64,000 nucleotides of DNA from Streptomyces aurantiacus. Its GTDB lineage: Bacteria > Actinomycetota > Actinomycetes > Streptomycetales > Streptomycetaceae. The notes under the pieces were generated by a model. It was given only the letters and a program-made list of their open reading frames with translations. It was not told the origin of the DNA and ran no database searches. The position numbers and the translations under genes were made by a program. The stretch is from contig NZ_CP114283.1 in assembly GCF_027107535.1 (NCBI RefSeq), positions 7,688,001 to 7,752,000 on the forward strand, in the 5' to 3' direction. Shown here in pieces: positions 1-64,000 of this stretch (within the stretch, counting starts at the first letter, position 1; every line of letters begins with the position of its first letter).

Positions 1-236
1 CGGCGCCGACCGCCGCTGTTCGTGCTTGTTGGTGTCAGCCGCTGGTGCCAGCGACCGTACGCGGTCTTGACACAGGCTCCCTTTCGACTCCAGCGCCACA
101 ACGAGACCTCAGGCGCTGATTGGAGTGCCCCGCAAGCCAGCCCTCCGCAGCATCTTCAGTCGGTGACGGTTACCCCGTCCCCCGTGGGGCACTCGCTCCA
201 CGAAGTGCACATAAAGGGCAAAGCGGAGGTATCGGA

Positions 237-707
237 ATGACGACACAACCCCGGCCCGACATGGCAACGCATCCCGACATCCTCGCGATGCGTAATCGGC
301 ACGAGATGGCCGAGCATGTCGCGACAACTCCGAAGGCACAGGCCGTCGAGGCCATGGCCCTGATCACAGGCCTCTACCTGGCGGCTTCACCGTGGATCGC
401 GGGTTTCAACGAGTTCTCCACCCTGGCGGTCAACAATCTGATCGTCGGCATCGCGTACGCCGTGATCATGAGCGGCGGCTTCGGCCGGGCATACGAGCGG
501 TCGCACAGCATGGCGTGGGCCGCTTGCGCACTCAGCGTGTGGACGATCTTTGCGCCGTGGGTGGTGGCAGGCGACGTCAGCACCACCAGGACCATCGTCA
601 ACAACATCATCGTCGGCGTGATCGCACTACTGCTGGCCCTCATTGCCGCTGCAGCTGCCCGCCGGGTGGATCAGGCGTCCGGCGACCGCTCGTCCACGCA
701 CAGGTGA
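237..707 (+). CDS. SPW repeat membrane protein
   Basis: This encodes a 156-residue integral membrane protein. Two copies of the hallmark motif are visible, ASPWIAGF near residue 52 and APWVVAG near residue 104, and each lies in a hydrophobic hairpin. There are four probable membrane segments in total. The N-terminal 35 residues are polar. The ATG at 237 was chosen because GCGGAGGT lies just upstream; an in-frame start at 120 would add 39 residues with no hydrophobic or family character. SPW proteins are common in Streptomyces, and their molecular role is not known. A small stem-loop follows the gene. Confidence 0.85.
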   Translation: MTTQPRPDMATHPDILAMRNRHEMAEHVATTPKAQAVEAMALITGLYLAASPWIAGFNEFSTLAVNNLIVGIAYAVIMSGGFGRAYERSHSMAWAACALSVWTIFAPWVVAGDVSTTRTIVNNIIVGVIALLLALIAAAAARRVDQASGDRSSTHR

Positions 708-753
708 TCGCCGCCATCCTCCGAAGACCGGCACTCATCACGAGTGTCAGCCC

Positions 754-784
754 CCCGCCGACGGGGCTGTGTCGCGTCGGCGGG
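754..784 (+). terminator. Stem-loop after the SPW gene
   Basis: CCCGCCGACG (754-763) pairs perfectly with CGTCGGCGGG (775-784) across an 11-base loop. It lies between the SPW gene and the next small gene. There is no T-run, which is usual for Streptomyces terminators. Confidence 0.55.
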
Positions 785-833
785 CACTGATCGACGTTGA
801 GCCGGTAGTGGCACAATGCAGAAGGGAATGACG

Positions 834-1055
834 ATGGAAGCATCTGAACTGGAGACCAAGGTCCAAACGCTGGAGACGGCTCTTGCGGTGCAAGAAGCAG
901 CCATGGCCGGGGCTCAAGCCACTCAGGCAGCGACTCAAGCAGGAATGACCACAACTTTCGCCGCCACTCAGAGCGGCACCTGGGCAGTGATGGGCGTCGG
1001 CAGCGTCGCACTGCTGGCGGGCATTTTCCTCGGTGTGGGGATCGCCAAGCACTGA
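834..1055 (+). CDS. Small single-pass membrane protein, unknown function
   Basis: This encodes about 73 residues that I do not recognise as a named family. The first 30 residues (ELETKVQTLETALAVQEAA) have the heptad spacing of a short coiled coil. An Ala/Gln/Thr-rich stretch follows, then one hydrophobic segment (GVGSVALLAGIFLGVGIA) that ends the protein, so it is probably tail-anchored. Three in-frame ATGs exist at 816, 828 and 834. The one at 834 is preferred because GAAGGG sits seven bases before it; starting at 816 gives 79 residues. Base composition and codon use fit a real gene. Confidence 0.6.
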   Translation: MEASELETKVQTLETALAVQEAAMAGAQATQAATQAGMTTTFAATQSGTWAVMGVGSVALLAGIFLGVGIAKH

Positions 1056-1585
1056 CGGGCCTGGCCCTGAGTTCGGTCGGACTGAGGGTGATGAGGAAGC
1101 TCTCCTGACGGTTCCCCAATCTCCGTCCCTGCTTTGCCACCCACCTTCACCCACCACTCACCCCAGCTTCCGTCCCGTCCGCCGTCGACCCACACACCGT
1201 GGAGCGGGCGTGGTCCAGGGCGTCAAGGTGGAGCGCGCCACTGTACGAACGACCTTGACGCCCTGGACCGCGACTGCTCGGCTCTGCCTGGGTCGATGGC
1301 AGGCGGGATGGGAGCTCCCCGCGCACGCCACCAATCGGCCGGCACTGGCGAACGGCGCCCCCGCCATCTCGGAGCCTGAGCGCCCCCGCCGGAGGCATGT
1401 CTTTGACCCGCGGGTGACTTCCTCGCTTCTGCCCGCATGCACGTAGCGCGCCGCCGGGCGCGGCCAGCCGGGGCGCAGACAGGAGGCAGGCCGCGCCGCA
1501 GAGGCGGCGCGCGCCCGCGCCGTGCGCGGGCCTTGATGAAGTAGGGAAAGTCTTATCCCGCTGGGATGAGGGCCTTCGGTCTCGG
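1056..1585. other. Gene-free stretch
   Basis: No open frame here has recognisable protein character. The stretch holds one perfect 18-bp inverted repeat (listed separately). It then becomes very GC-rich (about 1441-1530), followed by the AT-richer end of the NUDIX gene. It probably spans the boundary between the chromosome and the decayed integrative element. Confidence 0.5.
1212..1269. repeat. Perfect 18-bp inverted repeat
   Basis: GGTCCAGGGCGTCAAGGT (1212-1229) is exactly complementary to the segment at 1252-1269, with a 22-base spacer. Pairing continues imperfectly outward, since GAGC recurs at both edges. It could be a terminator, a dispersed palindromic element, or a recombination-site relic. 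Confidence 0.75.
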
Positions 1586-2089
1586 CTACACCGCTACATC
1601 GCCCGGCGCCTGGCCGTGCTCGAGGTACACCGGGGCGCTCGCCGCTCGGGCATCGATCGCCGCGAGAATGCGTCGGGCTAGACGAGGGATCGTCCGATCC
1701 GGGATCTCGCCCGGGGCCACGAACATGACGCGCTTCAGCTCCTCGGCCTGTGGGCGGATCTCCTCCACGGCCTCCGGCGCAAGCTCGCCGCCGTCGAACA
1801 GGTACAACACCTTGTCGCCCTCGGTAGCGCTCGGCGCCCAGTCGACGGCCAGGAGGCGGCCGAGTGTCGGCGTGATGCCGAGTTCTTCCCGTACCTCGCG
1901 GCTGGCAGCCTGAAGCGGAGACTCACCGGTCTCGACGTAGCCCCCGGGGATGTCCCAGTAGTCCTTGTACGTGGGCACCACCATGAGGACGCGCCCGTCG
2001 GCATCGAAGAAAAGCGCACCCGCTGCCATACGCGGATGCGCCATCTTCGCTTCGTGCTCGTTCGCTGCCATGCAGCCGAGCGTACCCAC
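1586..2089 (-). CDS. NUDIX hydrolase
   Basis: This encodes a 167-residue pyrophosphohydrolase of the MutT/NUDIX superfamily. The NUDIX box is complete: GGYVETGES followed by REVREELGI near residues 48-71, with the metal-binding Glu residues in place. The substrate cannot be read from sequence. The GTG start directly abuts the TAG stop of the upstream regulator gene, so the two were probably one operon read on the minus strand; in-frame ATGs at 2071 and 2044 are alternatives. From general knowledge, NUDIX genes are frequent cargo on pSAM2-type elements near their regulators. That fits the broken regulator and replication relic next door. Confidence 0.85.
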   Translation of the reverse strand: MGTLGCMAANEHEAKMAHPRMAAGALFFDADGRVLMVVPTYKDYWDIPGGYVETGESPLQAASREVREELGITPTLGRLLAVDWAPSATEGDKVLYLFDGGELAPEAVEEIRPQAEELKRVMFVAPGEIPDRTIPRLARRILAAIDARAASAPVYLEHGQAPGDVAV

Positions 2090-3304
2090 CTAGACCACAT
2101 GCAGCCGATCGGCGAGATCCGCCATGGCCCGGCTCGGCCGGCCACGCTGGTTACGTACCCAGGTGAGTACGAGTTCTCGGGCCAGGTAGTGGCTCCGTAC
2201 CTGCTCCGGTGCCCAAGACTCGGCTTCAAGGATCATCGCCAAGGCGTCGTCGACACGATTGTGTGCGCTGAGGGCACGGGCTACCTCGATGTTGTGCCGC
2301 GTCCGGCGCTCCGTCGGGAGGCCGCTGGTGTCGATCCGCGGCCCGAGATCGACGGCTACCTGCATGTCGCCCAGCTCACCCGCGGTGGCCACACGGTGGA
2401 TGTCGACGTTGGTCGGGCCGAAAGCGGTCCACATGTGGTTCGCATCCTGCCCGAGTTGGCGGGCTGCCTGGTCGGCCTCGGCGAGGAACTCGCGCACGGT
2501 CGAGCGCTCCTCTGCCCGGGCGGCTGCTATCGAGCCAGCGAGGAAGAGCGTCCCGTAGATCGACAGGAACTCCGGACTGGCTCCAGAGAGGCCCGGGCGA
2601 AGGTAGTCGGATGCATCACCGATGAGCTGTACTGCGGCGTCAAAGCGGCCAGTCGACAGGAGACAGTGCCCCACGGACCGGAAGAGTGAGCCGATGACGG
2701 CGGGGTTGCCGGACTGCTGCGCCGCGCCCAATCCGCGATCGGCAGCAATCCAGGCGAGGTCCACCTCGCCCACTTTCCCGAGGACCATGGCAGTGCTCTG
2801 ATACGTCAGCGCAAGCAGCTCGTTGGCCTGCTCACGCTCACGGCCGTCGTACGACCTCGCCGCAATGAGAGCGTCCGCCCGCACCAGGGGCAAGCGCCGG
2901 GTCGCGAAGCCGTAGCGGGAAGCCTAGTAGGCACCCATGATGTCCTTGACGCTGGCGCGAAGCTCGTCCAGGGGCGCGGGGTCGCCCTCGGTCGGCACCC
3001 CCAACAACGGCGTCAGCTGGCGGTAGTTCATCAGCGCCGACCGAAGTGCCGGCACCGTGCGGTTGCCGCTGTCGGCGGTCCACTCCATGAGAGTCGGTTC
3101 GGCAAGCAGGTCACCGAGGGACACGTCCAGGGCATCGGCCAACGTCTTGATGACCGAGAGTCGGTCGAGCTCCATCCGGTTGTTCTCAGCTCTGCTCAGC
3201 CAGTCGACCGTGCGGCCGACGAATCCGGCCAACACCTCTTGGGACATGCCGCGCCTACGGCGGTACCAAGCAACTCGCTCACCGATCGTCAGGTTCGTCG
3301 TCAT
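2090..3304 (-). pseudogene. HTH/TPR-type regulator broken by an in-frame stop
   Basis: Read through, this frame gives about 404 residues. An XRE-type helix-turn-helix (IGERVAWYRRRRGMSQEVLA) is at the N-terminus, followed by a long helical, TPR-like region such as actinobacterial cargo regulators have. A TAG at 2924-2926 interrupts the frame at codon 127, between GAY and ASRYGFATRR. The frame on both sides is identical and the family character continues, so a single CAG-to-TAG change is the simplest cause. The N-terminal 126 residues could still be made as a DNA-binding fragment. A start at 3304 (MTTNLTIGER) is most likely; 3313 and 3328 are also in frame. A sequencing error is the main alternative. 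Confidence 0.75.
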
Positions 3305-3343
3305 TCCTCGCATGGGAAGAGCGTCCACCCGCCTGTCTCTGCG

Positions 3344-3385
3344 GACCCGGAAGAATTTTCTGGGGGGGGGAAATCCTTCCGGGTC
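3344..3385. promoter_or_regulatory. Palindrome upstream of the broken regulator
   Basis: GACCCGGAAG (3344-3353) pairs exactly with CTTCCGGGTC (3376-3385). The inner part contains a run of nine G at 3362-3370. It lies 40-80 bases upstream of the regulator start at 3304, where an autoregulatory operator would be expected. It also sits at the junction with the truncated rep gene. Confidence 0.5.
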
Positions 3386-3408
3386 GGTGACTTCTTTCGG
3401 CCCTACCG

Positions 3409-4218
3409 TTGCCCACAGGCCGAGTCACCCGTCGTGAACTCGCCGACCACGTACGCGTCTCGTACGGCAAGGTCGCCGAGTTCCAAAAGCGCGGAGCCCT
3501 GCACTTCCACGCCGTGATCCGCATCGACGGCGCCGACGGACCAGACACGCCGCCTCCGGCCTGGGCCACCGTGCAGCTGCTCGACGACGCGATCCATGCC
3601 GCCGCCGCGCACTCCTACACCTCGGTCTCCGTTCCCGCTGCCGAGGACCAGCCTGCCCGGACCTTCCGGTGGGGCACTCAGCTAGACGTTCGCCCGGTGA
3701 AGGCCTTCGGCGACGGCTCCGACATCACCGAACAGGCCGTGGCCTCCTACGTCGCCAAGTACGCCACCAAGGCCGCCGAGAGCACCGGCACCCTCGACCG
3801 CCGCATCGGTGAACTCTCCGAACTCGACCGCCACCAGGTCCCCGGCCACACCCGCCGACTCATCAAGGCCTGCAAGGACCTCGACCCCTTGTACCCGGAC
3901 CGGCGCCTGTGGGCCTGGGCGCACATGCTCGGCTTCCGCGGCCACTTCTCCTCCAAGTCCCGCCGCTACTCGACCACCCTCGGCGAACTCCGCCAAGCCC
4001 GTGCCGACTTCCGCGCCGCGCAAGAACGCGCAGCTCTCGGCCTGGAGCACCGCGAGCCCGACACCGTCCTCGTCCTCACCGACTGGCAGTACGCCGGACA
4101 CGGCCACACCCCCGGCGAATCCGCCCTCGCCGCCACCATCGCCCGCAACCTCCAGCACAACCGCGAAACCGCACGCGAAGCCCTGCGCGACCAGCTCGCC
4201 GACGAAAGGGAGTGCTGA
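3409..4218 (+). pseudogene. RepSA-like replication initiator, 5'-truncated
   Basis: About 269 residues remain. They match the C-terminal part of the initiators of pSAM2-type integrative elements, best seen in the signature RGALHFHAVIRIDG near residue 28. Intact family members are around 450 residues, so roughly the first 180-190 are missing. The frame is open only from 3391, just after a TGA at 3388-3390, and no ribosome site precedes it; TTG at 3409 is the nearest nominal start. The region before it belongs to the divergent regulator and its palindrome, so a deletion has joined them. The excisionase gene overlaps the 3' end, as in the intact elements. Confidence 0.8.
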
Positions 4219-4425
4219 CCTTGGCCTCAGAGCTGCCAAGCCGCTTCCTGACCCCTGACCCCTGACGACCTGGTGGACATGTTCGAACTTCCCAGCGTCG
4301 AGACGGTCTACCAGTGGCGCCGCAAGCGCACCGGCACCCGCGGATTCCGAGTCGGTCGGCACCTTCGCTTCGACCCGAACGACGTACGGGCTTGGGTGGA
4401 TTCTCAGCTTGGGGAGGCTGCCTGA
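4212..4425 (+). pseudogene. Excisionase (Xis), frameshifted
   Basis: A GTG at 4212, preceded by GAAAGGGA, opens a frame reading VLTLASELPSRFLTPD. It then runs into TGA at 4263-4265. The expected continuation, DDLVDMFELPSVETVYQWRRK and onward to LGEAA, is present one frame over and ends at 4423-4425. The cause is visible: the 7-mer CTGACCC is tandemly duplicated (4248-4254 and 4255-4261). Removing one copy restores a protein of about 68 residues with the MerR-like helix-turn-helix of element excisionases. An internal ATG at 4279 could give 48 residues without the N-terminus. Its stop overlaps the integrase start (TGATG). Confidence 0.85.
4248..4261 (+). repeat. 7-bp tandem duplication in xis
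   Basis: CTGACCC occurs twice in a row, followed by CTGACGA. The extra copy shifts the excisionase frame, as a replication slippage event would. Confidence 0.85.
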
Positions 4426-5660
4426 TGGCTGGCCACATCCAAGATCGCTGGTACAAGACCGCGCCCGGTCCGGACGGCAAGCCGGTAAAGGGCAAGAGCG
4501 ACCGCTACGGCAACGGGCTCCGCTACCGGGCCCGGTACATCGGGCCGGACGGCACCGAGAAGAGCAAGTCCTTCCCGGACCGTCAAAAGCGCCGTGCCGA
4601 AGAGTGGTTGGCCGAGACAGCTGCCGACATGTCCCGTGGTCAGTACGTCGACCCCAAGGCTGCCCGGACGACCTTCCAGCAGTACGCGGAACGCTGGCTC
4701 GCTGGGCAGACGACCGACCTGAACACACGCATCGGAGCGGAGACCCGTCTTCGGCTGCATGCCTTCCCTCGAATCGGGGCGCGTCCGCTCGGGTCCTTCC
4801 GCCCGGTCCACATCCGCGAGTTCGTGCGCGACCTGGAGAACGACTCGATAGGTGGCGCCTACGCCCGCAACATCTACGCCAACGTCCGCGCGGTGCTCTC
4901 GGCCGCCGTGGATGACGGCCACCTCGCCCGGAACCCATGCTCGGCCGCGTCCGTCCGCCCGCCCTCCGTCTCGGCCACCCGGGTCGTGCCCTGGCTCCCG
5001 TCCCAGGTGCGTGCGGTCCGCGACGCTCTGCCCGAGCGCTACCGAGCCATGGTCGACGTCGGCAGCGGCTGCGGCCTCCGACAGGGCGAGATCATCGGCC
5101 TGGCCGAAGACACCTCTCAGCTCGACAGCGACACCCTTCGGGTCACCACTCAGGTCAAGCTGGTCCGGGGCGTCGCCGTCTTCGCTCCGCCCAAGGGCAA
5201 CAAGGAGCGTGACGTACCGCTGCCGTCCTCGGTCGCCTCCGCCCTGCAGCAGCATGTGAAGAGTCACCCGCCCGTGGCGATCAAGCTGCCGTGGATGCGA
5301 CCGGATGGCCCGCTCACCGAACGGCGTCTGATCTTCACCAACACAGCCGACGGGATCGTCTGGCGCAGCAACTTCAACGTCTACGAGTGGAAGCGCGCTC
5401 TTGCGGCCGCCGGCCTTATTCCGACACCCGAATCCGGCAAGCCGTACGCGTCGGCCCGGCACCACGGGATGCACGCCCTGCGCCACTTCTACGCCTCAGT
5501 CCTCCTAGACGCGGGCGAGAGCATCAAGGCCGTGAGCGAATACCTCGGGCACTCCGATCCGGCGATGACGCTGCGGGTGTACGCGCACTTGATGCCGAGC
5601 AGCAGTGAGCGTGCCCGCCGGGCCCTGGATGGGGTCTTCGGCGACGATGCATCCCTGTAA
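4425..5660 (+). CDS. int: Tyrosine site-specific integrase
   Basis: This encodes a 411-residue tyrosine recombinase of the type that inserts and, with Xis, excises pSAM2-like elements. An N-terminal AP2-like region (RYRARYIGPDGTEKSKSF) is followed by a SAM-like core-binding domain (FQQYAERWLAGQ) and the catalytic domain. The first catalytic Arg lies in GCGLRQGEI near residue 230. H350, R353 (HALRH), H376 (LGHSD) and the nucleophile Y386 (RVYAHL) are all present. ATG at 4425 overlaps the xis stop, which fits the usual coupled xis-int arrangement. The gene looks intact, so with xis broken the element should be fixed. No tRNA gene or att repeat was found at its 3' side. Confidence 0.92.
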   Translation: MAGHIQDRWYKTAPGPDGKPVKGKSDRYGNGLRYRARYIGPDGTEKSKSFPDRQKRRAEEWLAETAADMSRGQYVDPKAARTTFQQYAERWLAGQTTDLNTRIGAETRLRLHAFPRIGARPLGSFRPVHIREFVRDLENDSIGGAYARNIYANVRAVLSAAVDDGHLARNPCSAASVRPPSVSATRVVPWLPSQVRAVRDALPERYRAMVDVGSGCGLRQGEIIGLAEDTSQLDSDTLRVTTQVKLVRGVAVFAPPKGNKERDVPLPSSVASALQQHVKSHPPVAIKLPWMRPDGPLTERRLIFTNTADGIVWRSNFNVYEWKRALAAAGLIPTPESGKPYASARHHGMHALRHFYASVLLDAGESIKAVSEYLGHSDPAMTLRVYAHLMPSSSERARRALDGVFGDDASL

Positions 5661-5702
5661 GCCGATCCCTGCGAGCGTGCATTCGGTGCGTGAAAATCTG
5701 GG

Positions 5703-5716
5703 CATACTACCGACTA
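5703..5716 (+). promoter_or_regulatory. Possible -10 element, leaderless start
   Basis: CATACT at 5703-5708 stands seven bases before the ATG at 5716, and no ribosome site is present. This is the spacing expected for leaderless transcription. Confidence 0.35.
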
Positions 5717-6162
5717 TGGGCGCATGGGGGACGCTACTCGCAACCGTGGCCGGTGCCGCTATCGCTCTGATCGGACAGCATCTCGCGAAACGGGCTGAGA
5801 ACAAGGCGCGCGTCTCCGAACTGCTGTTGGAACAGTGCGCTTTGGTGGCGGCCACAGCTTCAGACTTCCAGAACCGAGTGTGGGAAGAACGGGTTCTACA
5901 CATGGAAGGACGCGTCAGCGGATGGGATCTGTCGGCCCACAAGCTCGCATGCGCACGTATACAGATCCTGTCCAGGGATCAAGCCCTACTCACGGCGCTG
6001 AGCGAGTTGAACAAGGCTGCTGAGAGCCTTGGTATCTACTGGCGACGGGGGAACGTCGATGACGACGAGTGCGCCAGACTCTGGGAGCGCCATCGCGCAG
6101 TCAAGGCAGAGTTCATCGCAGCTAGCAGTGGAGCGATACGCCGTCGCCTAACCCAGGGATGA
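5716..6162 (+). CDS. Hypothetical protein with N-terminal membrane segment
   Basis: This encodes 148 residues of no recognised family. MGAWGTLLATVAGAAIALIG forms one N-terminal membrane segment. The remainder is helical and charged (ENKARVSELLLEQ, DECARLWERHRAVKAEF) and probably cytoplasmic. The ATG at 5716 was chosen because the protein starts cleanly with its membrane segment there; frames opening at 5605 or 5650 lie inside the end of the integrase gene. It follows int by 55 bases on the same strand and is closed by a strong terminator. It may be a last cargo gene of the element or the first chromosomal gene. Confidence 0.6.
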   Translation: MGAWGTLLATVAGAAIALIGQHLAKRAENKARVSELLLEQCALVAATASDFQNRVWEERVLHMEGRVSGWDLSAHKLACARIQILSRDQALLTALSELNKAAESLGIYWRRGNVDDDECARLWERHRAVKAEFIAASSGAIRRRLTQG

Positions 6163-6203
6163 GCCTGCCGGACGGCCCAGGGACGGCCCACCGGACATAA
6201 GAG

Positions 6204-6240
6204 AGCCCCCTACTGGCGACATCATCGCTGGTGGGGGGCT
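6204..6240 (+). terminator. Strong terminator
   Basis: A 16-base stem (6204-6219 with 6225-6240) has only G-U wobbles as irregularities. The loop is CATCA and the tail is TCTTCG. It ends the gene at 5716-6162. Confidence 0.8.
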
Positions 6241-6492
6241 TCTTCGTGCCCGGAGGACATCAGTTCTCCGGGTGCAGGCATAACCCTCCCAGTGTCGCAG
6301 ATCAAATCATGTGACCTGGGCCGCCGAGTCCCGCAGGGAGGTCGTCCGGGGTCGAGCGGTCGTGGTCGGCTCGCCTGCGACGGCCATGAACGGCTCGGCG
6401 CGAGAGGCGTTCCCCCTGGCCGACGCACTGTCGACCCCCTTCGGGCCGTTCCGGCCGCGGCATCGCGCCCACGGGTCCGCTGGAGCAGGGCA

Positions 6493-6533
6493 TTGCCATA
6501 TAGGTCACCCCTGGACCTAGAATCGAACGCGTG
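6493..6533 (+). promoter_or_regulatory. Promoter-like site with internal inverted repeat
   Basis: TTGCCA (6493-6498) and TAGAAT (6518-6523) are 19 bases apart. Between them TAGGTC (6501-6506) mirrors GACCTA (6514-6519), overlapping the -10. A GTG follows the -10 after seven bases, as in leaderless genes. The downstream frame is unconvincing. Confidence 0.35.
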
Positions 6534-6865
6534 TCCGATAAAGCGTCTCACTTGGATCCTCAGCACAACGTCCGTACGGGGCCGGCCCGGCAGCCGCGCA
6601 GCGCAGATGACCCCGTCTCCGGGTCGGAGCGGCAGGAAGCCGCCGCCCGCCCCGCGCACACGCTGCCCTTGGCCGCGCCCGGCCGGGAGTTCGCCGTGCG
6701 GCGAACACGCGGCATGGCCGCCCCCGGCGCCGCCCGCCCAGGCCACCGCGGCGTGACGGGCGAGAACACGAAGCCGCGGTCCCGCGAGCAGGCCCTCCGG
6801 GCGGCCCCGGGACGCGGCGCCGCGGCATACCCCCGTTGCCGACCCCACACCGACTCCGGTGTGCT

Positions 6866-7108
6866 GTGAGCCGCGAACAGTCCCGGCCGCAGGGAAAGAG
6901 CACCGCCCCCATCGTCGTGCACCGCCTGACGGGCGCCGCTGGACGGCGGGTCACGATCCACTCCAGAAGGGCCGGCCTCGCCCACAGTGACGCCGACCTC
7001 ATCGAGTTTCTGCGCCGCGCGGGCCTGCCGGACGCGTCGGAGCTGCTGGACGATCCGTCGTGGGTGGAATGGCAGGGCGACCGACCGCACCAGTACGGCG
7101 CGGAATGA
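6866..7108 (+). CDS. Small conserved Streptomyces protein, unknown function
   Basis: This encodes about 80 residues. The core APIVVHRLTGAAGRRVTIHSRRAGLAHSDADLIEFLRRAGL followed by a DDPSWVEW motif is, from memory, a recurrent small protein family in Streptomyces without assigned function. No membrane segment, signal peptide or cysteine is seen; the fold is probably a small alpha/beta domain. The GTG at 6866 is preferred over the nominal start at 6836 because the family begins shortly before the TAPIVVH segment. The ribosome site is weak in either case. It is convergent with cdsA and shares the strong terminator that follows. Confidence 0.65.
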   Translation: MSREQSRPQGKSTAPIVVHRLTGAAGRRVTIHSRRAGLAHSDADLIEFLRRAGLPDASELLDDPSWVEWQGDRPHQYGAE

Positions 7109-7196
7109 CGACGCCGCGGGCGGTCCTGCGGCAAGCGCCCCCGGGCATGACGGACGGGACGCCGACGTGGAGGAGCTCGGCTGCGGACACACGAAA

Positions 7197-7229
7197 AGGG
7201 ACCCGCCGTCCTGTGGACGGCGGGTCCCT
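7197..7229. terminator. Bidirectional terminator after cdsA
   Basis: A perfect 15-bp stem (7197-7211 with 7215-7229) closes on the loop TGT. On the minus strand it is followed by TTTCGTG. It serves the end of the rpsB-cdsA group and the convergent small gene. Confidence 0.85.
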
Positions 7230-7380
7230 CACGTACCTTCCGCAGCTCGGCGACACCCTTCGGCGACCGTCGGCCGGACCACGGCGCCCGTCGACCGGAC
7301 CACCGCGACCGTCAGGCGAACCCGGCAGCCGTCCGCGGGACCCGGCAGCCGTCTCCGCGCACAGGAGTGGTCGTCAGCCG

Positions 7381-8496
7381 TCAGCCGGAGCCGACGAAGA
7401 TCACCAGCAGCAGCCACACCACAGGGGCCGTGGGAAGCAGGGAGTCCAGCCGGTCCATGATCCCGCCGTGGCCCGGGAGCAGGGTGCCCATGTCCTTGAT
7501 GCCCAGGTCCCGCTTGATCATCGACTCACCGAGGTCACCGAGCGTGGCACTGCCCGCGACCGCGACACCGAGGACCAGTCCCTGCCACCAGGTGCCGTCG
7601 TCGATGAGGAAGTGCATGCACAGCGCGCCCGCCACCATGGCGAAGGCCACCGCGCCGAACAGACCCTCGCGGGTCTTGCCGGGGCTGATGCGTGGAGCGA
7701 GCTTGTGCTTGCCGAAGCGCCAGCCGACGGCGTACGCACCCGTGTCACTGACCACGGCCAGCAGCAGGAACACGAGAACCCGCCGCGCACCGTCGTCCGC
7801 GCTGAGCATCATCGCCACGAACGTGGCGAGGAACGGGATGTAGAAAGCCGCGAAAACCCCCGCGGTGACGTCCTTGAGGTAGCCCTCGGGCGGTTCCGTC
7901 ATCCGCCAGACCAGGACCGCGAGCGCCGTGAGCGCCATCGCCACCCATGCGCCCTCGGCACCGCGGACGTAACCGGCGACGACCATCGCCGCGCCGCCCA
8001 ACGCCAGTGGCACGAGCGGCGCCTTGATGCCCTTGCGCTCCGCGAGCCTCGACGTGAGCTCCCACAGGCCCACCACGACGGCGACAGTTATGACGCCGAT
8101 GAAGGCGGCCTTGACGACGAACAACGAGGCGACGATCACCGCGCCGAGCCCGACCCCGACTCCTATGGCAGCGCCCAGGTCGCGGCCCGCGCTCTTCTTC
8201 TGCGGCGCGGGTGCGGGTTGCGCGGCGCTGGACATGGGCTCCTGCGGATTCTGCGACGGAGCCCGGTGAGGCGGCGTCGGCGTCTCGTCGCGGAACAGGG
8301 GGCCGCCCGTCCGAGCAGCCCCCCGGTCGTCGTCCTGGTCTCCGCCGTGTGCGGGTACGTCGGGCATGGGGCGAGTCTGCTGCGCGTTGTGCGCATCGTA
8401 CGCGGGACCCGCCGGGGCAACCCCCTGGACAGGCCCCTGGTCGGACGGCCCCCAGTACCCGGCTTGCGGCGGCGCCCCCCAGGAAGAGTCGTTCAT
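7381..8496 (-). CDS. cdsA: Phosphatidate cytidylyltransferase
   Basis: This membrane enzyme makes CDP-diacylglycerol from phosphatidate and CTP, the branch point to phosphatidylglycerol, cardiolipin and phosphatidylinositol. The family signature is complete: SDTGAYAVGWRFGKHKLAP then ISPGKTREG in the middle, and GDLGESMIKR, KDMGTLLPGHGGIMDRLDS at the C-terminus. About eight membrane segments start near residue 105. The first 95 residues are a disordered Pro/Gln/Asp-rich cytoplasmic extension, making the protein 371 residues where about 270-300 is usual. Its ATG overlaps the frr stop (ATGA), so the two are probably translationally coupled. Confidence 0.95.
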   Translation of the reverse strand: MNDSSWGAPPQAGYWGPSDQGPVQGVAPAGPAYDAHNAQQTRPMPDVPAHGGDQDDDRGAARTGGPLFRDETPTPPHRAPSQNPQEPMSSAAQPAPAPQKKSAGRDLGAAIGVGVGLGAVIVASLFVVKAAFIGVITVAVVVGLWELTSRLAERKGIKAPLVPLALGGAAMVVAGYVRGAEGAWVAMALTALAVLVWRMTEPPEGYLKDVTAGVFAAFYIPFLATFVAMMLSADDGARRVLVFLLLAVVSDTGAYAVGWRFGKHKLAPRISPGKTREGLFGAVAFAMVAGALCMHFLIDDGTWWQGLVLGVAVAGSATLGDLGESMIKRDLGIKDMGTLLPGHGGIMDRLDSLLPTAPVVWLLLVIFVGSG

Positions 8497-9053
8497 CAGA
8501 CCTCGAGCAGCTCAGCTTCCTTGTGCTTGAGCAGCTCGTCCACCTGGGCCACGTACTTCGCGGTGGTGTCGTCGAGCTCCTTCTCCGCACGGCGGCCCTC
8601 GTCCTCGCCGACCTCGCCGTCCTTGATCATCTTGTCGATGCCGTCCTTCGCCTTGCGGCGGACGGAACGGATCGAGATCTTGGAGTCCTCGGCCTTGGTC
8701 CGGGCGACCTTGATGTAGTCCTTGCGGCGCTCCTCGGTCAGCTCGGGGAACACCACCCGGATGATGTTGCCGTCGTTGCTCGGATTGACCCCGAGGTCGG
8801 AGTCACGGATCGCCTGTTCGATGTTGCGCATCGCGCTCTTGTCGAACGGCGTCACCACGGCCATGCGCGGCTCGGGCACCGAGAACGAGGCCAGCTGGTT
8901 GATCGGTGTCAGCGCGCCGTAGTAGTCCGCCACGATCTTGTTGAACATCGCCGGGTGCGCACGGCCGGTGCGGATCGCGGCGAAGTCCTCCTTGGCGACC
9001 ACGACGGCCTTCTCCATCTTCTCCTCGGCCTCGAGGAGGGTCTCTTCGATCAC
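8496..9053 (-). CDS. frr: Ribosome recycling factor
   Basis: This releases the ribosome from mRNA after termination, together with EF-G. The 185 residues have the family's usual length and show the conserved stretches [28 protein letters not shown] and [10 protein letters not shown]. Two GTG codons stand in tandem. The second (9053) is chosen because AGGAG lies six bases before it; the first (9056) would leave only three. The order pyrH-frr-cdsA on the minus strand is the standard bacterial arrangement. Confidence 0.95.
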
Positions 9054-9173
9054 CACTTGCTCCTGCGTGTCTTGAGTAGGCCCGGCTGCGGTTCCTTGAC
9101 GGGTAGGCGGCCGGCTGCGTCGCGTCTTGTTCCTGCACGGTTCCCGACCGGCAGGACATTGTCCATCCCCCGG

Positions 9174-9947
9174 TCAGGCCCGGCCGCCCTGGTCACCCAC
9201 AAGCGTGCCGATCTTCTCACCCTTGACCGCCCGCGCGATATTGCCCTCTGTCAGAAGCTCGAAGACGAGGATCGGGAGCTTGTTGTCGCGGCACAGGGTG
9301 ATCGCGGTCATGTCGGCGACCTTCAGGTCGCGGGTGATGACCTCGCCGTAGCTGAGCGAGTCGAACTTGACCGCTTCCGGGTTGGTCTTCGGGTCGGAGT
9401 CGTAGACCCCGTCCACACCGTTCTTGCCCATGAGCAGGGCCTCGGCGTCGATCTCCAGTGCGCGCTGGGCGGCGGTGGTGTCGGTGGAGAAGTACGGCAT
9501 GCCCATGCCGGCGCCGAAGATGACCACACGGCCCTTCTCCAGGTGGCGCACGGCGCGCAGCGGGATGTACGGCTCGGCGACCTGCCCCATGGTGATGGCG
9601 GTCTGCACGCGTGAGTCGATGCCCTCCTTCTCCAGGAAGTCCTGGAGGGCGAGGCAGTTCATGACGGTGCCGAGCATGCCCATGTAGTCGGAGCGGGCCC
9701 GGTCCATGCCGCGCTGCTGGAGTTCGGCCCCGCGGAAGAAGTTGCCGCCGCCGATGACGACGGCGATCTGGGCACCGCCGCGGACCACCGCGGCGATCTC
9801 CCGGGCCATCTTGTGCACCACGTCGGGGTCGACGCCGAGTGCCCCGCCACCGGCGAACGCCTCACCGGAAAGCTTCAGCAGGAAACGGCCGGCACCCTTG
9901 CCGGTATCGCCCTTTTCGTCCTTGTCGGCGGCCTTGGTGGTGGTCAT
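9174..9947 (-). CDS. pyrH: UMP kinase
   Basis: This hexameric kinase converts UMP to UDP in pyrimidine nucleotide synthesis. It has 257 residues, with the amino-acid-kinase fold signatures LLKLSGEAF near the N-terminus, [10 protein letters not shown], and the nucleotide-binding stretch [14 protein letters not shown] polar stretch of about 20 residues precedes the core, as is usual in Streptomyces. ATG at 9947 is chosen with GGCGAG upstream; the open frame continues to 10103 but that part contains the tsf terminator. It follows tsf and precedes frr on the minus strand. Confidence 0.95.
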
Positions 9948-9994
9948 GGAGATCTCGCCTCTTCTACGTGTCGCACGTGTCGCACATACGAAGA

Positions 9995-10044
9995 AGGCCA
10001 CTGCCGGTGGGGTGTTGTTCGCATCCCATGCTCGGCAATGGCCT
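9995..10044 (-). terminator. Terminator between tsf and pyrH
   Basis: AGGCCATTGCC pairs with GGCAGTGGCCT (minus strand) with one wobble, followed by TCTTCG. It may partly separate rpsB-tsf from pyrH-frr-cdsA expression. Confidence 0.65.
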
Positions 10045-10154
10045 CCTCGTCTGCTCTGCTGTCGTCCGTCACGCCCGCGCGTAACGGGATACGCGACCAG
10101 CACGGACGACTGCTGTCGACCCTAGCGGGATCGCGCGTCGATCGCGGTACGGAC

Positions 10155-10991
10155 TCAGATGCCGACCTTGATGCGCGCGAAGCGCTTCAGGGTGACACCG
10201 GCCTCGTCCAGGACCTTCTGGACGGACTTCTTCTGGTCGAGCGCGTACGGCTGACCGAGAAGCGTGGCCTCCTTGAAGAAGCCGTTGACGCGACCCTCGA
10301 CGATCTTCGGGAGCGCGGCCTCGGGCTTGCCCTCGGCGCGGGTGGTCTCCTCGGCGACGCGACGCTCGGACTCGACGACCTCGGCCGGAACGTCCTCACG
10401 GGAGAGGTACTTCGGCGCGAAGGCGGCGATGTGCTGCGCGATGCCCTTGGCGAGGTCGGCGTCGGCCTTGTCCAGCTCGACCAGGACACCGATCTGCGGG
10501 GGCAGGTCGGGCATGGTGCGGTGCATGTACGTGGCCACGTAGGCGCCGGAGAACTGCGCGAAGCGGTCCAGGACGATCTTCTCGCCCAGGTTGGCGTTGG
10601 CCTCGTCGACGAACGCCTGGACCGTCTTGCCGGACTCGATCTCCGAGGCGAGCAGCGCCTGGATGTCGGCCGGGGAGGTCGCGGCGGCGTGCTGGGCGAT
10701 CTGGTTGGCGACGGCCTGGAACTTCTCGCCCTTGGCGACGAAGTCCGTCTCGCACTTCAGCTCGACCAGGACACCGGAGGTGTTGTCGTCAGCGATGATG
10801 GAGACCACGGCGCCGTTCTCGGCGGAGCGGCCCTCGCGCTTGGCGACGCCCTTCTGGCCCTTGATGCGCAGCGCCTCGACGGCCTTGTCGACGTTGCCGT
10901 CGGCCTCGTCCAGCGCCTTCTTGCAGTCCATCATGCCGGCGCCGGTGAGCTCACGGAGCTTCTTGACGTCGGCGGCGGTGTAGTTCGCCAT
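10155..10991 (-). CDS. tsf: Elongation factor Ts
   Basis: This is the guanine nucleotide exchange factor for EF-Tu. It has 278 residues: an N-terminal UBA-like domain (VKKLRELTGAGMMDCKKALDEADGN), then the core with KCETDFVAKGEKF and a C-terminal domain ending in RFARIKVGI. The length matches actinobacterial EF-Ts. ATG at 10991 follows rpsB by about 150 bases on the same strand, and the gap contains an attenuator-like stem. Confidence 0.97.
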   Translation of the reverse strand: MANYTAADVKKLRELTGAGMMDCKKALDEADGNVDKAVEALRIKGQKGVAKREGRSAENGAVVSIIADDNTSGVLVELKCETDFVAKGEKFQAVANQIAQHAAATSPADIQALLASEIESGKTVQAFVDEANANLGEKIVLDRFAQFSGAYVATYMHRTMPDLPPQIGVLVELDKADADLAKGIAQHIAAFAPKYLSREDVPAEVVESERRVAEETTRAEGKPEAALPKIVEGRVNGFFKEATLLGQPYALDQKKSVQKVLDEAGVTLKRFARIKVGI

Positions 10992-11086
10992 GATCTGTGA
11001 ATCTCTTCTCGGAGTTCGAAGTCTCGAGGTCGGCGTCCGCCGCTGATCGGGCGGGCGTCCACCGAAGATCTACGGGCTGGGGGTGA

Positions 11087-11119
11087 ACGGCGGGCGACGC
11101 ACTCGGCGCCGCCCGCCGT
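11087..11119 (-). terminator. Stem-loop between rpsB and tsf
   Basis: ACGGCGGGCG (11087-11096) and CGCCCGCCGT (11110-11119) pair perfectly over a 13-base loop. It probably acts as a partial terminator that lowers tsf relative to rpsB. Confidence 0.6.
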
Positions 11120-11142
11120 CACTCAACCGTGACGCTGGATCG

Positions 11143-12102
11143 TCAGGCCTGCTCGGCCGCGGCCGGCTTCTCGGCCTCGGCGGCGGGGGCCTCGGCGGCA
11201 GCCGGAGCCTCAGCAGCGGGGGCCTCGGTCTCGGCGGGAGCCTCAGCCTCGGCGGGAGCCTCGGTCTCGGCCTCGGCGGCCGGAGCCTCGGCGGCGGGCG
11301 CCTCGGCAGTGGTCTCGTCGGCCTTCTTCTCGCCACCCTCGAGCAGGTCGCGCTCCCACGCGGCGAGCGGTTCGCCCGCGGCCTTGTCACCCTCGGCGGC
11401 CTTGCCGGCGCCGGAGCGGGAGATGAGGCCCTCGGCGACGGCGTCGGCGATCACGCGGGTGAGCAGGGTGACGGAGCGGATCGCGTCGTCGTTGCCCGGG
11501 ATCTTGTAGTCGACCTCGTCGGGGTCGCAGTTGGTGTCGAGGATGGCGACGACCGGAATGTTGAGCTTCCGGGCCTCACCGACCGCGATGTGCTCCTTCT
11601 TGGTGTCCACGATCCAGACGGCGCTGGGCACCTTGGACATCTCGCGGATACCACCGAGGGTCTTCTCCAGCTTGGCCTTCTCGCGCGAGAGCACGAGAAG
11701 CTCCTTCTTGGTGAGACCCGACGCGGCGACGTCCTCGAAGTCGATCTGCTCGAGCTCCTTGAGGCGCTGCAGACGCTTGTAGACGGTCGAGAAGTTGGTG
11801 AGCATGCCGCCCAGCCAGCGCTGGTTGACGTAGGGCATGCCGACGCGGGTCGCCTGCTCGGCGATCGCCTCCTGCGCCTGCTTCTTCGTGCCGACGAACA
11901 TGACCGTGCCGCCGTGGGCGACGGTCTCCTTGACGAACTCGTAGGCGCGGTCGATGTACGACAGCGACTGGAGCAGGTCGATGATGTAGATGCCGTTGCG
12001 CTCCGTGAAGATGAAGCGCTTCATCTTCGGGTTCCAACGGCGGGTCTGGTGACCGAAGTGGACGCCGCTTTCCAGCAGCTCCCGCATCGTGACGACGGCC
12101 AT
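11143..12102 (-). CDS. rpsB: 30S ribosomal protein S2
   Basis: S2 is a structural protein of the small subunit, 319 residues here. The core ([23 protein letters not shown], then [29 protein letters not shown] and [18 protein letters not shown]) is typical. After residue 265 comes a low-complexity tail built of Ala-Pro-Glu units ([13 protein letters not shown] and variants) that is absent from most S2 proteins outside actinobacteria. ATG at 12102 is chosen because AAGGAG lies eleven bases upstream; the open frame extends further without homology. It heads the rpsB-tsf pair. Confidence 0.96.
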
Positions 12103-12383
12103 GGCCGTACTCCTTGGTGTTCTCGGTTGTGCCGCGTCCGCCGGACGGCGGTCGCGCCTGACGCCCGCGTTGCGCCTTGCCACAAGGGACCGAGGGGCGC
12201 TGACATCGACTGTTTGACGGCCTGATGTCGGGGCGTGCGAAGTCGACCCGGTGACCCGGATCGCCACAAGAAGTGTACGGGACCCGCGAGGCGCTGGGTG
12301 ACGCCGATGTCCACAACCGACGGGTACTCCACAGATCCCGGTCGTGATCCACTTTTTCGCGCCGCACACGCGACCGTTCTCGT

Positions 12384-13013
12384 ATGCGAGCAGAACGATT
12401 TCTTCGTACGTGGCGGGTGGCACTGTGGGCCGTGCCGATGGCCCTGCTGTCGACGCTGTCGGTGGCCGCCGCGCTTGTCGCCGGGGGGCCGGCGGCCGCC
12501 GCCCGCGACGGCGACCCGGGCGGCGGCTCAGGCGGTGCAGGTCCACCGGTCCCGACGGTCGGCCGCGCCTGGCCGGTGGGATCGCGTCCGTCAGTGGTGC
12601 GCGGCTGGGAACCTCCGGCGACCGCCTACGGTCACGGCCACCGCGGCGTCGATCTCACCGCGGCCCCCGGCTCCCCGGTCCGTGCCGCCGCTCCCGGCCG
12701 GGTCTCCTTCGCGGGCCGGGTCGCGGGTCGCGGCGTCGTCTCGGTCGAGTTGACGGGCACGGGAGACCCACCCCTGCGCACGACGTACGAGCCGGTGCGG
12801 GCGACGGCGAAGAAGGGCGCCGAAGTGGCCGCGGGCGAGGTGGTCGGCGTACTCGAACCAGCGGGATCCCACTGTCCGGCCTCGTGCCTGCACTGGGGAC
12901 TGCGCCGGGCGGACACCTATCTGGACCCGCTGTCCCTGCTGCCGCCGTGGCTGCTCGACCGGGGGCCCTCCCGCCTGCTGCCGGTCACCGGCCCACCGGA
13001 GTACCGGCCATGA
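12384..13013 (+). CDS. Secreted M23-family metallopeptidase
   Basis: This encodes 209 residues of a LytM/M23 peptidase that probably cuts peptidoglycan peptides outside the cell. A signal peptide is clear: basic [11 protein letters not shown], a hydrophobic core ([22 protein letters not shown]) and an Ala-rich cleavage region near residue 40. The catalytic domain shows the zinc ligands H and D in HGHRGVDL near residue 85 and H in CLHWGL near residue 168. There is no obvious ribosome site before the ATG at 12384. The gene is divergent from rpsB and convergent with the TetR gene. Family members around whiG are conserved in Streptomyces. Confidence 0.88.
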
Positions 13014-13050
13014 CGAGCGACCACTCCGCCTCCAGAGCCCTGCGGTCTCC

Positions 13051-13075
13051 CGACCGGATCTGCCGGATCCGGTCG
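13051..13075. terminator. Terminator of the M23 gene
   Basis: CGACCGGATC (13051-13060) pairs perfectly with GATCCGGTCG (13066-13075) around a five-base loop. It lies just beyond the M23 stop. Confidence 0.7.
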
Positions 13076-13108
13076 CGGGGCTGGGAATCCGTGGCTTCGC
13101 GGGTCGGA

Positions 13109-13172
13109 GGTTCCGGCGTCGCGAGCGGGTCTCCAGCATCGCGGAGCGAGGGCTCCAGCGTCGCGGAGCGAG
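13109..13172. repeat. Short tandem repeat, 21-22 bp
   Basis: The units CTCCAGCATCGCGGAGCGAG and CTCCAGCGTCGCGGAGCGAG are adjacent at about 13131-13172. A more diverged copy stands just before them. Confidence 0.6.
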
Positions 13173-13428
13173 TATCGAGGACGCCATCAGCTCGTCGACG
13201 CCGATGACCACCTCGCGATGCCCACCAGGTGACGCCCACTGGAAAGCGCGGGGCTTCGCGGTCGGTCTGATTCGGCGAGAGGCGGGGCTGTCTGGTTCAG
13301 CGAGGGCCAGGGCGGGCGGTGGACAACGGCCACCGAAGTACATGCCGTCGTATGCCGTCGTACGCACAGGTGAGCGGGCGAGATGTCGGGCCGCCGCCCT
13401 CGGGAGGCGGCCTCGCGGGCGGGCAGGC

Positions 13429-14010
13429 TCAGCCCCTGACGCCTCGCAGGGCCATCGCCACCGCGGCGTCGGTGATCGCTCCGGGATCCTCGGCCAGCCC
13501 GGTCTCGATCCGGCGCACCGCCGCGTCCACGATCCCCTGAAGGAGCATCGCGGCCGTCCGGGGCTGCTCGTGCCCCATCTCCCGCAACGCCTCCACGATC
13601 ATCGCGACGAGTCCCCCGTGGGCGGCGCGGATCTTCTCGCGCGCACCCGCGTCGAGCTCACTCGCGGAGATCGCCACGACGGCCCGGTGCTGCCGGTCCC
13701 CGACCAGCGCGAGCTGCCGGCGGACATACGCCTCGACCTTGCCCTCCGGCGTCCCGGCCAGCGACATCGCCGACTCGACCTCGGCAGCCCAGAGCGGGAA
13801 GTCGACCTGGCAGAGCTCTTCGACGACAGCCGCCCGGGACCGGAAGTACTCGTACACGGAGGACCGCGCCAGCCCCGTCCGCTCGGCGAGCGCCGGGAAC
13901 GTCAGCGCTTCCGTCCCGCCCTCGGACAGCAGTGACCGTGCCGCGTCCAGCAAAGCGGCTCGCTGCATCGACCGGTGCTCGGCCACGGAGGCCGCTCGAA
14001 TCCTTGGCAC
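13429..14010 (-). CDS. TetR-family transcriptional regulator
   Basis: This encodes a 193-residue dimeric repressor-type protein. The N-terminal helix-turn-helix is typical (AALLDAARSLLSEGG then FPALAERTGLARSSVYEYF near residues 18-58). The C-terminal domain is helical and ligand-binding, with no recognised specificity. The start is a GTG at 14010 with GGGAG very close to it. It lies directly downstream of whiG on the same strand. In S. coelicolor a TetR gene and an M23 peptidase gene occupy the same position between whiG and rpsB, so this belongs to the conserved backbone. Confidence 0.9.
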   Translation of the reverse strand: MPRIRAASVAEHRSMQRAALLDAARSLLSEGGTEALTFPALAERTGLARSSVYEYFRSRAAVVEELCQVDFPLWAAEVESAMSLAGTPEGKVEAYVRRQLALVGDRQHRAVVAISASELDAGAREKIRAAHGGLVAMIVEALREMGHEQPRTAAMLLQGIVDAAVRRIETGLAEDPGAITDAAVAMALRGVRG

Positions 14011-14213
14011 GCTCCCACTTTACGGACGCCCCGCCCAGGACGGGAGTCTCTCGTCCATGAGGGCTTGGTCCATGGCCCCGGGCCCGAAGCCCTCCTCCCG
14101 TCAAGACACCTCGAAGCGGGATGCCGAACCGGCCGCGCCCGGCCGCGCGCAAGAAGCCCCGCCGAGACCGCACCGCCGACCGCCTCGCGCCGGAGCAGGA
14201 TCATCGGGCCAGG

Positions 14214-15050
14214 TCAGCGCCCGAAGCTCGCCAGCTTCGCCCGAAGCTGCAGCACGGACTTGGTGTGGATCTGGCTGACGCGGCTCTCCGTCACCCCGAG
14301 TACGTTGCCGATCTCGGCGAGCGTGAGACCTTCGTAGTAGTAGAGGGTGACCACGGTCTTCTCCCTCTCGGGCAGCGTGTTGATGGCCCGTGCCAGAAAG
14401 CGCCGCAGCTCACGGTCCTCGGCGACCTCCACGGGGTTGTCGGCCGCGGTGTCCTCGAGCGTGTCCATCAGACTCAGCCGGTTGCCGCCCTCGCCGCCGA
14501 CATGCAGCAGTTCCTCCAGGGCCACGACGTTGGCCAGCGACAACTGGCTGAACACCGTGTGCAGTTCGTCGACCGCGATCCCCATCTCCGCGGCCACCTC
14601 GCACTCCGAAGGCGTGCGCCGCAGCTTCGCCTCGAGCGTCGCGTAGGCCCGCTCGACGTTGCGTGCCTTCTGCCGCACGGACCGGGGGATCCAGTCGAGC
14701 GCCCGCAGCTCGTCGATCATCGCGCCCCGGATCCGCGTGATCGCGTACGTCTCGAACTTGATCTCCCGCTCGATGTCGAACTTCTCGATGGCGTCGATCA
14801 GCCCGAACACACCCGACGACACGAAGTCCGCCTGCTCCACATTGGGCGGCAGCCCCACGCTCACCCGGCCCGCGACGTACTTCACCAGCGGCGAGTAGTG
14901 CAGGATCAACTGTTCGCGCAGCCGCTCGTCGCCGGTGGTCTTGTACGACCTCCACAGCTCGTCGAGCGTCGAGGGGGCGGGCGGCCGCACGCCGTCGCGG
15001 GCGGCGGGGGGAGCTGCCGCCCGGTCGGACCCGGAGGTGTGCTGGGGCAT
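14214..15050 (-). CDS. whiG: Sporulation sigma factor WhiG
   Basis: This is the FliA-like (sigma-28 type) sigma factor that commits aerial hyphae to sporulation; known targets in Streptomyces include whiI and whiH. It has 278 residues, close to the 280 of S. coelicolor. Region 2 shows the core-binding stretch [16 protein letters not shown] and [18 protein letters not shown]. Region 4 shows [23 protein letters not shown] and [15 protein letters not shown] at 15050 follows AAGGCGACGA; the open frame extends to 15266 without family character. The 277-base gap before it, from dprA, should hold its promoter. Confidence 0.96.
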
Positions 15051-15327
15051 TCGTCGCCTTGTGCCGTTCTGCAGTGAACTGGGGGTACCTGCGTGAGCTG
15101 TCTGTCTGGTGTCGAGTTGCCTGTCTGAGCGGAGTCCTCGTGAGCGTAGCGTGACTGAGGAGTCGCAGTGCGCGAAAATCGAGGGACTCACCGTGCGCAG
15201 ATACGTTCCGCTGGACGCCTCCCAGGGGCTCTGCCGTCGCCCTGTGTAATCACTGCGAGGCGCCAACTGCGGGAAACTCCAAGGACTTCGGGGCGTCGCC
15301 CGGACGGCCGAACACTCTCGGTCAGCG

Positions 15328-16470
15328 TCATCCCCGATCCTGACCGACAGAGATCGTGGCCTGGCGTGTCAACTTCCAGCCGTCGCCGTGTCGTTCGACG
15401 AAGCCAAGTGAGCGGAGTTCGTACAGCCTCGCGATCGCCTCGTCCTCGGTCGTCCCGGCGCCTCTGGCGACCTCCTGCCGTGTCCTCTCCTCCCTGGCCG
15501 GCAACGCGGCCAGCACACGGGCGGCCGCCGGATCCAGCAGGTCGCGCGGCAGCACCGGCCCTCGTCGGGCCGGGGCCAGCTCCCCCATGTCGCCGACGAG
15601 CTCGGCGACTTCCGCGGCGTCGGTGACCAGCACCGCGTCCCCGCGCAGGAGTTCGTGCACGCCGGCCGAGAGACTGCTGGTGGCGGGCCCCGGTACTCCC
15701 ATCGTGAATCGGCCCAACCTCTGTGCGGCCCGGGCGGTCACCAGAGCGCCGCTCCGGTACGCCGCCTCGACGACCACCGTGCCGCGGGTCAACGCCGCGA
15801 TGACGCGGTTGCGCAGGATGAATCTGCTCGGTGTCGGATGCTCCCCGGGCGGCAACTCACCGATGACCAGACCCTGTTCGGCGATCCTTGTGATCAACTG
15901 TGTGTGGCCGCGCGGGTAGGGCCGGTCGACCCCGCAGGCGAGCACGGCGACGGTGGCCCCGCCCGCTCCGAGCGCGCCTCGGTGTGTCGCGCCGTCGACG
16001 CCGTAGGCACCCCCCGACACCACGACCCACCCTCTCTCCGCGAGCCCGGCCCCGAGCGTGGACGCCATGTGGGCGCCGTACTCGGTGCAGGCCCGCGCCC
16101 CGACGACCGCGACGGAACGCAGAGCCCATATCCGCAGACTGGGCCGCCCTCGCACCCACAGCCCGATGGGCTTCGAATCCCCGAGGTCGTCGAGCTGCGC
16201 GGGCCATTCGGGGTCTCCGGGACACACGAACCGGGTCCCGGCGTCCCGCGCCAGGAGTAGGTCCCGCTCGGGGTCCGCGCGCTCGGCCCGCGCCCGCAGA
16301 CCGGCCCATCTCGTGTCCGTCACGCCCGGCAGCTGCTGTCCGGCTCCCGTGAGGCGTCGGACCACCTCCCCCGCTCCGGCCTCGCGGAGCCACCGTCCAC
16401 AGACCTCGTCCCCCGGCTCGACGACGCGGGCGAGGAAAGCCCGGTGGAACCGCTCCTCGTCCCCGCTCAC
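15328..16470 (-). CDS. dprA: DNA-processing protein DprA
   Basis: This 380-residue protein has a Rossmann-like DprA core that binds single-stranded DNA and loads RecA in naturally transformable bacteria. Its role in Streptomyces is not settled. Diagnostic stretches are [51 protein letters not shown] and [12 protein letters not shown]-terminal winged helix ([30 protein letters not shown]) follows. GTG at 16470 overlaps the yifB stop (GTGA), so the pair is coupled. The open frame upstream of this start is only the yifB shadow. Confidence 0.93.
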
Positions 16471-18089
16471 GAGGACGCCCCGATCGCCATCGGCACACCC
16501 CGGGGGACCCCGGTGCGCAGTTGCAGCGCGAGGGTCACGTCGCCGGCGTCGGGCCGGTCGTGGCCCGCGAGATCCGCGACCGTCCAGGCGACGCGCAGGA
16601 CACGGTCGAGCCCTCGGGCGGTGAGCACCCCGCGCTCCAGGCTGCGCTCCGCGTCGTCCATGGCGCCCGGGAAAGCGAACCACCGGTTGCGCAGCTCGCG
16701 CCCCGGCACCTCGCTGTTCGTCCGCCAGGGGGTGTCTGCCAGACGCGCGGCGGCCCGCTCCCTGGCCCCTCGGACCCGGTCGGCGACCGTCTCGGTGGAT
16801 TCACCCCGTGCTCCCCGCTCCGTCAGCTGGGAACGGGTGACGCGGTCCACCTCGACCCTGAGGTCCACGCGGTCGAGCAGCGGTCCGGAGAGCCGGGCCT
16901 GGTAGCGGCGGATCGCGGAGGGCGGGCACTCGCAGAGAGTGTCGCGCTGCGAGAACCGCCCGCAGGGGCAGGGATTGGCCGCGAGCACCATCAGGAATCT
17001 CGCCGGAAAGCGCACGACACCCGCGCTGCGGGCGATCACCACGTGCCCCGACTCGAGGGGCTGGCGCAGCGCGTCGAGAGCATGGCTGCTGAACTCCGGT
17101 GTCTCGTCGAGGAAGAGCACTCCTCGGTGGGCGAGTGACACCGCGCCCGGCCGTGCCACCCCCTGGCCGCCGCCGACCAGCGCCTGCATGGTCGCCGAGT
17201 GGTGCGGGGCGCAGTAGGGGGCGACGTCCACCAGGGGCTTGCCGGGCGGCAGCAGGCCCGCGACCGAGTGGACGGCAGTGACCTCCAGGGACTCGCCGCG
17301 GCTGAGCGGCGGCAGGACGGCGGGCAGCCGCTCGGCGAGCATCGTCTTGCCCGCTCCCGGGGGCCCCTCCAGGAACAGATGATGTCCACCGGCCGCGGCG
17401 ACCTCCACCGCGGTCCGTGCCGAGAGCTGGCCGACGACATCGGCCAGGTCGTGTCCGTGGTCGTTCTGGGTGGCGCCCATGCCGTGCATGCCAGTGGCCG
17501 CGCCCGTGCCCGGCATGCGCAGGCCCGCGAGCGGGTCGGGCCGGCGCTCCCCGTCCGGGTGCTCCTCGGGCACGGGTTCGTCCGTGAGGACGGCGATCAG
17601 CTGCCGGAGGCTGCGGACCCCGAGCACGGACACTCCGGGCACCAGTGACGCCTCGGCGGCAGAGCACTCGGGCACCACCACCTGTTCGTATCCCGCGTCG
17701 GCCGCGGCCAGCACCGCCGGCAGCACACCCCGTACGGGACGGACCCGTCCGTCCAGACCCAGTTCGCCGATCATCACGATGTCGGTCAGCACACGAGGAT
17801 CGATGCGCTCGGAGGCGCCCAGCGCGGCGCAGGCGATGGCGAGGTCGAAGCCGCTCCCGGCTTTGGGCACCGAGGCCGGGCTGAGCCCGACCGTGAGCTT
17901 CTTCTGAGGCCACTCGGCGCCGGAGTTGACCACGGCCGCCCTGACCCGGTCCCTGCTCTCCGTCAGGCTTTTGTCGGGCAGCCCCACCAGGGTGAACGCC
18001 GCGATCCCGGGCTCCAGATCCGCCTGGACCTCGACGACGACTCCGTCCACGCCCACGAGGGCCACCGAGCACGTACGCGCGAAGCCCAT
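16467..18089 (-). CDS. YifB/ComM-family AAA+ ATPase
   Basis: This 540-residue protein is often annotated as a Mg-chelatase-like protein. The N-terminal third is a Lon-protease-like fold (GLPDKSLTESRDRVRAA, LSPASVPKAGSGFDLAIA). The AAA+ part has the Walker A GPPGAGKT near residue 250 and Walker B GVLFLDE, then NPCPCGRF and the C-terminal Mg-chelatase subdomain. In transformable bacteria its homologue ComM is a branch-migration helicase. Its clustering with dprA fits a role in DNA uptake or recombination. The ATG overlaps the yraN stop, and the gene overlaps dprA at its end. Confidence 0.92.
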   Translation of the reverse strand: MGFARTCSVALVGVDGVVVEVQADLEPGIAAFTLVGLPDKSLTESRDRVRAAVVNSGAEWPQKKLTVGLSPASVPKAGSGFDLAIACAALGASERIDPRVLTDIVMIGELGLDGRVRPVRGVLPAVLAAADAGYEQVVVPECSAAEASLVPGVSVLGVRSLRQLIAVLTDEPVPEEHPDGERRPDPLAGLRMPGTGAATGMHGMGATQNDHGHDLADVVGQLSARTAVEVAAAGGHHLFLEGPPGAGKTMLAERLPAVLPPLSRGESLEVTAVHSVAGLLPPGKPLVDVAPYCAPHHSATMQALVGGGQGVARPGAVSLAHRGVLFLDETPEFSSHALDALRQPLESGHVVIARSAGVVRFPARFLMVLAANPCPCGRFSQRDTLCECPPSAIRRYQARLSGPLLDRVDLRVEVDRVTRSQLTERGARGESTETVADRVRGARERAAARLADTPWRTNSEVPGRELRNRWFAFPGAMDDAERSLERGVLTARGLDRVLRVAWTVADLAGHDRPDAGDVTLALQLRTGVPRGVPMAIGASS

Positions 18090-18460
18090 CAGGCCACCCC
18101 TCGCACGTGCTGCACGACGGGTGCGCCGCGGCCGGGCAGCAGAACGCCCACGATGTCGATGCGGACGCCGCCGGGTGGTGCCCCTCCGTGTTCCTGCAGC
18201 CAGCGCTCGGCCAGGCGGCGCAGGCGCTGGGCCTTGACGGGGGTCACGGCGGCCATCGGATGCTCGAAGACCCCGGCGCGGCGGGTCTTGACCTCGCAGA
18301 AGACCAGCGCGTCGCCGTCCCGGGCCACGATGTCGATCTCGCCGGTCCTGCCCGCGCGCCAGTTGCGCTGCAGGACCGTCATTCCGGATTCGGTCAGCCG
18401 CCGGGCGGCCAGGTCCTCGCCGTACTGGCCGAGTGCGTAGCGTGCCTTGGACGTATTCAT
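18089..18460 (-). CDS. YraN/UPF0102-family endonuclease-like protein
   Basis: This encodes 123 residues with the Holliday-junction-resolvase-like nuclease fold of UPF0102. The conserved elements are [30 protein letters not shown] (the E...D...ExK catalytic-type triad) and [13 protein letters not shown]. Activity of the family is not firmly assigned. Its stop overlaps the yifB start (ATGA), so yraN-yifB-dprA form one coupled unit, as in many actinobacteria. Confidence 0.9.
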
Positions 18461-18578
18461 GTCGGCACCACCTCCGGCGCCAACACTGGGCCCACCACGA
18501 TCCGCTAGTGGATCTTGGTGGACGACCGCCCGGTTGTGGACAACTCAGTCACCCACACGAGCGGTCGCCGTGGGCTCC

Positions 18579-18887
18579 TCAGCTGCTCGGCAGTTCGAGG
18601 TCGCTCTTGTTCAGCTCCTCGATGTTCACGTCCTTGAATGTGAGGACGCGCACCTGCTTGACGAACCGAGCAGGCCGATACATGTCCCACACCCAGGCAT
18701 CCGCCATGGACACCTCGAAAAACACCTCACCCTGAACCGAGTGCACCTGCATCTCGTAGTCGTTGGTGAGGTAGAAGCGCCGTTCGGTCTCGATCACATA
18801 TTTGAACAGACCGACGACATCGCGGTACTCCCGGTAGAGCTTCAGCTCCATCTCGGTCTCGTACTTCTCGAGGTCCTCGGCGCTCAT
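18579..18887 (-). CDS. DUF2469 protein
   Basis: This encodes 102 residues of a small, very conserved actinobacterial family of unknown function. MSAEDLEKYETEMELKLYREYRDVVGLF opens the protein, followed by YVIETERRFYLTNDYEM and a C-terminal VRVLTFKDVNIEEL. It is acidic and has no membrane segment or signal. The ATG at 18887 follows AAGGGGAAC. The gene lies between the NUDIX gene and yraN, which is its usual place in the signal peptidase to whiG region. Confidence 0.88.
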   Translation of the reverse strand: MSAEDLEKYETEMELKLYREYRDVVGLFKYVIETERRFYLTNDYEMQVHSVQGEVFFEVSMADAWVWDMYRPARFVKQVRVLTFKDVNIEELNKSDLELPSS

Positions 18888-18942
18888 GGCATGTTCCCCT
18901 TCAGCCGTGCGTCCCCCTATTGTGCGCCAGCCCCGCGAGCCC

Positions 18943-19527
18943 CTAGACGATTTCCGTGTCGAGGGTCTCGGGCCTGGCCGGGGGCCCTTCGTCGAGCAGC
19001 CTGCGCAGCAGCTCGGCGAGTCTGGTCGGATACACCGTCTCATGTGCCTGGTGAAGTTCCTGGCACGTCCACCAGCGCGCTCCGGCGACACTGCGCCGTT
19101 CCAGCTCGGTCAGCCCCGTGGCCTCGGGCACCACCTCTCGCGTGTCCGCCGTCCGGGCCAGGTAGTACCACTCGTCCTGGTCCCAGCGGCGCCCCGCGAA
19201 CGGGAACGAGCAGGTCCGCCGCCACAGCACCGGCCCCAGCTCGACCTCGGTGATGCCGGTCTCCTCCACGAGTTCCCGCAGCGCGGCCTCTTCCCGTGTC
19301 TCGTCGCCCTCCACACCACCGCCCGGCGTGAACCACCAGTTGTCGGACGGGTCCTCCGGTTCGTGCCCGTGCAGCAGCAGAATGCGGTCCCTCGGGTCGA
19401 GCAGGACCACCCGGGCGACCTTCCGCAGCTCCCCGAGCCCACCGGGTCCCGAGGCCGACCGCTCGCCCGGGCTCTCGGGTCCGGAGGGCCACCGCTCCCC
19501 CGCCGGTCCAGGTGTCTCAGCCGGCAA
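18943..19527 (-). CDS. NUDIX hydrolase
   Basis: This encodes 194 residues. The NUDIX box is complete: GGGVEGDETREEAALRELVEETGI near residues 69-92. The N-terminal 30 residues are Pro/Gly/Ser-rich. No ATG or GTG is well placed. A TTG at 19527 is chosen because AGGGAG stands exactly seven bases before it and the frame then overlaps the sipZ stop by 11 bases, suggesting coupling. In S. lividans a mutT-like gene is known to lie in the same operon as sipZ. Confidence 0.85.
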   Translation of the reverse strand: MPAETPGPAGERWPSGPESPGERSASGPGGLGELRKVARVVLLDPRDRILLLHGHEPEDPSDNWWFTPGGGVEGDETREEAALRELVEETGITEVELGPVLWRRTCSFPFAGRRWDQDEWYYLARTADTREVVPEATGLTELERRSVAGARWWTCQELHQAHETVYPTRLAELLRRLLDEGPPARPETLDTEIV

Positions 19528-20263
19528 GAGCCCGCTCCCTCGACCCGGTACGGGTCCGTCGGCGCCCCGCCCGCTTGGCGATCGGCCCGTACGCCCCGCC
19601 GCCGAGGACGAGCACCGCGCCCACCACGACCGCGGTGAGAACCAGTCGCAGGGGCCCCGGCTCGGAGATGCCACCGAGCGCCTCGAAGCCGGTGGGACGG
19701 ATCAGCATGCCGTTCATGGGCCAGGCCACCGCGTCGACGCGCGCGTTCACCGAGCTGCGCGGCACCGTGCCGCTGCCGGCCTCCGTCAGGTGGGCGGTGG
19801 AGTCCAGCGAGCCGCTGCGCTCGTCGCCGAGCAGGAACAGCCGGCCCTCGGGGACCTTGATGGACGGGATCGCGGACGACTCGGCCTCGCTGCCCTTCGG
19901 CAGATACGGTTCCTCGATCTTCTTGCCGTTGACGGTCAGCTTGCCCTCCGTGCAGCAGGCGACCGTGTCCCCGCCGACGGCGACGACCCGCTTGACCATG
20001 GGGAGGTTGCCCCAGCTGGCCTGCTTGAAGACGACGACGTCGCCGCGCCCGATCTCGGAGCCGTCGATCCGTTCGGCGAGCACCCGGTCACCGGCGACGA
20101 TGGTCGGCGACATGGAGTCGGTCGGCACGGTGTACGGCTGGTAGACGATCGCTCCCCACACGAAACCACCGAGGAAGAGCACACAGCCGAGGGCCACGGC
20201 CAGCCCCGACAGCGTGCTGCCGAGCCGTCCGTGGCCCTCGTCCGTACGACTTGTCCCGCTCAT
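19517..20263 (-). CDS. sipZ: Type I signal peptidase (SipZ position)
   Basis: This is a membrane-bound peptidase that removes signal peptides from exported proteins, 248 residues long. A membrane segment near residues 20-42 is followed by the catalytic Ser in VPTDSMSPTI and the general-base Lys in MVKRVVAVGGD, then GDERSGSLDST. A second membrane segment and a basic tail close the C-terminus (LRLVLTAVVVGAVLVLGG). It is the fourth of four adjacent paralogues. From its position it corresponds to sipZ of S. lividans, which heads a separate operon with the NUDIX gene. ATG at 20263 follows GGGGAG. Confidence 0.92.
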   Translation of the reverse strand: MSGTSRTDEGHGRLGSTLSGLAVALGCVLFLGGFVWGAIVYQPYTVPTDSMSPTIVAGDRVLAERIDGSEIGRGDVVVFKQASWGNLPMVKRVVAVGGDTVACCTEGKLTVNGKKIEEPYLPKGSEAESSAIPSIKVPEGRLFLLGDERSGSLDSTAHLTEAGSGTVPRSSVNARVDAVAWPMNGMLIRPTGFEALGGISEPGPLRLVLTAVVVGAVLVLGGGAYGPIAKRAGRRRTRTGSRERALAG

Positions 20264-20342
20264 CCCAGTGCTCCCCAACTCGGAGATTCGACCCCGCGGC
20301 CCAGGTCCGGGCCGCGGAAGATCGGCGATCTGGGACGGCACC

Positions 20343-21293
20343 CTACCCGGCGGTACCCGGCCCGGACACCCTGGTGTTCCCGACGGTAAGGCGACGCCTG
20401 CGCCACAGCACCAGGGGCACCGCCCCCGCGAGCCCGAGCGCACCCGGAGCGGCGGCGCCGAGGTCCTGGTCGAAGGTGTCCGGCACGGGAAGCGTGGACC
20501 AGCGGGTGGGCGGCCAGGCGACGACGATGGCGCGGCCCACCACGTTGCCCACGGGCACGAAGCCCTTGTGCGCGTCCTGCTGGTGGTAGCGGGAGTCCAG
20601 CGAGTTCTGCCGGTGGTCGCCCATGACCCAGATTTTGCCTTCGGGCACCTTCAGCTTGAACTGGCCGCCGCCGTCGTCCACCGTGCAGGGCGTGTTCCCC
20701 GGGTACACGTAAGGCTCGTTCAGCGCCTTGCCGTTGACCCTCAGCGGGCCGGTCCCCTTGCACTCGATGGTGTCGCCGCCGACTCCGATGACGCGCTTGA
20801 TGAGGTCCTTCTCCTCGGAGGAGGGCATCAGGCCGATCCAGCTGAGAGCCGTCTGGATCGCGTTCGGATTCGGCGCAGGCTCGCCCGCCAGCCATTTGTC
20901 GGGGTCGTGGAAGACGACGACCTCGCCGCGCTCGGGCTCCGAGCCGAACCACGGAGTCAGTTTGTCGACGAGGACGCGGTCGCCCTGCTGGAGGGTGTTC
21001 TGCATCGAGTCCGAGGGAATCGAGAACGCCTGCACCAGGAAAGTCTTGATCAGCAGCGCGAGAACCAGCGCGATGCCGATGAGCAGCGGCAGTTCCTTCC
21101 AGAAGGACCGCGGCTTCTTCGGCGCCGCCGCGGCGCCGTCGGTGTCCCGCTCGTCCCGGCCGGCGTCGTCACCGGAGTCATCCCCGGAGGTCACGGCGTC
21201 CTCTGCGGCCGGGGGGACCGCCTCTTCGGATCGTCCCGGTCGCCCTTCGGGGCCCTCGTGTCCGGATCGTGCGCCGACCGCCAAATCCCCCAC
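20343..21293 (-). CDS. sipY: Type I signal peptidase (SipY position)
   Basis: This encodes 316 residues. A polar, acidic N-terminal stretch of about 68 residues precedes the first membrane segment (LPLLIGIALVLALLIKTFLVQAF). The catalytic Ser is in IPSDSMQNTL and the Lys in DLIKRVIGVGGD, with GDHRQNSLDSR following. A C-terminal membrane segment (LGAAAPGALGLAGAVPLVLW) ends in RRRR. In S. lividans SipY is the main signal peptidase. Of two in-frame GTGs, 21293 has GAGGA at six bases; 21299 abuts the same site. The gene starts inside the end of sipX. Confidence 0.92.
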   Translation of the reverse strand: MGDLAVGARSGHEGPEGRPGRSEEAVPPAAEDAVTSGDDSGDDAGRDERDTDGAAAAPKKPRSFWKELPLLIGIALVLALLIKTFLVQAFSIPSDSMQNTLQQGDRVLVDKLTPWFGSEPERGEVVVFHDPDKWLAGEPAPNPNAIQTALSWIGLMPSSEEKDLIKRVIGVGGDTIECKGTGPLRVNGKALNEPYVYPGNTPCTVDDGGGQFKLKVPEGKIWVMGDHRQNSLDSRYHQQDAHKGFVPVGNVVGRAIVVAWPPTRWSTLPVPDTFDQDLGAAAPGALGLAGAVPLVLWRRRRLTVGNTRVSGPGTAG

Positions 21294-22263
21294 ACCCACT
21301 CCTCACTCCGTGCCGCCGCCTGCGACGGATACGACGCAGGCCCACCACTCCCATAACGAGCGGGAGTTCCGCAGGGGTCGGGAGCGGGATCAATCCGTAT
21401 CGATCCGCGGTGGCCACCCTATGCGACGCGCCGAGTGCGGCGGTCGACCCGCCTGACGCGTCGGGCACGGACACATAGGTGTCGTGCTCCTCCAGGCGGC
21501 TCCAGTGCCCGATGGGCCAGGCGATGACCATGGCGCGGCCCACGACGTCCTCGGAGATGGTGCCGTTGTACTTCTCGGTGCGGTGGAAACGGGAGTCGGC
21601 GGAGTTGGACCGGTGGTCGCCCATCACCCAGAGGCGCCCCGCGGGGACCTTCACCTCGAAGACGAGCGACGACGGTTTGTCACCGGGGTTGATGTACGGC
21701 TCGTTGATCGGCATGCCGTTGACGGTGACGCGGCCCTGGGTGTCGCAGCACTTGACGGTGTCGCCGCCGACCGCGACGACCCGTTTGATCAGGTCCCGTT
21801 CGTTGTCGGAGGGCAGCAGACCGATGAAGGTCAGCGCCTCCTTGACCTGCTTGACGACGATCGGGTCGTCCGTCTTCGCCACCGGCTGCTCGTCCTCCAG
21901 CCATCCGCCGGGGTCCTTGAAGACGACGACGTCGCCGCGCTCGGGCTTCGAACCGAACCACGGGGTCAGCTTGTCGACCAGGACGCGGTCGCCGATCCGG
22001 ATCGTCTGCTCCATGGAGCCCGAGGGAATCACGAAGGCCTGGACGAGGAACGTCTTGAGGACGAGTGCGATGAGCAGCGCGACACCGATCAGGAGGGGGA
22101 TCTCCTTGACGGCGGAGCGCTGCCTGCGCCGCTTGACTCTCCGGGCCAGCTTGCGCCGCTCCGCCCGGCCTGGCAGTACGGGGCCGCCGGTACGCCGGGA
22201 GCCGGTGGGCAGGAGGTCCTCGGCGGCACTGCGGGCGCTGCGGGGCTTGCCGCGGTTACCCAT
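21178..22263 (-). CDS. sipX: Type I signal peptidase (SipX position)
   Basis: This encodes 361 residues, the longest of the four. A basic N-terminal region (RAERRKLARRVKRRRQR) precedes the membrane segment. Catalytic Ser is in IPSGSMEQTI, Lys in DLIKRVVAVGGD, and GDHRSNSADSRFH follows. The C-terminal 75 residues are Arg/Gly-rich low complexity. The last 116 bases overlap the start of sipY in another frame, so the tail may have grown by loss of an earlier stop. ATG at 22263 overlaps the sipW stop by eight bases. Confidence 0.9.
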   Translation of the reverse strand: MGNRGKPRSARSAAEDLLPTGSRRTGGPVLPGRAERRKLARRVKRRRQRSAVKEIPLLIGVALLIALVLKTFLVQAFVIPSGSMEQTIRIGDRVLVDKLTPWFGSKPERGDVVVFKDPGGWLEDEQPVAKTDDPIVVKQVKEALTFIGLLPSDNERDLIKRVVAVGGDTVKCCDTQGRVTVNGMPINEPYINPGDKPSSLVFEVKVPAGRLWVMGDHRSNSADSRFHRTEKYNGTISEDVVGRAMVIAWPIGHWSRLEEHDTYVSVPDASGGSTAALGASHRVATADRYGLIPLPTPAELPLVMGVVGLRRIRRRRRHGVRSGCGGFGGRRTIRTRGPRRATGTIRRGGPPGRRGRRDLRG

Positions 22264-23014
22264 GGACACCGTCCGCGGTCTTCGGCCCGCTCGCGCCCGG
22301 GCCGATCCGGCCCGTGGCGGCGGGCACGCGCGCGTAGACGTCGGCGCGCTCGACCCGGGTCCAGTGGCCGAGGGGCCAGGCGATCCAGTCGGCTCTGCCG
22401 ATCACGTCGCCGACGGGGATCATGCCGCCGCCGGGGGAGCCCAGGTGGTCGCGGGAGTCGCTGGAGTCGCCGCGGTGGTCACCGAGGACGAAGAGGGTGC
22501 CGTCGGGTACGACGACGTCGAAGGCTGCTTCGGACGGCTCGTCCCCTTCGTGAAGGAACGTCGACTCGTCGACCGACCGGCCGTTCACCTCGATCCTCCC
22601 CTGCCTGTCGCAGCAGACCACATGGTCTCCCCCCACGCCGACGACACGTTTGATGTAGTCGGCGTCGCCGAAGTAACCGGTGCCGTCGAACACGACGACG
22701 TCACCGCGCCTCGGCTCAGCACCGAAACGGTACGCCAACTTATTTACGAGAACGCGGTCCCCGATCCTCAATCCGGGCTCCATCGAGCCGCTGGGAATCT
22801 CGAAGGGCTGGATCACGAAGCGGGTGAGGAGGAGCAGGGAGAACAGACAGAACAGCACGGTCAGACTGATCCGTCCGCCCGGAAGCCAGTCGGCGGCCCG
22901 GCCCGCCAACGCGAAACGCGACCGTCCCTCCGCCCCCTCTGTGTCCGAGATCTCCTCGGGCACGGCGGGGTGGGAGGAGCGGTCGCGCTCCGTCTGCTGT
23001 GCTTGGGCGTCCAT
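22256..23014 (-). CDS. sipW: Type I signal peptidase (SipW position)
   Basis: This encodes 252 residues. A polar N-terminal 45 residues is followed by the only membrane segment (ISLTVLFCLFSLLLLTRFVI). Catalytic Ser is in IPSGSMEPGL, Lys in DYIKRVVGVGGD, and GDHRGDSSDSR follows. Unlike sipY and sipZ it has no C-terminal anchor, in agreement with what is known of SipW. It follows rplS by 44 bases and leads the sipW-sipX-sipY group on the minus strand. Confidence 0.92.
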   Translation of the reverse strand: MDAQAQQTERDRSSHPAVPEEISDTEGAEGRSRFALAGRAADWLPGGRISLTVLFCLFSLLLLTRFVIQPFEIPSGSMEPGLRIGDRVLVNKLAYRFGAEPRRGDVVVFDGTGYFGDADYIKRVVGVGGDHVVCCDRQGRIEVNGRSVDESTFLHEGDEPSEAAFDVVVPDGTLFVLGDHRGDSSDSRDHLGSPGGGMIPVGDVIGRADWIAWPLGHWTRVERADVYARVPAATGRIGPGASGPKTADGVHG

Positions 23015-23058
23015 GTGAGCCAGATGCTATCCGGCCTTCATATGGACCCGGCGCGAGC

Positions 23059-23409
23059 TCAGTTGTCGCGCTTCTCCTTGATCTTCGCGGCCTTGCCGCG
23101 CAGCTCACGGAGGTAGTAGAGCTTCGCGCGACGCACGTCACCGCGGGTGACGAGCTCGATCTTCTCGACGATCGGGGTGTGCACCGGGAAGGTGCGCTCG
23201 ACGCCCACGGAGAACGAGACCTTGCGGACCGTGAAGGTCTCACGGACACCGGCGCCCTGGCGGCGGATGACTACGCCCTTGAACTGCTGCACACGGGAGC
23301 GGTTGCCCTCGATGACGCGGACGTGGACGTTGACGGTGTCACCCGGGCGGAAGGCCGGGACGTCGCTGCGCAGCGACGCGGAGTCGACGGAGTCGAGCAG
23401 CTGGGACAT
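23059..23409 (-). CDS. rplS: 50S ribosomal protein L19
   Basis: L19 lies at the 30S-50S interface. It has 116 residues of typical length, with [53 protein letters not shown] and a C-terminal [19 protein letters not shown]. Start ATG at 23409. It follows trmD by 135 bases and precedes the signal peptidases. The rpsP-rimM-trmD-rplS order is the widespread bacterial one. Confidence 0.97.
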
Positions 23410-23544
23410 GATCGTCTGCTTTCTTCGCTGATGCCACAGGTCATCAACGGAAGTAGGTGGTGAAAGAAGGGGGCTGCCGTCGTCGGGGCGGGCGTCGTGT
23501 CCCCCTGTGGCAGGGGCGCACGCCGGACGACGTACAACAGCCGC

Positions 23545-24366
23545 CTATTCTTCCACGGTCTGCGGCCTGCGCCCAAATCGGCCGTCGGGGCCGGGCTGCC
23601 AGCCGAGGATGGAGAGCATCTCGCGGTCCTTCTTGTCGAAGGCCGCGGGGTCGCAGCGCTCGATGAGGTCCGGTCTGTTGGCGGTCGTGCGCCGCAGGGC
23701 CTCGTCCCGGCGCCAGCGGGCGATTTTGCCGTGGTGGCCGCTGACCAGTACGTCCGGGATCTGGCGGCCGCGCCACTGGGGCGGCTTCGTGTAGACCGGC
23801 CCTTCGAGGAGGTTCGCCATGGCGCCGGGCGCGAACGAGTCGTCCCGGTGCGACTCGGCGTTGCCGAGGACACCCGGCAGCAGCCTGGCCACGGCCTCCG
23901 TGACGACGAGGACGGCCGCCTCGCCGCCGGCCAGCACGTAGTCGCCGATGGACACCTCGAAGACGGGCATGCGGGTCGCGTACTCGTCGATGACGCGGCG
24001 GTCGATGCCCTCGTAGCGGGCGGGCGTGAAGACCAGCCACGGGCGCTCGGAGAGCTCGACGGCGAGTTCCTGGGTGAAGGGCCGGCCGCTGGGCGTGGGG
24101 ACGACCAGGACAGGCCCGTGGGAGCCCGTCTCGTAGCCGTCCGCGAGGACGGAGTCCAGCGCGTCGCCCCAGGGTTCGGTCTTCATGACCATGCCGGGAC
24201 CGCCGCCGTACGGTGTGTCGTCGACCGTGTTGTGCCGGTCGTGGGTCCACTCCCGCAGATCATGCACGTGCACATTCAGCTGTCCACGCGCGCGTGCCTT
24301 GCCGACGAGCGAGACGTTCAGGGGGTCCAGGTACTCGGGGAAGATCGTGAGGACGTCGAGCCGCAT
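23545..24366 (-). CDS. trmD: tRNA (guanine-37-N1)-methyltransferase
   Basis: This methylates G37 next to the anticodon using SAM, which prevents +1 frameshifting. It has 273 residues with the SPOUT knot region (YVLAGGEAAVLVVTEAVARLLPGVLGN), the N-terminal [16 protein letters not shown] and PYGGGPGMVMK. RYEGIDRRVIDEY is also conserved. Its ATG overlaps the rimM stop (ATGA). Confidence 0.97.
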   Translation of the reverse strand: MRLDVLTIFPEYLDPLNVSLVGKARARGQLNVHVHDLREWTHDRHNTVDDTPYGGGPGMVMKTEPWGDALDSVLADGYETGSHGPVLVVPTPSGRPFTQELAVELSERPWLVFTPARYEGIDRRVIDEYATRMPVFEVSIGDYVLAGGEAAVLVVTEAVARLLPGVLGNAESHRDDSFAPGAMANLLEGPVYTKPPQWRGRQIPDVLVSGHHGKIARWRRDEALRRTTANRPDLIERCDPAAFDKKDREMLSILGWQPGPDGRFGRRPQTVEE

Positions 24367-24971
24367 CAGGCGTCCGCCCCCGGGGCGCTGTCCGAGGCCG
24401 AGCCGTTTCCGGCGTCTTCGGGGAGGGCGTCGTCGGCATCCCTGGAGGAGGCGATCTCGGCCCGGTCGTCGATCAGTCCCGGCGGCGGGTCGATGACGGC
24501 CCGCTGCTCCTCCAGGTCGATCTCGACGACGATCTCCTCGACGAAGGGGATCAGCACCTCGGTCCCGTCGGCCCGCTCGACCACGAAGAGGTCCTGCGAG
24601 GGCAGGTGCGAGATCTCGGTGATCCGCCCGACCTCGGTGCCGTCCTTCAGGACGACGTCCAGGTCCATGAGCTGGTGGTCGTAGTACTCGTCCGGGTCCT
24701 CGGGCGTCGCGTCCGGGTCGACCTCGGCGATCAGCAGGGTGTTGCGCAGCGCCTCGGCGGCGTTGCGGTCGCGTACGCCCGCGAAGCGCAGCAGGAGGCG
24801 GCCGCTGTGCACCCGTCCCGTCTCGATGGTCAGGGGGCCGGCCGAAGCGGGGTCCGTGGCCAGGACGGCGCCGGGGCCGAGCCGCAGCTCCGGCTCGTCG
24901 GTACGTACCTCGACGGTGACCTCGCCCTTGATGCCATGGGCGCGGCCCACCCGCGCGACTACGAGCTGCAC
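24366..24971 (-). CDS. rimM: 16S rRNA processing protein RimM
   Basis: This ribosome maturation factor for the 30S head binds S19. It has 201 residues: an N-terminal beta-barrel domain ([25 protein letters not shown]) and a PRC-barrel domain ([21 protein letters not shown]). The acidic, Ser/Ala-rich C-terminal tail of about 35 residues is longer than in most bacteria. The start is a GTG at 24971, and the end overlaps trmD. Confidence 0.95.
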
Positions 24972-25075
24972 TTCGTTGATCTCCTGTCGTGTGCCTACTG
25001 CATTCCTGCGTAGACGACTACGGGCCGGGGACGGCCCAGTGGCCCTCCCCGGCCCGAGCCGGTGTTGCGCGTACG

Positions 25076-25315
25076 TCAGCGGACGTGGTCCACGTCGACG
25101 AGGTCGACGCGGACACCGCGACCGCCGATGGCACCCACGACGGTGCGCAGGGCGCGCGCCGTGCGGCCGTTGCGGCCGATCACCTTGCCGAGGTCGTCGG
25201 GGTGGACCCGGACCTCGAGGACTCGACCGCGGCGCAGGTCACGCGAGGCGACCTGCACATCGTCCGGGTTGTCGACGATGCCCTTCACGAGGTGCTCGAG
25301 AGCCTCCTCGAGCAT
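25076..25315 (-). CDS. khpA: KH-domain RNA-binding protein (KhpA type)
   Basis: This encodes 79 residues with one KH domain. The GxxG loop is in [22 protein letters not shown]. In other bacteria KhpA pairs with KhpB (Jag) to bind many RNAs; here only its position is informative. It starts two bases after the rpsP stop and precedes rimM, its usual site. The start codon is ATG at 25315. Confidence 0.93.
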
Positions 25316-25317
25316 GC

Positions 25318-25737
25318 TCAGGCCTCGGTCGACGCGGACTCGGCAGCAGCCTCGTCCTTCTTCTCAGCCTTCTTCTTCTGGGTGATGGCCTCACCCTTGC
25401 TCTCGTCGTCGCCGCCGAGGGCGTCGAACAACGGGCGCGTGGCCTTCGGCTCCGCGACGAGCAGCGGCGCCGGGGCCGGCAGGCCCTTGTGCTTCTGCCA
25501 GTCGCCGGTCAGCTTGAGAATGGCGAGAACGGGCTCGGTCGGCTGCGCGCCGACACCCAGCCAGTACTGCGCACGCTCGGAGTCGACCTCGATGCGCGAG
25601 GGGTTCTGTACCGGGTGGTACAGGCCGATCTCCTCGATGGCCCGGCCGTCACGGCGGGTACGGGAGTCGGCGACGACGATGCGGTAGTGAGGCGAACGGA
25701 TCTTGCCCAGACGCTTCAGCTTGATCTTGACTGCCAC
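25318..25737 (-). CDS. rpsP: 30S ribosomal protein S16
   Basis: This encodes 139 residues. The core [30 protein letters not shown] and [17 protein letters not shown] are standard. The C-terminal 40 residues are a charged Lys/Glu/Ala tail typical of actinobacterial S16. GTG at 25737 follows AGGAG; the frame upstream is open but without family character. It heads the rpsP-khpA-rimM-trmD-rplS group on the minus strand. Confidence 0.96.
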
Positions 25738-26057
25738 GGAAGTGGTGTCTCCTGGTCTTGACGTGGTTGGGCACGGCGAGATTGCCGCGTGGGGTTGCGG
25801 TACCCGAGTGCCCGATGGACGCGTCAGCCGGAGGAGAGAGGGGTCCTGTGCGGCTGTCGAGTACAGCTGGCCATTCTGCCACACCCTGACAGACGCCTCG
25901 ACCCGGGCTGTCTCCGGCCGGCCCGCGGCAGGGCAGGAGCCCCCGCGGGTGCTGCCGTCGAGGTGGGCCGCCGCGCGAACCGGCACCCACGAAGTGCCGC
26001 CGCGCCCTTCCGCACCGCCCCGGCGGCACGACGCCCGCCGCTGTGTCGGCTGTCCGC
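25738..26057 (-). other. Leader and promoter gap of the rpsP group
   Basis: About 320 bases without a supported gene, between the SprT-like gene and rpsP. It must hold the promoter and leader of the rpsP group. I see no terminator or riboswitch-like structure I would name. Confidence 0.4.
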
Positions 26058-26654
26058 TCAGACCGCTGCCGCGCCGACCACCTCCGGGATACGGAAGGGC
26101 TTCCCGCACCCTCCGCACATGATCGGCGCCTGTGCGAGGACCGACGGAACGACACGGACGTTCCGTCCGCAGTCGCACACCGCCTTCACGCGCACGCCCC
26201 CTCCGGAGGAGCCGTGCCGGGCGGCCGGCCCCCGGAAGCTGCGGGCCGTGTCCGCGGCGGTCGCGACCGTGTGCGCCTTGAGGGCGCGCTGCAGTCGCTC
26301 GATGGTCGGGCGGTAGCGCCGCTTCGCCTCGGGGTTGAGCGTGACCAGCGAGAAGCCGCTGCTGGGATGCGGCTCCTCGGGGTGGTCCAGGCCCAGCTCC
26401 TCGGCGATCGCGAGAAATCTGCGGTTGTGGTACCGGCCGGCGCGGGAGGTGTCACGGACTCCTCGGGCGGCGGCGATGCCGTGGACTGCCTCGTGAAGCA
26501 GTCGCTCGAAGGAGAGTTCGTGTCCGCAGGCGGACGACGACTCCCCGATCAGGGACTCTGGCGCGGCAAGATCTGGCAGCTCGGGGTGGTGCCGCTGAAT
26601 GTCGGCCCACGCCCCTGCCAGCTCTGCGGCGAGAACAGGTGGTGTCGTGCTCAC
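26058..26654 (-). CDS. SprT-like zinc protein
   Basis: This encodes 198 residues. The metalloprotease-type motif HEAVH lies in [17 protein letters not shown] near residue 53. [17 protein letters not shown] follows, and a C-terminal zinc ribbon has CDCG and CGGCG pairs near residues 160-185. This is the layout of SprT/Spartan-like proteins, which in eukaryotes act on DNA-protein crosslinks; bacterial function is largely unknown. It could equally be a non-catalytic relative. The start is GTG at 26654. It has no close partner gene. Confidence 0.75.
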
Positions 26655-27836
26655 GTAATGACAACGAGCCGGGGTGCCTCCGTGTTCCTATTCCGGGGCA
26701 TCCCAAATAATTTGCACGTACCCGTCAGTTGCCGCTGATGCGTCCTGACGAGGGCGGGTGCGCTGATCTGCGGAGAAGCCTCACAGTTCCCACCCAGCCG
26801 GTACGTAGTACCACGTACGTCCCGGCCTGTAGGCACCGTCTGCACGCCGTGGCACCTGCGGTCATCGGGTACGCAAGAGGCGTTTCGGTCCTTCTTGCGG
26901 CGGAATGCCGGGGCTCTTTGGGCGCGGGCCACGACGGTGACGTTACCGGGTGGGTCATAGGCCACGGGCACCGCCCCGCTCTCGGCCACGGGCACCTTGC
27001 GGTCGCCGCGCGTGCGGCGAGCTCGGCATCCCTCTTCTCCGACGGTGGCCCTATTCGCCGGGGTGCACGGAACACGCGCACCGGCCGCGGCGGCCTCCTC
27101 TGCCGTCGGCGCCCCGGACGTCCGGGCCTCCCCCGCTCGCAGGACCGGGCCGGGAGCGGCGCCGGGTCCTCTTCGGGGACAGCGGGCAGGGGGCGTACGA
27201 GGGAGCCGCTCGCCACAGGTTTCTCGCGGCCGGGGATGCGGCGGGGCGGCTTCGCGGCGCCGTTCCCCAGGTCACGGGGCGGTTCCGACGCGCGGAGGGC
27301 GCACCCTCGAGTTCCCGGTCGACGGTACTGCGGCTGAACGGGATGCCGGGGCGGTCGTCGCCCCGGACACGGAGACCTCGCGGCCCTCAGCCGGCGCAGA
27401 GGTCGTGGACCTTGGCCGGAACCGTTTCGCCGCCTTCGAGGGCGGGGCCACGGCCCGCGCGGGTGCGTGGCGCGGCGGCGTCCGCAACCCACTGTCATCA
27501 CCGTGCGACGCGATCAGGCCACCCGCCTCGCGAGAAGAAGCCCCCCAAGAAGCCTGCGGGACGTCTTCCCGTCGGCCCTCAGGGCCTTCGGACATGCGGT
27601 CCGCGTCGGCCGTTCCCGTCCAACAGGTGCCTTTGCCATGGCGTGTTGATGGGGGCACATGTTGCCGGTATGTGAATTTCCGGGTCGCACGCCGGTGGCA
27701 CACAAACCGGGCGCCGCAACCCCTGGACGCCACGACGAGCGCGGAGTTTCCTGGCATACGGGGGAAGCGTGAGCGCACTGCACGGGGGCGAAGAAACTGG
27801 GCACAGAAGCAACTCTCGGCGATTGGGGCGCATTCG
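26655..27836. other. 1.2-kb stretch without a recognisable gene
   Basis: Open frames here are Arg/Pro/Ala-rich and lack protein character on either strand. Visible structure: a small hairpin GGTAC-GTA-GTACC near 26800 followed by ACGTACGT, and the 13-mer GGCCACGGGCACC repeated about 25 bases apart near 26960-26997. The AT-richer patch before 26720 probably holds the SprT gene promoter. The rest may be decayed coding sequence. Confidence 0.4.
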
Positions 27837-28694
27837 ATGACACCTACGCTCGTGCGGCAGCACCTACGTCACTCGGGGACGACACCCCGGGTGGATCAGT
27901 GGGCACGCGCGCGTGACTGGGCCGAGATTCAGGAGCGGATGCTCGTACCGCTCTACGAGGCCGTCTACGAGCGACTCGAAGTGGGCGCCTCGACCCGGCT
28001 GTTGGGGCTCGGCTGCGGGTCCGGCCTGGCGCTGCTGATGGCGGCGGCGCGGGGGGCCTCGGTCGCCGGTACCCAGGCCCGCGCGCCGGAGCGGCTGGCT
28101 CTCGCGCGGGAGCGCTTACTGCCCGAGCCGCGGGGCACGCGCGGGCGCGCCGGTGCCCGGCTGACCGACGGAGGGCCCGCGGACGTCGTGGACGTGGCGA
28201 CGGGGGCGTACAACCTGGTGACCGTCTTCGAGCCGATCGGGTGCGTGGCCGGCGACTCCGAAGGGCTCGCCGAGTCGCTGGCGGCCGCGACCCCGCTCGT
28301 CGCCCGGGGTGTTCCCGTGGTCCTCGTGGGCTGGGGGCCTCCGGAGCGCTGTGCCACGTCCTCGGTCCTGCGGGTCGCGACCAAACTGGCGGAACCCCTG
28401 CACGGTACGGGCGGTTGGCGTCCGGCCCTCCGTGACGACCTGGAGGAGGTCGCCCACCGGGCCGGTCTGCGTCCCGACGGGTCCGGGCGGGTCGCCTGCC
28501 CCTTCGGGTACGCGAACGTGGACAACGCGGTCCGTGGGCTGCTGTCCACCGGGCTCTTCGACGCGGCCGTCGCCGCCACGGACCAGGCTCAGGTCGACAA
28601 GGAGATGCGCGAGGCCCTGCATCCGCACAGGCGGCGGGACGGAACGGTGTGGATGCCCAACGTCTTCCGGTATCTGGTCGCGCGGACGGTCTGA
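27837..28694 (+). CDS. Class I SAM-dependent methyltransferase-like protein
   Basis: This encodes 285 residues. Motif I is LLGLGCGSGLALLMAAARG near residues 54-72. The acidic residue normally ending the second strand (GVDA in relatives I recall) is replaced here by GTQARAPE, so SAM binding may be altered. The rest (YNLVTVFEPIGCVAGDSEGLAE, RPALRDDLEEVAHRAGL, DGTVWMPNVFRYLVAR) is typical of a Streptomyces-conserved protein beside ffh with no known substrate. ATG at 27837 lacks a strong ribosome site. It is convergent with ffh and closed by a shared terminator. Confidence 0.82.
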   Translation: MTPTLVRQHLRHSGTTPRVDQWARARDWAEIQERMLVPLYEAVYERLEVGASTRLLGLGCGSGLALLMAAARGASVAGTQARAPERLALARERLLPEPRGTRGRAGARLTDGGPADVVDVATGAYNLVTVFEPIGCVAGDSEGLAESLAAATPLVARGVPVVLVGWGPPERCATSSVLRVATKLAEPLHGTGGWRPALRDDLEEVAHRAGLRPDGSGRVACPFGYANVDNAVRGLLSTGLFDAAVAATDQAQVDKEMREALHPHRRRDGTVWMPNVFRYLVARTV

Positions 28695-28829
28695 GGCACA
28701 AGGGCGGGGCGGGGGTGGTTCTCGCCCCCGTCGCCCCCGACCAGCCGTCCGAACCGTCCCTGCGGGTACGCCCCGGATCTCTATGGCCCGAACGGTCTCG
28801 ATCTCGTTCTCGTTCTCGTCCTCGTACGC

Positions 28830-28872
28830 CGGAAGCCGGGCGGGCCGAAGGACTCAGCCCGCCCGGCTTCCG
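28830..28872. terminator. Bidirectional terminator between methyltransferase and ffh
   Basis: A perfect 16-bp stem (28830-28845 with 28857-28872) has an 11-base loop. It lies between two convergent genes. Confidence 0.85.
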
Positions 28873-28873
28873 T

Positions 28874-28914
28874 GGAACGGAACGGGGTGCGGGGACGGAA
28901 CGGGGTGCGGGGAC
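28874..28914. repeat. Short direct duplication
   Basis: GGAACGGGGTGCGGGGAC occurs twice in immediate succession next to the terminator. Confidence 0.6.
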
Positions 28915-28923
28915 GAAAAGGTC

Positions 28924-30477
28924 CTAGCCCATGAACTTCTTGAACTCGTCCGGCAGTTCGAAGTCCTGGGGCTGCTGGCCGCCCGGCAGCCCGAAGGCGC
29001 CGCCGGCCTGACCCGCGGCCTCGCGACGCGCGGCGGCCTCTTCCTCCTGCTGCTTGCGCTTCATCGGGTTGCCGGAGCGCTGCTTGCCCTTGGCCTTCTT
29101 GGGCTGCTTCTTCGTCCGGCCGGGGCCACCGCCCATGCCCGGCATCCCGGGCATACCCGGCATGCCGCCACCCTGGGCCATGCGGGACATCATCTTGCGG
29201 GCTTCGAAGAACCGCTCGACCAGGCCCTTGACCGCACTGACATCGACGCCCGAACCCTTGGCGATACGGGCCCGGCGCGAGCCGTTGATGATCGTCGCGT
29301 CCTGGCGCTCGGCCGGGGTCATCGACTTGATGATGGCGGCCGTGCGGTCGACGTCGCGCTCGTCGAGGTTGTTGATCTGGTCCTTGATCTGGCCCATGCC
29401 GGGAAGCATGCCGAGCAGCTTGGAGATGGAGCCCATCTTCCTGACCTGCTCCATCTGCGCCAGGAAGTCGTCGAGCGTGAAGTCCTGGCCCTTCTTGGAG
29501 GCCAGCTTCTCGGCCATCTTCTCGGCCTCTTGCTGCGAGAAGGTCTGCTCGGCCTTCTCGATCAGCGTGAGCATGTCGCCCATGCCGAGGATGCGGGACG
29601 CCATGCGGTCCGGGTGGAACGCGTCGAAGTCGTCCAGCTTCTCGCCGTTCGACGCGAACATGACCTGGCGGCCGGTGACGTGCGCGATGGACAGCGCCGC
29701 ACCACCGCGGGCGTCACCGTCGAGCTTGGAGAGGACCACGCCGTCGAAGCCGACGCCGTCGCGGAAGGCCTCGGCGGTGTTGACCGCGTCCTGACCGACC
29801 ATCGCGTCGACGACGAAGAGGATCTCGTCCGGCGAGACCGCGTCACGGATGTCCGCGGCCTGCTGCATCAGTTCCTGGTCGATACCGAGGCGGCCCGCGG
29901 TGTCGACGATGACGACGTCGTGCTGCTTCTGCTTCGCGTACTCGATGGAGTCCTTGGCGACCTGGACCGGGTCACCGACGCCGTTGCCCGGCTGGGGCGC
30001 GTAGACGCCGACGCCTGCCCGCTCGGCGACGACGCTCAGCTGGTTCACCGCGTTCGGACGCTGGAGGTCGCACGCGACGAGCAGCGGGGCGTGCCCCTGG
30101 CCCTGCAGCCACTTGCCGAGCTTTCCGGCGAGCGTGGTCTTACCGGCACCCTGCAGACCCGCGAGCATGATCACGGTCGGCGGCTGCTTCGCGAACCGCA
30201 GCCGCCGGGTCTCGCCGCCGAGGATGCCGACGAGCTCCTCGTTGACGATCTTGACGACCTGCTGGGCAGGGTTCAGCGCCTGGGACACCTCGGCTCCGAG
30301 GGCCCTCTCCTTGACCTGCTTGATGAAGGCCCGCACAACCGGAAGCGCGACGTCCGCTTCCAGCAGGGCGATACGGATCTCGCGCGCGGTGGCGTCGATG
30401 TCCGCCTCGGACAGGCGCCCCTTGCCGCGAAGGTTCTTGAATGTCGCTGCGAGGCGATCGGAGAGAGTGTCGAACAC
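28924..30477 (-). CDS. ffh: Signal recognition particle GTPase Ffh
   Basis: This protein subunit of SRP brings nascent membrane proteins to FtsY. It has 517 residues: N domain, then G domain with G1 GLQGAGKTT near residue 106, DTAGRLGID, SKLDGDARGG, and a Met-rich M domain (MAQGGGMPGMPGMPGMGGG). The C-terminal 80 residues are a basic then Gln/Pro-rich extension ending DEFKKFMG, longer than the E. coli form. ATG at 30477. Its receptor gene ftsY is in the same window. Confidence 0.97.
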   Translation of the reverse strand: MFDTLSDRLAATFKNLRGKGRLSEADIDATAREIRIALLEADVALPVVRAFIKQVKERALGAEVSQALNPAQQVVKIVNEELVGILGGETRRLRFAKQPPTVIMLAGLQGAGKTTLAGKLGKWLQGQGHAPLLVACDLQRPNAVNQLSVVAERAGVGVYAPQPGNGVGDPVQVAKDSIEYAKQKQHDVVIVDTAGRLGIDQELMQQAADIRDAVSPDEILFVVDAMVGQDAVNTAEAFRDGVGFDGVVLSKLDGDARGGAALSIAHVTGRQVMFASNGEKLDDFDAFHPDRMASRILGMGDMLTLIEKAEQTFSQQEAEKMAEKLASKKGQDFTLDDFLAQMEQVRKMGSISKLLGMLPGMGQIKDQINNLDERDVDRTAAIIKSMTPAERQDATIINGSRRARIAKGSGVDVSAVKGLVERFFEARKMMSRMAQGGGMPGMPGMPGMGGGPGRTKKQPKKAKGKQRSGNPMKRKQQEEEAAARREAAGQAGGAFGLPGGQQPQDFELPDEFKKFMG

Positions 30478-30667
30478 GGCGGTCGCGAATCCTCAAGTCG
30501 GGGGCGGGGGGGCAGGTCCGCCCTCCAGGGTATCTGCCCGCGCCAGGAAGGGTCTCCACCCCGTCACGAGGTTCCGGGTCCGCACCCTTCAGGGGCGTGG
30601 GGAAGTGTGCGGCCGGCCACGGACGGCCGGAGGCACCGCGACAGCGATCGGGCGTCGGCGCGAGCGC

Positions 30668-33115
30668 TCACTCCCGCAACATGTCCTCCAGCGTCCGGGC
30701 CACCGAGGCCGCCTGCTCCCCCGGCAACGGGGCACCTTCGGGCCCCGTCACGTAGAACGCGTCCACCGCGTTCGCGCCCAGCGTGGAGACGTGCGCGCTG
30801 CGCACCCGGACGTGCGCGTTCTCCAGCGCGCGGCCGATGCGGTGCAGCAGCCCGGGGGCGTCGTGGGCACGAACCTCGATGACGGTGGCGAGCCGCGATG
30901 CGCTGGAGGCCACGCTCACCCGGGCCGGCGGCGCCACGATGCCCCGCCGGCGCGGGTAGGCGGCGTCGCGCTCGGCGAGGCGTCCGGAGATGTCGAGGGA
31001 GCCGTCGAGGACGCGTACGAGATCGGCGCGCAGGCGGGTGGCCTGGGGCAGCGAGCCGTACTCGGCGGCGACCCGCCAGTCGAGCAGCAGGACGGAGCCG
31101 GGGACGCCGTCGGGCAGGTCCAGCGCCCGCAGTTCCGCCGTCCGCACGGTGAGCCGGTGCATGGCGAGGACACCCGCCACCGCGGGCAGGACGCCTTCCT
31201 GGTCCGGCACCGCGACGAGCAGTTCCACACCGAGGGGTTCCGGGTCCCCGGAGGGCTCCTCGGTGGGCGGTTCGGTCTGGGCGCGCAGCGCGAGCACGGG
31301 ACCGCCGGTGCGGAACGCCTCGATGGCGAGCCGCTCCTGTTCGGCGGTGGGCGCCGCGGCCTCGGGCTCCTCGGGGTCGTCCCCGGCGAGCGCGGCGGAG
31401 ACCCGCTTCACCAGGTCGGCGACGAGGGAGCCGCGCCACGAGGACCAGGCGGCGGGCCCCGTGGCCAGCGCGTCCGCCTCGGTCAGCGCGTGCAGCAGCT
31501 CCAGGGTGCCCTGCGAGCCGACCGCCTCCGCGACCGAGGTCACGGTCGCCGGGTCCTCCAGGTCGCGCCTGGTCGCGGTCTCGACGAGCAGCAGGTGATG
31601 GCGTACGAGCGTGGCGAGGGTCGCCACGTCCGCGCGGTCGAAGCCGATCCGGGCCGCCACGTCACGCGCGATGATCTCGCCGGCCACCGAGTGGTCGCCG
31701 GGCCATCCCTTGCCGATGTCGTGCAGCAGGGCGGAGACCAGCAGGAGGTCGGGGCGGTGGACGCGGCGGGTGAACTCGGCGGCGCGGACCGCCGTCTCGA
31801 TCAGGTGGCGGTCGACGGTCCAGATGTGCACGGCGTTGCGCTGCGGCCTGCAGCGGACGCGCTCCCAGTCGGGCAGCAGCCGGGTGATCAGCCCTTCCGC
31901 CTCCAGTGCCTCCCAGACCTCGATGGTCGAGGGCCCCGAGCCGAGCAGCGTGACGAGCTGCTCGCGGGCCTCGGCGGGCCACGGCGTGGGCAGCGGACGG
32001 GTCGCGGCGGCCATCCGGCGGACCGCGTGCAGTGAGAGCGGCAGACCCGCCTGGGCGGCCGCGGCGGCGGCGCGCAGCGGCAGCACGGGATCGCGCTCGG
32101 GCCTGGCGGCGCGGGCGAGGACGACCTCGCCGTCCTGCTCGACCACGCCCTCCGCCAGCGGGGAACGCTCGGGTGCCGGTTTGCCGCCGCCCAGCATGGC
32201 GCGCAGACGCGGACGGACGGCGCGCGACCGCAGCACGCGCCCCACCTCGCGCCACGTGACATCACTGGCGTACGAGACGACGCGGGCGGCCTCGTACACC
32301 TGGCGGAGCAGGGTGTCGGCGTCCAGCAGGCCGAGGTCGGCGGCGACCTGGTCCTGCTCCTGGAGGGAGAGGCGGTCGGTGGCGCGGCCGGTGGCCAGGT
32401 GCAGGGCGTCACGGACGTCGAGAAGGCGCTTGCGGGCGTCGGAAAGGCCCTCGCGAGGTGCGTCGGCGAGCCAGGAGGCGGCGACGGCGCGCAGCGCGGT
32501 GGCGTCGCGCAGGCCGCCGCGGGCCTCCTTGAGGTCGGGTTCGAGGAGGTACTGCAACTCGCCCTGCCGCTCGGCGCGTTCGGCGCACAGCTCCTGGAGC
32601 TCGGGGAGACGTTTCGGCGCCTGGTTGCGCCAGTCGGCCAGGACGGCGGTACGCAGTCCGGCGGTCAGACCGAGATCGCCCGCGATGTGCCGGGCGTCCA
32701 GCAGCCCGAGCTGCACCTTGAGGTCCTCGCCGGCCGTCTTGCGTGCCTCCGCCGGAGTACGGACGGAGTGGTCGAGGGCGAGGCCGAGGTCCCAGACCGG
32801 GTACCAGATGCGGTCGGCGAGGGCGGCCACCGTGCCGGAATCGGCGCTGCCGTCGTGCAGGAGCACCAGGTCGAGGTCGCTGCGCGGGGAGAGCTCGCCG
32901 CGGCCGTAGCCTCCGACGGCGACGAGTGAGATGCCGCGAGCCTGGTCGGCGCCCGCGTCGAAGAGACCGGAGAGCCAGTCGTCGGTCAGTTCGGCGAGGG
33001 CCGCACGGCGCGGCGGCCCGGACCGCGCCCCCTCCTGGAGGAGACGCAGCCGGGCCGCCGCATAGCCGCTGGGTCCCGAGTCCTCTGCTTCCGTACGCAT
33101 GTCCGTACTCGTCAC
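30668..33115 (-). CDS. glnD: PII nucleotidyltransferase GlnD
   Basis: This 815-residue protein modifies the PII protein GlnK according to nitrogen status. In S. coelicolor the modification is adenylylation rather than uridylylation. Domains in order: nucleotidyltransferase (GGYGRGELSPRSDLDLVLL, residues 68-86), a GlnD-specific helical linker, an HD domain (HIWTVDRHLIETAV, SALLHDIGKGWPGDHS) and two ACT domains at the C-terminus (VAVPDQEGVLPAVAGVL; VIEVRAHDAPGLLHRIG). GTG at 33115 follows AGGAG. It is the last gene of amtB-glnK-glnD. Confidence 0.95.
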   Translation of the reverse strand: MTSTDMRTEAEDSGPSGYAAARLRLLQEGARSGPPRRAALAELTDDWLSGLFDAGADQARGISLVAVGGYGRGELSPRSDLDLVLLHDGSADSGTVAALADRIWYPVWDLGLALDHSVRTPAEARKTAGEDLKVQLGLLDARHIAGDLGLTAGLRTAVLADWRNQAPKRLPELQELCAERAERQGELQYLLEPDLKEARGGLRDATALRAVAASWLADAPREGLSDARKRLLDVRDALHLATGRATDRLSLQEQDQVAADLGLLDADTLLRQVYEAARVVSYASDVTWREVGRVLRSRAVRPRLRAMLGGGKPAPERSPLAEGVVEQDGEVVLARAARPERDPVLPLRAAAAAAQAGLPLSLHAVRRMAAATRPLPTPWPAEAREQLVTLLGSGPSTIEVWEALEAEGLITRLLPDWERVRCRPQRNAVHIWTVDRHLIETAVRAAEFTRRVHRPDLLLVSALLHDIGKGWPGDHSVAGEIIARDVAARIGFDRADVATLATLVRHHLLLVETATRRDLEDPATVTSVAEAVGSQGTLELLHALTEADALATGPAAWSSWRGSLVADLVKRVSAALAGDDPEEPEAAAPTAEQERLAIEAFRTGGPVLALRAQTEPPTEEPSGDPEPLGVELLVAVPDQEGVLPAVAGVLAMHRLTVRTAELRALDLPDGVPGSVLLLDWRVAAEYGSLPQATRLRADLVRVLDGSLDISGRLAERDAAYPRRRGIVAPPARVSVASSASRLATVIEVRAHDAPGLLHRIGRALENAHVRVRSAHVSTLGANAVDAFYVTGPEGAPLPGEQAASVARTLEDMLRE

Positions 33116-33140
33116 CCAGTGGCTCCTGTTCGTCTGCTGA

Positions 33141-35203
<2,063 letters not shown>

Positions 35204-36688
35204 TCAGACCGCCTCGGCGGTCTCGGGCAGGTCGACGGCGAGCTGCTCGGTCAGGTCCACGACGACGGCGAGGTCACCGAAGTCGCGTACGGCCGTGTCG
35301 ACGGTTTTTCGGATACGAGTGTTGACCCGCTCGGAGCGCACCTTCTTGGCGACCCTGAGGGCCTCGCGCACCAGGACGGTGCTCTGCTCGGGCTCCCGCC
35401 GGAGCAGGTGCACCGTGCCCATCCCGACGAGGTTGAGCGCGTACGAACGCTGGTGCTCGGTGTCCTTCTCGAAGAGGTCGACGGCCTTCTGCATGACGGG
35501 CTCGGCCAGCGAGGCGTAGGTGGGGCTACGGCCCGCGACGTAGGCGAGGTCACGGTAGGAGTGGGAGTTCTCGCCGTGCAGCTCGGCCTCGGAGAAGAAG
35601 CGGATCCAGTCGGGCTCGGGCTCGTCGAACTCGACCGCGTCGCCGAAGGTGTCCTCGGCCATCCGGACGGCCCGCTTGCACTTTCCGGGCTGTCCCATGT
35701 TGGCGTAGGCGCGGGCCTCCATCGCATACAGCATGGACTGGGTGCGCGGGCTCGCGCAGTCACGGCTTCCGTACTGGGCGAGGTGGATCAGTTCCAGCGC
35801 GTCGTCGGGCCGGCCCAGGTGGATCATCTGGCGGCTCATGCTGGACAGGATGTACGAGCCCAGCGGCCGGTCGGCGGCTTCCTTGGCGGCGTGCAGGGCG
35901 AGGACGAAGTACTTCTGCGCGGTGGGCTGGAGCCCCACGTCGTAGCTCATCCAGCCCGCGAGCTCGGCCAGCTCGGCGGCGACCTTGAACAGCCGCCTGG
36001 TGGTGGACTCGGGCTGGGGCTCCTGGAGGAGGTCGGTCACCTCGTGCAGCTGACCGACGACCGCCTTGCGGCGCAGGCCGCCGCCGCACTGGGCGTCCCA
36101 CTGGCGGAACATGACGGTGGTGGACTCCAGGAGGTCCAGCTCGGGCTGGGAGAGCCGGCCGGGGCGGCGCGAGGCGGCGGCGGAAACGGGCTCCTCGCGC
36201 GGGGAGGCGGGGCTGGGCACCAGCCAGCGCTGCATGGGCTCGATGAGCGTGGGTCCCGCGGCGAGGGCCAGGGACGTGCCGAGGAAGCCGCGCCGCGCCA
36301 GCATCAGGTCGCTGCGCGAGAACTCACTGATGAGGGCGACCGTCTGCGGGCCGGTCCAGGGCAGGTCGACGCCGGAGACCGACGGTGACTGGTGGGCGGC
36401 GCGCAGGCCCAGGTCCTCGACGGCGACGACACAGCCGAAGCGCTCGGAGAACAGCTCGGAGAGGATGCGCGGGATCGGCTCGCGGGGGTTCTCGCCGTCG
36501 AGCCAGCGGCGGACACGGGACGTGTCCGTCGAGATGTGGTTGGCTCCCAACTGGCGTGCCCTGCGGTTCACTTGGCGCGCCAGCTCACCCTTGGACCAGC
36601 CGCTGCGCACGAACCAGGAGCCCAACAGCTCATTGGGGCGCTTGTCCGTGCCAGATGCGGTCGTCCCGCTTCCGCCGTTGTCGCCCAC
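35204..36688 (-). CDS. nsdA: NsdA-type negative regulator of development
   Basis: This encodes about 494 residues. The N-terminal part (RPNELLGSWFVRSGWSKGELARQVNRRARQLG then TDTSRVRRWLDGENPREP) is an unusual helix-turn-helix-like domain. A hydrophobic stretch (RRGFLGTSLALAAGPTL) and a TPR-like helical region follow. In S. coelicolor nsdA, which lies next to amtB, restrains sporulation and actinorhodin production. Sequence features and position match. GTG at 36688 with GGGGG seven bases upstream is chosen; the frame extends to 36787. It is read on the same strand as amtB but downstream of that gene's promoter region. Confidence 0.9.
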   Translation of the reverse strand: MGDNGGSGTTASGTDKRPNELLGSWFVRSGWSKGELARQVNRRARQLGANHISTDTSRVRRWLDGENPREPIPRILSELFSERFGCVVAVEDLGLRAAHQSPSVSGVDLPWTGPQTVALISEFSRSDLMLARRGFLGTSLALAAGPTLIEPMQRWLVPSPASPREEPVSAAASRRPGRLSQPELDLLESTTVMFRQWDAQCGGGLRRKAVVGQLHEVTDLLQEPQPESTTRRLFKVAAELAELAGWMSYDVGLQPTAQKYFVLALHAAKEAADRPLGSYILSSMSRQMIHLGRPDDALELIHLAQYGSRDCASPRTQSMLYAMEARAYANMGQPGKCKRAVRMAEDTFGDAVEFDEPEPDWIRFFSEAELHGENSHSYRDLAYVAGRSPTYASLAEPVMQKAVDLFEKDTEHQRSYALNLVGMGTVHLLRREPEQSTVLVREALRVAKKVRSERVNTRIRKTVDTAVRDFGDLAVVVDLTEQLAVDLPETAEAV

Positions 36689-37126
36689 CGGAACGCCCCC
36701 ATCCCTGAACCCACTTGTGCGCTGTGTGCGCCAAGCCCTACCAGAATGCCGGTACACAGGGCCGTCCGTCCGGCCGTTCTCACCCATCGAACGGGAAGCC
36801 GGGTTGCCTCCGGCATACCCACTGGTGCATGCGTCCCCAGGACTCGTGCACTCACAGTAATCCCACGATCACCCCTCCAGCCATGGCGATCCCGGAAACG
36901 CCACCATTCGCCACCCCTTCGAATGAACTCGCGTCCGCTCGTACGCGATTCACTTGACACATGACGGCCGGGAGTGGGCGGAGTGACGCACATCGGGGCG
37001 CGCGAAGCCGGGCGCACCACCCGCGGCACTACCGGGCGCCGCATGGACTGCGCACCCAGGGGAACTGAGAGTTACGTTCCGATTCCGTCACGTAACCACC
37101 GGTGCGCCGGACCCGTTGGAGGGGGC
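36689..37126. other. Divergent upstream region of nsdA and the primase-like gene
   Basis: No supported gene. It should contain both promoters. A TTGACA occurs at about 36953-36958 on the plus strand without a good -10. GTTACG (37071-37076) mirrors CGTAAC (37091-37096). Confidence 0.5.
37071..37096 (+). promoter_or_regulatory. Inverted repeat upstream of the primase-like gene
   Basis: GTTACG-n14-CGTAAC is a perfect 6-bp inverted repeat 31 bases before the ATG. It has the size of a dimer operator, but the regulator is unknown. Confidence 0.4.
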
Positions 37127-37780
37127 ATGGGCTTCACGATCGGCGGCATCCGCGAAATCCGGTCCGGCTCGCGTCGCCGCGGCCGTACGTCAGAGTGCAC
37201 CACCGTGGCCGAGTACACCGGCCTGTGGGGCTGGGACGTGGTGCCCGGCGCCCGGACGGCCGCGGGAGTCTGCTCGTGCGGCCGGACGGGCTGCCGCGAA
37301 CGCGGCGCGCATCCCCTGGACTTCGCACCGGTCGTCCCCGCCGGCGCCACGCTGGACGAGGTCTCGGAGAGCTGGGGCGAGTTCCCCGGCGCCGCGGTGA
37401 TGCTTCCCGTGGGCCGCGCCTTCGACGTCATCGAGGTGGCCGAGTCCGCGGGCCGCCGGGCCCTGGTCCGGCTCGAGCGCATGGGCCTCCCGCTGGGTCC
37501 CGTGGCGGTCACCCCCCAGGGCCGCGCCCACTTCTTCGTCACGCCGGGCGCGGCGGCCGAACTGCCCGAGCTGCTCTACCGCATGGGCTGGGACGACGCG
37601 TCGCTCGACCTGCACGGCCTGGGGTCCGGTACGCACATCACGGCCCCGCCCTCCGACCGCGGCGGACTCGGCCCGGTCCGCTGGCTCCGCTCCCCCGCCC
37701 TCGACTCGGCCACGAAGCCGCCGGCCGCACGGCTGCTGCTCGGGACGCTGGCCTACGTGGCGCACCGCTCACGCGCCTAG
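37127..37780 (+). CDS. Primase/polymerase-like (AEP-type) protein
   Basis: This encodes 217 residues. It belongs to the short Streptomyces proteins annotated as bifunctional DNA primase/polymerase. MGFTIGGIREIRSGSRRRGR opens it. CSCGRTGCRERGAHPLDF has two Cys pairs that could hold zinc. FDVIEVAE stands where the acidic motif I would be, and GRAHFFVTPG where the His motif would be. The usual hDhDh pattern is only partly kept, so catalysis is doubtful. A developmental or regulatory role is equally possible given its place beside nsdA. ATG at 37127 follows GGAGGG. Confidence 0.7.
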   Translation: MGFTIGGIREIRSGSRRRGRTSECTTVAEYTGLWGWDVVPGARTAAGVCSCGRTGCRERGAHPLDFAPVVPAGATLDEVSESWGEFPGAAVMLPVGRAFDVIEVAESAGRRALVRLERMGLPLGPVAVTPQGRAHFFVTPGAAAELPELLYRMGWDDASLDLHGLGSGTHITAPPSDRGGLGPVRWLRSPALDSATKPPAARLLLGTLAYVAHRSRA

Positions 37781-37792
37781 CGCCACCCGCAC

Positions 37793-37835
37793 GGAAGGGC
37801 CCCGCCGCATCTGCACCATGCGGTGGGGCCCTTCC
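37793..37835. terminator. Strong bidirectional terminator
   Basis: An 18-bp stem (37793-37810 with 37818-37835, one G-U) encloses a seven-base loop. It lies between the convergent primase-like gene and ftsY. Confidence 0.88.
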
Positions 37836-37862
37836 TCGTGCGCGTACCTCTCGTACGCGATG

Positions 37863-39050
37863 TCACTCGCCGATAAGGGCATCCACGAACGCTTCCGGCT
37901 CGAAGGGGGCCAGGTCGTCCGCGCCCTCACCCAGGCCGACGAGCTTGACGGGGACGCCCAGTTCGCGCTGGACGGCGATGACGATGCCGCCCTTGGCCGT
38001 GCCGTCCAGCTTGGTCAGGACGATGCCGGTGATGTCGACGACCTCGGCGAAGACACGCGCCTGGACCAGGCCGTTCTGGCCGGTGGTGGCGTCCAGGACG
38101 AGCAGCACTTCGTCGAGCGGGGCGTGCTTCTCGACGACGCGCTTGACCTTGCCGAGCTCGTCCATGAGGCCGGTCTTGGTGTGCAGCCGGCCCGCCGTGT
38201 CGATGAGGACGACGTCGGCACCCTCCTGGATGCCCTCCTTGACGGCGTCGAAGGCGATGGACGCGGGGTCGCCGCCCTCCGGACCACGTACGGTACGGGC
38301 GCCGACGCGCTCGCCCCAGGTCTGCAGCTGGTCGGCGGCGGCGGCACGGAAGGTGTCGGCCGCGCCTAGCAGCACGTGCTTGCCGTCGGCGACGAGGACG
38401 CGCGCGAGCTTGCCGGTGGTGGTGGTCTTGCCGGTGCCGTTGACCCCGACGACCATCACGATGCCGGGGGTGTCCAGACCGGACTCGGTGTGCACGGTGC
38501 GGTCGAATTCGGGCACCAGCAGCGCGAGCAGCTCCTCACGCAGCAGGGTGCGCAGTTCCTCGGGCGTCCGTGTGCCGAGCACCCTCACCCGCTCGCGCAG
38601 CCGCTCGACCAGCTCCTGGGTGGGCTGCACGCCGACGTCGGCAGTGAGCAGCGTGTCCTCGACCTCCTCCCAGGTGTCCTCGTCGAGGTGCTCGCGCGCG
38701 AGGAGCGTGAGGAGCCCCTTGCCGAGCGCGTTCTGTGAGCGGGAGAGGCGGGCGCGCAGGCGCACCAGACGGCCCGCGGTCGGCTCCGGGACCTCGACCG
38801 GGGGCGCTTCGACGACCGGTGCGGTCGCCGAGGCGTCCGGAAGATCCACCTCCTCTATCGTGCGGCGCGGTTCGTCGCGCGGCGTCTCGGCCTCGTCGCC
38901 GACGTGCGGCTCGGCCGGCGGGGCGGTGATGTCGGGGGCGGCGGGGGGCGGCGGGGGCAGCTGCTTGCGCCTGCGGCTGCCGACGACGAGCCCGCCGAGC
39001 GCGCCGATCACGACCACGGCGATGACTACAGCAAGGATGACGATTTCCAT
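37863..39050 (-). CDS. ftsY: SRP receptor GTPase FtsY
   Basis: This membrane-bound receptor for the SRP-ribosome complex has 395 residues. A true N-terminal membrane segment (residues 1-24) is followed by a Pro/Glu-rich linker to about residue 95. The NG domain follows with GVNGTGKT (202-209), DTFRAAAADQLQTW, DTAGRLHTKTGLMDEL and LTKLDGTAKGG. The membrane segment distinguishes actinobacterial FtsY from the E. coli form. ATG at 39050. Confidence 0.97.
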   Translation of the reverse strand: MEIVILAVVIAVVVIGALGGLVVGSRRRKQLPPPPPAAPDITAPPAEPHVGDEAETPRDEPRRTIEEVDLPDASATAPVVEAPPVEVPEPTAGRLVRLRARLSRSQNALGKGLLTLLAREHLDEDTWEEVEDTLLTADVGVQPTQELVERLRERVRVLGTRTPEELRTLLREELLALLVPEFDRTVHTESGLDTPGIVMVVGVNGTGKTTTTGKLARVLVADGKHVLLGAADTFRAAAADQLQTWGERVGARTVRGPEGGDPASIAFDAVKEGIQEGADVVLIDTAGRLHTKTGLMDELGKVKRVVEKHAPLDEVLLVLDATTGQNGLVQARVFAEVVDITGIVLTKLDGTAKGGIVIAVQRELGVPVKLVGLGEGADDLAPFEPEAFVDALIGE

Positions 39051-39486
39051 AACAGCTCCAGTATGGCGTGACCTCCCGCCGGGCCGTCCGTCACGGCCGG
39101 TGGGGCCGCGTGCCCCTCGGGGGCACGGTCACGGCGCGCCCAGTATCGAATGCGTCAGGGTACGCACAGCGTCCCCGCGGCGTGTCATGGACCACGCCGA
39201 CCGACAGGCCGTGGCGCGGTGTGCGTGGCGTGGCCCATGACACGCCCCCGTCGCCGGCGAGCCGCCGCTCACGACGGGCACGATCCCGACCGTGCCGCCC
39301 CGGCCCGCCGGGATGCCACGGCTCGGCCCCCACGGAACCGCCGGCACCCGCCGGAAGGTCCGGGGCGACCGGCGGTCCGGGGCCATGACCGCTCCGGGAC
39401 TATGGCCGTCTGACGATCCGTCAGCTACCGTCCCCCTGCACCGGATCCACCGGCACCCCGCCCGCTCGGCGAAGGGGGACTTTCCC
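39051..39486. other. Divergent region between ftsY and the monooxygenase gene
   Basis: No supported gene. It holds a large palindrome at 39179-39246. The promoters of both neighbours should be here. Confidence 0.5.
39179..39246. repeat. Large palindrome
   Basis: GGCGTGTCATGG (39179-39190) is perfectly complementary to 39235-39246. A second arm CCACGCC/GGCGTGG directly inside extends the stem to about 19 pairs with one bulge. It has the size of a cruciform or a double operator between divergent genes. Confidence 0.75.
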
Positions 39487-40461
39487 ATGCCCGTAACGGT
39501 CGTACGTTTCAACCTCGTCGAACCCGGCGCCACACCCGCCTCGCTCAGCGACCGCTACAAGGCCGCGCTGGAGATGGCCGCCTACGCCGACGACCGCGGT
39601 ATGACCACCGTGCAGACCGAGGAGCACCACGGCGCGGCCAACAACTGGCTGCCGTCACCGTTCACCTTCGCGGGCGCGGTCTTCGGCGCGACCCGCAGGA
39701 TCGCGGTCACCGTCTCGGCGATCATCGGCCCGCTGCACGATCCGCTGCGCCTGGCCGAGGACATCGCCGTACTCGACCTCCTCAGCGGCGGCCGGCTCGT
39801 CACGGTGGCGGGCATCGGCTACCGGCCCGAGGAGTACGAGCTCTTCGACGTGGAGTGGAAGCGGCGCGGCCGCCTTCAGGACGAGCTTCTGGAGACACTG
39901 CTGAAGGCGTGGTCCGGCGAGGAGTTCGAGTACCGCGGCCGTACGGTGCGGGTCACTCCGCGCCCCTTCTCGGATCCGCACCCCCTGCTGCTGGTGGGCG
40001 GTTCCTCGAAGGCGGCGGCCCGGCGCGCCGCCCGGCTCGGGCTGCCGTTCTTCCCGAGCGCGCACCTGCCGGAACTCGAGGCGTACTACAAGGAGCGGCT
40101 CGTCGAGTACGGCACGCAGGGCTGGACCATGATGCCCCCGGCGGTGACTCCGCTCCTGCACCTCGCCGAGGACCCGGACCGTGCCTGGGCCGAGCACGGT
40201 GAGCACTTCCTGCACGAGGCGCGGACGTACGCCTCGTGGCAGTCCTCCGACATCCGCTCGGCGGTGAGGTCGGCGGCCACGACGGTCGACGAGCTGCGCG
40301 CCGAGGGCGTCTACCGGATCGTGACGCCGGACGAGTGCCTGAAGCAGGGCCTCGACAACTACGTACTGCATCCGCTGTCCGGTGGGATGCCCGTCGACGA
40401 GGGGTGGCGGAGCATGCATCTGTTCTGCGAGAACGTGCTGCCCCGGCTCAAGGACCGGTAG
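39487..40461 (+). CDS. Luciferase-like (LLM-class) flavin-dependent oxidoreductase
   Basis: This encodes a 324-residue TIM-barrel enzyme of the bacterial-luciferase family, using reduced FMN or F420. Family elements are AAYADDRGMTTVQTEEHHG near residue 34, VSAIIGPLHDPLRLAEDIAVLDLLSGGRL with GIGYRPEEYELF, and PLLLVGGSSKAAARRAARLG. The substrate cannot be inferred. ATG at 39487 follows GGGGGA at seven bases. It stands alone and is convergent with glcP. Confidence 0.88.
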   Translation: MPVTVVRFNLVEPGATPASLSDRYKAALEMAAYADDRGMTTVQTEEHHGAANNWLPSPFTFAGAVFGATRRIAVTVSAIIGPLHDPLRLAEDIAVLDLLSGGRLVTVAGIGYRPEEYELFDVEWKRRGRLQDELLETLLKAWSGEEFEYRGRTVRVTPRPFSDPHPLLLVGGSSKAAARRAARLGLPFFPSAHLPELEAYYKERLVEYGTQGWTMMPPAVTPLLHLAEDPDRAWAEHGEHFLHEARTYASWQSSDIRSAVRSAATTVDELRAEGVYRIVTPDECLKQGLDNYVLHPLSGGMPVDEGWRSMHLFCENVLPRLKDR

Positions 40462-40498
40462 GCCTTCGAACCGGGGCGGCACGCCCTCCTACGAGTAC

Positions 40499-40534
40499 GG
40501 GGAGAAGGACAGCGGGGACTTGGCCCGTCTCCCC
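40499..40534. terminator. Weak stem-loop between convergent genes
   Basis: GGGGAGA (40499-40505) pairs with TCTCCCC (40528-40534). The loop is long (22 bases), so this is tentative. Confidence 0.35.
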
Positions 40535-40545
40535 GGGTTCATGGG

Positions 40546-41964
40546 CTAGCCCATCTCCTCCAGCGTCTTGCCCTTCGTCTCCTTCACGAACTTGAGCACG
40601 AACGGGATGGAGAGCGCGGCGAACACGGTGTAGATCACGTAGGTCATGGAGAGGTTCCAGTCGGCCAGCGACGGGAAGCTCGCGGTGATGGCCCAGTTGG
40701 CGATCCACTGCGCGGCGGCGGCGACACCGAGGGCGGCGGCGCGGAGCTTGTTGGGGAACATCTCGCCGAGGAAGACCCAGACGACGACACCCCAGGAGAG
40801 GGCGAAGAAGAGGACGAACACGTGGGCGGCGATCAGGGCGACCCAGCCCTGCGTGGCGGGCAGCTTGCCGTCGACGAGGTCGAAGGAGAAGGCCCAGGCC
40901 TCCAGGGCGAGCCCGATGACCATGCCCACGGAACCGATGAGCGCGAGGGGCCGGCGGCCGATCCGGTCGACGAAGATCATGGCGATCACCGTGCCGATGA
41001 TGTTGATGATCGACGTGGTGAACGAGTAGAAGAACGACTCGGACGGGTCGACGCCGACCGACTGCCACAGCGTCGCGGAGTAGTAGAAGGCGACGTTGAT
41101 GCCGACGAACTGCTGGAAGACCGAGAGGCCGATGCCGATCCAGACGATCGGCTTGAAGAAGAAGGTGCCGCCGAGCAGGTCCTTGAAGACCGACTTGTGC
41201 TCGCTCTTCATGGCGTGCTCGATCTCGGCGACGCGGGCGTCCAGGTCGATCTTGTCGCCCTCGACCTCCCGGAGCACCTCGCGGGCGCGCTCGTCGCGGC
41301 CCACGGAGATCAGGAAGCGCGGTGACTCGGGGATCGCGAAGGAGAGCAGCCCGTACAGGACGGCCGGGACGACCATGACGCCGAGCATGACCTGCCAGGC
41401 TTCCAGACCCATGATCTCGCCGCGCTGGTCACCGCCGGCGGCGTTCAGGATGCCCCAGTTGACGAGCTGCGAGATGGCGATGCCGATGACGATCGCGGCC
41501 TGCTGGAAGGAACCGAGCCGCCCGCGGTACGCGGCGGGGGCTACCTCGGCGATGTAGGCCGGGCCGATGACGGAGGCCATACCGATGGCGAATCCGCCGA
41601 CGACCCGCCAGAAGGCCAGGTCGTACAGGGCGAAGGGCAGCGCGGAGCCGACGGCGCTGACGGTGAACAGCACGGCTGAGATCTGCATGCAGCGGATGCG
41701 GCCGATGCGGTCGGCGATCCGGCCGGCGGTGGCGGCGCCGATCGCGCAGCCGATCAGCGCGATGGCGATGACCTGGGCCAGGGCCGCGGAGCCGATGTCG
41801 TACCGGTGCCGGATGGCCTCGACGGCGCCGTTGATCACGGCACTGTCGTAGCCGAAAAGGAAGCCGCCCATCGCGGCCGCCGCCGCGATGAAGATGACGT
41901 GCCCGAGATGTTCGGGGTGAGCCACCTGGGCTCCTGACGGGGATGGCTGCGCTGTGCTGGTCAC
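40546..41964 (-). CDS. glcP: Glucose/sugar permease, MFS
   Basis: This encodes a 472-residue sugar porter of the major facilitator superfamily with 12 membrane segments. Signatures are GFLFGYDSAVINGAV near residue 36, GRIADRIGRIRC, PAAYRGRLGSFQQ, PESPRFLI and the C-half DRIGRRPL. In S. coelicolor the orthologue GlcP is the main glucose uptake system, which feeds glucose kinase and carbon catabolite control. GTG at 41964 follows GAGGAG. A canonical promoter with TTCAAG elements lies 115-150 bases upstream. Confidence 0.92.
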   Translation of the reverse strand: MTSTAQPSPSGAQVAHPEHLGHVIFIAAAAAMGGFLFGYDSAVINGAVEAIRHRYDIGSAALAQVIAIALIGCAIGAATAGRIADRIGRIRCMQISAVLFTVSAVGSALPFALYDLAFWRVVGGFAIGMASVIGPAYIAEVAPAAYRGRLGSFQQAAIVIGIAISQLVNWGILNAAGGDQRGEIMGLEAWQVMLGVMVVPAVLYGLLSFAIPESPRFLISVGRDERAREVLREVEGDKIDLDARVAEIEHAMKSEHKSVFKDLLGGTFFFKPIVWIGIGLSVFQQFVGINVAFYYSATLWQSVGVDPSESFFYSFTTSIINIIGTVIAMIFVDRIGRRPLALIGSVGMVIGLALEAWAFSFDLVDGKLPATQGWVALIAAHVFVLFFALSWGVVVWVFLGEMFPNKLRAAALGVAAAAQWIANWAITASFPSLADWNLSMTYVIYTVFAALSIPFVLKFVKETKGKTLEEMG

Positions 41965-42085
41965 GTGTAACTCCTCGGGCCACCGGCCTCACTGCCGGGG
42001 GTGGGGGCGAGCCCTTCGGGACGGTGTCTCCAGTGGCGCACACGTTTACGCCACCCACCACCTGAAGGTAAAAGCATCGATGCAG

Positions 42086-42113
42086 AGACTATGCCTTCAA
42101 GTTTCGTAGTCAA
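42086..42113 (-). promoter_or_regulatory. glcP promoter
   Basis: On the minus strand TTGACT (42113-42108) and TAGTCT (42091-42086) are 16 bases apart. CTTGAA, half of the upstream palindrome, lies inside the spacer (42101-42096). The implied leader is about 115 bases. Confidence 0.65.
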
Positions 42114-42160
42114 GAGGCGGGCCTGCCGTCCTGAAAGATGCCCCAGGTAACGAAATTGTG

Positions 42161-42173
42161 TTCAAGTCTTGAA
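42161..42173. promoter_or_regulatory. Palindromic operator upstream of glcP
   Basis: TTCAAG-T-CTTGAA is a perfect palindrome about 48 bases upstream of the -35. It repeats the half-site found between -35 and -10, 65 bases away, or about six helical turns. Confidence 0.6.
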
Positions 42174-42363
42174 GAGACAGAAACAGCATGAACTCTGGAG
42201 TACCCCGGAAGCGCCGCGGAGAACTCCGTGATCGCGCCAACCTCGGGCGTACGGCTTGCCGGGACCGGGACCGGTGCGGGGCACGGAGCCGGGGGGCGGC
42301 CGCCGGAGGGCAGTCGCGGTGACCCCGATCCGGCGGCGGTCGCTGCGACCGTTCGGGCGAGTG

Positions 42364-45300
42364 TCAGCGAAGCCGCTGGCTGATGACCTTCGACACCCCG
42401 TCGCCCTGCATGGACACGCCGTACAGCGCGTCGGCGACCTCCATCGTCCGCTTCTGGTGCGTGATCACGATCAGCTGCGACGCCTCCTGCAGCTCCTCCA
42501 TGATCCGGATCAGCCGCTGCAGGTTGGTGTCGTCGAGCGCCGCCTCGACCTCGTCCATCACATAGAACGGACTGGGCCGCGCCTTGAAGATCGACACGAG
42601 CATCGCGACGGCCGTCAGCGACCGCTCCCCGCCGGAGAGCAACGAGAGCCGCTTGACCTTCTTCCCGGGCGGCCGCGCCTCGACATCGACGCCCGTGGTG
42701 AGCATGTTGCCGGGATCGGTCAGGACCAGCCGTCCGTCCCCGCCCGGGAACAGCCGGCCGAAGACCCCCTCGAACTCCCGCGCCGTGTCCCGGAAGGCCT
42801 CGCTGAAGACCTGCTCGACCCGCTCGTCGACCTCCTTCACCACCTGCAGAAGGTCGATCCGCGTCTTCTTCAGGTCCTCCAGCTGCTCACTGAGGAACTT
42901 GTGGCGCTCCTCCAGCGCGGCGAACTCCTCCAGCGCGAGCGGATTGACCTTGCCCAGCTGCTGGTAGGCCCGCTCGGCGGACCTGAGCCGCTTCTCCTGC
43001 TCGGCCCGATGGAACGGGCGGGGCTGGTTGCGCGGATGCTCCGGGTCGTCCGGCAGCTCCTCGCCCTCGGCGGGCAGGGAGGGCGGTACGAGCTGTCCGG
43101 GCCCGAAGTCCGCGATCAGTCCGGCCGGTTCGACGCCCAGCTCTTCGAGCGCCTTGGCCTCCAACTGCTCGATCCGCAGCCGTTTCTCGGCCCCGAGCAC
43201 CTCACCGCGGTGCACCGAGTCCGTGAGCTTGTCGAGCTCGGCCTTGAGGTCGCGGCCCTGGTTCCGGGCGACGACGAGGTCCTGCTCCCGTCGCGCCTTG
43301 GCGCTCTCCGCAGCCGTGCGCTCCTCGTCCGCGCGGCCGAGCGAGACCTCCACGTGGGTGAGCAACTGCCGGGCGCCCGCGGCGACGGCCTCGGCGACGG
43401 CGGCCTCGTGCCGCAGCCGCGCCCGGCGCTGCTCGGCCCGCGCCCGCGCTTCGCGTTCGGCGCGCGCGGCCCGGTCGAGCGAATCGGCCCGCCCGGCAAG
43501 GCCCTTGACCCGTTCCTCGTGCGTACGCGCCTGGAGCCTGGCCTCCATCTCGGTCTGCCGCGCGTTGGCGCCGTCGGCCGCGAGCCGGTCCCGTACGGAG
43601 GTGTCGGGCTCCTCCTCCACCGGCATCTCCTCGGCGACGGCGAGCCGTTCGGCCAGCTCCTGCGCCTCTTCGACGGCCCGGTCGAGAGCTTCCTGGGCCC
43701 GTGCGGCCGCGGCGGCGCTCCGCTCGGCCTCTCCCGCCGCGCCCCGCGCCTGCCCCGCCAACCGTCCGAGCTGCTGGGCGACCTGGGACCGTTCCCGTTC
43801 GCCGGCCCGGCGCCGCTCGCCCAACTCCTCGACGAGAGCGACCCGTTCCCCGCGCAGCTCGGTGGCGCGACGCTGGGCCCCGGCCAACTCCTCGCACAGC
43901 ACGCCCAGTTCGGCGAGCTCGGCAGCCGCCTCGTCGACGGAGGCCTGCACTTCGAGCAGACTGGGCGCCCCGGCGGAACCGCCCTGTGCGAAGTGCGCCC
44001 CGAGCAGATCCCCCTCCGCGGTCACCGCGGTCAGCCAGGGCCGCGCGTAGACGAGGTCCTCGGCGTCCTCGAGTGTGCCGACCACGACAATGCCCCGCAG
44101 CAGCCGACGTACGGCAGGCATCAGGTCCGAGGGGCCGCGGACGAGATCGGCGGCGAACGGCGGACCGTCCGCACGCGCCTGCCCATGTACGCCGGCGGTG
44201 CCGACGTCGTCGGGAGCGGCCCCCGAGTACCTCGCGCCGACTCCCTCACCGGACAGCCTTCCGGCTCCTCCGCCGACCTCGCCCCCGCGTCCGTCCTCGC
44301 CCCCGGCGCCGTCTCCGCGTACGCCGCCGGACCCTCGGCTCCCCGCGAGCGCGTCCGGCGCCGGAGCGTGCCCGGTCCCGTCGGCGGTCGAGGAGGCCGG
44401 ACCTCCCGGCGCGTCCGTCGGCTCGGGGGCTCCCGCCAGCAGGAGCGCCGCCCGCCCGGCGTCCTGCTTGCGGAGCATGCGGATGGCCTCCGCCGCCGAA
44501 GCGGGCGTGGTCACCGCGATCGCGTCCGCCGCGGCGCCGAAGGCTGCCGCCACCGCGACCTCGTGGCCGGGGGTGACCGAGAGCAGTCCGGCCGCGGGAC
44601 CGAGGAGGCCCGACAGCCGGTCCTTCGCCGCGAGCAGCGCCCCGGAACCGTCCTTGCGGCGCAGGCCCAGGGCCAGGGCCTCGCGGCGGGCGTGCGTGGC
44701 CGCGCGCCTGCGCTCGGCCGAGGTGACCGCCTCACGCGCCGCGGTCAGCGCGGACTCGGCGTCGGCGAGGGCGCTCCTGGCCGCCTCGTGCCGTGCGGCG
44801 AGTTCCTCGTCGCCCGCGTCCAGACCGTCGACCTCCGCCTTGAGCTGCTCGTACTCCTCCTGGGCGGCGACCGCGCGGTCCTCGGCCTCGTCGCGGGCGG
44901 CGGCCAGCCGGTCGATCTCGGACTGGGCGGAGGCGGCACGCGAACGGGCCGCGTTGACCTGCCCGTTCAGCCGGGCCAGCCCCTCGCGGCGGTCGGCGAT
45001 GGCCCGGGCCACGTCCTTCAGGCGCCGTTCCTCCACCGCCAGCTCGCGCTCCAGCTCGGCCCGGTGCTCGACCGTGTCCTCCAGCGCGTGCTCGGCCGCC
45101 TCCAGGGCCGCTTCGAGCTCGGCCTCCTGCTCACGCACCCGCGCGGCCTCGCGCTCCATGTCCTCGGGATCGCGTCCGCGCCGCTCCTCCGGCGGCTGGG
45201 CGGTGGCGCTCTTCACCCGGGCGTCCGCCAGCGAGACCGTCCCGCGCACCCGCTCGGCCAGCTGCGACAGTTCGTACCAGGTCTGCTGGGCCCGCTGGAG

Positions 45301-46146
45301 GCGCGGGGCGAGCCGACGTACTTCGTCCTCCAGCAGCGCCTCCTGCTGCAGGGCCTTCTTCAACTCGGCCTCGGCGGCTTCCTTGCGCTCCTTGAGCGCG
45401 GCCTCGTCGGCCACCTCGGCCCGGAGCGCGCCCCTCAGTCGTACGAGGTCGTCGGCGAGCAGCCGGAGGCGGGCGTCCCGCAGGTCGGCCTGGATCACGG
45501 CGGCCCGGCGCGCGACGGCCGCCTGCCGTCCGAGCGGCTTCAACTGGCGGCGCAGCTCGTCCGTGAGGTCCTGCACGCGCGCGAGGTTGGCCTTCATCGC
45601 CTCCAGCTTCCGCAGCGCCTTCTCCTTGCGCTTGCGGTGCTTGAGGACGCCCGCGGCCTCCTCGATGAAGGCGCGCCGGCCCATCGGGTCGGCGTGCAGA
45701 ACGGAGTCGAGCTGGCCCTGGCCGACGATGACGTGCATCTCGCGGCCGATGCCGGAGTCGGACAACAGCTCCTGGATGTCCAGCAACCGGCACGTGTCAC
45801 CGTTGATCTGGTACTCGCTGCCGCCGTTGCGGAACATGATCCGCGTGATGGTGACCTCGGCGTACTCGATGGGCAGCGCGCCGTCGGAGTTGTCGATCGT
45901 CAGCGAGACCTCGGCACGGCCGAGCGGGGGCCGCCCGGTGGTGCCGGCGAAGATGACGTCCTCCATCTTGCCGCCGCGCAGCGACTTGGCGCCCTGCTCG
46001 CCCATGACCCAGCTGAGGGCGTCCACGACGTTGGACTTGCCCGAGCCGTTGGGCCCCACGACACACGTGATGCCCGGCTCGAACCGCAGGGTGGTCGCCG
46101 AGGCGAACGATTTGAACCCACGCAGGGTCAGGGCCTTGAGGTGCAC
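42364..46146 (-). CDS. smc: Chromosome segregation protein SMC
   Basis: This condensin ATPase works with ScpA/ScpB in chromosome compaction and spore segregation. It has 1260 residues against about 1190 usual for Streptomyces. Head: MHLKALTLRGFKSF, Walker A GPNGSGKSN (31-39), and at the C-terminus LSGGERSLTAVAML and FYVMDEVEAALDD. Two long coiled coils flank the hinge. An insertion of roughly 80-90 Gly/Asp/Ala-rich residues lies at about 570-660, in the hinge region, accounting for the extra length. GTG at 46146 is chosen because the family starts there; the frame runs further upstream without character. Confidence 0.95.
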   Translation of the reverse strand: MHLKALTLRGFKSFASATTLRFEPGITCVVGPNGSGKSNVVDALSWVMGEQGAKSLRGGKMEDVIFAGTTGRPPLGRAEVSLTIDNSDGALPIEYAEVTITRIMFRNGGSEYQINGDTCRLLDIQELLSDSGIGREMHVIVGQGQLDSVLHADPMGRRAFIEEAAGVLKHRKRKEKALRKLEAMKANLARVQDLTDELRRQLKPLGRQAAVARRAAVIQADLRDARLRLLADDLVRLRGALRAEVADEAALKERKEAAEAELKKALQQEALLEDEVRRLAPRLQRAQQTWYELSQLAERVRGTVSLADARVKSATAQPPEERRGRDPEDMEREAARVREQEAELEAALEAAEHALEDTVEHRAELERELAVEERRLKDVARAIADRREGLARLNGQVNAARSRAASAQSEIDRLAAARDEAEDRAVAAQEEYEQLKAEVDGLDAGDEELAARHEAARSALADAESALTAAREAVTSAERRRAATHARREALALGLRRKDGSGALLAAKDRLSGLLGPAAGLLSVTPGHEVAVAAAFGAAADAIAVTTPASAAEAIRMLRKQDAGRAALLLAGAPEPTDAPGGPASSTADGTGHAPAPDALAGSRGSGGVRGDGAGGEDGRGGEVGGGAGRLSGEGVGARYSGAAPDDVGTAGVHGQARADGPPFAADLVRGPSDLMPAVRRLLRGIVVVGTLEDAEDLVYARPWLTAVTAEGDLLGAHFAQGGSAGAPSLLEVQASVDEAAAELAELGVLCEELAGAQRRATELRGERVALVEELGERRRAGERERSQVAQQLGRLAGQARGAAGEAERSAAAAARAQEALDRAVEEAQELAERLAVAEEMPVEEEPDTSVRDRLAADGANARQTEMEARLQARTHEERVKGLAGRADSLDRAARAEREARARAEQRRARLRHEAAVAEAVAAGARQLLTHVEVSLGRADEERTAAESAKARREQDLVVARNQGRDLKAELDKLTDSVHRGEVLGAEKRLRIEQLEAKALEELGVEPAGLIADFGPGQLVPPSLPAEGEELPDDPEHPRNQPRPFHRAEQEKRLRSAERAYQQLGKVNPLALEEFAALEERHKFLSEQLEDLKKTRIDLLQVVKEVDERVEQVFSEAFRDTAREFEGVFGRLFPGGDGRLVLTDPGNMLTTGVDVEARPPGKKVKRLSLLSGGERSLTAVAMLVSIFKARPSPFYVMDEVEAALDDTNLQRLIRIMEELQEASQLIVITHQKRTMEVADALYGVSMQGDGVSKVISQRLR

Positions 46147-46274
46147 GCGGCCGGACTCTACCTTCCGGGTCGGTCTCACTCCATGAACGCGCGGTTTCAC
46201 CCATGAACGTGCAGGGCACACCAGACGTTAAAGAGAGTGAAGAGCGAGTGAAAGAGCGCGCGGGGACAAGAAAG

Positions 46275-46296
46275 AAGGGACGCCGAAGCGTCCCTT
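46275..46296 (-). terminator. Terminator upstream of smc
   Basis: AAGGGACGC pairs with GCGTCCCTT around CGAA. On the minus strand it is followed by CTTTCTTG. It ends the small gene at 46363-46566 before smc. Confidence 0.85.
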
Positions 46297-46362
46297 GCAA
46301 CTGTGTTAGCGGCTGACACGGGCAGCCTGTTCACTGGTGGTGGTGACTGTGCTCTTCAGTGA

Positions 46363-46566
46363 TCAGGTGAGCGCAGGCTCCGCCTGGGGTACGTCGATGC
46401 TCTCGAGAAGCGAGTCATGAGAAGCGGCAGCCGCGAGCGCGTCGTTCTCAGCCTGGATCCGTCCGAGCTCGGATTCCAGATCCTGGACGCGCTGCTGGAG
46501 CCGTCGCATCTCGGCAATGAGTCGCGGGTCGGAACCGCCGACGTAACCGAGAAGCGCCTTTGCCAT
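46363..46566 (-). CDS. Small coiled-coil protein, conserved in Streptomyces
   Basis: This encodes 67 residues of unknown function. MAKALLGYVGGSDPRLIAEMRRLQQRVQDLESELGRIQAENDAL is a Met/Gly-led start then a clear coiled coil of about 35 residues. The tail is acidic. ATG at 46566 follows GGAGG at seven bases. It sits between acylphosphatase and smc on the minus strand and has its own terminator. I recall this small protein as conserved in the same position in other streptomycetes. Confidence 0.8.
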   Translation of the reverse strand: MAKALLGYVGGSDPRLIAEMRRLQQRVQDLESELGRIQAENDALAAAASHDSLLESIDVPQAEPALT

Positions 46567-46957
46567 GATGGATGGTCCTCCACACTGATGACCGACCGAA
46601 GCGGTGTGGGTCGTGAGGGAATCGCACCCGCGATGCTTGGCACTGTCGAGTTCTGCTGCCGCTCTTACATGCCAAACAGCTAAGGTGCGCGGGGACTTTC
46701 AGCGTCTCACCAAAAAGTTTGACGGTCAACACGATCACGCCCCGTATTGGGGGGCAACCCTGGGCGCGCGGCCTGAGAAGGGGCGGCGCGGCCTCGCTTT
46801 CGGGGCCCTGGGGGCGTGGAGATCATTCTTATCGGCGGAGCCTGCCACGGCAAGGGGTTCTTGGCAACCACCAGGCGCTTTCTGCCTCTGGCAGGTGCCC
46901 GGCGCACGCCCCGCGCTCACGACCGGGGGTGTCGCGACCGGAGCGGCGGAGTGGATC
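46567..46957. other. Gap between acyP and the small coiled-coil gene
   Basis: No supported gene. On the minus strand 46603-46690 has tRNA-like segments (listed in findings). TTGAC-G-GTCAA (46719-46729) is a perfect palindrome that also gives a TTGACC -35-like box for the downstream small gene. Confidence 0.45.
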
Positions 46958-47239
46958 TCACCGGATGGCGAAGCCCTCGTAGCCGCCCCGGGGCGTGTCC
47001 CAGATCTCAGTGACTCCGTCGACGCGGCCCGGCGTGTCGTCTCCGGCCAGCCAGTCGAGCAGCCCCTGGCACCCACTTCGGGGGCCCTCCGCGACCACCT
47101 GGACCCGTCCGTCCTCCAAATTGAGAGCAAAACCACTCAGGCCGCCGATCTCCAGGGCCCTGGCTCGCGTGTACCAGCGGAAACCCACACCCTGCACCCG
47201 TCCGCGTACCCAGGCGACCAGCCTTACATCCTCGTTCAT
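46958..47239 (-). CDS. acyP: Acylphosphatase
   Basis: This encodes a 93-residue acylphosphatase that hydrolyses acyl phosphates such as carbamoyl or acetyl phosphate. The phosphate-binding loop and catalytic Arg are in [13 protein letters not shown] near residues 14-26. The catalytic Asn lies in [17 protein letters not shown] near residue 40. The length is standard. ATG at 47239. It is divergent from the CAP-domain gene and upstream of the smc region, its common neighbour in actinobacteria. Confidence 0.95.
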
Positions 47240-47370
47240 GGCTGCACGCTAACCGGCCAATTGCACTCGTAACACTTCTCCCCCTTGCGCCATGGGGTAC
47301 CGTCCCGACCCAATGAGCCTCACTCGTTCGGGTGAGGAACGTTGACCGCAAGGATGAGGAAGGCCAGGAG

Positions 47371-48501
47371 ATGGGACGCCACCGACGCTCCGCCGCCGGC
47401 CGCGCCGCCACAGGCCGCGCCACCGGGGTCACGCAAACGTACGACACGTACACGGGCGGTTACGCGACGGACGGCTCGGGCCACGACGCGGGCCTGGGCG
47501 ACTACGCCACCGCGGGCGACCACCGCACCGCAGGGGACTACCTGACCGGCGGTCCGTACTCGACCGCGGGGATGTACGACTCGCCGGGCGGCATACACGA
47601 GACGGGCGACGTCTACGCGAAGAGCGACGCCTACCTCTTCGAGCCGGACGACGCCTCCGCCCACGGTGCGGACGGTTACGCCCCCGACCGCGGCGCCCGG
47701 CGCGGCCAGCGCCGTCGCAGGAAGGGCGTGACGCCCGTCCGTACCGGCCTGCTCGGTGTCTCGGCGGCCGTCGCGATGGGTGCCGTCGCCGTGGCCTCCG
47801 GGCTGATCCCGGGCAGCGACAGCCTCTCGATCGGCGGCGGCGCGGACAAGGTACGCGCCCAGGACACTCCGAGCGACGTGGAGACCCAGGGCGGCACGGA
47901 CGGCACCGCGGACGACCGCGCGGACTCGGGCACGAGCCGCGACCTGGAGCGCTCCGCGTCCCCGTCGGTCTCGCCGACGAAGGCCCCGGAGAAGACCGAG
48001 AAGAAGAAGCCCTCGGCGAAGCCGTCGACCAAGGCCCCGGTCAAGGACTCGAAGACGGAGTCGGCCGCGAAGGCTCCGGCGGCGAAGGCGCCCGACACCA
48101 CACCGTCGAAGGCCGCGTCCACGGTCTCCAACGCCGAAGCCCAGGTCCTGTCGCTGGTCAACCAGGAGCGGGCCAAGGCCGGCTGCAGCCCGGTGACCGC
48201 GTCCGGCCCGCTGGCCGCGCTGGCCGAGGCCTTCAGCGAGGACATGGCCGCGCGGGGCTTCTTCGACCACACGGACCCGGACGGTGCCTCGCCCTGGGAC
48301 CGCGCGGAGAAGGCCGGCATCTCGGACCTCGGCGGAGAGAACATCGCCCGCGGCCAGGCCGACGCCGCCGCGGTGATGGAGGCCTGGATGAACAGCCCCG
48401 GCCACCGCGCGAACATCCTGAACTGCGACTTCAAGACCCTGGGCGTAGGCGCGCACTTCGCGTCGGGCGGCCCCTGGTGGACGCAGGCCTTCGGCTACTA
48501 G
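47371..48501 (+). CDS. Membrane-anchored CAP-domain protein
   Basis: This encodes 376 residues. The N-terminal 115 are cytoplasmic and built of degenerate Gly/Tyr/Thr/Asp repeats (DYATAGDHRTAGDYLTGGPYSTAG). A basic stretch and one membrane segment (TGLLGVSAAVAMGAVAVASGL) follow near 122-142. A Lys/Pro/Ser-rich linker leads to a CAP/SCP domain at the C-terminus (VNQERAKAGCSPV, AEAFSEDMAARGFFDHTDPDG, GGENIARG, WMNSPGHRANILN). CAP domains are extracellular and often bind lipids or act on the envelope. ATG at 47371 follows GAAGG at seven bases; the frame opens at 47332. A small hairpin lies in the leader (47318-47337). Confidence 0.87.
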   Translation: MGRHRRSAAGRAATGRATGVTQTYDTYTGGYATDGSGHDAGLGDYATAGDHRTAGDYLTGGPYSTAGMYDSPGGIHETGDVYAKSDAYLFEPDDASAHGADGYAPDRGARRGQRRRRKGVTPVRTGLLGVSAAVAMGAVAVASGLIPGSDSLSIGGGADKVRAQDTPSDVETQGGTDGTADDRADSGTSRDLERSASPSVSPTKAPEKTEKKKPSAKPSTKAPVKDSKTESAAKAPAAKAPDTTPSKAASTVSNAEAQVLSLVNQERAKAGCSPVTASGPLAALAEAFSEDMAARGFFDHTDPDGASPWDRAEKAGISDLGGENIARGQADAAAVMEAWMNSPGHRANILNCDFKTLGVGAHFASGGPWWTQAFGY

Positions 48502-48510
48502 CCAGGACGT

Positions 48511-48555
48511 ACGGCTGTGCCCCGGCCCGGAAGCCCCGGACCGGGGCACAGCCGT
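48511..48555 (+). terminator. Terminator of the CAP-domain gene
   Basis: A perfect 15-bp stem (48511-48525 with 48541-48555) has a 15-base loop. Confidence 0.8.
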
Positions 48556-48602
48556 GTCCGGCACCGGCACCGGTCTGCCCGATTCTGGTTAGCGCAACCT
48601 AT

Positions 48603-48618
48603 TGGACAGCGCTGTCCA
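48603..48618 (+). promoter_or_regulatory. Palindromic operator over the hxlR promoter
   Basis: TGGACAGCGCTGTCCA is a perfect 16-bp palindrome. It overlaps a -35-like TTGGAC (48602-48607). TAGGCT (48623-48628) could be the -10, seven bases before the ATG, so the transcript may be leaderless. Confidence 0.65.
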
Positions 48619-48634
48619 GGAGTAGGCTCGGAAC

Positions 48635-49024
48635 ATGGACCTCACGGATCGGCCCGACCTCGCGTTCGACGTGTTCTCCAGGGCGTGCCCGTCCCGGGGC
48701 ACCCTTGAGCACGTCACGGGGCGCTGGGGCGCGCTCACGCTGGGAGCGCTGTACGAGGGCTCGCTGCGCTTCAACGAACTGCGTCGGCGCGTGGACGGCG
48801 TGAGCGAGAAGATGCTCTCCCAGACGCTGCACGCGCTGGAGCGCGACGGGCTGGTGCACCGGGAGGCACAGCCGACGAACCCGCCGCGGGTGGACTACGA
48901 GCTGACGCCGCTCGGCCGCGAGGTCGCCGGGCGGCTGCTGGCCCTCATCCACTTCGTGGAGGGGCGCATGGCGGACGTGCTCGGGGCGCGTGAGCGCTAC
49001 GACACCGCGCGCGGCGGACGCTGA
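48635..49024 (+). CDS. HxlR-family transcriptional regulator
   Basis: This encodes a 129-residue winged-helix regulator. [34 protein letters not shown] and [22 protein letters not shown] are the diagnostic stretches. A Cys at residue 18, before the first helix, is in the position used for redox or electrophile sensing in some family members. The palindrome directly upstream suggests autoregulation. Its end overlaps the end of mutM by 28 bases in convergent orientation. Confidence 0.93.
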
Positions 49025-49857
49025 CAGCGCGGACAGAAGTAGCTGGACCGGTTCATCCAGGGCCTGCGCCGCATCACGGTGCCGCAGCGCCGGCACGGCT
49101 CCCCCTCGCGGCCGTATGCGTCGAGCGAGCGGTCGAAGTAGCCCGACTCCCCGTTCACGTTGACGTAGAGGCTGTCGAAGCTGGTGCCGCCGACGGCGAG
49201 GGCCGCGTTCATCACATCCCGTACGTGGCCCAGGAGTTCGGCCGTGCGCGGGCGTGTGAACCCGGTGGTGGGGCGCTCGTAGTGGAGCCGCGCACGCCAC
49301 AGTGCCTCGTCCGCGTAGATGTTGCCGACACCGCTGATCAACGACTGGTCGAGCAGGGCGCGTTTGACGGTCGTGCGCCGGCGTCGCAGCGCTTCGTGGA
49401 ACGCGTCGTCGTCGAACAAGGGGTCCAGGGGGTCGCGGGCGATGTGCGCGATGACGTCGGGCAGCCCGTCCGACGACGTCTCGTGCAACGAGAGCCCGCC
49501 GAAGGTGCGTTGGTCGACGAAGCGGAGTTCCGTGGCGAGGTCGTCCGCGAACCGGACGCGGATGCGCAGGTGCTTCTCGTCGGCGGCGTCCTGCGGCTGG
49601 ACGAGGAGTTGTCCGCTCATCCCGAGGTGTGCGAGCACGGCGGTCGCGGAGTCCGCGAGCGGCAGCCAGAGATACTTGCCGCGGCGCTGGACCAGTCCGA
49701 CGCGGTGGCCCTTCAGCCGGGCTCCGAAATCCTCGCCGCCGGCGATGTGCCGGCGTACCGCGCGGGGGTGCAGCACCTGGACGTCCGCGACGATCCGGCC
49801 GCTGACCCATCGTTCGAGGCCCCGCCGTACGACCTCGACCTCGGGCAGTTCGGGCAC
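48997..49857 (-). CDS. mutM: Formamidopyrimidine-DNA glycosylase
   Basis: This base-excision repair enzyme removes 8-oxoguanine and formamidopyrimidines and has AP lyase activity. It has 286 residues. The catalytic N-terminus [13 protein letters not shown] is intact, with the Lys in [27 protein letters not shown] is the helix-two-turn-helix, and the C-terminal zinc finger has CRRC and CPRC. GTG at 49857. It follows rnc on the minus strand, a common actinobacterial order. Confidence 0.96.
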
Positions 49858-50071
49858 GGTTTCTCCTTGGGAGCGGCAGCCGACTGGGCGGGCGGCATGG
49901 TTGCGGCGCGCGCCCGCAGCGTACCTCCGGGTGCGCGGAACACGGTCGCCCGCCCCTGCCCGCGGCGGCGTTGTCGGCGGCGGCGGGCCGGTGAGGGCTG
50001 GTCGCGCACACGACAGGGACGCGGCGGGCTCTCCACGGGACCGGCCCGCCGGCTTCCGTGCCGGTGAACGA

Positions 50072-50106
50072 CTTCGCCCGCCCCCGGTGACCGGGGGCGG
50101 GCGAAG
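50072..50106 (-). terminator. Terminator after rnc
   Basis: A perfect 16-bp stem (50072-50087 with 50091-50106) closes on TGA. It lies between rnc and mutM, so mutM probably has its own promoter in 49858-50071. Confidence 0.85.
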
Positions 50107-50115
50107 GTCGGTTCG

Positions 50116-50994
50116 TCAGGCCGAAGCCGGGTCGGACGCCGCCGGTGAGGAGGCGTCGACCGCCTCGTCCTCGACCGGCTCGACCGGCTCTGCAACCGTC
50201 GGGGCCTGAGCCTCGGCGGCTGCCGCAGCAGCGGCCCGCTCGTCCGCGGCGGAGCGGATGGCCCGCCAGGCGGACTCCGCGGCCTGCTGCTCGGCCTCCT
50301 TCTTGCTGCGGCCGGTGCCGGTGCCGTACGAGACGCCTCCGACGCGGGCAGCAGCTGTGAAGGTCTTCTCGTGGTCCGGGCCGGTCTCGGTGACCAGGTA
50401 CTCGGGAACACCGAGCCCTTCGGTCGCCGTGAGCTCCTGGAGACTGGTCTTCCAGTCCAGGCCCGCGCCCAGATTCGAGGATTTCTCGATCAGCGGGTCG
50501 AAGAGACGGTGGACGAGTTCGCCCGCCGATTCCAGACCCTGGTCGAGATAGACAGCGCCGATCACCGCTTCAAGGGTGTCGGCGAGGATGGACGCCTTGT
50601 CCCGGCCGCCCGTGCCCTCTTCGCCCCGGCCGAGCCGGATGAAGGAGCCGAGGTCGAGCTCACGGCCCACCTCCGCAAGCGCACGCGAGTTGACCACCGC
50701 GGCCCGCAACTTGGCCAGCTGGCCTTCGGGCAGGTCGGGGTGGGTGCGGTACAGCGTGTCCGTGACCACGAGGCCGAGCACGGAGTCCCCGAGGAACTCC
50801 AGGCGCTCGTTGGTCGGCAGACCGCCGTTCTCGTACGCGTACGAACGGTGGGTCAGTGCACGCACCAGAAGGGCGGACTCGAGCTTGTACCCGAGCCGCC
50901 CTTCCAGAAGCGTGTGGGACGAGGCTGTGTTCTCCGCCTTTTTCTTGGCGTTGACGTCCGCCTTGGCGTCGTCTGCCTTCTTGGGGCTGGACAC
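50116..50994 (-). CDS. rnc: Ribonuclease III
   Basis: This double-strand-specific endonuclease, known as AbsB in S. coelicolor, is a global regulator of antibiotic production. It has 292 residues: a nuclease domain with the signature [31 protein letters not shown], and a double-stranded RNA-binding domain ([32 protein letters not shown]). A polar N-terminal 25 residues and an Ala/Glu/Pro tail of about 45 residues are extra. GTG at 50994 is preceded by GAGAGG. It follows rpmF directly. Confidence 0.95.
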
Positions 50995-51013
50995 AGTGCC
51001 TCTCACCAGCCGC

Positions 51014-51187
51014 TCAGACCTCGAGGACCTGGCGCTTGTTGTAGGTGCCGCAAGCAGGGCACGCGATGTGCTGCAGCTTGGGCTCGTGGCAGCGCTCGCA
51101 CGCAACCAGGGTGGGGACCGCAGCCTTCCACTGCGACCGGCGGTGGCGCGTGTTGCTGCGCGACATCTTCCGCTTCGGAACAGCCAC
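51014..51187 (-). CDS. rpmF: 50S ribosomal protein L32
   Basis: This encodes 57 residues. [20 protein letters not shown] is the standard start. Two Cys pairs (CERC and CPAC) show the zinc-binding form. GTG at 51187 follows AGGAG at eight bases. It lies between the YceD-family gene and rnc, its usual place. Confidence 0.97.
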
Positions 51188-51189
51188 GG

Positions 51190-51795
51190 CTACTTCTCCT
51201 GCTTCTCGTCGACGCCTGCTTCGGCGCCGCTGATCTCGTCCTTCTCGCCATCTTCGAGTGAACCGGCGAGTCCCTGCAGTGCCGCCCAACGGATGTCGAC
51301 GGCGTCATGGTGGTGGTCCGGGTCGTCCGCGAGCCGGGCTCCGCACTGGGAGCACAGGCCCGGGCAGTCGTCCTGGCACACCGGCTGCATCGGCAGTGCG
51401 AGCACCACCGCATCACGCAGCACTGGTTCGAGGTCGAACAAACCGTCCTCGATGAAGAGCGTGTCCTCGTCTTCCTCGGCGTCGTCGGCCGGCTCCGCTT
51501 TCACACGGCCCCGGTCGTCGGCGTCAGGGTACGAGAACATCTCCTGGAAATCCGTTTCGAGCTGCTGCTCGATCGGCTCCAGACACCTTACGCACTCCCC
51601 CTTGGCCAGTGCACGGGCGGTGCCTGTGACAAGCACCCCTTCCATGACCGACTCAAGACGGAGCTCGAGCTTCAGCGGCGCGCCTTCCGGCACTCCGATG
51701 ACTCCCTGGATACCGAAGTCCTTGGGAGTGTCGATCTCACGGGTCAGGCGCTGCAGCGCACCGGGACGCCGCCCCAGCTCGTGTGTGTCGAACAC
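51190..51795 (-). CDS. YceD/DUF177-family protein
   Basis: This encodes about 201 residues, a family involved in 23S rRNA or large-subunit accumulation in plants and bacteria. [22 protein letters not shown] and [16 protein letters not shown] supply Cys residues that could bind zinc. The C-terminus is acidic. GTG at 51795 is the first usual start, but it lacks a ribosome site. The frame upstream, [14 protein letters not shown], looks like genuine N-terminus and is preceded by AGCAGGA. Initiation at ACG (51834) or CTG (51828) is therefore possible. It is two bases upstream of rpmF. Confidence 0.85.
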
Positions 51796-51957
51796 GAGAG
51801 GGTTGCGGTGGTCGAGGCGGGCGTTCAGAGCCGTTCCTGCTTTCGATCTAGTAACTCGGGAGGCTGCCCCCGAAGTTCCAGGGCAGCGGTGATCGCGGAC
51901 GTACACGCGACCGAAGAGCCAGGATACTGGACCTTTCGCTCTCGGCCCAATCCGGCT

Positions 51958-53037
51958 TCAGCGGCCCTGTTCGTACGCTCTCAGCTGCTCCGCACTGATC
52001 ATGGTGGTGTCGAAGAGGCTGGTCTCGTCGAGCGTGTTCCCCTGCGCCTGGGGCGTCTGGGGGGCCGGCGCGTAGCCCTGCTGCTGGCCCTGGTCGTACG
52101 GGGCCTGCTGGTCGTAACCCTGCTGCGGGTAGGCGGCGTACGGGTCGGCCTGCTGGTAGCCGTACCCGTCCTGCTGCGCGTACTGCTGCTGGTAGCCATA
52201 GGGGTCGGTGGCCTGCTGCTGGTAGGCGTAGGCGTCCTGCTGCGCGTACTGCTGCTGGGCCGGGACCGCCGGGGGCTGGGGCCGGGCGGCGGGCTGGACC
52301 CGGGCGGACCGCTCGGGGATCTCCGCGAGGCCCTCCAGGTACTCGGCGTCGGTGGTGTGCCCCGTCGTCCCGTCCTCCCCGAAGGCGCCGAGCTCGCCCA
52401 GGTCGTCGCTGGCGATCCTGCCGTGCAGCTTCTGGCGGCCGCGGCCGACGGCGTCCAGGGTCTTGGCGAGGACGGCCTCGAAGGCGCCGAGCTTGACGTC
52501 GACGTATTCGTCGGCGTTGCGGCGCAGGGTCTCCGGGTCGTGGCTGCGCTCGGGGGCGTCCTCGTCCTCGTAGCCCCGCTCGTCGGTGCCGGGTCCGGTG
52601 CCGAGGAGCTTCTCGCGGCCCCGGCCGACCGAGCCGAGGGTCTTGGTGAGGACGACCTCGAAGTTGGCGAGCTTGGAGTCGACGTACTCGTCGGCCTCGG
52701 CCCGGACATCCTCGGCCTCCTTGCGGGCCTCGGCGAGGATCCGCTCGGCCTCGCTCTGCGAGCGGCGGGCGACCTCGGTGTCGGAGATCAGCGAACCGCG
52801 CTCGGCGTGCGCGGACTCGATGATCCGCTCGGCCTCCAGGCGGGCCTGCTCGACCATCTGCTCGCGGCCGCCGATCAGCTCCTGGGCCTGGGCGAGAGAG
52901 CCCGGCAGTGCCTGGCGCACCTCTTCGAGCAGGGAGAGGAGCTCGGCGCGGTTGACCACGCACGAGGCCGACATGGGCATGGAACGGGCGCTGCCGACCG
53001 CCGAGACGATCTCATCGAGCTTCTTCTGCACGTCCAC
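51958..53037 (-). CDS. DivIVA-like coiled-coil protein with Gln/Tyr-rich tail
   Basis: This encodes 359 residues. A coiled coil (about 25-125: LLSLLEEVRQALPGSLAQAQEL, ARLEAERIIESAHAERG, EAERILAEARKEAEDVRAEADEYV) resembles DivIVA and ATP synthase b-subunit coils. A 30-residue unit occurs twice: DEYVDSKLANFEVVLTKTL and DEYVDVKLGAFEAVLAKTL, each followed by a VGRGR..KL motif. The C-terminal 100 residues are Gln/Tyr/Pro-rich repeats (QQQYAQQDAYAYQQQ). Related genes are annotated as cell division initiation proteins. GTG at 53037. A scaffold role at the membrane or septum is an inference. Confidence 0.8.
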   Translation of the reverse strand: MDVQKKLDEIVSAVGSARSMPMSASCVVNRAELLSLLEEVRQALPGSLAQAQELIGGREQMVEQARLEAERIIESAHAERGSLISDTEVARRSQSEAERILAEARKEAEDVRAEADEYVDSKLANFEVVLTKTLGSVGRGREKLLGTGPGTDERGYEDEDAPERSHDPETLRRNADEYVDVKLGAFEAVLAKTLDAVGRGRQKLHGRIASDDLGELGAFGEDGTTGHTTDAEYLEGLAEIPERSARVQPAARPQPPAVPAQQQYAQQDAYAYQQQATDPYGYQQQYAQQDGYGYQQADPYAAYPQQGYDQQAPYDQGQQQGYAPAPQTPQAQGNTLDETSLFDTTMISAEQLRAYEQGR

Positions 53038-53147
53038 CGTGTGCTCGCCACTCTCTACAGCTGTGATGGAGACGGACGGTTCGACTGTACGACCACACCT
53101 GCCCCGCCCGACACCGGATGACGGACTGTCAGGCACACGGGGACTTC

Positions 53148-53627
53148 TCAGTCCTTCCTGAGGCGCTCGGAGAGCGCTTCGAGGACCAGCGGCGGCACCA
53201 GGTGGGAGACGTCTCCGCCCCAGGTCGCGACCTCCTTGACCAACGAGGAGGAGAGGAAGCTGTAGGTGGGGTTGGTCGGGACGAAGAGGGTCTCGACACC
53301 CGAGAGGCCGTTGTTCATCTGGGCCATCTGCAGCTCGTAGTCGAAGTCGCTGACCGCCCGCAGCCCCTTGACGATGGCCGGGATGTCGCGCTCCTTGCAG
53401 AAGTCGACGAGAAGGCCGTGGAAGGCCTCCACCTCGACGTTCCCGAATTCGGCGGTGACCTGACGGATCAGGTCGATCCGCTCCTCGATCTCGAAGAGGC
53501 CCTTCTTGGACTGGTTGATCATCACCGCGACGTGCACGACGTCGTACAGCTTGGAGGCTCGGGCGATGATGTCGAGATGTCCGTTGGTAATCGGGTCGAA
53601 CGACCCGGGACAGACGGCGCGGCGCAC
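53148..53627 (-). CDS. coaD: Phosphopantetheine adenylyltransferase
   Basis: This catalyses the penultimate step of CoA synthesis, 4'-phosphopantetheine plus ATP to dephospho-CoA. The nucleotidyltransferase motif is in CPGSFDPITNGHLDIIARA, and SFLSSSLVKEVA is the second. GTG at 53627 gives 159 residues, the family's standard length, with GAGGG at seven bases. An ATG at 53657 would add ten residues and overlap the rsmD stop (ATGA), so coupling with rsmD is possible either way. Confidence 0.94.
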   Translation of the reverse strand: MRRAVCPGSFDPITNGHLDIIARASKLYDVVHVAVMINQSKKGLFEIEERIDLIRQVTAEFGNVEVEAFHGLLVDFCKERDIPAIVKGLRAVSDFDYELQMAQMNNGLSGVETLFVPTNPTYSFLSSSLVKEVATWGGDVSHLVPPLVLEALSERLRKD

Positions 53628-53653
53628 TTCAGATCCCTCGCTCTCCGGTCCGG

Positions 53654-54241
53654 TCATCGTGCGTCTTCGCACGTAGAGGCGGCGCGACCGTACCAAAACG
53701 TTCCCTCGCCATAACGACGGGACCGCAGTGCCTCAAAGCCGTCGGGCCACCGGAATTCGCCGCCTCTGGTACTGCGCTCAACGGTGACGAGTGCGTCGCC
53801 CGTGAGCCAGCCCCCGGCCCGGAGTGTGAGCAGGATCTCCCGAAGATCGTCATCCGTGACCGCGTACGGCGGATCGAGGAACACCAGGTCGTACGGGGCC
53901 GTCGGCTCGCCGGTACGGATGATCTGTTCCGCTTTGCCTGACCTGACCTCGGCGCCGGGCAGACCCAGCGCCTTCACGTTCTCCCGGATGGTGCGGGCCG
54001 CTCGGGCGTCGGCCTCCACGAGGAGGGTGTGTCCGGCGCCGCGGCTCAGCGCCTCCAGGCCGACGGCGCCCGAGCCCGCGTACAGGTCGAGGACGCGGTC
54101 GCCGTCCAGGGGGCCGCCGAGCAGGGACTGCCAGGTGGAGAAGAGCCCCTCGCGGGCCCGGTCCGAGGTGGGCCTTGTGCCGGTGCCCGGCGGGACTGCC
54201 AGGCGTCGTCCGCCGGCGGTGCCGGCGATCACGCGGGTCAT
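53654..54241 (-). CDS. rsmD: 16S rRNA (guanine-966-N2)-methyltransferase
   Basis: This encodes a 195-residue SAM-dependent methyltransferase acting on the small subunit. MTRVIAGTAGGRRLAVP starts it, then GTRPTSDRAREGLFSTW, motif I VLDLYAGSGAVGLEALSRGA and the catalytic DPPY in VFLDPPYAV. ATG at 54241. It pairs with coaD, as in most bacteria. Confidence 0.95.
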   Translation of the reverse strand: MTRVIAGTAGGRRLAVPPGTGTRPTSDRAREGLFSTWQSLLGGPLDGDRVLDLYAGSGAVGLEALSRGAGHTLLVEADARAARTIRENVKALGLPGAEVRSGKAEQIIRTGEPTAPYDLVFLDPPYAVTDDDLREILLTLRAGGWLTGDALVTVERSTRGGEFRWPDGFEALRSRRYGEGTFWYGRAASTCEDAR

Positions 54242-54411
54242 CTGGGGTCCTTGGTCGAGGGGGTGGTCACGGGTTCAGTCTGGCAGGTGGGGGACGGTTC
54301 GCGTGGGGGCGGCGACCGCCAGGCCGTTCCCGATCGCTCGCGCCCGCCGGGAGCCGCACACGCAGACAGCCCCGCGCCCGGAGGCGTGCCCCGGAAGGCT
54401 CGCCCCGGCGC

Positions 54412-56622
54412 TCAGCCCTTTTCCAGGTACTGCTCCCTCTCTTCGTCCAGCAGGGCCTGGAGGGCCGTACGCAGGCCGGGCAGGTGCTCCAGGTCGGGGT
54501 CGGCGGTGACCACCGCGGTCGCCTCCTCGCGGGCCTCGGCGATGATCTCCTCGTCCTCGATGACGGCGAGCATCCGCAGTGAGGTGCGGGCGCCGGACTG
54601 GGCCTGGCCGAGGACGTCGCCCTCCCGCCGCTGTTCGAGGTCGATGCGGGAGAGCTCGAAGCCGTCGAGCGTGGCCGCCACCGACATCAGCCGTCGGCGG
54701 GCCGGGCTCGCCTCCGGCATCTCGGTGACGAGGAGGCACAGGCCCGCGGCGGAGCCACGGCCGACACGGCCCCGCAACTGGTGGAGCTGGGACACGCCGA
54801 ACCGGTCGGCGTCCATGATCACCATCGCTGTCGCGTTCGGTACGTTCACCCCGACCTCGATGACCGTCGTGGCGACCAGAACCTGCGTCTGCCCCGCGGC
54901 GAAGCGGCGCATCACCGCGTCCTTGTCGTCCGGGGGCATACGGCCGTGGAGCACCTCGACCCCGAGACCCTGGAGCGGGCCCTTCGCGAGCTGCTCGGCG
55001 ACGTCGAGGACCGCGAGGGGCGGGCGCTTCTCGGCCTCGTCCTCGGGAGACGGCTTCTTCCTGGACTTCTTCGGGTCGTCGTCCTCGTCACCGATGCGGG
55101 GGCAGACGACGTACGCCTGATGTCCGTTGGAGACCTCCTCCCGGACGCGCTCCCACGCGCGGGAGAGGAAGTGGGGCTTGTCGGCCGCCGGGACGACATG
55201 GCTGGCGATGGGTGAGCGCCCGGCGGGGAGCTGGTCCAGGACCGAGGTCTCCAGGTCGCCGAAGACGGTCATGGCGACCGTGCGGGGAATGGGCGTGGCG
55301 GTCATCACGAGGAGGTGCGGCGGCTGCTTGCCCTTGCCCCGCAGGGCGTCGCGCTGCTCGACGCCGAAGCGGTGCTGTTCGTCCACCACGACCAGCCCCA
55401 GGTCGTGGAACTGCACCTTGTCCTCGATCAGCGCGTGTGTGCCGATGACCAGCCCGGCCTCGCCCGTGACCAGGTCCAGCAGCGCCTGACGGCGGGCGGC
55501 CGTCCCCATGGAACCGGTCAGGAGCACCACCTTCGTGGAGTCCTCGGCGCCGCCGAGCATGCCGCCCTCGGCCAGCTCCCCCATCATCTCGGTGACCGAC
55601 CTGTGATGCTGCTGGGCGAGCACCTCGGTGGGCGCCAGCATCGCCGCCTGCCCGCCCGCGTCGACGACGGCGAGCATGGCGCGCAGGGCCACCATCGTCT
55701 TCCCGCTTCCGACCTCTCCCTGGAGCAGCCGGTGCATCGGGTGGTCCGTGGCCAGGTCGTCGAAGATCTCCTTGGAGACCTTCTGCTGGCCCTCGGTGAG
55801 GGTGAAGGGGAGCTTGGCGTCGAAGGCGGACAGCAGTCCGTCCTTCTTGGGCTTCCGTGCCACGGCGGGCAGTTGGGCGTCCGCGTGGCGGCGGCGGGCG
55901 AGGGCCACCTGGAGGACGAACGCCTCGTCCCACTTGAGGCGGGAGCGGGCGTCGTCGATGTCCGCCTTCGTGTGCGGGCGGTGGATCTTCAGCAGGGCCT
56001 CGGGGAGGGAGACCAGGCCCCGGCCGGACCGGAGCGGGTCGGGCAGCGGGTCGACGGCCTCCTGCGCGCTCGGCAGTACGGTCTGCACCGCCTTGGCGAT
56101 CTTCCAGGACTCCAGCTTGGCGGTCGCCGGATAGAGCGGGATCAGGGCTCCGGCCCAGGTGTCCACCGTCTCGGACTCGGCGTCGCCGCGCAGCAGCTCG
56201 TACGCGGGATGGGCCAGCTGGAGGCGGCGGTTGAAGACGGAGACCTTGCCCGCGAACAGCGCGCGGGTGCCGGGCAGGAGCTCCTTGTGGGGCTTGTGCA
56301 CGCCGTTGCCGAAGAAGACCAGCTTGAGCTGGCCGCTGCCGTCCGTGATGGTCACTTCGAGGCGCTGGCCCTTGCCGCGGGGGGCCTTGGGCGAGGCGAA
56401 CGTGAGCAGGCGGGCGTCGGCGACCTGGGCGACCACCGTCGCGTGCTCGTCCAGAGGGAGGTCGGCGAGGTGGGTGAGCTGTCCCCGCTCCTCGTACCTG
56501 CGCGGATAGTGGTGCAGCAGGTCGCCGACGGTGTGCAGGCCGAGATGCTCGGCCATCACCTTCGCGGTGGCGGGTCCGAGCACCTTCTTCAGTGGTTCTT
56601 CGAGCACGGGCACGAGATCCAT
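54412..56622 (-). CDS. recG: ATP-dependent DNA helicase RecG
   Basis: This branch-migration helicase reverses stalled forks and processes recombination intermediates. It has 736 residues: an N-terminal wedge/OB domain (LPLDEHATVVAQVADARLL), Walker A GEVGSGKT, Walker B DEQHRFGV, motif III TATPIPRT, motif V TTVIEVGVNVPNA, motif VI QLRGRVGRG and the TRG region near the C-terminus. A Lys/Glu-rich insert (DDPKKSRKKPSPEDEAEKR) lies between the helicase lobes. ATG at 56622. It precedes rsmD-coaD on the minus strand. Confidence 0.95.
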   Translation of the reverse strand: MDLVPVLEEPLKKVLGPATAKVMAEHLGLHTVGDLLHHYPRRYEERGQLTHLADLPLDEHATVVAQVADARLLTFASPKAPRGKGQRLEVTITDGSGQLKLVFFGNGVHKPHKELLPGTRALFAGKVSVFNRRLQLAHPAYELLRGDAESETVDTWAGALIPLYPATAKLESWKIAKAVQTVLPSAQEAVDPLPDPLRSGRGLVSLPEALLKIHRPHTKADIDDARSRLKWDEAFVLQVALARRRHADAQLPAVARKPKKDGLLSAFDAKLPFTLTEGQQKVSKEIFDDLATDHPMHRLLQGEVGSGKTMVALRAMLAVVDAGGQAAMLAPTEVLAQQHHRSVTEMMGELAEGGMLGGAEDSTKVVLLTGSMGTAARRQALLDLVTGEAGLVIGTHALIEDKVQFHDLGLVVVDEQHRFGVEQRDALRGKGKQPPHLLVMTATPIPRTVAMTVFGDLETSVLDQLPAGRSPIASHVVPAADKPHFLSRAWERVREEVSNGHQAYVVCPRIGDEDDDPKKSRKKPSPEDEAEKRPPLAVLDVAEQLAKGPLQGLGVEVLHGRMPPDDKDAVMRRFAAGQTQVLVATTVIEVGVNVPNATAMVIMDADRFGVSQLHQLRGRVGRGSAAGLCLLVTEMPEASPARRRLMSVAATLDGFELSRIDLEQRREGDVLGQAQSGARTSLRMLAVIEDEEIIAEAREEATAVVTADPDLEHLPGLRTALQALLDEEREQYLEKG

Positions 56623-56786
56623 TGCACACCACGGCACTGACAATGCCGTATACGTCCCGGAAATCCGCTGGTCAGACGGCTCGTTCGGGGCCTAGGATGA
56701 CCCGCTCCGGCCCTGTTCGCGGTCATCTCGTCCCGGGACCGCCCGACCCCGCGCCGTCGCACGTCCCCCCACCGGCGCAGCGACGT

Positions 56787-58625
56787 ATGGACTCCCAGAC
56801 CTCACAGTCATCTCAGGCATCCCAGTCACCTCGTACGTTCCAGGTCGACCTGCGCGGCCTCGTGGACCTTCTCTCCCATCACCTCTACTCCAGTCCCAAG
56901 GTCTACCTGCGGGAGCTGCTGCAGAACGCCGTGGACGCGATCACCGCCCGCCGCGCCGAGCAGCCGGACGCGCCTGCCCTGGTGCGGCTGTTCGCCGGGG
57001 GCGGCACCCTGCGCGTGGAGGACTCCGGGATCGGGCTCACCGAGACGGACGTGCACAGCCTCCTGGCGACCATCGGCCGCAGCTCCAAGCGGGCCGACGG
57101 CCTGGAGTCGGCCCGTTCCGACTTCCTCGGCCAGTTCGGCATCGGCCTGCTCGCCTGCTTCGTGGTCGCCGAGCGCATCCGCGTGGTGAGCCGCAGCGCG
57201 CGCACGCCCGACGCGCCGCCCGTCGAGTGGACGGCGACCGACGACGGCTCCTACACGGTCCGTACGCTGCCGCACGCGGCCCGCGCCGAACCGGGCACTA
57301 CCGTGTACCTGGAGGCCCGCCCGGGCGCCGCGGACTGGCTGGCCGCGGACCGGGTGCTGTCGCTGGCCCGGGACTTCGGATCGCTGCTGCCGTACGACGT
57401 CCGGGTGGGCGACGAGACGGTGACGGACCTTCCGGCGCCCTGGGACCGCGCCTACCCCAGTCCAGCCACCCGGAGGGTGGCCCTGGCCCGGCACTGCCAC
57501 GACCTGTTCGGGTTCACGCCGCTGGACTCGATCGAGCTGAACGTGCCGCTGGCCGGGATCCGCGGGACGGCGTACGTGCTGCCGTCCGCGGTCAGCCCCG
57601 CCCAGCGCGCCGGTCATCGTGTGCACCTGAAGGGCATGCTGCTCACCGAGCGGGCCGAACAACTGCTGCCCGACTGGGCGTTCTTCGTGCGCTGTGTCCT
57701 CGACACGGACAGCCTGCGGCCCACCGCGTCGAGGGAGTCGCTGTACGAGGACGAGACCCTGGCGGGGGTGCGGGAGGCGCTGGGCGAGCGGATCCGGGCC
57801 TGGCTGACGGGGCTCGCGGCCGGTGATCCGGAGCGGCTGGCCGCCTTCCTGTCGGTGCACCACCTGGGGGTCAAGTCCCTGGCGCGGCACGACAGCGAGA
57901 TGCTGCGCACGATGCTGCCGTGGCTGCCCTTCGAGACCACCGACGGGCATCTGTCGCTGGAGGAGTTCGCCCAGCGGCACCCGGTGGTGCACTTCACGCG
58001 GACCGTGGAGGAGTACCGCCAGGTCGCGCCGATCGCGTCCGCGCAGGGCGTGGGCGTGGTGAACGGCGGCTACACGTACGACAGCGAGCTCGTCGAGGCG
58101 CTGCCCTCGGTGCGCCCGGGGACGGTCGTGGCGGAGCTGGACGCCGACACGGTGACCGCGCATCTGGACGCGGTGGACCCCGCCGAGGAACTGGCTCTGT
58201 CGGCCTTCCTGGGAGCCGCGCGGGCGAAACTCGACCCCCTTGGGTGCGACGTCGTCCTGCGGGCCTTCCATCCGCTGTCCGTGCCCGCCCTGCACCTGGA
58301 CGACCGGTCGGCCCGCCACGAGCAGGCCCGCGCGGACGCCGAGGAGCAGGCCGACGACCTGTGGGCGGGCATCCTCGGCTCCCTGCGCGGCAGCGCCCCG
58401 CGCGCGCGTCTGGTGCTCAACCACCTGAACCCGCTGATCCGGCGGATCAGTTCGCTCGACGACCGCGAACTGATCGGCACGGCCACGGAGTCGCTCTACG
58501 GACAGGCCCTTCTGATGGCGCAGCGCCCGCTGCGGCCGGCGGACTCGGCGCTCCTGAACCGGGCGTTCATCGGGCTCCTGGAGTGGGCCACCCACAGCAA
58601 CCCCCCGGAGGAGGGTCCCCGATGA
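56787..58625 (+). CDS. HSP90-family (HtpG-like) ATPase
   Basis: This encodes 612 residues. The GHKL ATP site is complete: LRELLQNAVDA (E43, N47, D50), VEDSGIGLTE (D79, G81, G83) and GQFGIGLLACFVV (115-125). The middle domain keeps the catalytic-type Arg in LRPTASRESLYED. The last 130 residues diverge from HtpG. The first 16 residues are Ser/Gln-rich. ATG at 56787 lacks a ribosome site; an ATG at 56697 is in frame, and TAGGAT just before it may be a -10. The stop overlaps the TPR gene start (ATGA), so the two are translationally coupled. Confidence 0.85.
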   Translation: MDSQTSQSSQASQSPRTFQVDLRGLVDLLSHHLYSSPKVYLRELLQNAVDAITARRAEQPDAPALVRLFAGGGTLRVEDSGIGLTETDVHSLLATIGRSSKRADGLESARSDFLGQFGIGLLACFVVAERIRVVSRSARTPDAPPVEWTATDDGSYTVRTLPHAARAEPGTTVYLEARPGAADWLAADRVLSLARDFGSLLPYDVRVGDETVTDLPAPWDRAYPSPATRRVALARHCHDLFGFTPLDSIELNVPLAGIRGTAYVLPSAVSPAQRAGHRVHLKGMLLTERAEQLLPDWAFFVRCVLDTDSLRPTASRESLYEDETLAGVREALGERIRAWLTGLAAGDPERLAAFLSVHHLGVKSLARHDSEMLRTMLPWLPFETTDGHLSLEEFAQRHPVVHFTRTVEEYRQVAPIASAQGVGVVNGGYTYDSELVEALPSVRPGTVVAELDADTVTAHLDAVDPAEELALSAFLGAARAKLDPLGCDVVLRAFHPLSVPALHLDDRSARHEQARADAEEQADDLWAGILGSLRGSAPRARLVLNHLNPLIRRISSLDDRELIGTATESLYGQALLMAQRPLRPADSALLNRAFIGLLEWATHSNPPEEGPR

Positions 58626-61615
58626 GCCGTCCCATGGACTCAGGCATGGACTTCGAGACGCTGCGCCGGGCGATGCAGGAGAACTACGAGCAGCCGGAGG
58701 GGCCCGCCCGCAACGCGCGCGCGGAGCAGCTGCTCGCCGAGGCCGAGAAGCTGAACATCCCGCTGGCCGTGATCGAGGCGCTCGGCCACCAGCTGAAGGT
58801 CTACAACTACAGCTCCGAGAAGGACAGGATGTTCGTCCCCTTCGCGCGCCTGCTGCGCATGTGGGACGAACGGCCCGAGGACTTCGACGAGTACGAGACC
58901 CACTCCCTGCACTGGGTCTTCAAGTGGGTGTCCTCGGGCATGATCGGCCAGCCGCACATCCCGCTCGCCTCCATCGAGAAGTGGCTCGGCGAGATGGAGC
59001 ACCGCTACCGGCTCGCCGGGCATTCGGAACGGGCGGTCCGCAGCACCGAGTTCACGGTGGCGCGGTCCATCGGGGACATGGCCCGGGCCGAGCGGGCGTA
59101 CACCGCGTGGCTGGCCGCGGACCGGGACCGGATGGCCGACTGCCACGCCTGTGAACTGCACGACCAGGGCTGGTGGCGGGCCGAGCGGGGCGCCGACGCC
59201 GAGGCCCTGGAGCTGTGGCGGCCCGTCCTGGAGGGCGAGTACACGTGCGCCCACGAACCGCACGCGGTCCTCGCGTCCTCTCTGCTGCCCCTGCTGCGGC
59301 TCGGCCGCCTGGACGAGGCGCGGGCCCACCACCTGCGCGGTTTCCGGCTCGTGCGCCCCATGGAGAGCATGCGCGGCGCGTACGCGGACCACGTGGAGTT
59401 CTGCGCGCTCACCGGGAACGAGGCACGTGCCCTGGAGCTGCTCGCGGAGCGTCCCGCGTACTTCACGGACAGCGGGGAGCCACGCAGCCGGATGGACTTC
59501 CTGGCCGTGGTCGCCCTGCTGGCGGACCGCCTGACCGCCCTCGGGTTCGGTACCCAGGACGTGCCGGGTCCGGCCGGCCGCACCTGGACCGCGAGCGAAC
59601 TCGCCGCCCACGCGCGCGTGGAGGCCCTTTTGCTGGCCGGGCGCTTCGACGAGCGCAACGGCACGGCGTACGTGAGCGGGCGGGTCCGCCGGCGCATGGA
59701 CCAGCGGCCTCTGGTGGAGCGCCTGCCGCTGGGCGTCCGGTCGGCACGGGCCGTGACCGCTCCCGTCAGGCCCGTGCCGGCTCCCGCGGCCGCCACCGGG
59801 CCGGATCTGCCCGCGCTGCTCACCGAGGCCCGCCGGCTGTCGGAGTCCCTGCACCCGGAGTCCGTCACGGCGTGGGCGGCGGTGGCCGAGGCGCTGGGGG
59901 ACGGGGAACTGTCTCCGCGCGACCGCGCCGAGATGACCGACCACCGGGCGATGGGCCTCGGGCCCGAGGGCGTGGAGCTGTTCGCCCGCGCCGCCGAGCT
60001 GTACGAGGAGGCGGGCGACCCGGGCGAGGCGCTGGCCACGCGCGCGCGTGGCGCGTACGTACTGGCCCTGTCCGGCCGGAGCAAGGAGGCGCTGGCCGCG
60101 GTCTCGGAGCCGTACGAGCTGGTTCTCGCGCTCTTCGCGGAGGGCGGCACCGGGGTCCGGCAGGCCGCTTCGGTGCTGGTGGGACGGGCACGCATCCTGC
60201 TGCAGCGGGTGCAGGAGGCGGCCGAGACGAACGGGGCGGGGGACGGGTCCAAGGTCCTGGCCGCCGCGGAGACCGCCGCCCGGGAGCTGCTGGCCCTCGC
60301 CGAGCCGGAAGCGGGCAACGATCTCCTGGTGGCCGCACGCGCCGCCGAGGCCCAGGCCATGCTCGGGATGCTCGCGGCGCACGCCCAGGACGCGGAGAGG
60401 GCCGCGGAGCTGCTCACGCGGGCCGCGGAGGCGTTCGTCGCGGCCGGGCTGCCGTGGTTCGCGGTGGAGTACGAGGCGCGGCTCGCCGGGCTCGCGCGTC
60501 ATCTGGGCGACGCCGAGGCGGCCGAGCGGGCGGCCCGGGCGGCGCTGGAGCACGGGGCGCCCTTCATGGAGGCGACGGGCCAGGCCCAGCTGCACCTCCA
60601 GCTGGCCGAGACGCTGGGCGCCACCGGACGGTTCGGGCCTGCCGCGGACCACGCCCTGGAGGCGTCGCACTGGGCCGACGAGGGGGGTGAGGGGGCCACT
60701 CTGGGCGCCTGGGCCAGGCATCAGCTCGGTGGCTTCCTGCTGCGCCAGGGGCGGTGGGCGGAGGCCGCCGTGGTGCTGGAGTCGGTGCTGCCGGAACTGG
60801 ACGCGCGGACGCACGGCGACGGGGCGGTCGTGCAGACCCGGTGGTGGCTCGGCGACTGCCTCACCGAGCTCGGCGAGCACCGTGAGGCGGCCGAACACTG
60901 GCTGCGGGCCGCCGAGATCGCGCGGCGGTGGCCCGAGCAGCACGACCACGCGATGCTCGCCCATCTCGCCGCCGAGGCCCTGGGCCACGCGGGGCTCGAT
61001 TCCGAGGCGGAGCAGGCGTACGAGCGCGCCGGTGACCTGTGGCGGTCCCTCGGCAACGTCCACGGGCTGATCCGCGCGCTGCGGGCCCGCGCGTGGCTCG
61101 TGGTGCGGGCGGACCGCGTGAACGGCGCCGACGACGCGGACAGCACGGACGACGGAGGTGACAGGGAGGCCGCCGGGCTCGACGCGGCAAGGGAGTTGAT
61201 GAGCACGGCCGTCCGCGCGTGCGAGGCCGCGGAGCCCGAGGACGACGGCGCGCGCGAGCTGCTGGTGACCGAACTCGCCCACACGCACCGGCAGTTCGGC
61301 GATCTGGTCGCCCGTTCCGTATCCGACGACGCCGACGACGACGCGATCCGCGCCCTGTTCGAGGAGGCGCTGGCCCACATCGCCCTGGCCGTCTCCGGCT
61401 TCCTCTCGCTCGGCGAGGACGCGCTCCACAGCCGTACGGGTGCCGAACTCGCCGCCGGTCGGCTGGAGGCCGACCTGGAGCACCCCGGCCGGGCGGCCGC
61501 CCGCGCGCGTGCGGTACTCACCGCGTACGCCGGGCACGACGACGCGGACGAGACGGTGACGGCGCGACGGGCCGAGGCGGAGCGGCTGCTGCGGGCGACG
61601 GAGCCGGCCGAGTAG
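58622..61615 (+). CDS. Large TPR protein coupled to the HSP90-like gene
   Basis: This encodes 997 residues, almost entirely helical. The N-terminal 330 residues (MENYEQ-like start, EKLNIPLAVIEALGHQLKVYNYSSEKDR, YETHSLHWVFKWVSSGM) form a conserved block with SEL/TPR-like repeats. The remainder has many TPR-type helix pairs (AAELYEEAGDPGEALATRARGAY; ASHWADEGGEGATLGAWARHQLG; AAEHWLRAAEIARRW). No catalytic motif or membrane segment is seen. TPR domains are the standard partners of eukaryotic HSP90, so a client adaptor or co-chaperone is a reasonable but unproven role. ATG at 58622 overlaps the upstream stop. Confidence 0.82.
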   Translation: MSRPMDSGMDFETLRRAMQENYEQPEGPARNARAEQLLAEAEKLNIPLAVIEALGHQLKVYNYSSEKDRMFVPFARLLRMWDERPEDFDEYETHSLHWVFKWVSSGMIGQPHIPLASIEKWLGEMEHRYRLAGHSERAVRSTEFTVARSIGDMARAERAYTAWLAADRDRMADCHACELHDQGWWRAERGADAEALELWRPVLEGEYTCAHEPHAVLASSLLPLLRLGRLDEARAHHLRGFRLVRPMESMRGAYADHVEFCALTGNEARALELLAERPAYFTDSGEPRSRMDFLAVVALLADRLTALGFGTQDVPGPAGRTWTASELAAHARVEALLLAGRFDERNGTAYVSGRVRRRMDQRPLVERLPLGVRSARAVTAPVRPVPAPAAATGPDLPALLTEARRLSESLHPESVTAWAAVAEALGDGELSPRDRAEMTDHRAMGLGPEGVELFARAAELYEEAGDPGEALATRARGAYVLALSGRSKEALAAVSEPYELVLALFAEGGTGVRQAASVLVGRARILLQRVQEAAETNGAGDGSKVLAAAETAARELLALAEPEAGNDLLVAARAAEAQAMLGMLAAHAQDAERAAELLTRAAEAFVAAGLPWFAVEYEARLAGLARHLGDAEAAERAARAALEHGAPFMEATGQAQLHLQLAETLGATGRFGPAADHALEASHWADEGGEGATLGAWARHQLGGFLLRQGRWAEAAVVLESVLPELDARTHGDGAVVQTRWWLGDCLTELGEHREAAEHWLRAAEIARRWPEQHDHAMLAHLAAEALGHAGLDSEAEQAYERAGDLWRSLGNVHGLIRALRARAWLVVRADRVNGADDADSTDDGGDREAAGLDAARELMSTAVRACEAAEPEDDGARELLVTELAHTHRQFGDLVARSVSDDADDDAIRALFEEALAHIALAVSGFLSLGEDALHSRTGAELAAGRLEADLEHPGRAAARARAVLTAYAGHDDADETVTARRAEAERLLRATEPAE

Positions 61616-61709
61616 CGCTCGGCCGCAGGGGCGGTCGCAGGGCCGGTCGCAGGGGCCTCGCCCCCGGGGCCGTTCCTCGGCCTCGGGTCGGCCGTGGCCG
61701 GGCGCGGGC

Positions 61710-63494
61710 CTACTCCACGCCGATCAGCAGCAGGGCTCCCTGGCGTCCGCCCCGGTACACGACCGTGTCCACCGCCAGGTAGGACTCCCGGACCCGGGCT
61801 TCGAGGTGGGCCGCGATGGTGTCCGGGGCCTCGTCGCCGAGGACCAGGGTGACCATCTCGCCGCCCGCCGAGAGCATCCGGTTCAGGACCGCCTCGGCGG
61901 TGGCCGTGACGTCGGAGCCGATCACGGCCACGTCCCCGTCGATGAGGCCGAGGACGTCACCGGCCTGGCAGATGCCGGCCATGGTCCAGGACTGCCGTTC
62001 CGCGACCTCCACCTCGGCGTGCCGGGTCGCTCCGGCGGCCGAGGTCATCGCGACCACGTCCTCGTCGAAGCGCCTCTCGGGCTCGTGCACCGCGAGTGCG
62101 GCGATGCCCTGCACCGCGGAGCGGGTGGGGATCAGCGCGACCCTGACGCCCTCGGCCCGGGCCTGCTCGGCCGCCGCGGCCGCGGTGTGGCGCAGCTCGG
62201 CGTCGTTCGGCAGGAGCACCACCTCGACCGCGTGGGCCCGCCGTACCGCCTCGACGAGCTCCCCGCTCGCCGGCGGCTCCCCCGGTCGGGCGAGGACGGT
62301 GGTGGCCCCGGCCTCGGCGTAGAGCCGCGCGAGACCCTCGCCGGGGACGACGGCCACGACCGCGCGCTGGGTCCGCTCCCGGACCGGCCGGGTGGTCGAG
62401 CCCGTCGTGTGCGCGTCGTCCAGGCCGAAGTGCGTGATCCGGATCCGGTACGGCCGGCCGGCCTCGACGCCCGCCTCCACGGCCGCGCCCGCGTCGTCGA
62501 CATGCACGTGGATGTTCCACAGGCCGTCGCCGCCGACCACGACGAGCGAGTCCCCGAGCGCGTCGAGCCGGTCGCGCAGCCGGACCACGGCAGCGTCGTC
62601 CGCCTCCAGGAGGTAGATCACCTCGAACGCGGGGCCGCTCTCCTCCTGCTCGGGGCCGGCTGCGCACTCCCCCGCGTCGCCCGGGTCTGCGGGCGGCTCC
62701 GTCACGGCGGCGTCCACGCGCGCGTGCGGTGCGGTCACGTCCGGTATGTCCCCCACGCGCGCGGGGGACGCCAGCACGGGCACCGCTCCGGCCGCGGGGG
62801 CCTCGCCGGTGAACGTCTCCACCAGTGCCGCGAGCACGGCCACGAGTCCGCGTCCGCCGGCGTCCACCACGCCGGCCCGCTCCAGGACCGCCAGCTGCCC
62901 GGGAGTCGCCGCGAGGGCCGCCCGCGCGCCCTCGTAGGCGGCCCGCGCGACCACCGCGCAGTCCCCGTCCGCGCCGGAGGCCGCGTCGGCGGCGGCCGTG
63001 GCGACGGTGAGGACCGTGCCCTCGACCGGGCGCGCGACGGCCAGCCGGGCCGCGTCGGCGGCGTGCCGGAGGGCGAGCCCCAGGCCCGGGCCGTCGGCGT
63101 GGGCGGCGTCACTGTCGGCGGCGAGCACCTGGGACATGCCCCGCAGGAGCTGCGCGAGGATCGTCCCGGAGTTCCCCCGGGCCCCGATGAGCGCGCCGTG
63201 CGCCATGGCGTGCACGGCGTCGGCGAGCGAGGGCCGATCGACCACCGGCACCCCGGGGACGGCGCCGGGCGCCGCGCGGCCGGCGGAGACGGTGGCGTGG
63301 CCCGCGAAGACGGCCTCGACCGCCGCGGCCGCCGACTCCACGGTCAGATAGAGGTTGGTGCCGGTGTCCCCGTCCGCGACGGGATAGACATTGATCGCGT
63401 CGATCTCCTCGCGCGCGCGGCCGAGGGCCGCCAGCGCGAATCCGCACCAGGCACGTACCGCGGATGCGTCCAATGTCTGCGGCACCTGCGGCAC
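61710..63494 (-). CDS. DhaL/FakA-like kinase-domain protein
   Basis: This encodes 594 residues. The N-terminal DhaL domain has the nucleotide site in NVYPVADGDTGTNLYLT (residues 35-51) and GALIGARGNSGTILAQLLRG. A linker and two further domains follow (EVIYLLEADDAAVVRLRDRL; VVLLPNDAELRHTA and RSAVQGIAAL). This is the architecture of FakA, the fatty acid kinase subunit that works with FakB (DegV) proteins; no fakB is in the window. GTG at 63494 follows AAGGAGG. It is divergent from rpmB, its usual neighbour in Gram-positive bacteria. Confidence 0.88.
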   Translation of the reverse strand: MPQVPQTLDASAVRAWCGFALAALGRAREEIDAINVYPVADGDTGTNLYLTVESAAAAVEAVFAGHATVSAGRAAPGAVPGVPVVDRPSLADAVHAMAHGALIGARGNSGTILAQLLRGMSQVLAADSDAAHADGPGLGLALRHAADAARLAVARPVEGTVLTVATAAADAASGADGDCAVVARAAYEGARAALAATPGQLAVLERAGVVDAGGRGLVAVLAALVETFTGEAPAAGAVPVLASPARVGDIPDVTAPHARVDAAVTEPPADPGDAGECAAGPEQEESGPAFEVIYLLEADDAAVVRLRDRLDALGDSLVVVGGDGLWNIHVHVDDAGAAVEAGVEAGRPYRIRITHFGLDDAHTTGSTTRPVRERTQRAVVAVVPGEGLARLYAEAGATTVLARPGEPPASGELVEAVRRAHAVEVVLLPNDAELRHTAAAAAEQARAEGVRVALIPTRSAVQGIAALAVHEPERRFDEDVVAMTSAAGATRHAEVEVAERQSWTMAGICQAGDVLGLIDGDVAVIGSDVTATAEAVLNRMLSAGGEMVTLVLGDEAPDTIAAHLEARVRESYLAVDTVVYRGGRQGALLLIGVE

Positions 63495-63742
63495 CTGCGC
63501 CTCCTTGAGCAGCCGAATCCCGGACGCAGCGTAGACCCGGAGCGGGTTCCCGCCGGAAGAGGGCCGGGGAGGTCACCCACCCCGGCCATGGTAGTTTCGT
63601 TGTACGGACGCAGTCGTTGTATGCTGCTCCGGTTGCCCGATCTCATCGGGCCTTCCCCCTGGCACCGCCACTCAGATCCTAGATCTTGATCTCGGCATGC
63701 CGGGATCAACCGTAAGAGCATCTGAAGTCTTTGGAGTGACCC

Positions 63743-63928
63743 GTGGCTGCCAACTGCGACGTCTGTGGCAAGGGGCCGAGCTTCGGCAACAACATCTCGC
63801 ACTCTCACCGCCGTACGTCCCGTCGCTGGAACCCGAACATCCAGCGCGTCCGTACCGTGATGGGCGGGACGCCGAAGCGCGTGAACGCTTGCACCTCTTG
63901 CATCAAGGCCGGCAAGGTTTCGCGCTGA
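63743..63928 (+). CDS. rpmB: 50S ribosomal protein L28
   Basis: This encodes 61 residues. [31 protein letters not shown] is standard. CDVC and CTSC form the zinc-binding version, as opposed to the Cys-less paralogue many streptomycetes also encode under zinc control. GTG at 63743 follows GGAGTG. It is followed by a strong terminator. Confidence 0.97.
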
Positions 63929-63966
63929 CGTTCTGCCAGCGCGCGGCCACTGCTGGTTCGCTGCTC

Positions 63967-64000
63967 AAAGCCGGTCCACCTCGCGGTGTACCGGCTTTTT
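63967..64000 (+). terminator. rpmB terminator
   Basis: AAAGCCGGT (63967-63975) pairs with ACCGGCTTT (from 63990), ending in a run of T at the window edge. Confidence 0.8.

Follow-up and report, generated by a model that had tools for sequence, protein, structure and literature searches.

A TPR-containing partner as a strong candidate for the dedicated helper of hsp90C, a bacterial Hsp90

Introduction

Eukaryotic Hsp90 works with the TPR co-chaperones Hop, FKBP51, and PP5. Whether a bacterial Hsp90 might have a dedicated partner of its own is the question raised by two adjoining genes in a 64,000-nucleotide stretch of Streptomyces aurantiacus DNA (contig NZ_CP114283.1), which is referred to here as the window. 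The first gene encodes an Hsp90 family protein, designated P0001, and the second encodes a large TPR protein, designated P0002. The original prediction for this locus was that the two form a dedicated bacterial Hsp90-TPR machine.

Bacterial HTPG proteins have been divided into groups A, B, and C, and the two copies of S. coelicolor fall into different groups (Chen 2006, PMC1525184). Press et al. (2013, PMC3708813), in the passages that treat the subject, state that bacteria have no identified obligate Hsp90 co-chaperone, and their analysis disregarded hsp90B and hsp90C. The cytosol of eubacteria is described as having no apparent Hop, Aha1, or P23 orthologues (passage in PMC8082187). In its passages on the subject, a 2012 review (PMC3603443) states that evidence for a specific HtpG function in a streptomycete is lacking, and it reports, after Millson 2011, that the HtpG of S. 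hygroscopicus binds nucleotide.

The gene pair in the window

Direct reading of the window sequence bore out the gene structure that had been proposed. The open reading frames of the Hsp90 gene and of the 997-residue TPR gene are both intact, and the two genes share the four bases ATGA (Table 1). The resulting spacing of -4 assumes that the ATG at 58622 is the TPR start. The genome that carries the window is 9.9 Mb in size and of the Streptomyces type.

A footprint of 59 aligned rows revealed that the block TGGTCA-18-TAGGAT is conserved upstream of the Hsp90 gene. CIRCE and HAIR heat-shock operators were not found upstream of the pair, the best matches having 9 and 7 mismatches, respectively, and a strict sigma-70 promoter scan of the upstream region found nothing.

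Table 1. Positions, in the window, of the gene pair, its internal features, and its flanking genes
Feature	Position	Strand	Remarks
recG, one flank of the pair site	54412..56622	-	NF008167, 1143.9 bits
Candidate promoter-like block	56669..56698	+	TGGTCA, 18 nt, TAGGAT; conserved in the aligned regions preceding the Hsp90 gene
hsp90C-type Hsp90 family gene (P0001)	56787..58625	+	612 aa; NF010683, 862 bits against a cut-off of 455
GHKL ATP-binding region, N-terminal	56838..57449	+	Approximate boundaries; N-domain chains align to about residues 17-219
Hsp90 codons E43 and N47	E43 56913-56915; N47 56925-56927	+	Conserved ATP-site residues
R316 codon	57732..57734	+	Aligned with the Hsp90 catalytic-loop Arg
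GGAGGAGGG, ribosome-binding-like run	58607..58615	+	Within the 3' end of the Hsp90 gene; TPR start codon 6 nt further on
ATGA shared by the Hsp90 stop and the TPR start	58622..58625	+	Four bases common to both genes
TPR partner gene (P0002)	58622..61615	+	997 aa
N-terminal partner domain, residues 1-374	58622..59743	+	Occurs alone in Listeria, Paenibacillus, and two actinobacteria
Cys triad	59141..59248	+	C174 59141-59143; C177 59150-59152; C209 59246-59248
C-terminal TPR array of the partner	59744..61612	+	Length varies between lineages
fakA/YloV-like DAK2 gene, other flank of the pair site	61710..63494	-	TIGR03599, 430 bits

The Hsp90 protein

Judged by its sequence, P0001 is not a canonical HtpG. 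It scored about 400 bits above the cut-off of the NCBIfam model NF010683 ('HSP90 family protein'), which spans residues 13-605, whereas the HtpG model NF003555 gave a weak alignment over residues 16-580 with a score of 172.9 bits, under its cut-off of 371. A phmmer search matched P0001 to TRAP1 and HtpG chains. In a tree of 45 group-C-side rows, which include the two distant Hsp90-like rows of Xanthomonas and Pseudanabaena and several flagged long branches, and 20 HtpG rows, group C was set apart from HtpG by a split with support of 100/100 that was recovered in 100% of 200 bootstrap trees. No HtpG above the NF003555 cut-off was found in the window genome, and P0001 is therefore the sole Hsp90 found there.

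NF010683 probably corresponds to the 'hsp90C' paralogue that was left aside by the earlier co-evolution study of Press et al. (2013, PMC3708813), and proteins of this family are referred to as hsp90C in subsequent discussion. P0001 (612 aa, 66.6 kDa) is close in size to the HTPG2 given for S. coelicolor (615 aa, 66.7 kDa), a comparison of length and mass alone. The HtpG of S. hygroscopicus was also considered as a possible hsp90C, but the two residues named in the relevant passage of PMC3603443 fail to separate the groups, so that this assignment could not be made.

The prediction of an intact ATP site was substantiated. Residues E43, N47, D50, D79, G83, and T171, as in canonical HtpG, and the middle-domain R316 are all present in P0001, and the same seven were invariant in 122 of 122 further group-C rows, a set that excludes two distant rows and in which about 79 are near Streptomyces relatives. 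The ATP site and the catalytic-loop Arg have therefore been kept in this family. Other positions distinguish group C from HtpG. Position 320, which corresponds to the catalytic-loop residue Q384 of yeast Hsp90, carries Tyr in 112 of the 122 group-C rows and Gln in all 20 HtpG rows, and group C has Q46 in place of S, K101 in place of S/T, and L121-L122 in place of F-Y. A Tyr in this loop suggests that the basal ATPase rate may be unusual.

The C-terminus had been described as diverged, which holds in comparison with HtpG but not within the protein's own family, as the NF010683 model covers residues 13-605 and scattered C-terminal positions (for example, N545, L570, Y571, and A574) are invariant in 14 diverse hsp90C members. 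A likeness to the way in which TPR proteins dock on eukaryotic Hsp90 had also been suggested. This was not borne out, because none of 37 hsp90C rows has EEVD at the end or within the last 12 residues. Any docking must therefore differ in mode from the eukaryotic one.

Co-occurrence and adjacency of hsp90C and its partner

Separate occurrence of the two genes was rare. In a phylum-wide draw of 246 genomes, NF010683 was exceeded in 10 and relatives of P0002 were found in 14. In a class-wide draw of 296 genomes, hsp90C was present in 39 and the partner domain (E <= 0.001) in 42, or in 41 when one weak match (20.7 bits in G243) was left out; 38 of these genomes had both genes, 1 had hsp90C only, 3 had the partner only, and 254 had neither (Fisher p 3e-43, in a test that ignores relatedness). 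Thus, the co-occurrence on which the original prediction turned was confirmed from both sides, with 38 of 39 hsp90C genomes carrying the partner and 38 of 41 genomes with a strong partner match carrying hsp90C. Among the 31 genomes of the window's genus, 22 had both genes, none had hsp90C only, 1 had the partner only, and 8 had neither.

In the class sample, gene coordinates showed that 43 of 44 hsp90C genes are followed directly, in the same orientation, by a gene with the partner domain, an adjacency that goes well beyond chance. The lone exception, in G352, has an unrelated 297-aa TPR gene in the partner's place at a spacing of -4, and its hsp90C assignment is narrow (454 bits alone and 479.7 bits with its neighbours in frame). 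A second, family-level draw around this genome yielded hsp90C in 24 of 251 genomes, and all 22 of the new hsp90C genes have the partner next downstream, 20 of them as recognized by the model and two (L309 and L311) by homology to the L310 partner, a weak 42-bit match. In a plasmid collection, all six records with hsp90C at E <= 1e-60 also carry the partner; two more records, from Actinomyces oris and, weakly (E 3e-3), from Priestia, have a partner-like gene with no listed hsp90C. The pairing extends to two genera of Firmicutes, Listeria and Paenibacillus, in which hsp90C is accompanied by a homologue of the 1-374 domain of P0002.

The order Hsp90 to TPR was the same in all 35 pairs for which the gene caller found both genes. 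The 'fixed 1:1 coupling' of the original prediction thus requires division: the 1:1 pairing is near exclusive, but the overlap is not fixed, with 16 of the 35 called pairs at -4 in a range of -8 to +61 nt, and a range of -11 to +87 in the second sample.

Distant Hsp90-like proteins of Xanthomonas and Pseudanabaena seem to have acquired unrelated TPR proteins as similarly placed partners. Comparison of the TPR proteins of Xanthomonas, Pseudanabaena, and G352 with the partner domain gave hhalign probabilities of 18, 0.5, and 1.0, respectively, and since no homology was demonstrable in this way, these three proteins were not counted as partners.

The partner domain was also found without hsp90C, in G162, G192, and G493, and G396 carries a second copy that is fused to YbjN. 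The domain therefore has some independent life. An IS110-type transposase gene lies just upstream of the partner gene in G162. YbjN, which resembles type III secretion chaperones, is fused to or beside partner-domain genes outside the pair in G192, in the second copy of G396, and in Actinomyces oris; it was not found beside the partners of G162 or G493 in the scanned part of their neighbourhoods. The association of these three unpaired relatives with YbjN is an independent hint as to the function of the pair.

Genomic settings and co-inheritance

The genes that flank the window pair, fakA and recG, do so in nine Streptomyces loci, the window among them; in one of the nine, two further genes precede fakA. 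At sites that lack the pair, fakA is the immediate upstream neighbour of recG, in the same orientation and at a distance of 26-585 nt, as was found in 12 of 12 Streptomyces genomes examined, nine of which have no hsp90C and three of which (G104, G443, and G346) carry the pair elsewhere. The window pair is therefore a two-gene block at this site. Its presence there is most simply explained by insertion, with precise deletion as the alternative.

Other settings include three family-f8 loci with secE and the cluster that follows it, and one genus in which the pair has a MoxR-VWA cluster as its neighbour. Across the clustered loci, the partner was the sole neighbour of hsp90C common to all settings, and the next most widespread neighbour families occurred in nine. 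Two candidates for further members of the unit were rejected. A gene of about 330 aa lies upstream of the pair in a second Streptomyces clade (8 of 8 loci fetched from the class sample), and some of its homologues carry the source name DUF4034; it was not seen beside other pairs and has no homology to the partner. The MoxR-VWA genes are next to the pair in one genus and look like neighbours of an insertion site.

The trees of Hsp90 and partner, which exclude L141 (hsp90 in two frames) and L144 (weak), agreed closely for 42 paired loci. Patristic distances correlated with an r of 0.93, and the trees shared 20 splits, of the 26 and 22 with support of at least 95, with no supported conflict. Species descent explains this agreement, and the co-occurrence, in part. 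Five genomes (G023, G153, G391, G408, and G459) carry two pairs each, with every hsp90C having its own partner alongside, and in the two of them whose pairs are both in the trees (G023 and G153), the clade membership of each Hsp90 matches that of its partner.

These results bear on the possibility that the two genes are co-regulated neighbours whose products make no direct contact, being linked only for shared expression in the same stress or pathway. A translational overlap is by itself no proof of contact, and the variable spacing between the genes would also be compatible with shared expression alone. However, the pairing stays near exclusive when the genes change location and across phyla, and the trees are without supported conflict even where two pairs coexist in a genome. 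Co-regulation without contact is therefore considered quite unlikely.

The partner protein and its N-terminal domain

The original prediction credited P0002 with TPRs and no other domain. This proved incorrect, as residues 1-374 form a separate conserved domain that stands alone in Listeria, Paenibacillus, and two actinobacterial genomes. The TPRs belong to the remainder of the protein: Pfam TPR_12 matched in the C-terminal half (E 1.2e-6, 29 bits, slightly below the cut-off of 30.1), and the strongest Pfam TPR stretches lie between residues 696 and 803. Searches of NCBIfam and PADLOC with P0002 gave no match. A comparison of the domain profile with solved structures revealed no convincing relative; the best match, Heter-Zn2-HEHE-22A (E 8e-4), was not relied on.

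Two sequence features mark the domain. C174, C177, and C209 are all present in 64 of 71 aligned partners. The triad is jointly missing in L297, L298, and L300, C174 alone is missing in L309-L311, and L233, a weak relative with no hsp90C neighbour, is without C174 and C177 in both alignments. Because the triad is incomplete or absent in 7 of the 71 partners, and the pair persists in 6 of these, the triad cannot be essential. Near the domain end is an FDxRN motif whose D and R were kept in all 69 rows with coverage.

In Firmicutes the partner consists of the domain alone, in two tandem copies in one Listeria record (L226) and in one copy in another (L225) and in Paenibacillus (L227). These forms are 320-353 aa long. 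The actinobacterial partner model scored the L226 and L227 proteins at 134-170 bits, and hhalign aligned the Paenibacillus domain over 320 columns at 99.8%. Within actinobacteria, G522 and G545 have a partner of 355 aa that is likewise the domain alone. The existence of domain-only partners indicates that the C-terminal TPR array is a lineage-specific extension or has been lost in those lineages. Open-access papers that mention lmo0942 or lmo0941 give no function for them in the passages concerned.

The small partners also bear on a rival reading, in which hsp90C has the TPR protein as a major client and not as an adaptor. Folding of large repeat proteins may depend on the chaperone, most partners are large, reaching about 1000 aa, and a client of this kind would be lost once its chaperone was lost. 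Yet the partner in Listeria, Paenibacillus, G522, and G545 is a small domain of 320-355 aa, and one Listeria record has it in two tandem copies. We consider it highly improbable that the partner is primarily a client.

Does the pair function in defence?

An alternative that the original prediction had raised is a conflict or stress-signalling system in which the GHKL/Hsp90 ATPase would be the switch and the TPR protein the sensor, directed against phage or damage rather than serving in folding. The pair is patchily present, at several genomic sites, as might be expected of such a system. In addition, a distant Hsp90-like protein encoded on a Pseudanabaena plasmid shows a weak TIR-like match at its C-terminus; its second downstream neighbour is a TPR gene, and a TIR-domain gene adjoins it. 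In a PADLOC search of relatives the distant Pseudanabaena proteins weakly matched TIR and TPR models too. In the window pair, in contrast, the PADLOC matches of the Hsp90 were restricted to the shared ATPase fold, with none beyond it. Pfam showed no effector domain in P0001 or P0002, and the neighbours of the pair are fakA and recG rather than the genes of a defence cluster. P0001 has also retained the full-length NF010683 architecture and the catalytic-loop Arg.

No relative was found in three pattern-plus-tblastn scans of 2.9 million viral contigs. A 'phages' collection yielded 13 records with a P0001 match (E <= 1e-10), which in two records spanned 80% or more of the protein, and short Listeria-named records matched hsp90C or the partner. 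The best of the 'phages' records (L228) encodes an actinobacterial-like pair and is probably a bacterial contig. With PADLOC returning the ATPase fold only and the viral scans no relative, a defence or sensing function found little support and is considered unlikely.

Proposed mechanism and significance

hsp90C is a little-studied bacterial Hsp90, and its partner is a strong candidate for the role of dedicated helper. From what can be read in the sequences, the pair probably acts as one machine in which an ATP-driven hsp90C is served by a dedicated adaptor or co-chaperone. The 1-374 domain, which is helical and adaptor-like, may bind hsp90C through some surface that is not a C-terminal MEEVD, and it may adjust the ATP cycle of hsp90C. 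The variable C-terminal TPR array would select clients, which the 1-374 domain would then present to hsp90C. A bound metal or a response to thiol oxidation at the Cys triad could gate the complex. The pair is accessory, being present in 22 of 31 genomes of the same genus, and therefore probably serves a particular client set or stress rather than core folding.

A more far-reaching reading can be offered only tentatively. The partner might represent a class of bacterial Hsp90 co-chaperone that is obligate and evolved independently, namely a helical-repeat adaptor that bears a three-Cys metal or redox site, regulates hsp90C, and either predates the split of Actinobacteria and Firmicutes or has spread between them as a two-gene block.

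The near-constant partner of hsp90C provides a specific co-chaperone candidate in bacteria. With a minimal domain of 320-355 aa and natural strains with and without the pair available for study, the question of dedicated bacterial Hsp90 co-chaperones becomes directly testable.

Comparison with known systems

The Hsp90 family itself is already known, and it is the exclusive partner for hsp90C that appears to be undescribed. No description of the hsp90C-partner pair was found in the open-access PMC literature, and the passages on hsp90C and on HTPG group C in PMC3708813 and PMC1525184 describe no partner for it.

The closest parallels among other systems are partial. The MoxR-vWA ternary conflict systems (Kaur 2020, PMC7159879) are similar in that they combine an ATPase with helper modules in actinobacteria, and one genus has MoxR and VWA genes ahead of the pair. 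However, none is beside the window pair, and no MoxR or VWA homologue was found in the 2.9 kb upstream of the pair in G305, the closest tree relative of G214. The words 'HSP90' and 'GHKL' are absent from the main text of PMC7159879. Tiamat TmtA and the BbrUII-type restriction ATPases share with P0001 a match to the GHKL ATPase fold over about 120 residues, with none reported outside it.

Like the eukaryotic Hsp90-TPR systems, the bacterial pair joins an Hsp90 and a TPR protein. It differs from them in that hsp90C is without EEVD, the partner domain belongs to a different, Cys-bearing family, and the two genes occur 1:1.

Gene neighborhoods of the pair

Upstream of the pair formed by the Hsp90 paralogue hsp90C and its TPR partner, a gene of about 330 aa was present at all eight of the second-clade Streptomyces loci, which carry a separate clade of pairs, that were fetched from the class sample (L055, L057, L059, L060, and L137 to L140). 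Some homologues of this upstream gene carry the source name DUF4034, and no Pfam match was found among those tested. These loci suggest a three-gene version of the pair. At another locus (L061), two genes upstream of the pair were assigned by Pfam matches to the MoxR-type AAA and VWA families, and a CTP_transf-type gene lay downstream. Mutually homologous genes that match the L061 MoxR-type AAA and VWA genes in size and order were located upstream of the pair at five further loci (L291 to L295). This MoxR-VWA setting is probably a further insertion site in a conserved cluster. In the window, the recG-coaD cluster includes a gene whose product is weakly similar to DivIVA and Scy, the latter a polarity protein, with both matches below the cut-off.

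Locations of the pair variants, related loci, and neighboring genes
Feature	Position	Cluster
Protein weakly similar to DivIVA and Scy	window:51958-53037	recG-coaD cluster
MoxR-VWA setting of the pair	L061:4240-8446	
Partner-domain loci of G192, G396, and Actinomyces oris	L064:7532-9609, L121:6969-9019, L232:3319-8036	
Partner of genome G493	L135:6918-9752	
Listeria Hsp90 and two tandem partner copies	L226:5980-11078	
Partner gene split between reading frames	G023:C1:6124216-6127180	
hsp90 gene split between reading frames	G499:C1:2671016-2672793	
Xanthomonas vasicola plasmid Hsp90-like locus	L235:4947-9170	
Pseudanabaena plasmid Hsp90-like locus	L234:4237-9819	

Departures from the two-gene arrangement

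The N-terminal domain of the partner was also found apart from hsp90C, which was sought and not found at the partner-domain loci of genomes G192 and G396 and of Actinomyces oris. G192 and G396 encode a YbjN domain fused to the partner N-terminal domain, with a separate YbjN gene upstream of the fusion gene. The gene for the 1011-aa partner-like protein of A. oris is preceded by a YbjN gene and by a second gene whose YbjN match was weak and below the cut-off. Genome G493 encodes a partner of 945 aa and no hsp90C, and the gene that follows this partner encodes a cyclic-nucleotide-binding domain.

In one Listeria record (L226), two tandem partner copies lie downstream of the Hsp90 gene and are followed by genes for SUKH and a low-molecular-weight tyrosine phosphatase; a second Listeria record (L225) has a single copy. 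The genes split across reading frames in G023 (partner) and G499 (hsp90) may reflect either sequencing error or decay. A record from human feces labeled 'Bacteriophage sp.' (MT837560.1; L228) codes for an actinobacterial-like pair and probably represents a contig from a bacterium.

Distant Hsp90-like proteins with TPR neighbors

On the Xanthomonas vasicola plasmid, the gene for an Hsp90-like ATPase lies 24 nt upstream of the gene for a 774-aa TPR protein, for which homology to the partner domain was not demonstrable. On the Pseudanabaena plasmid, the gene for the Hsp90-like protein, which has a weak C-terminal match to CAP12/TIR-like domains (E 0.001, below the cut-off), is followed by two genes, the first coding for a protein of 232 aa and the second for a TPR protein. 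The locus adjoins a gene with a TIR-domain annotation and looks like a conflict-type relative.
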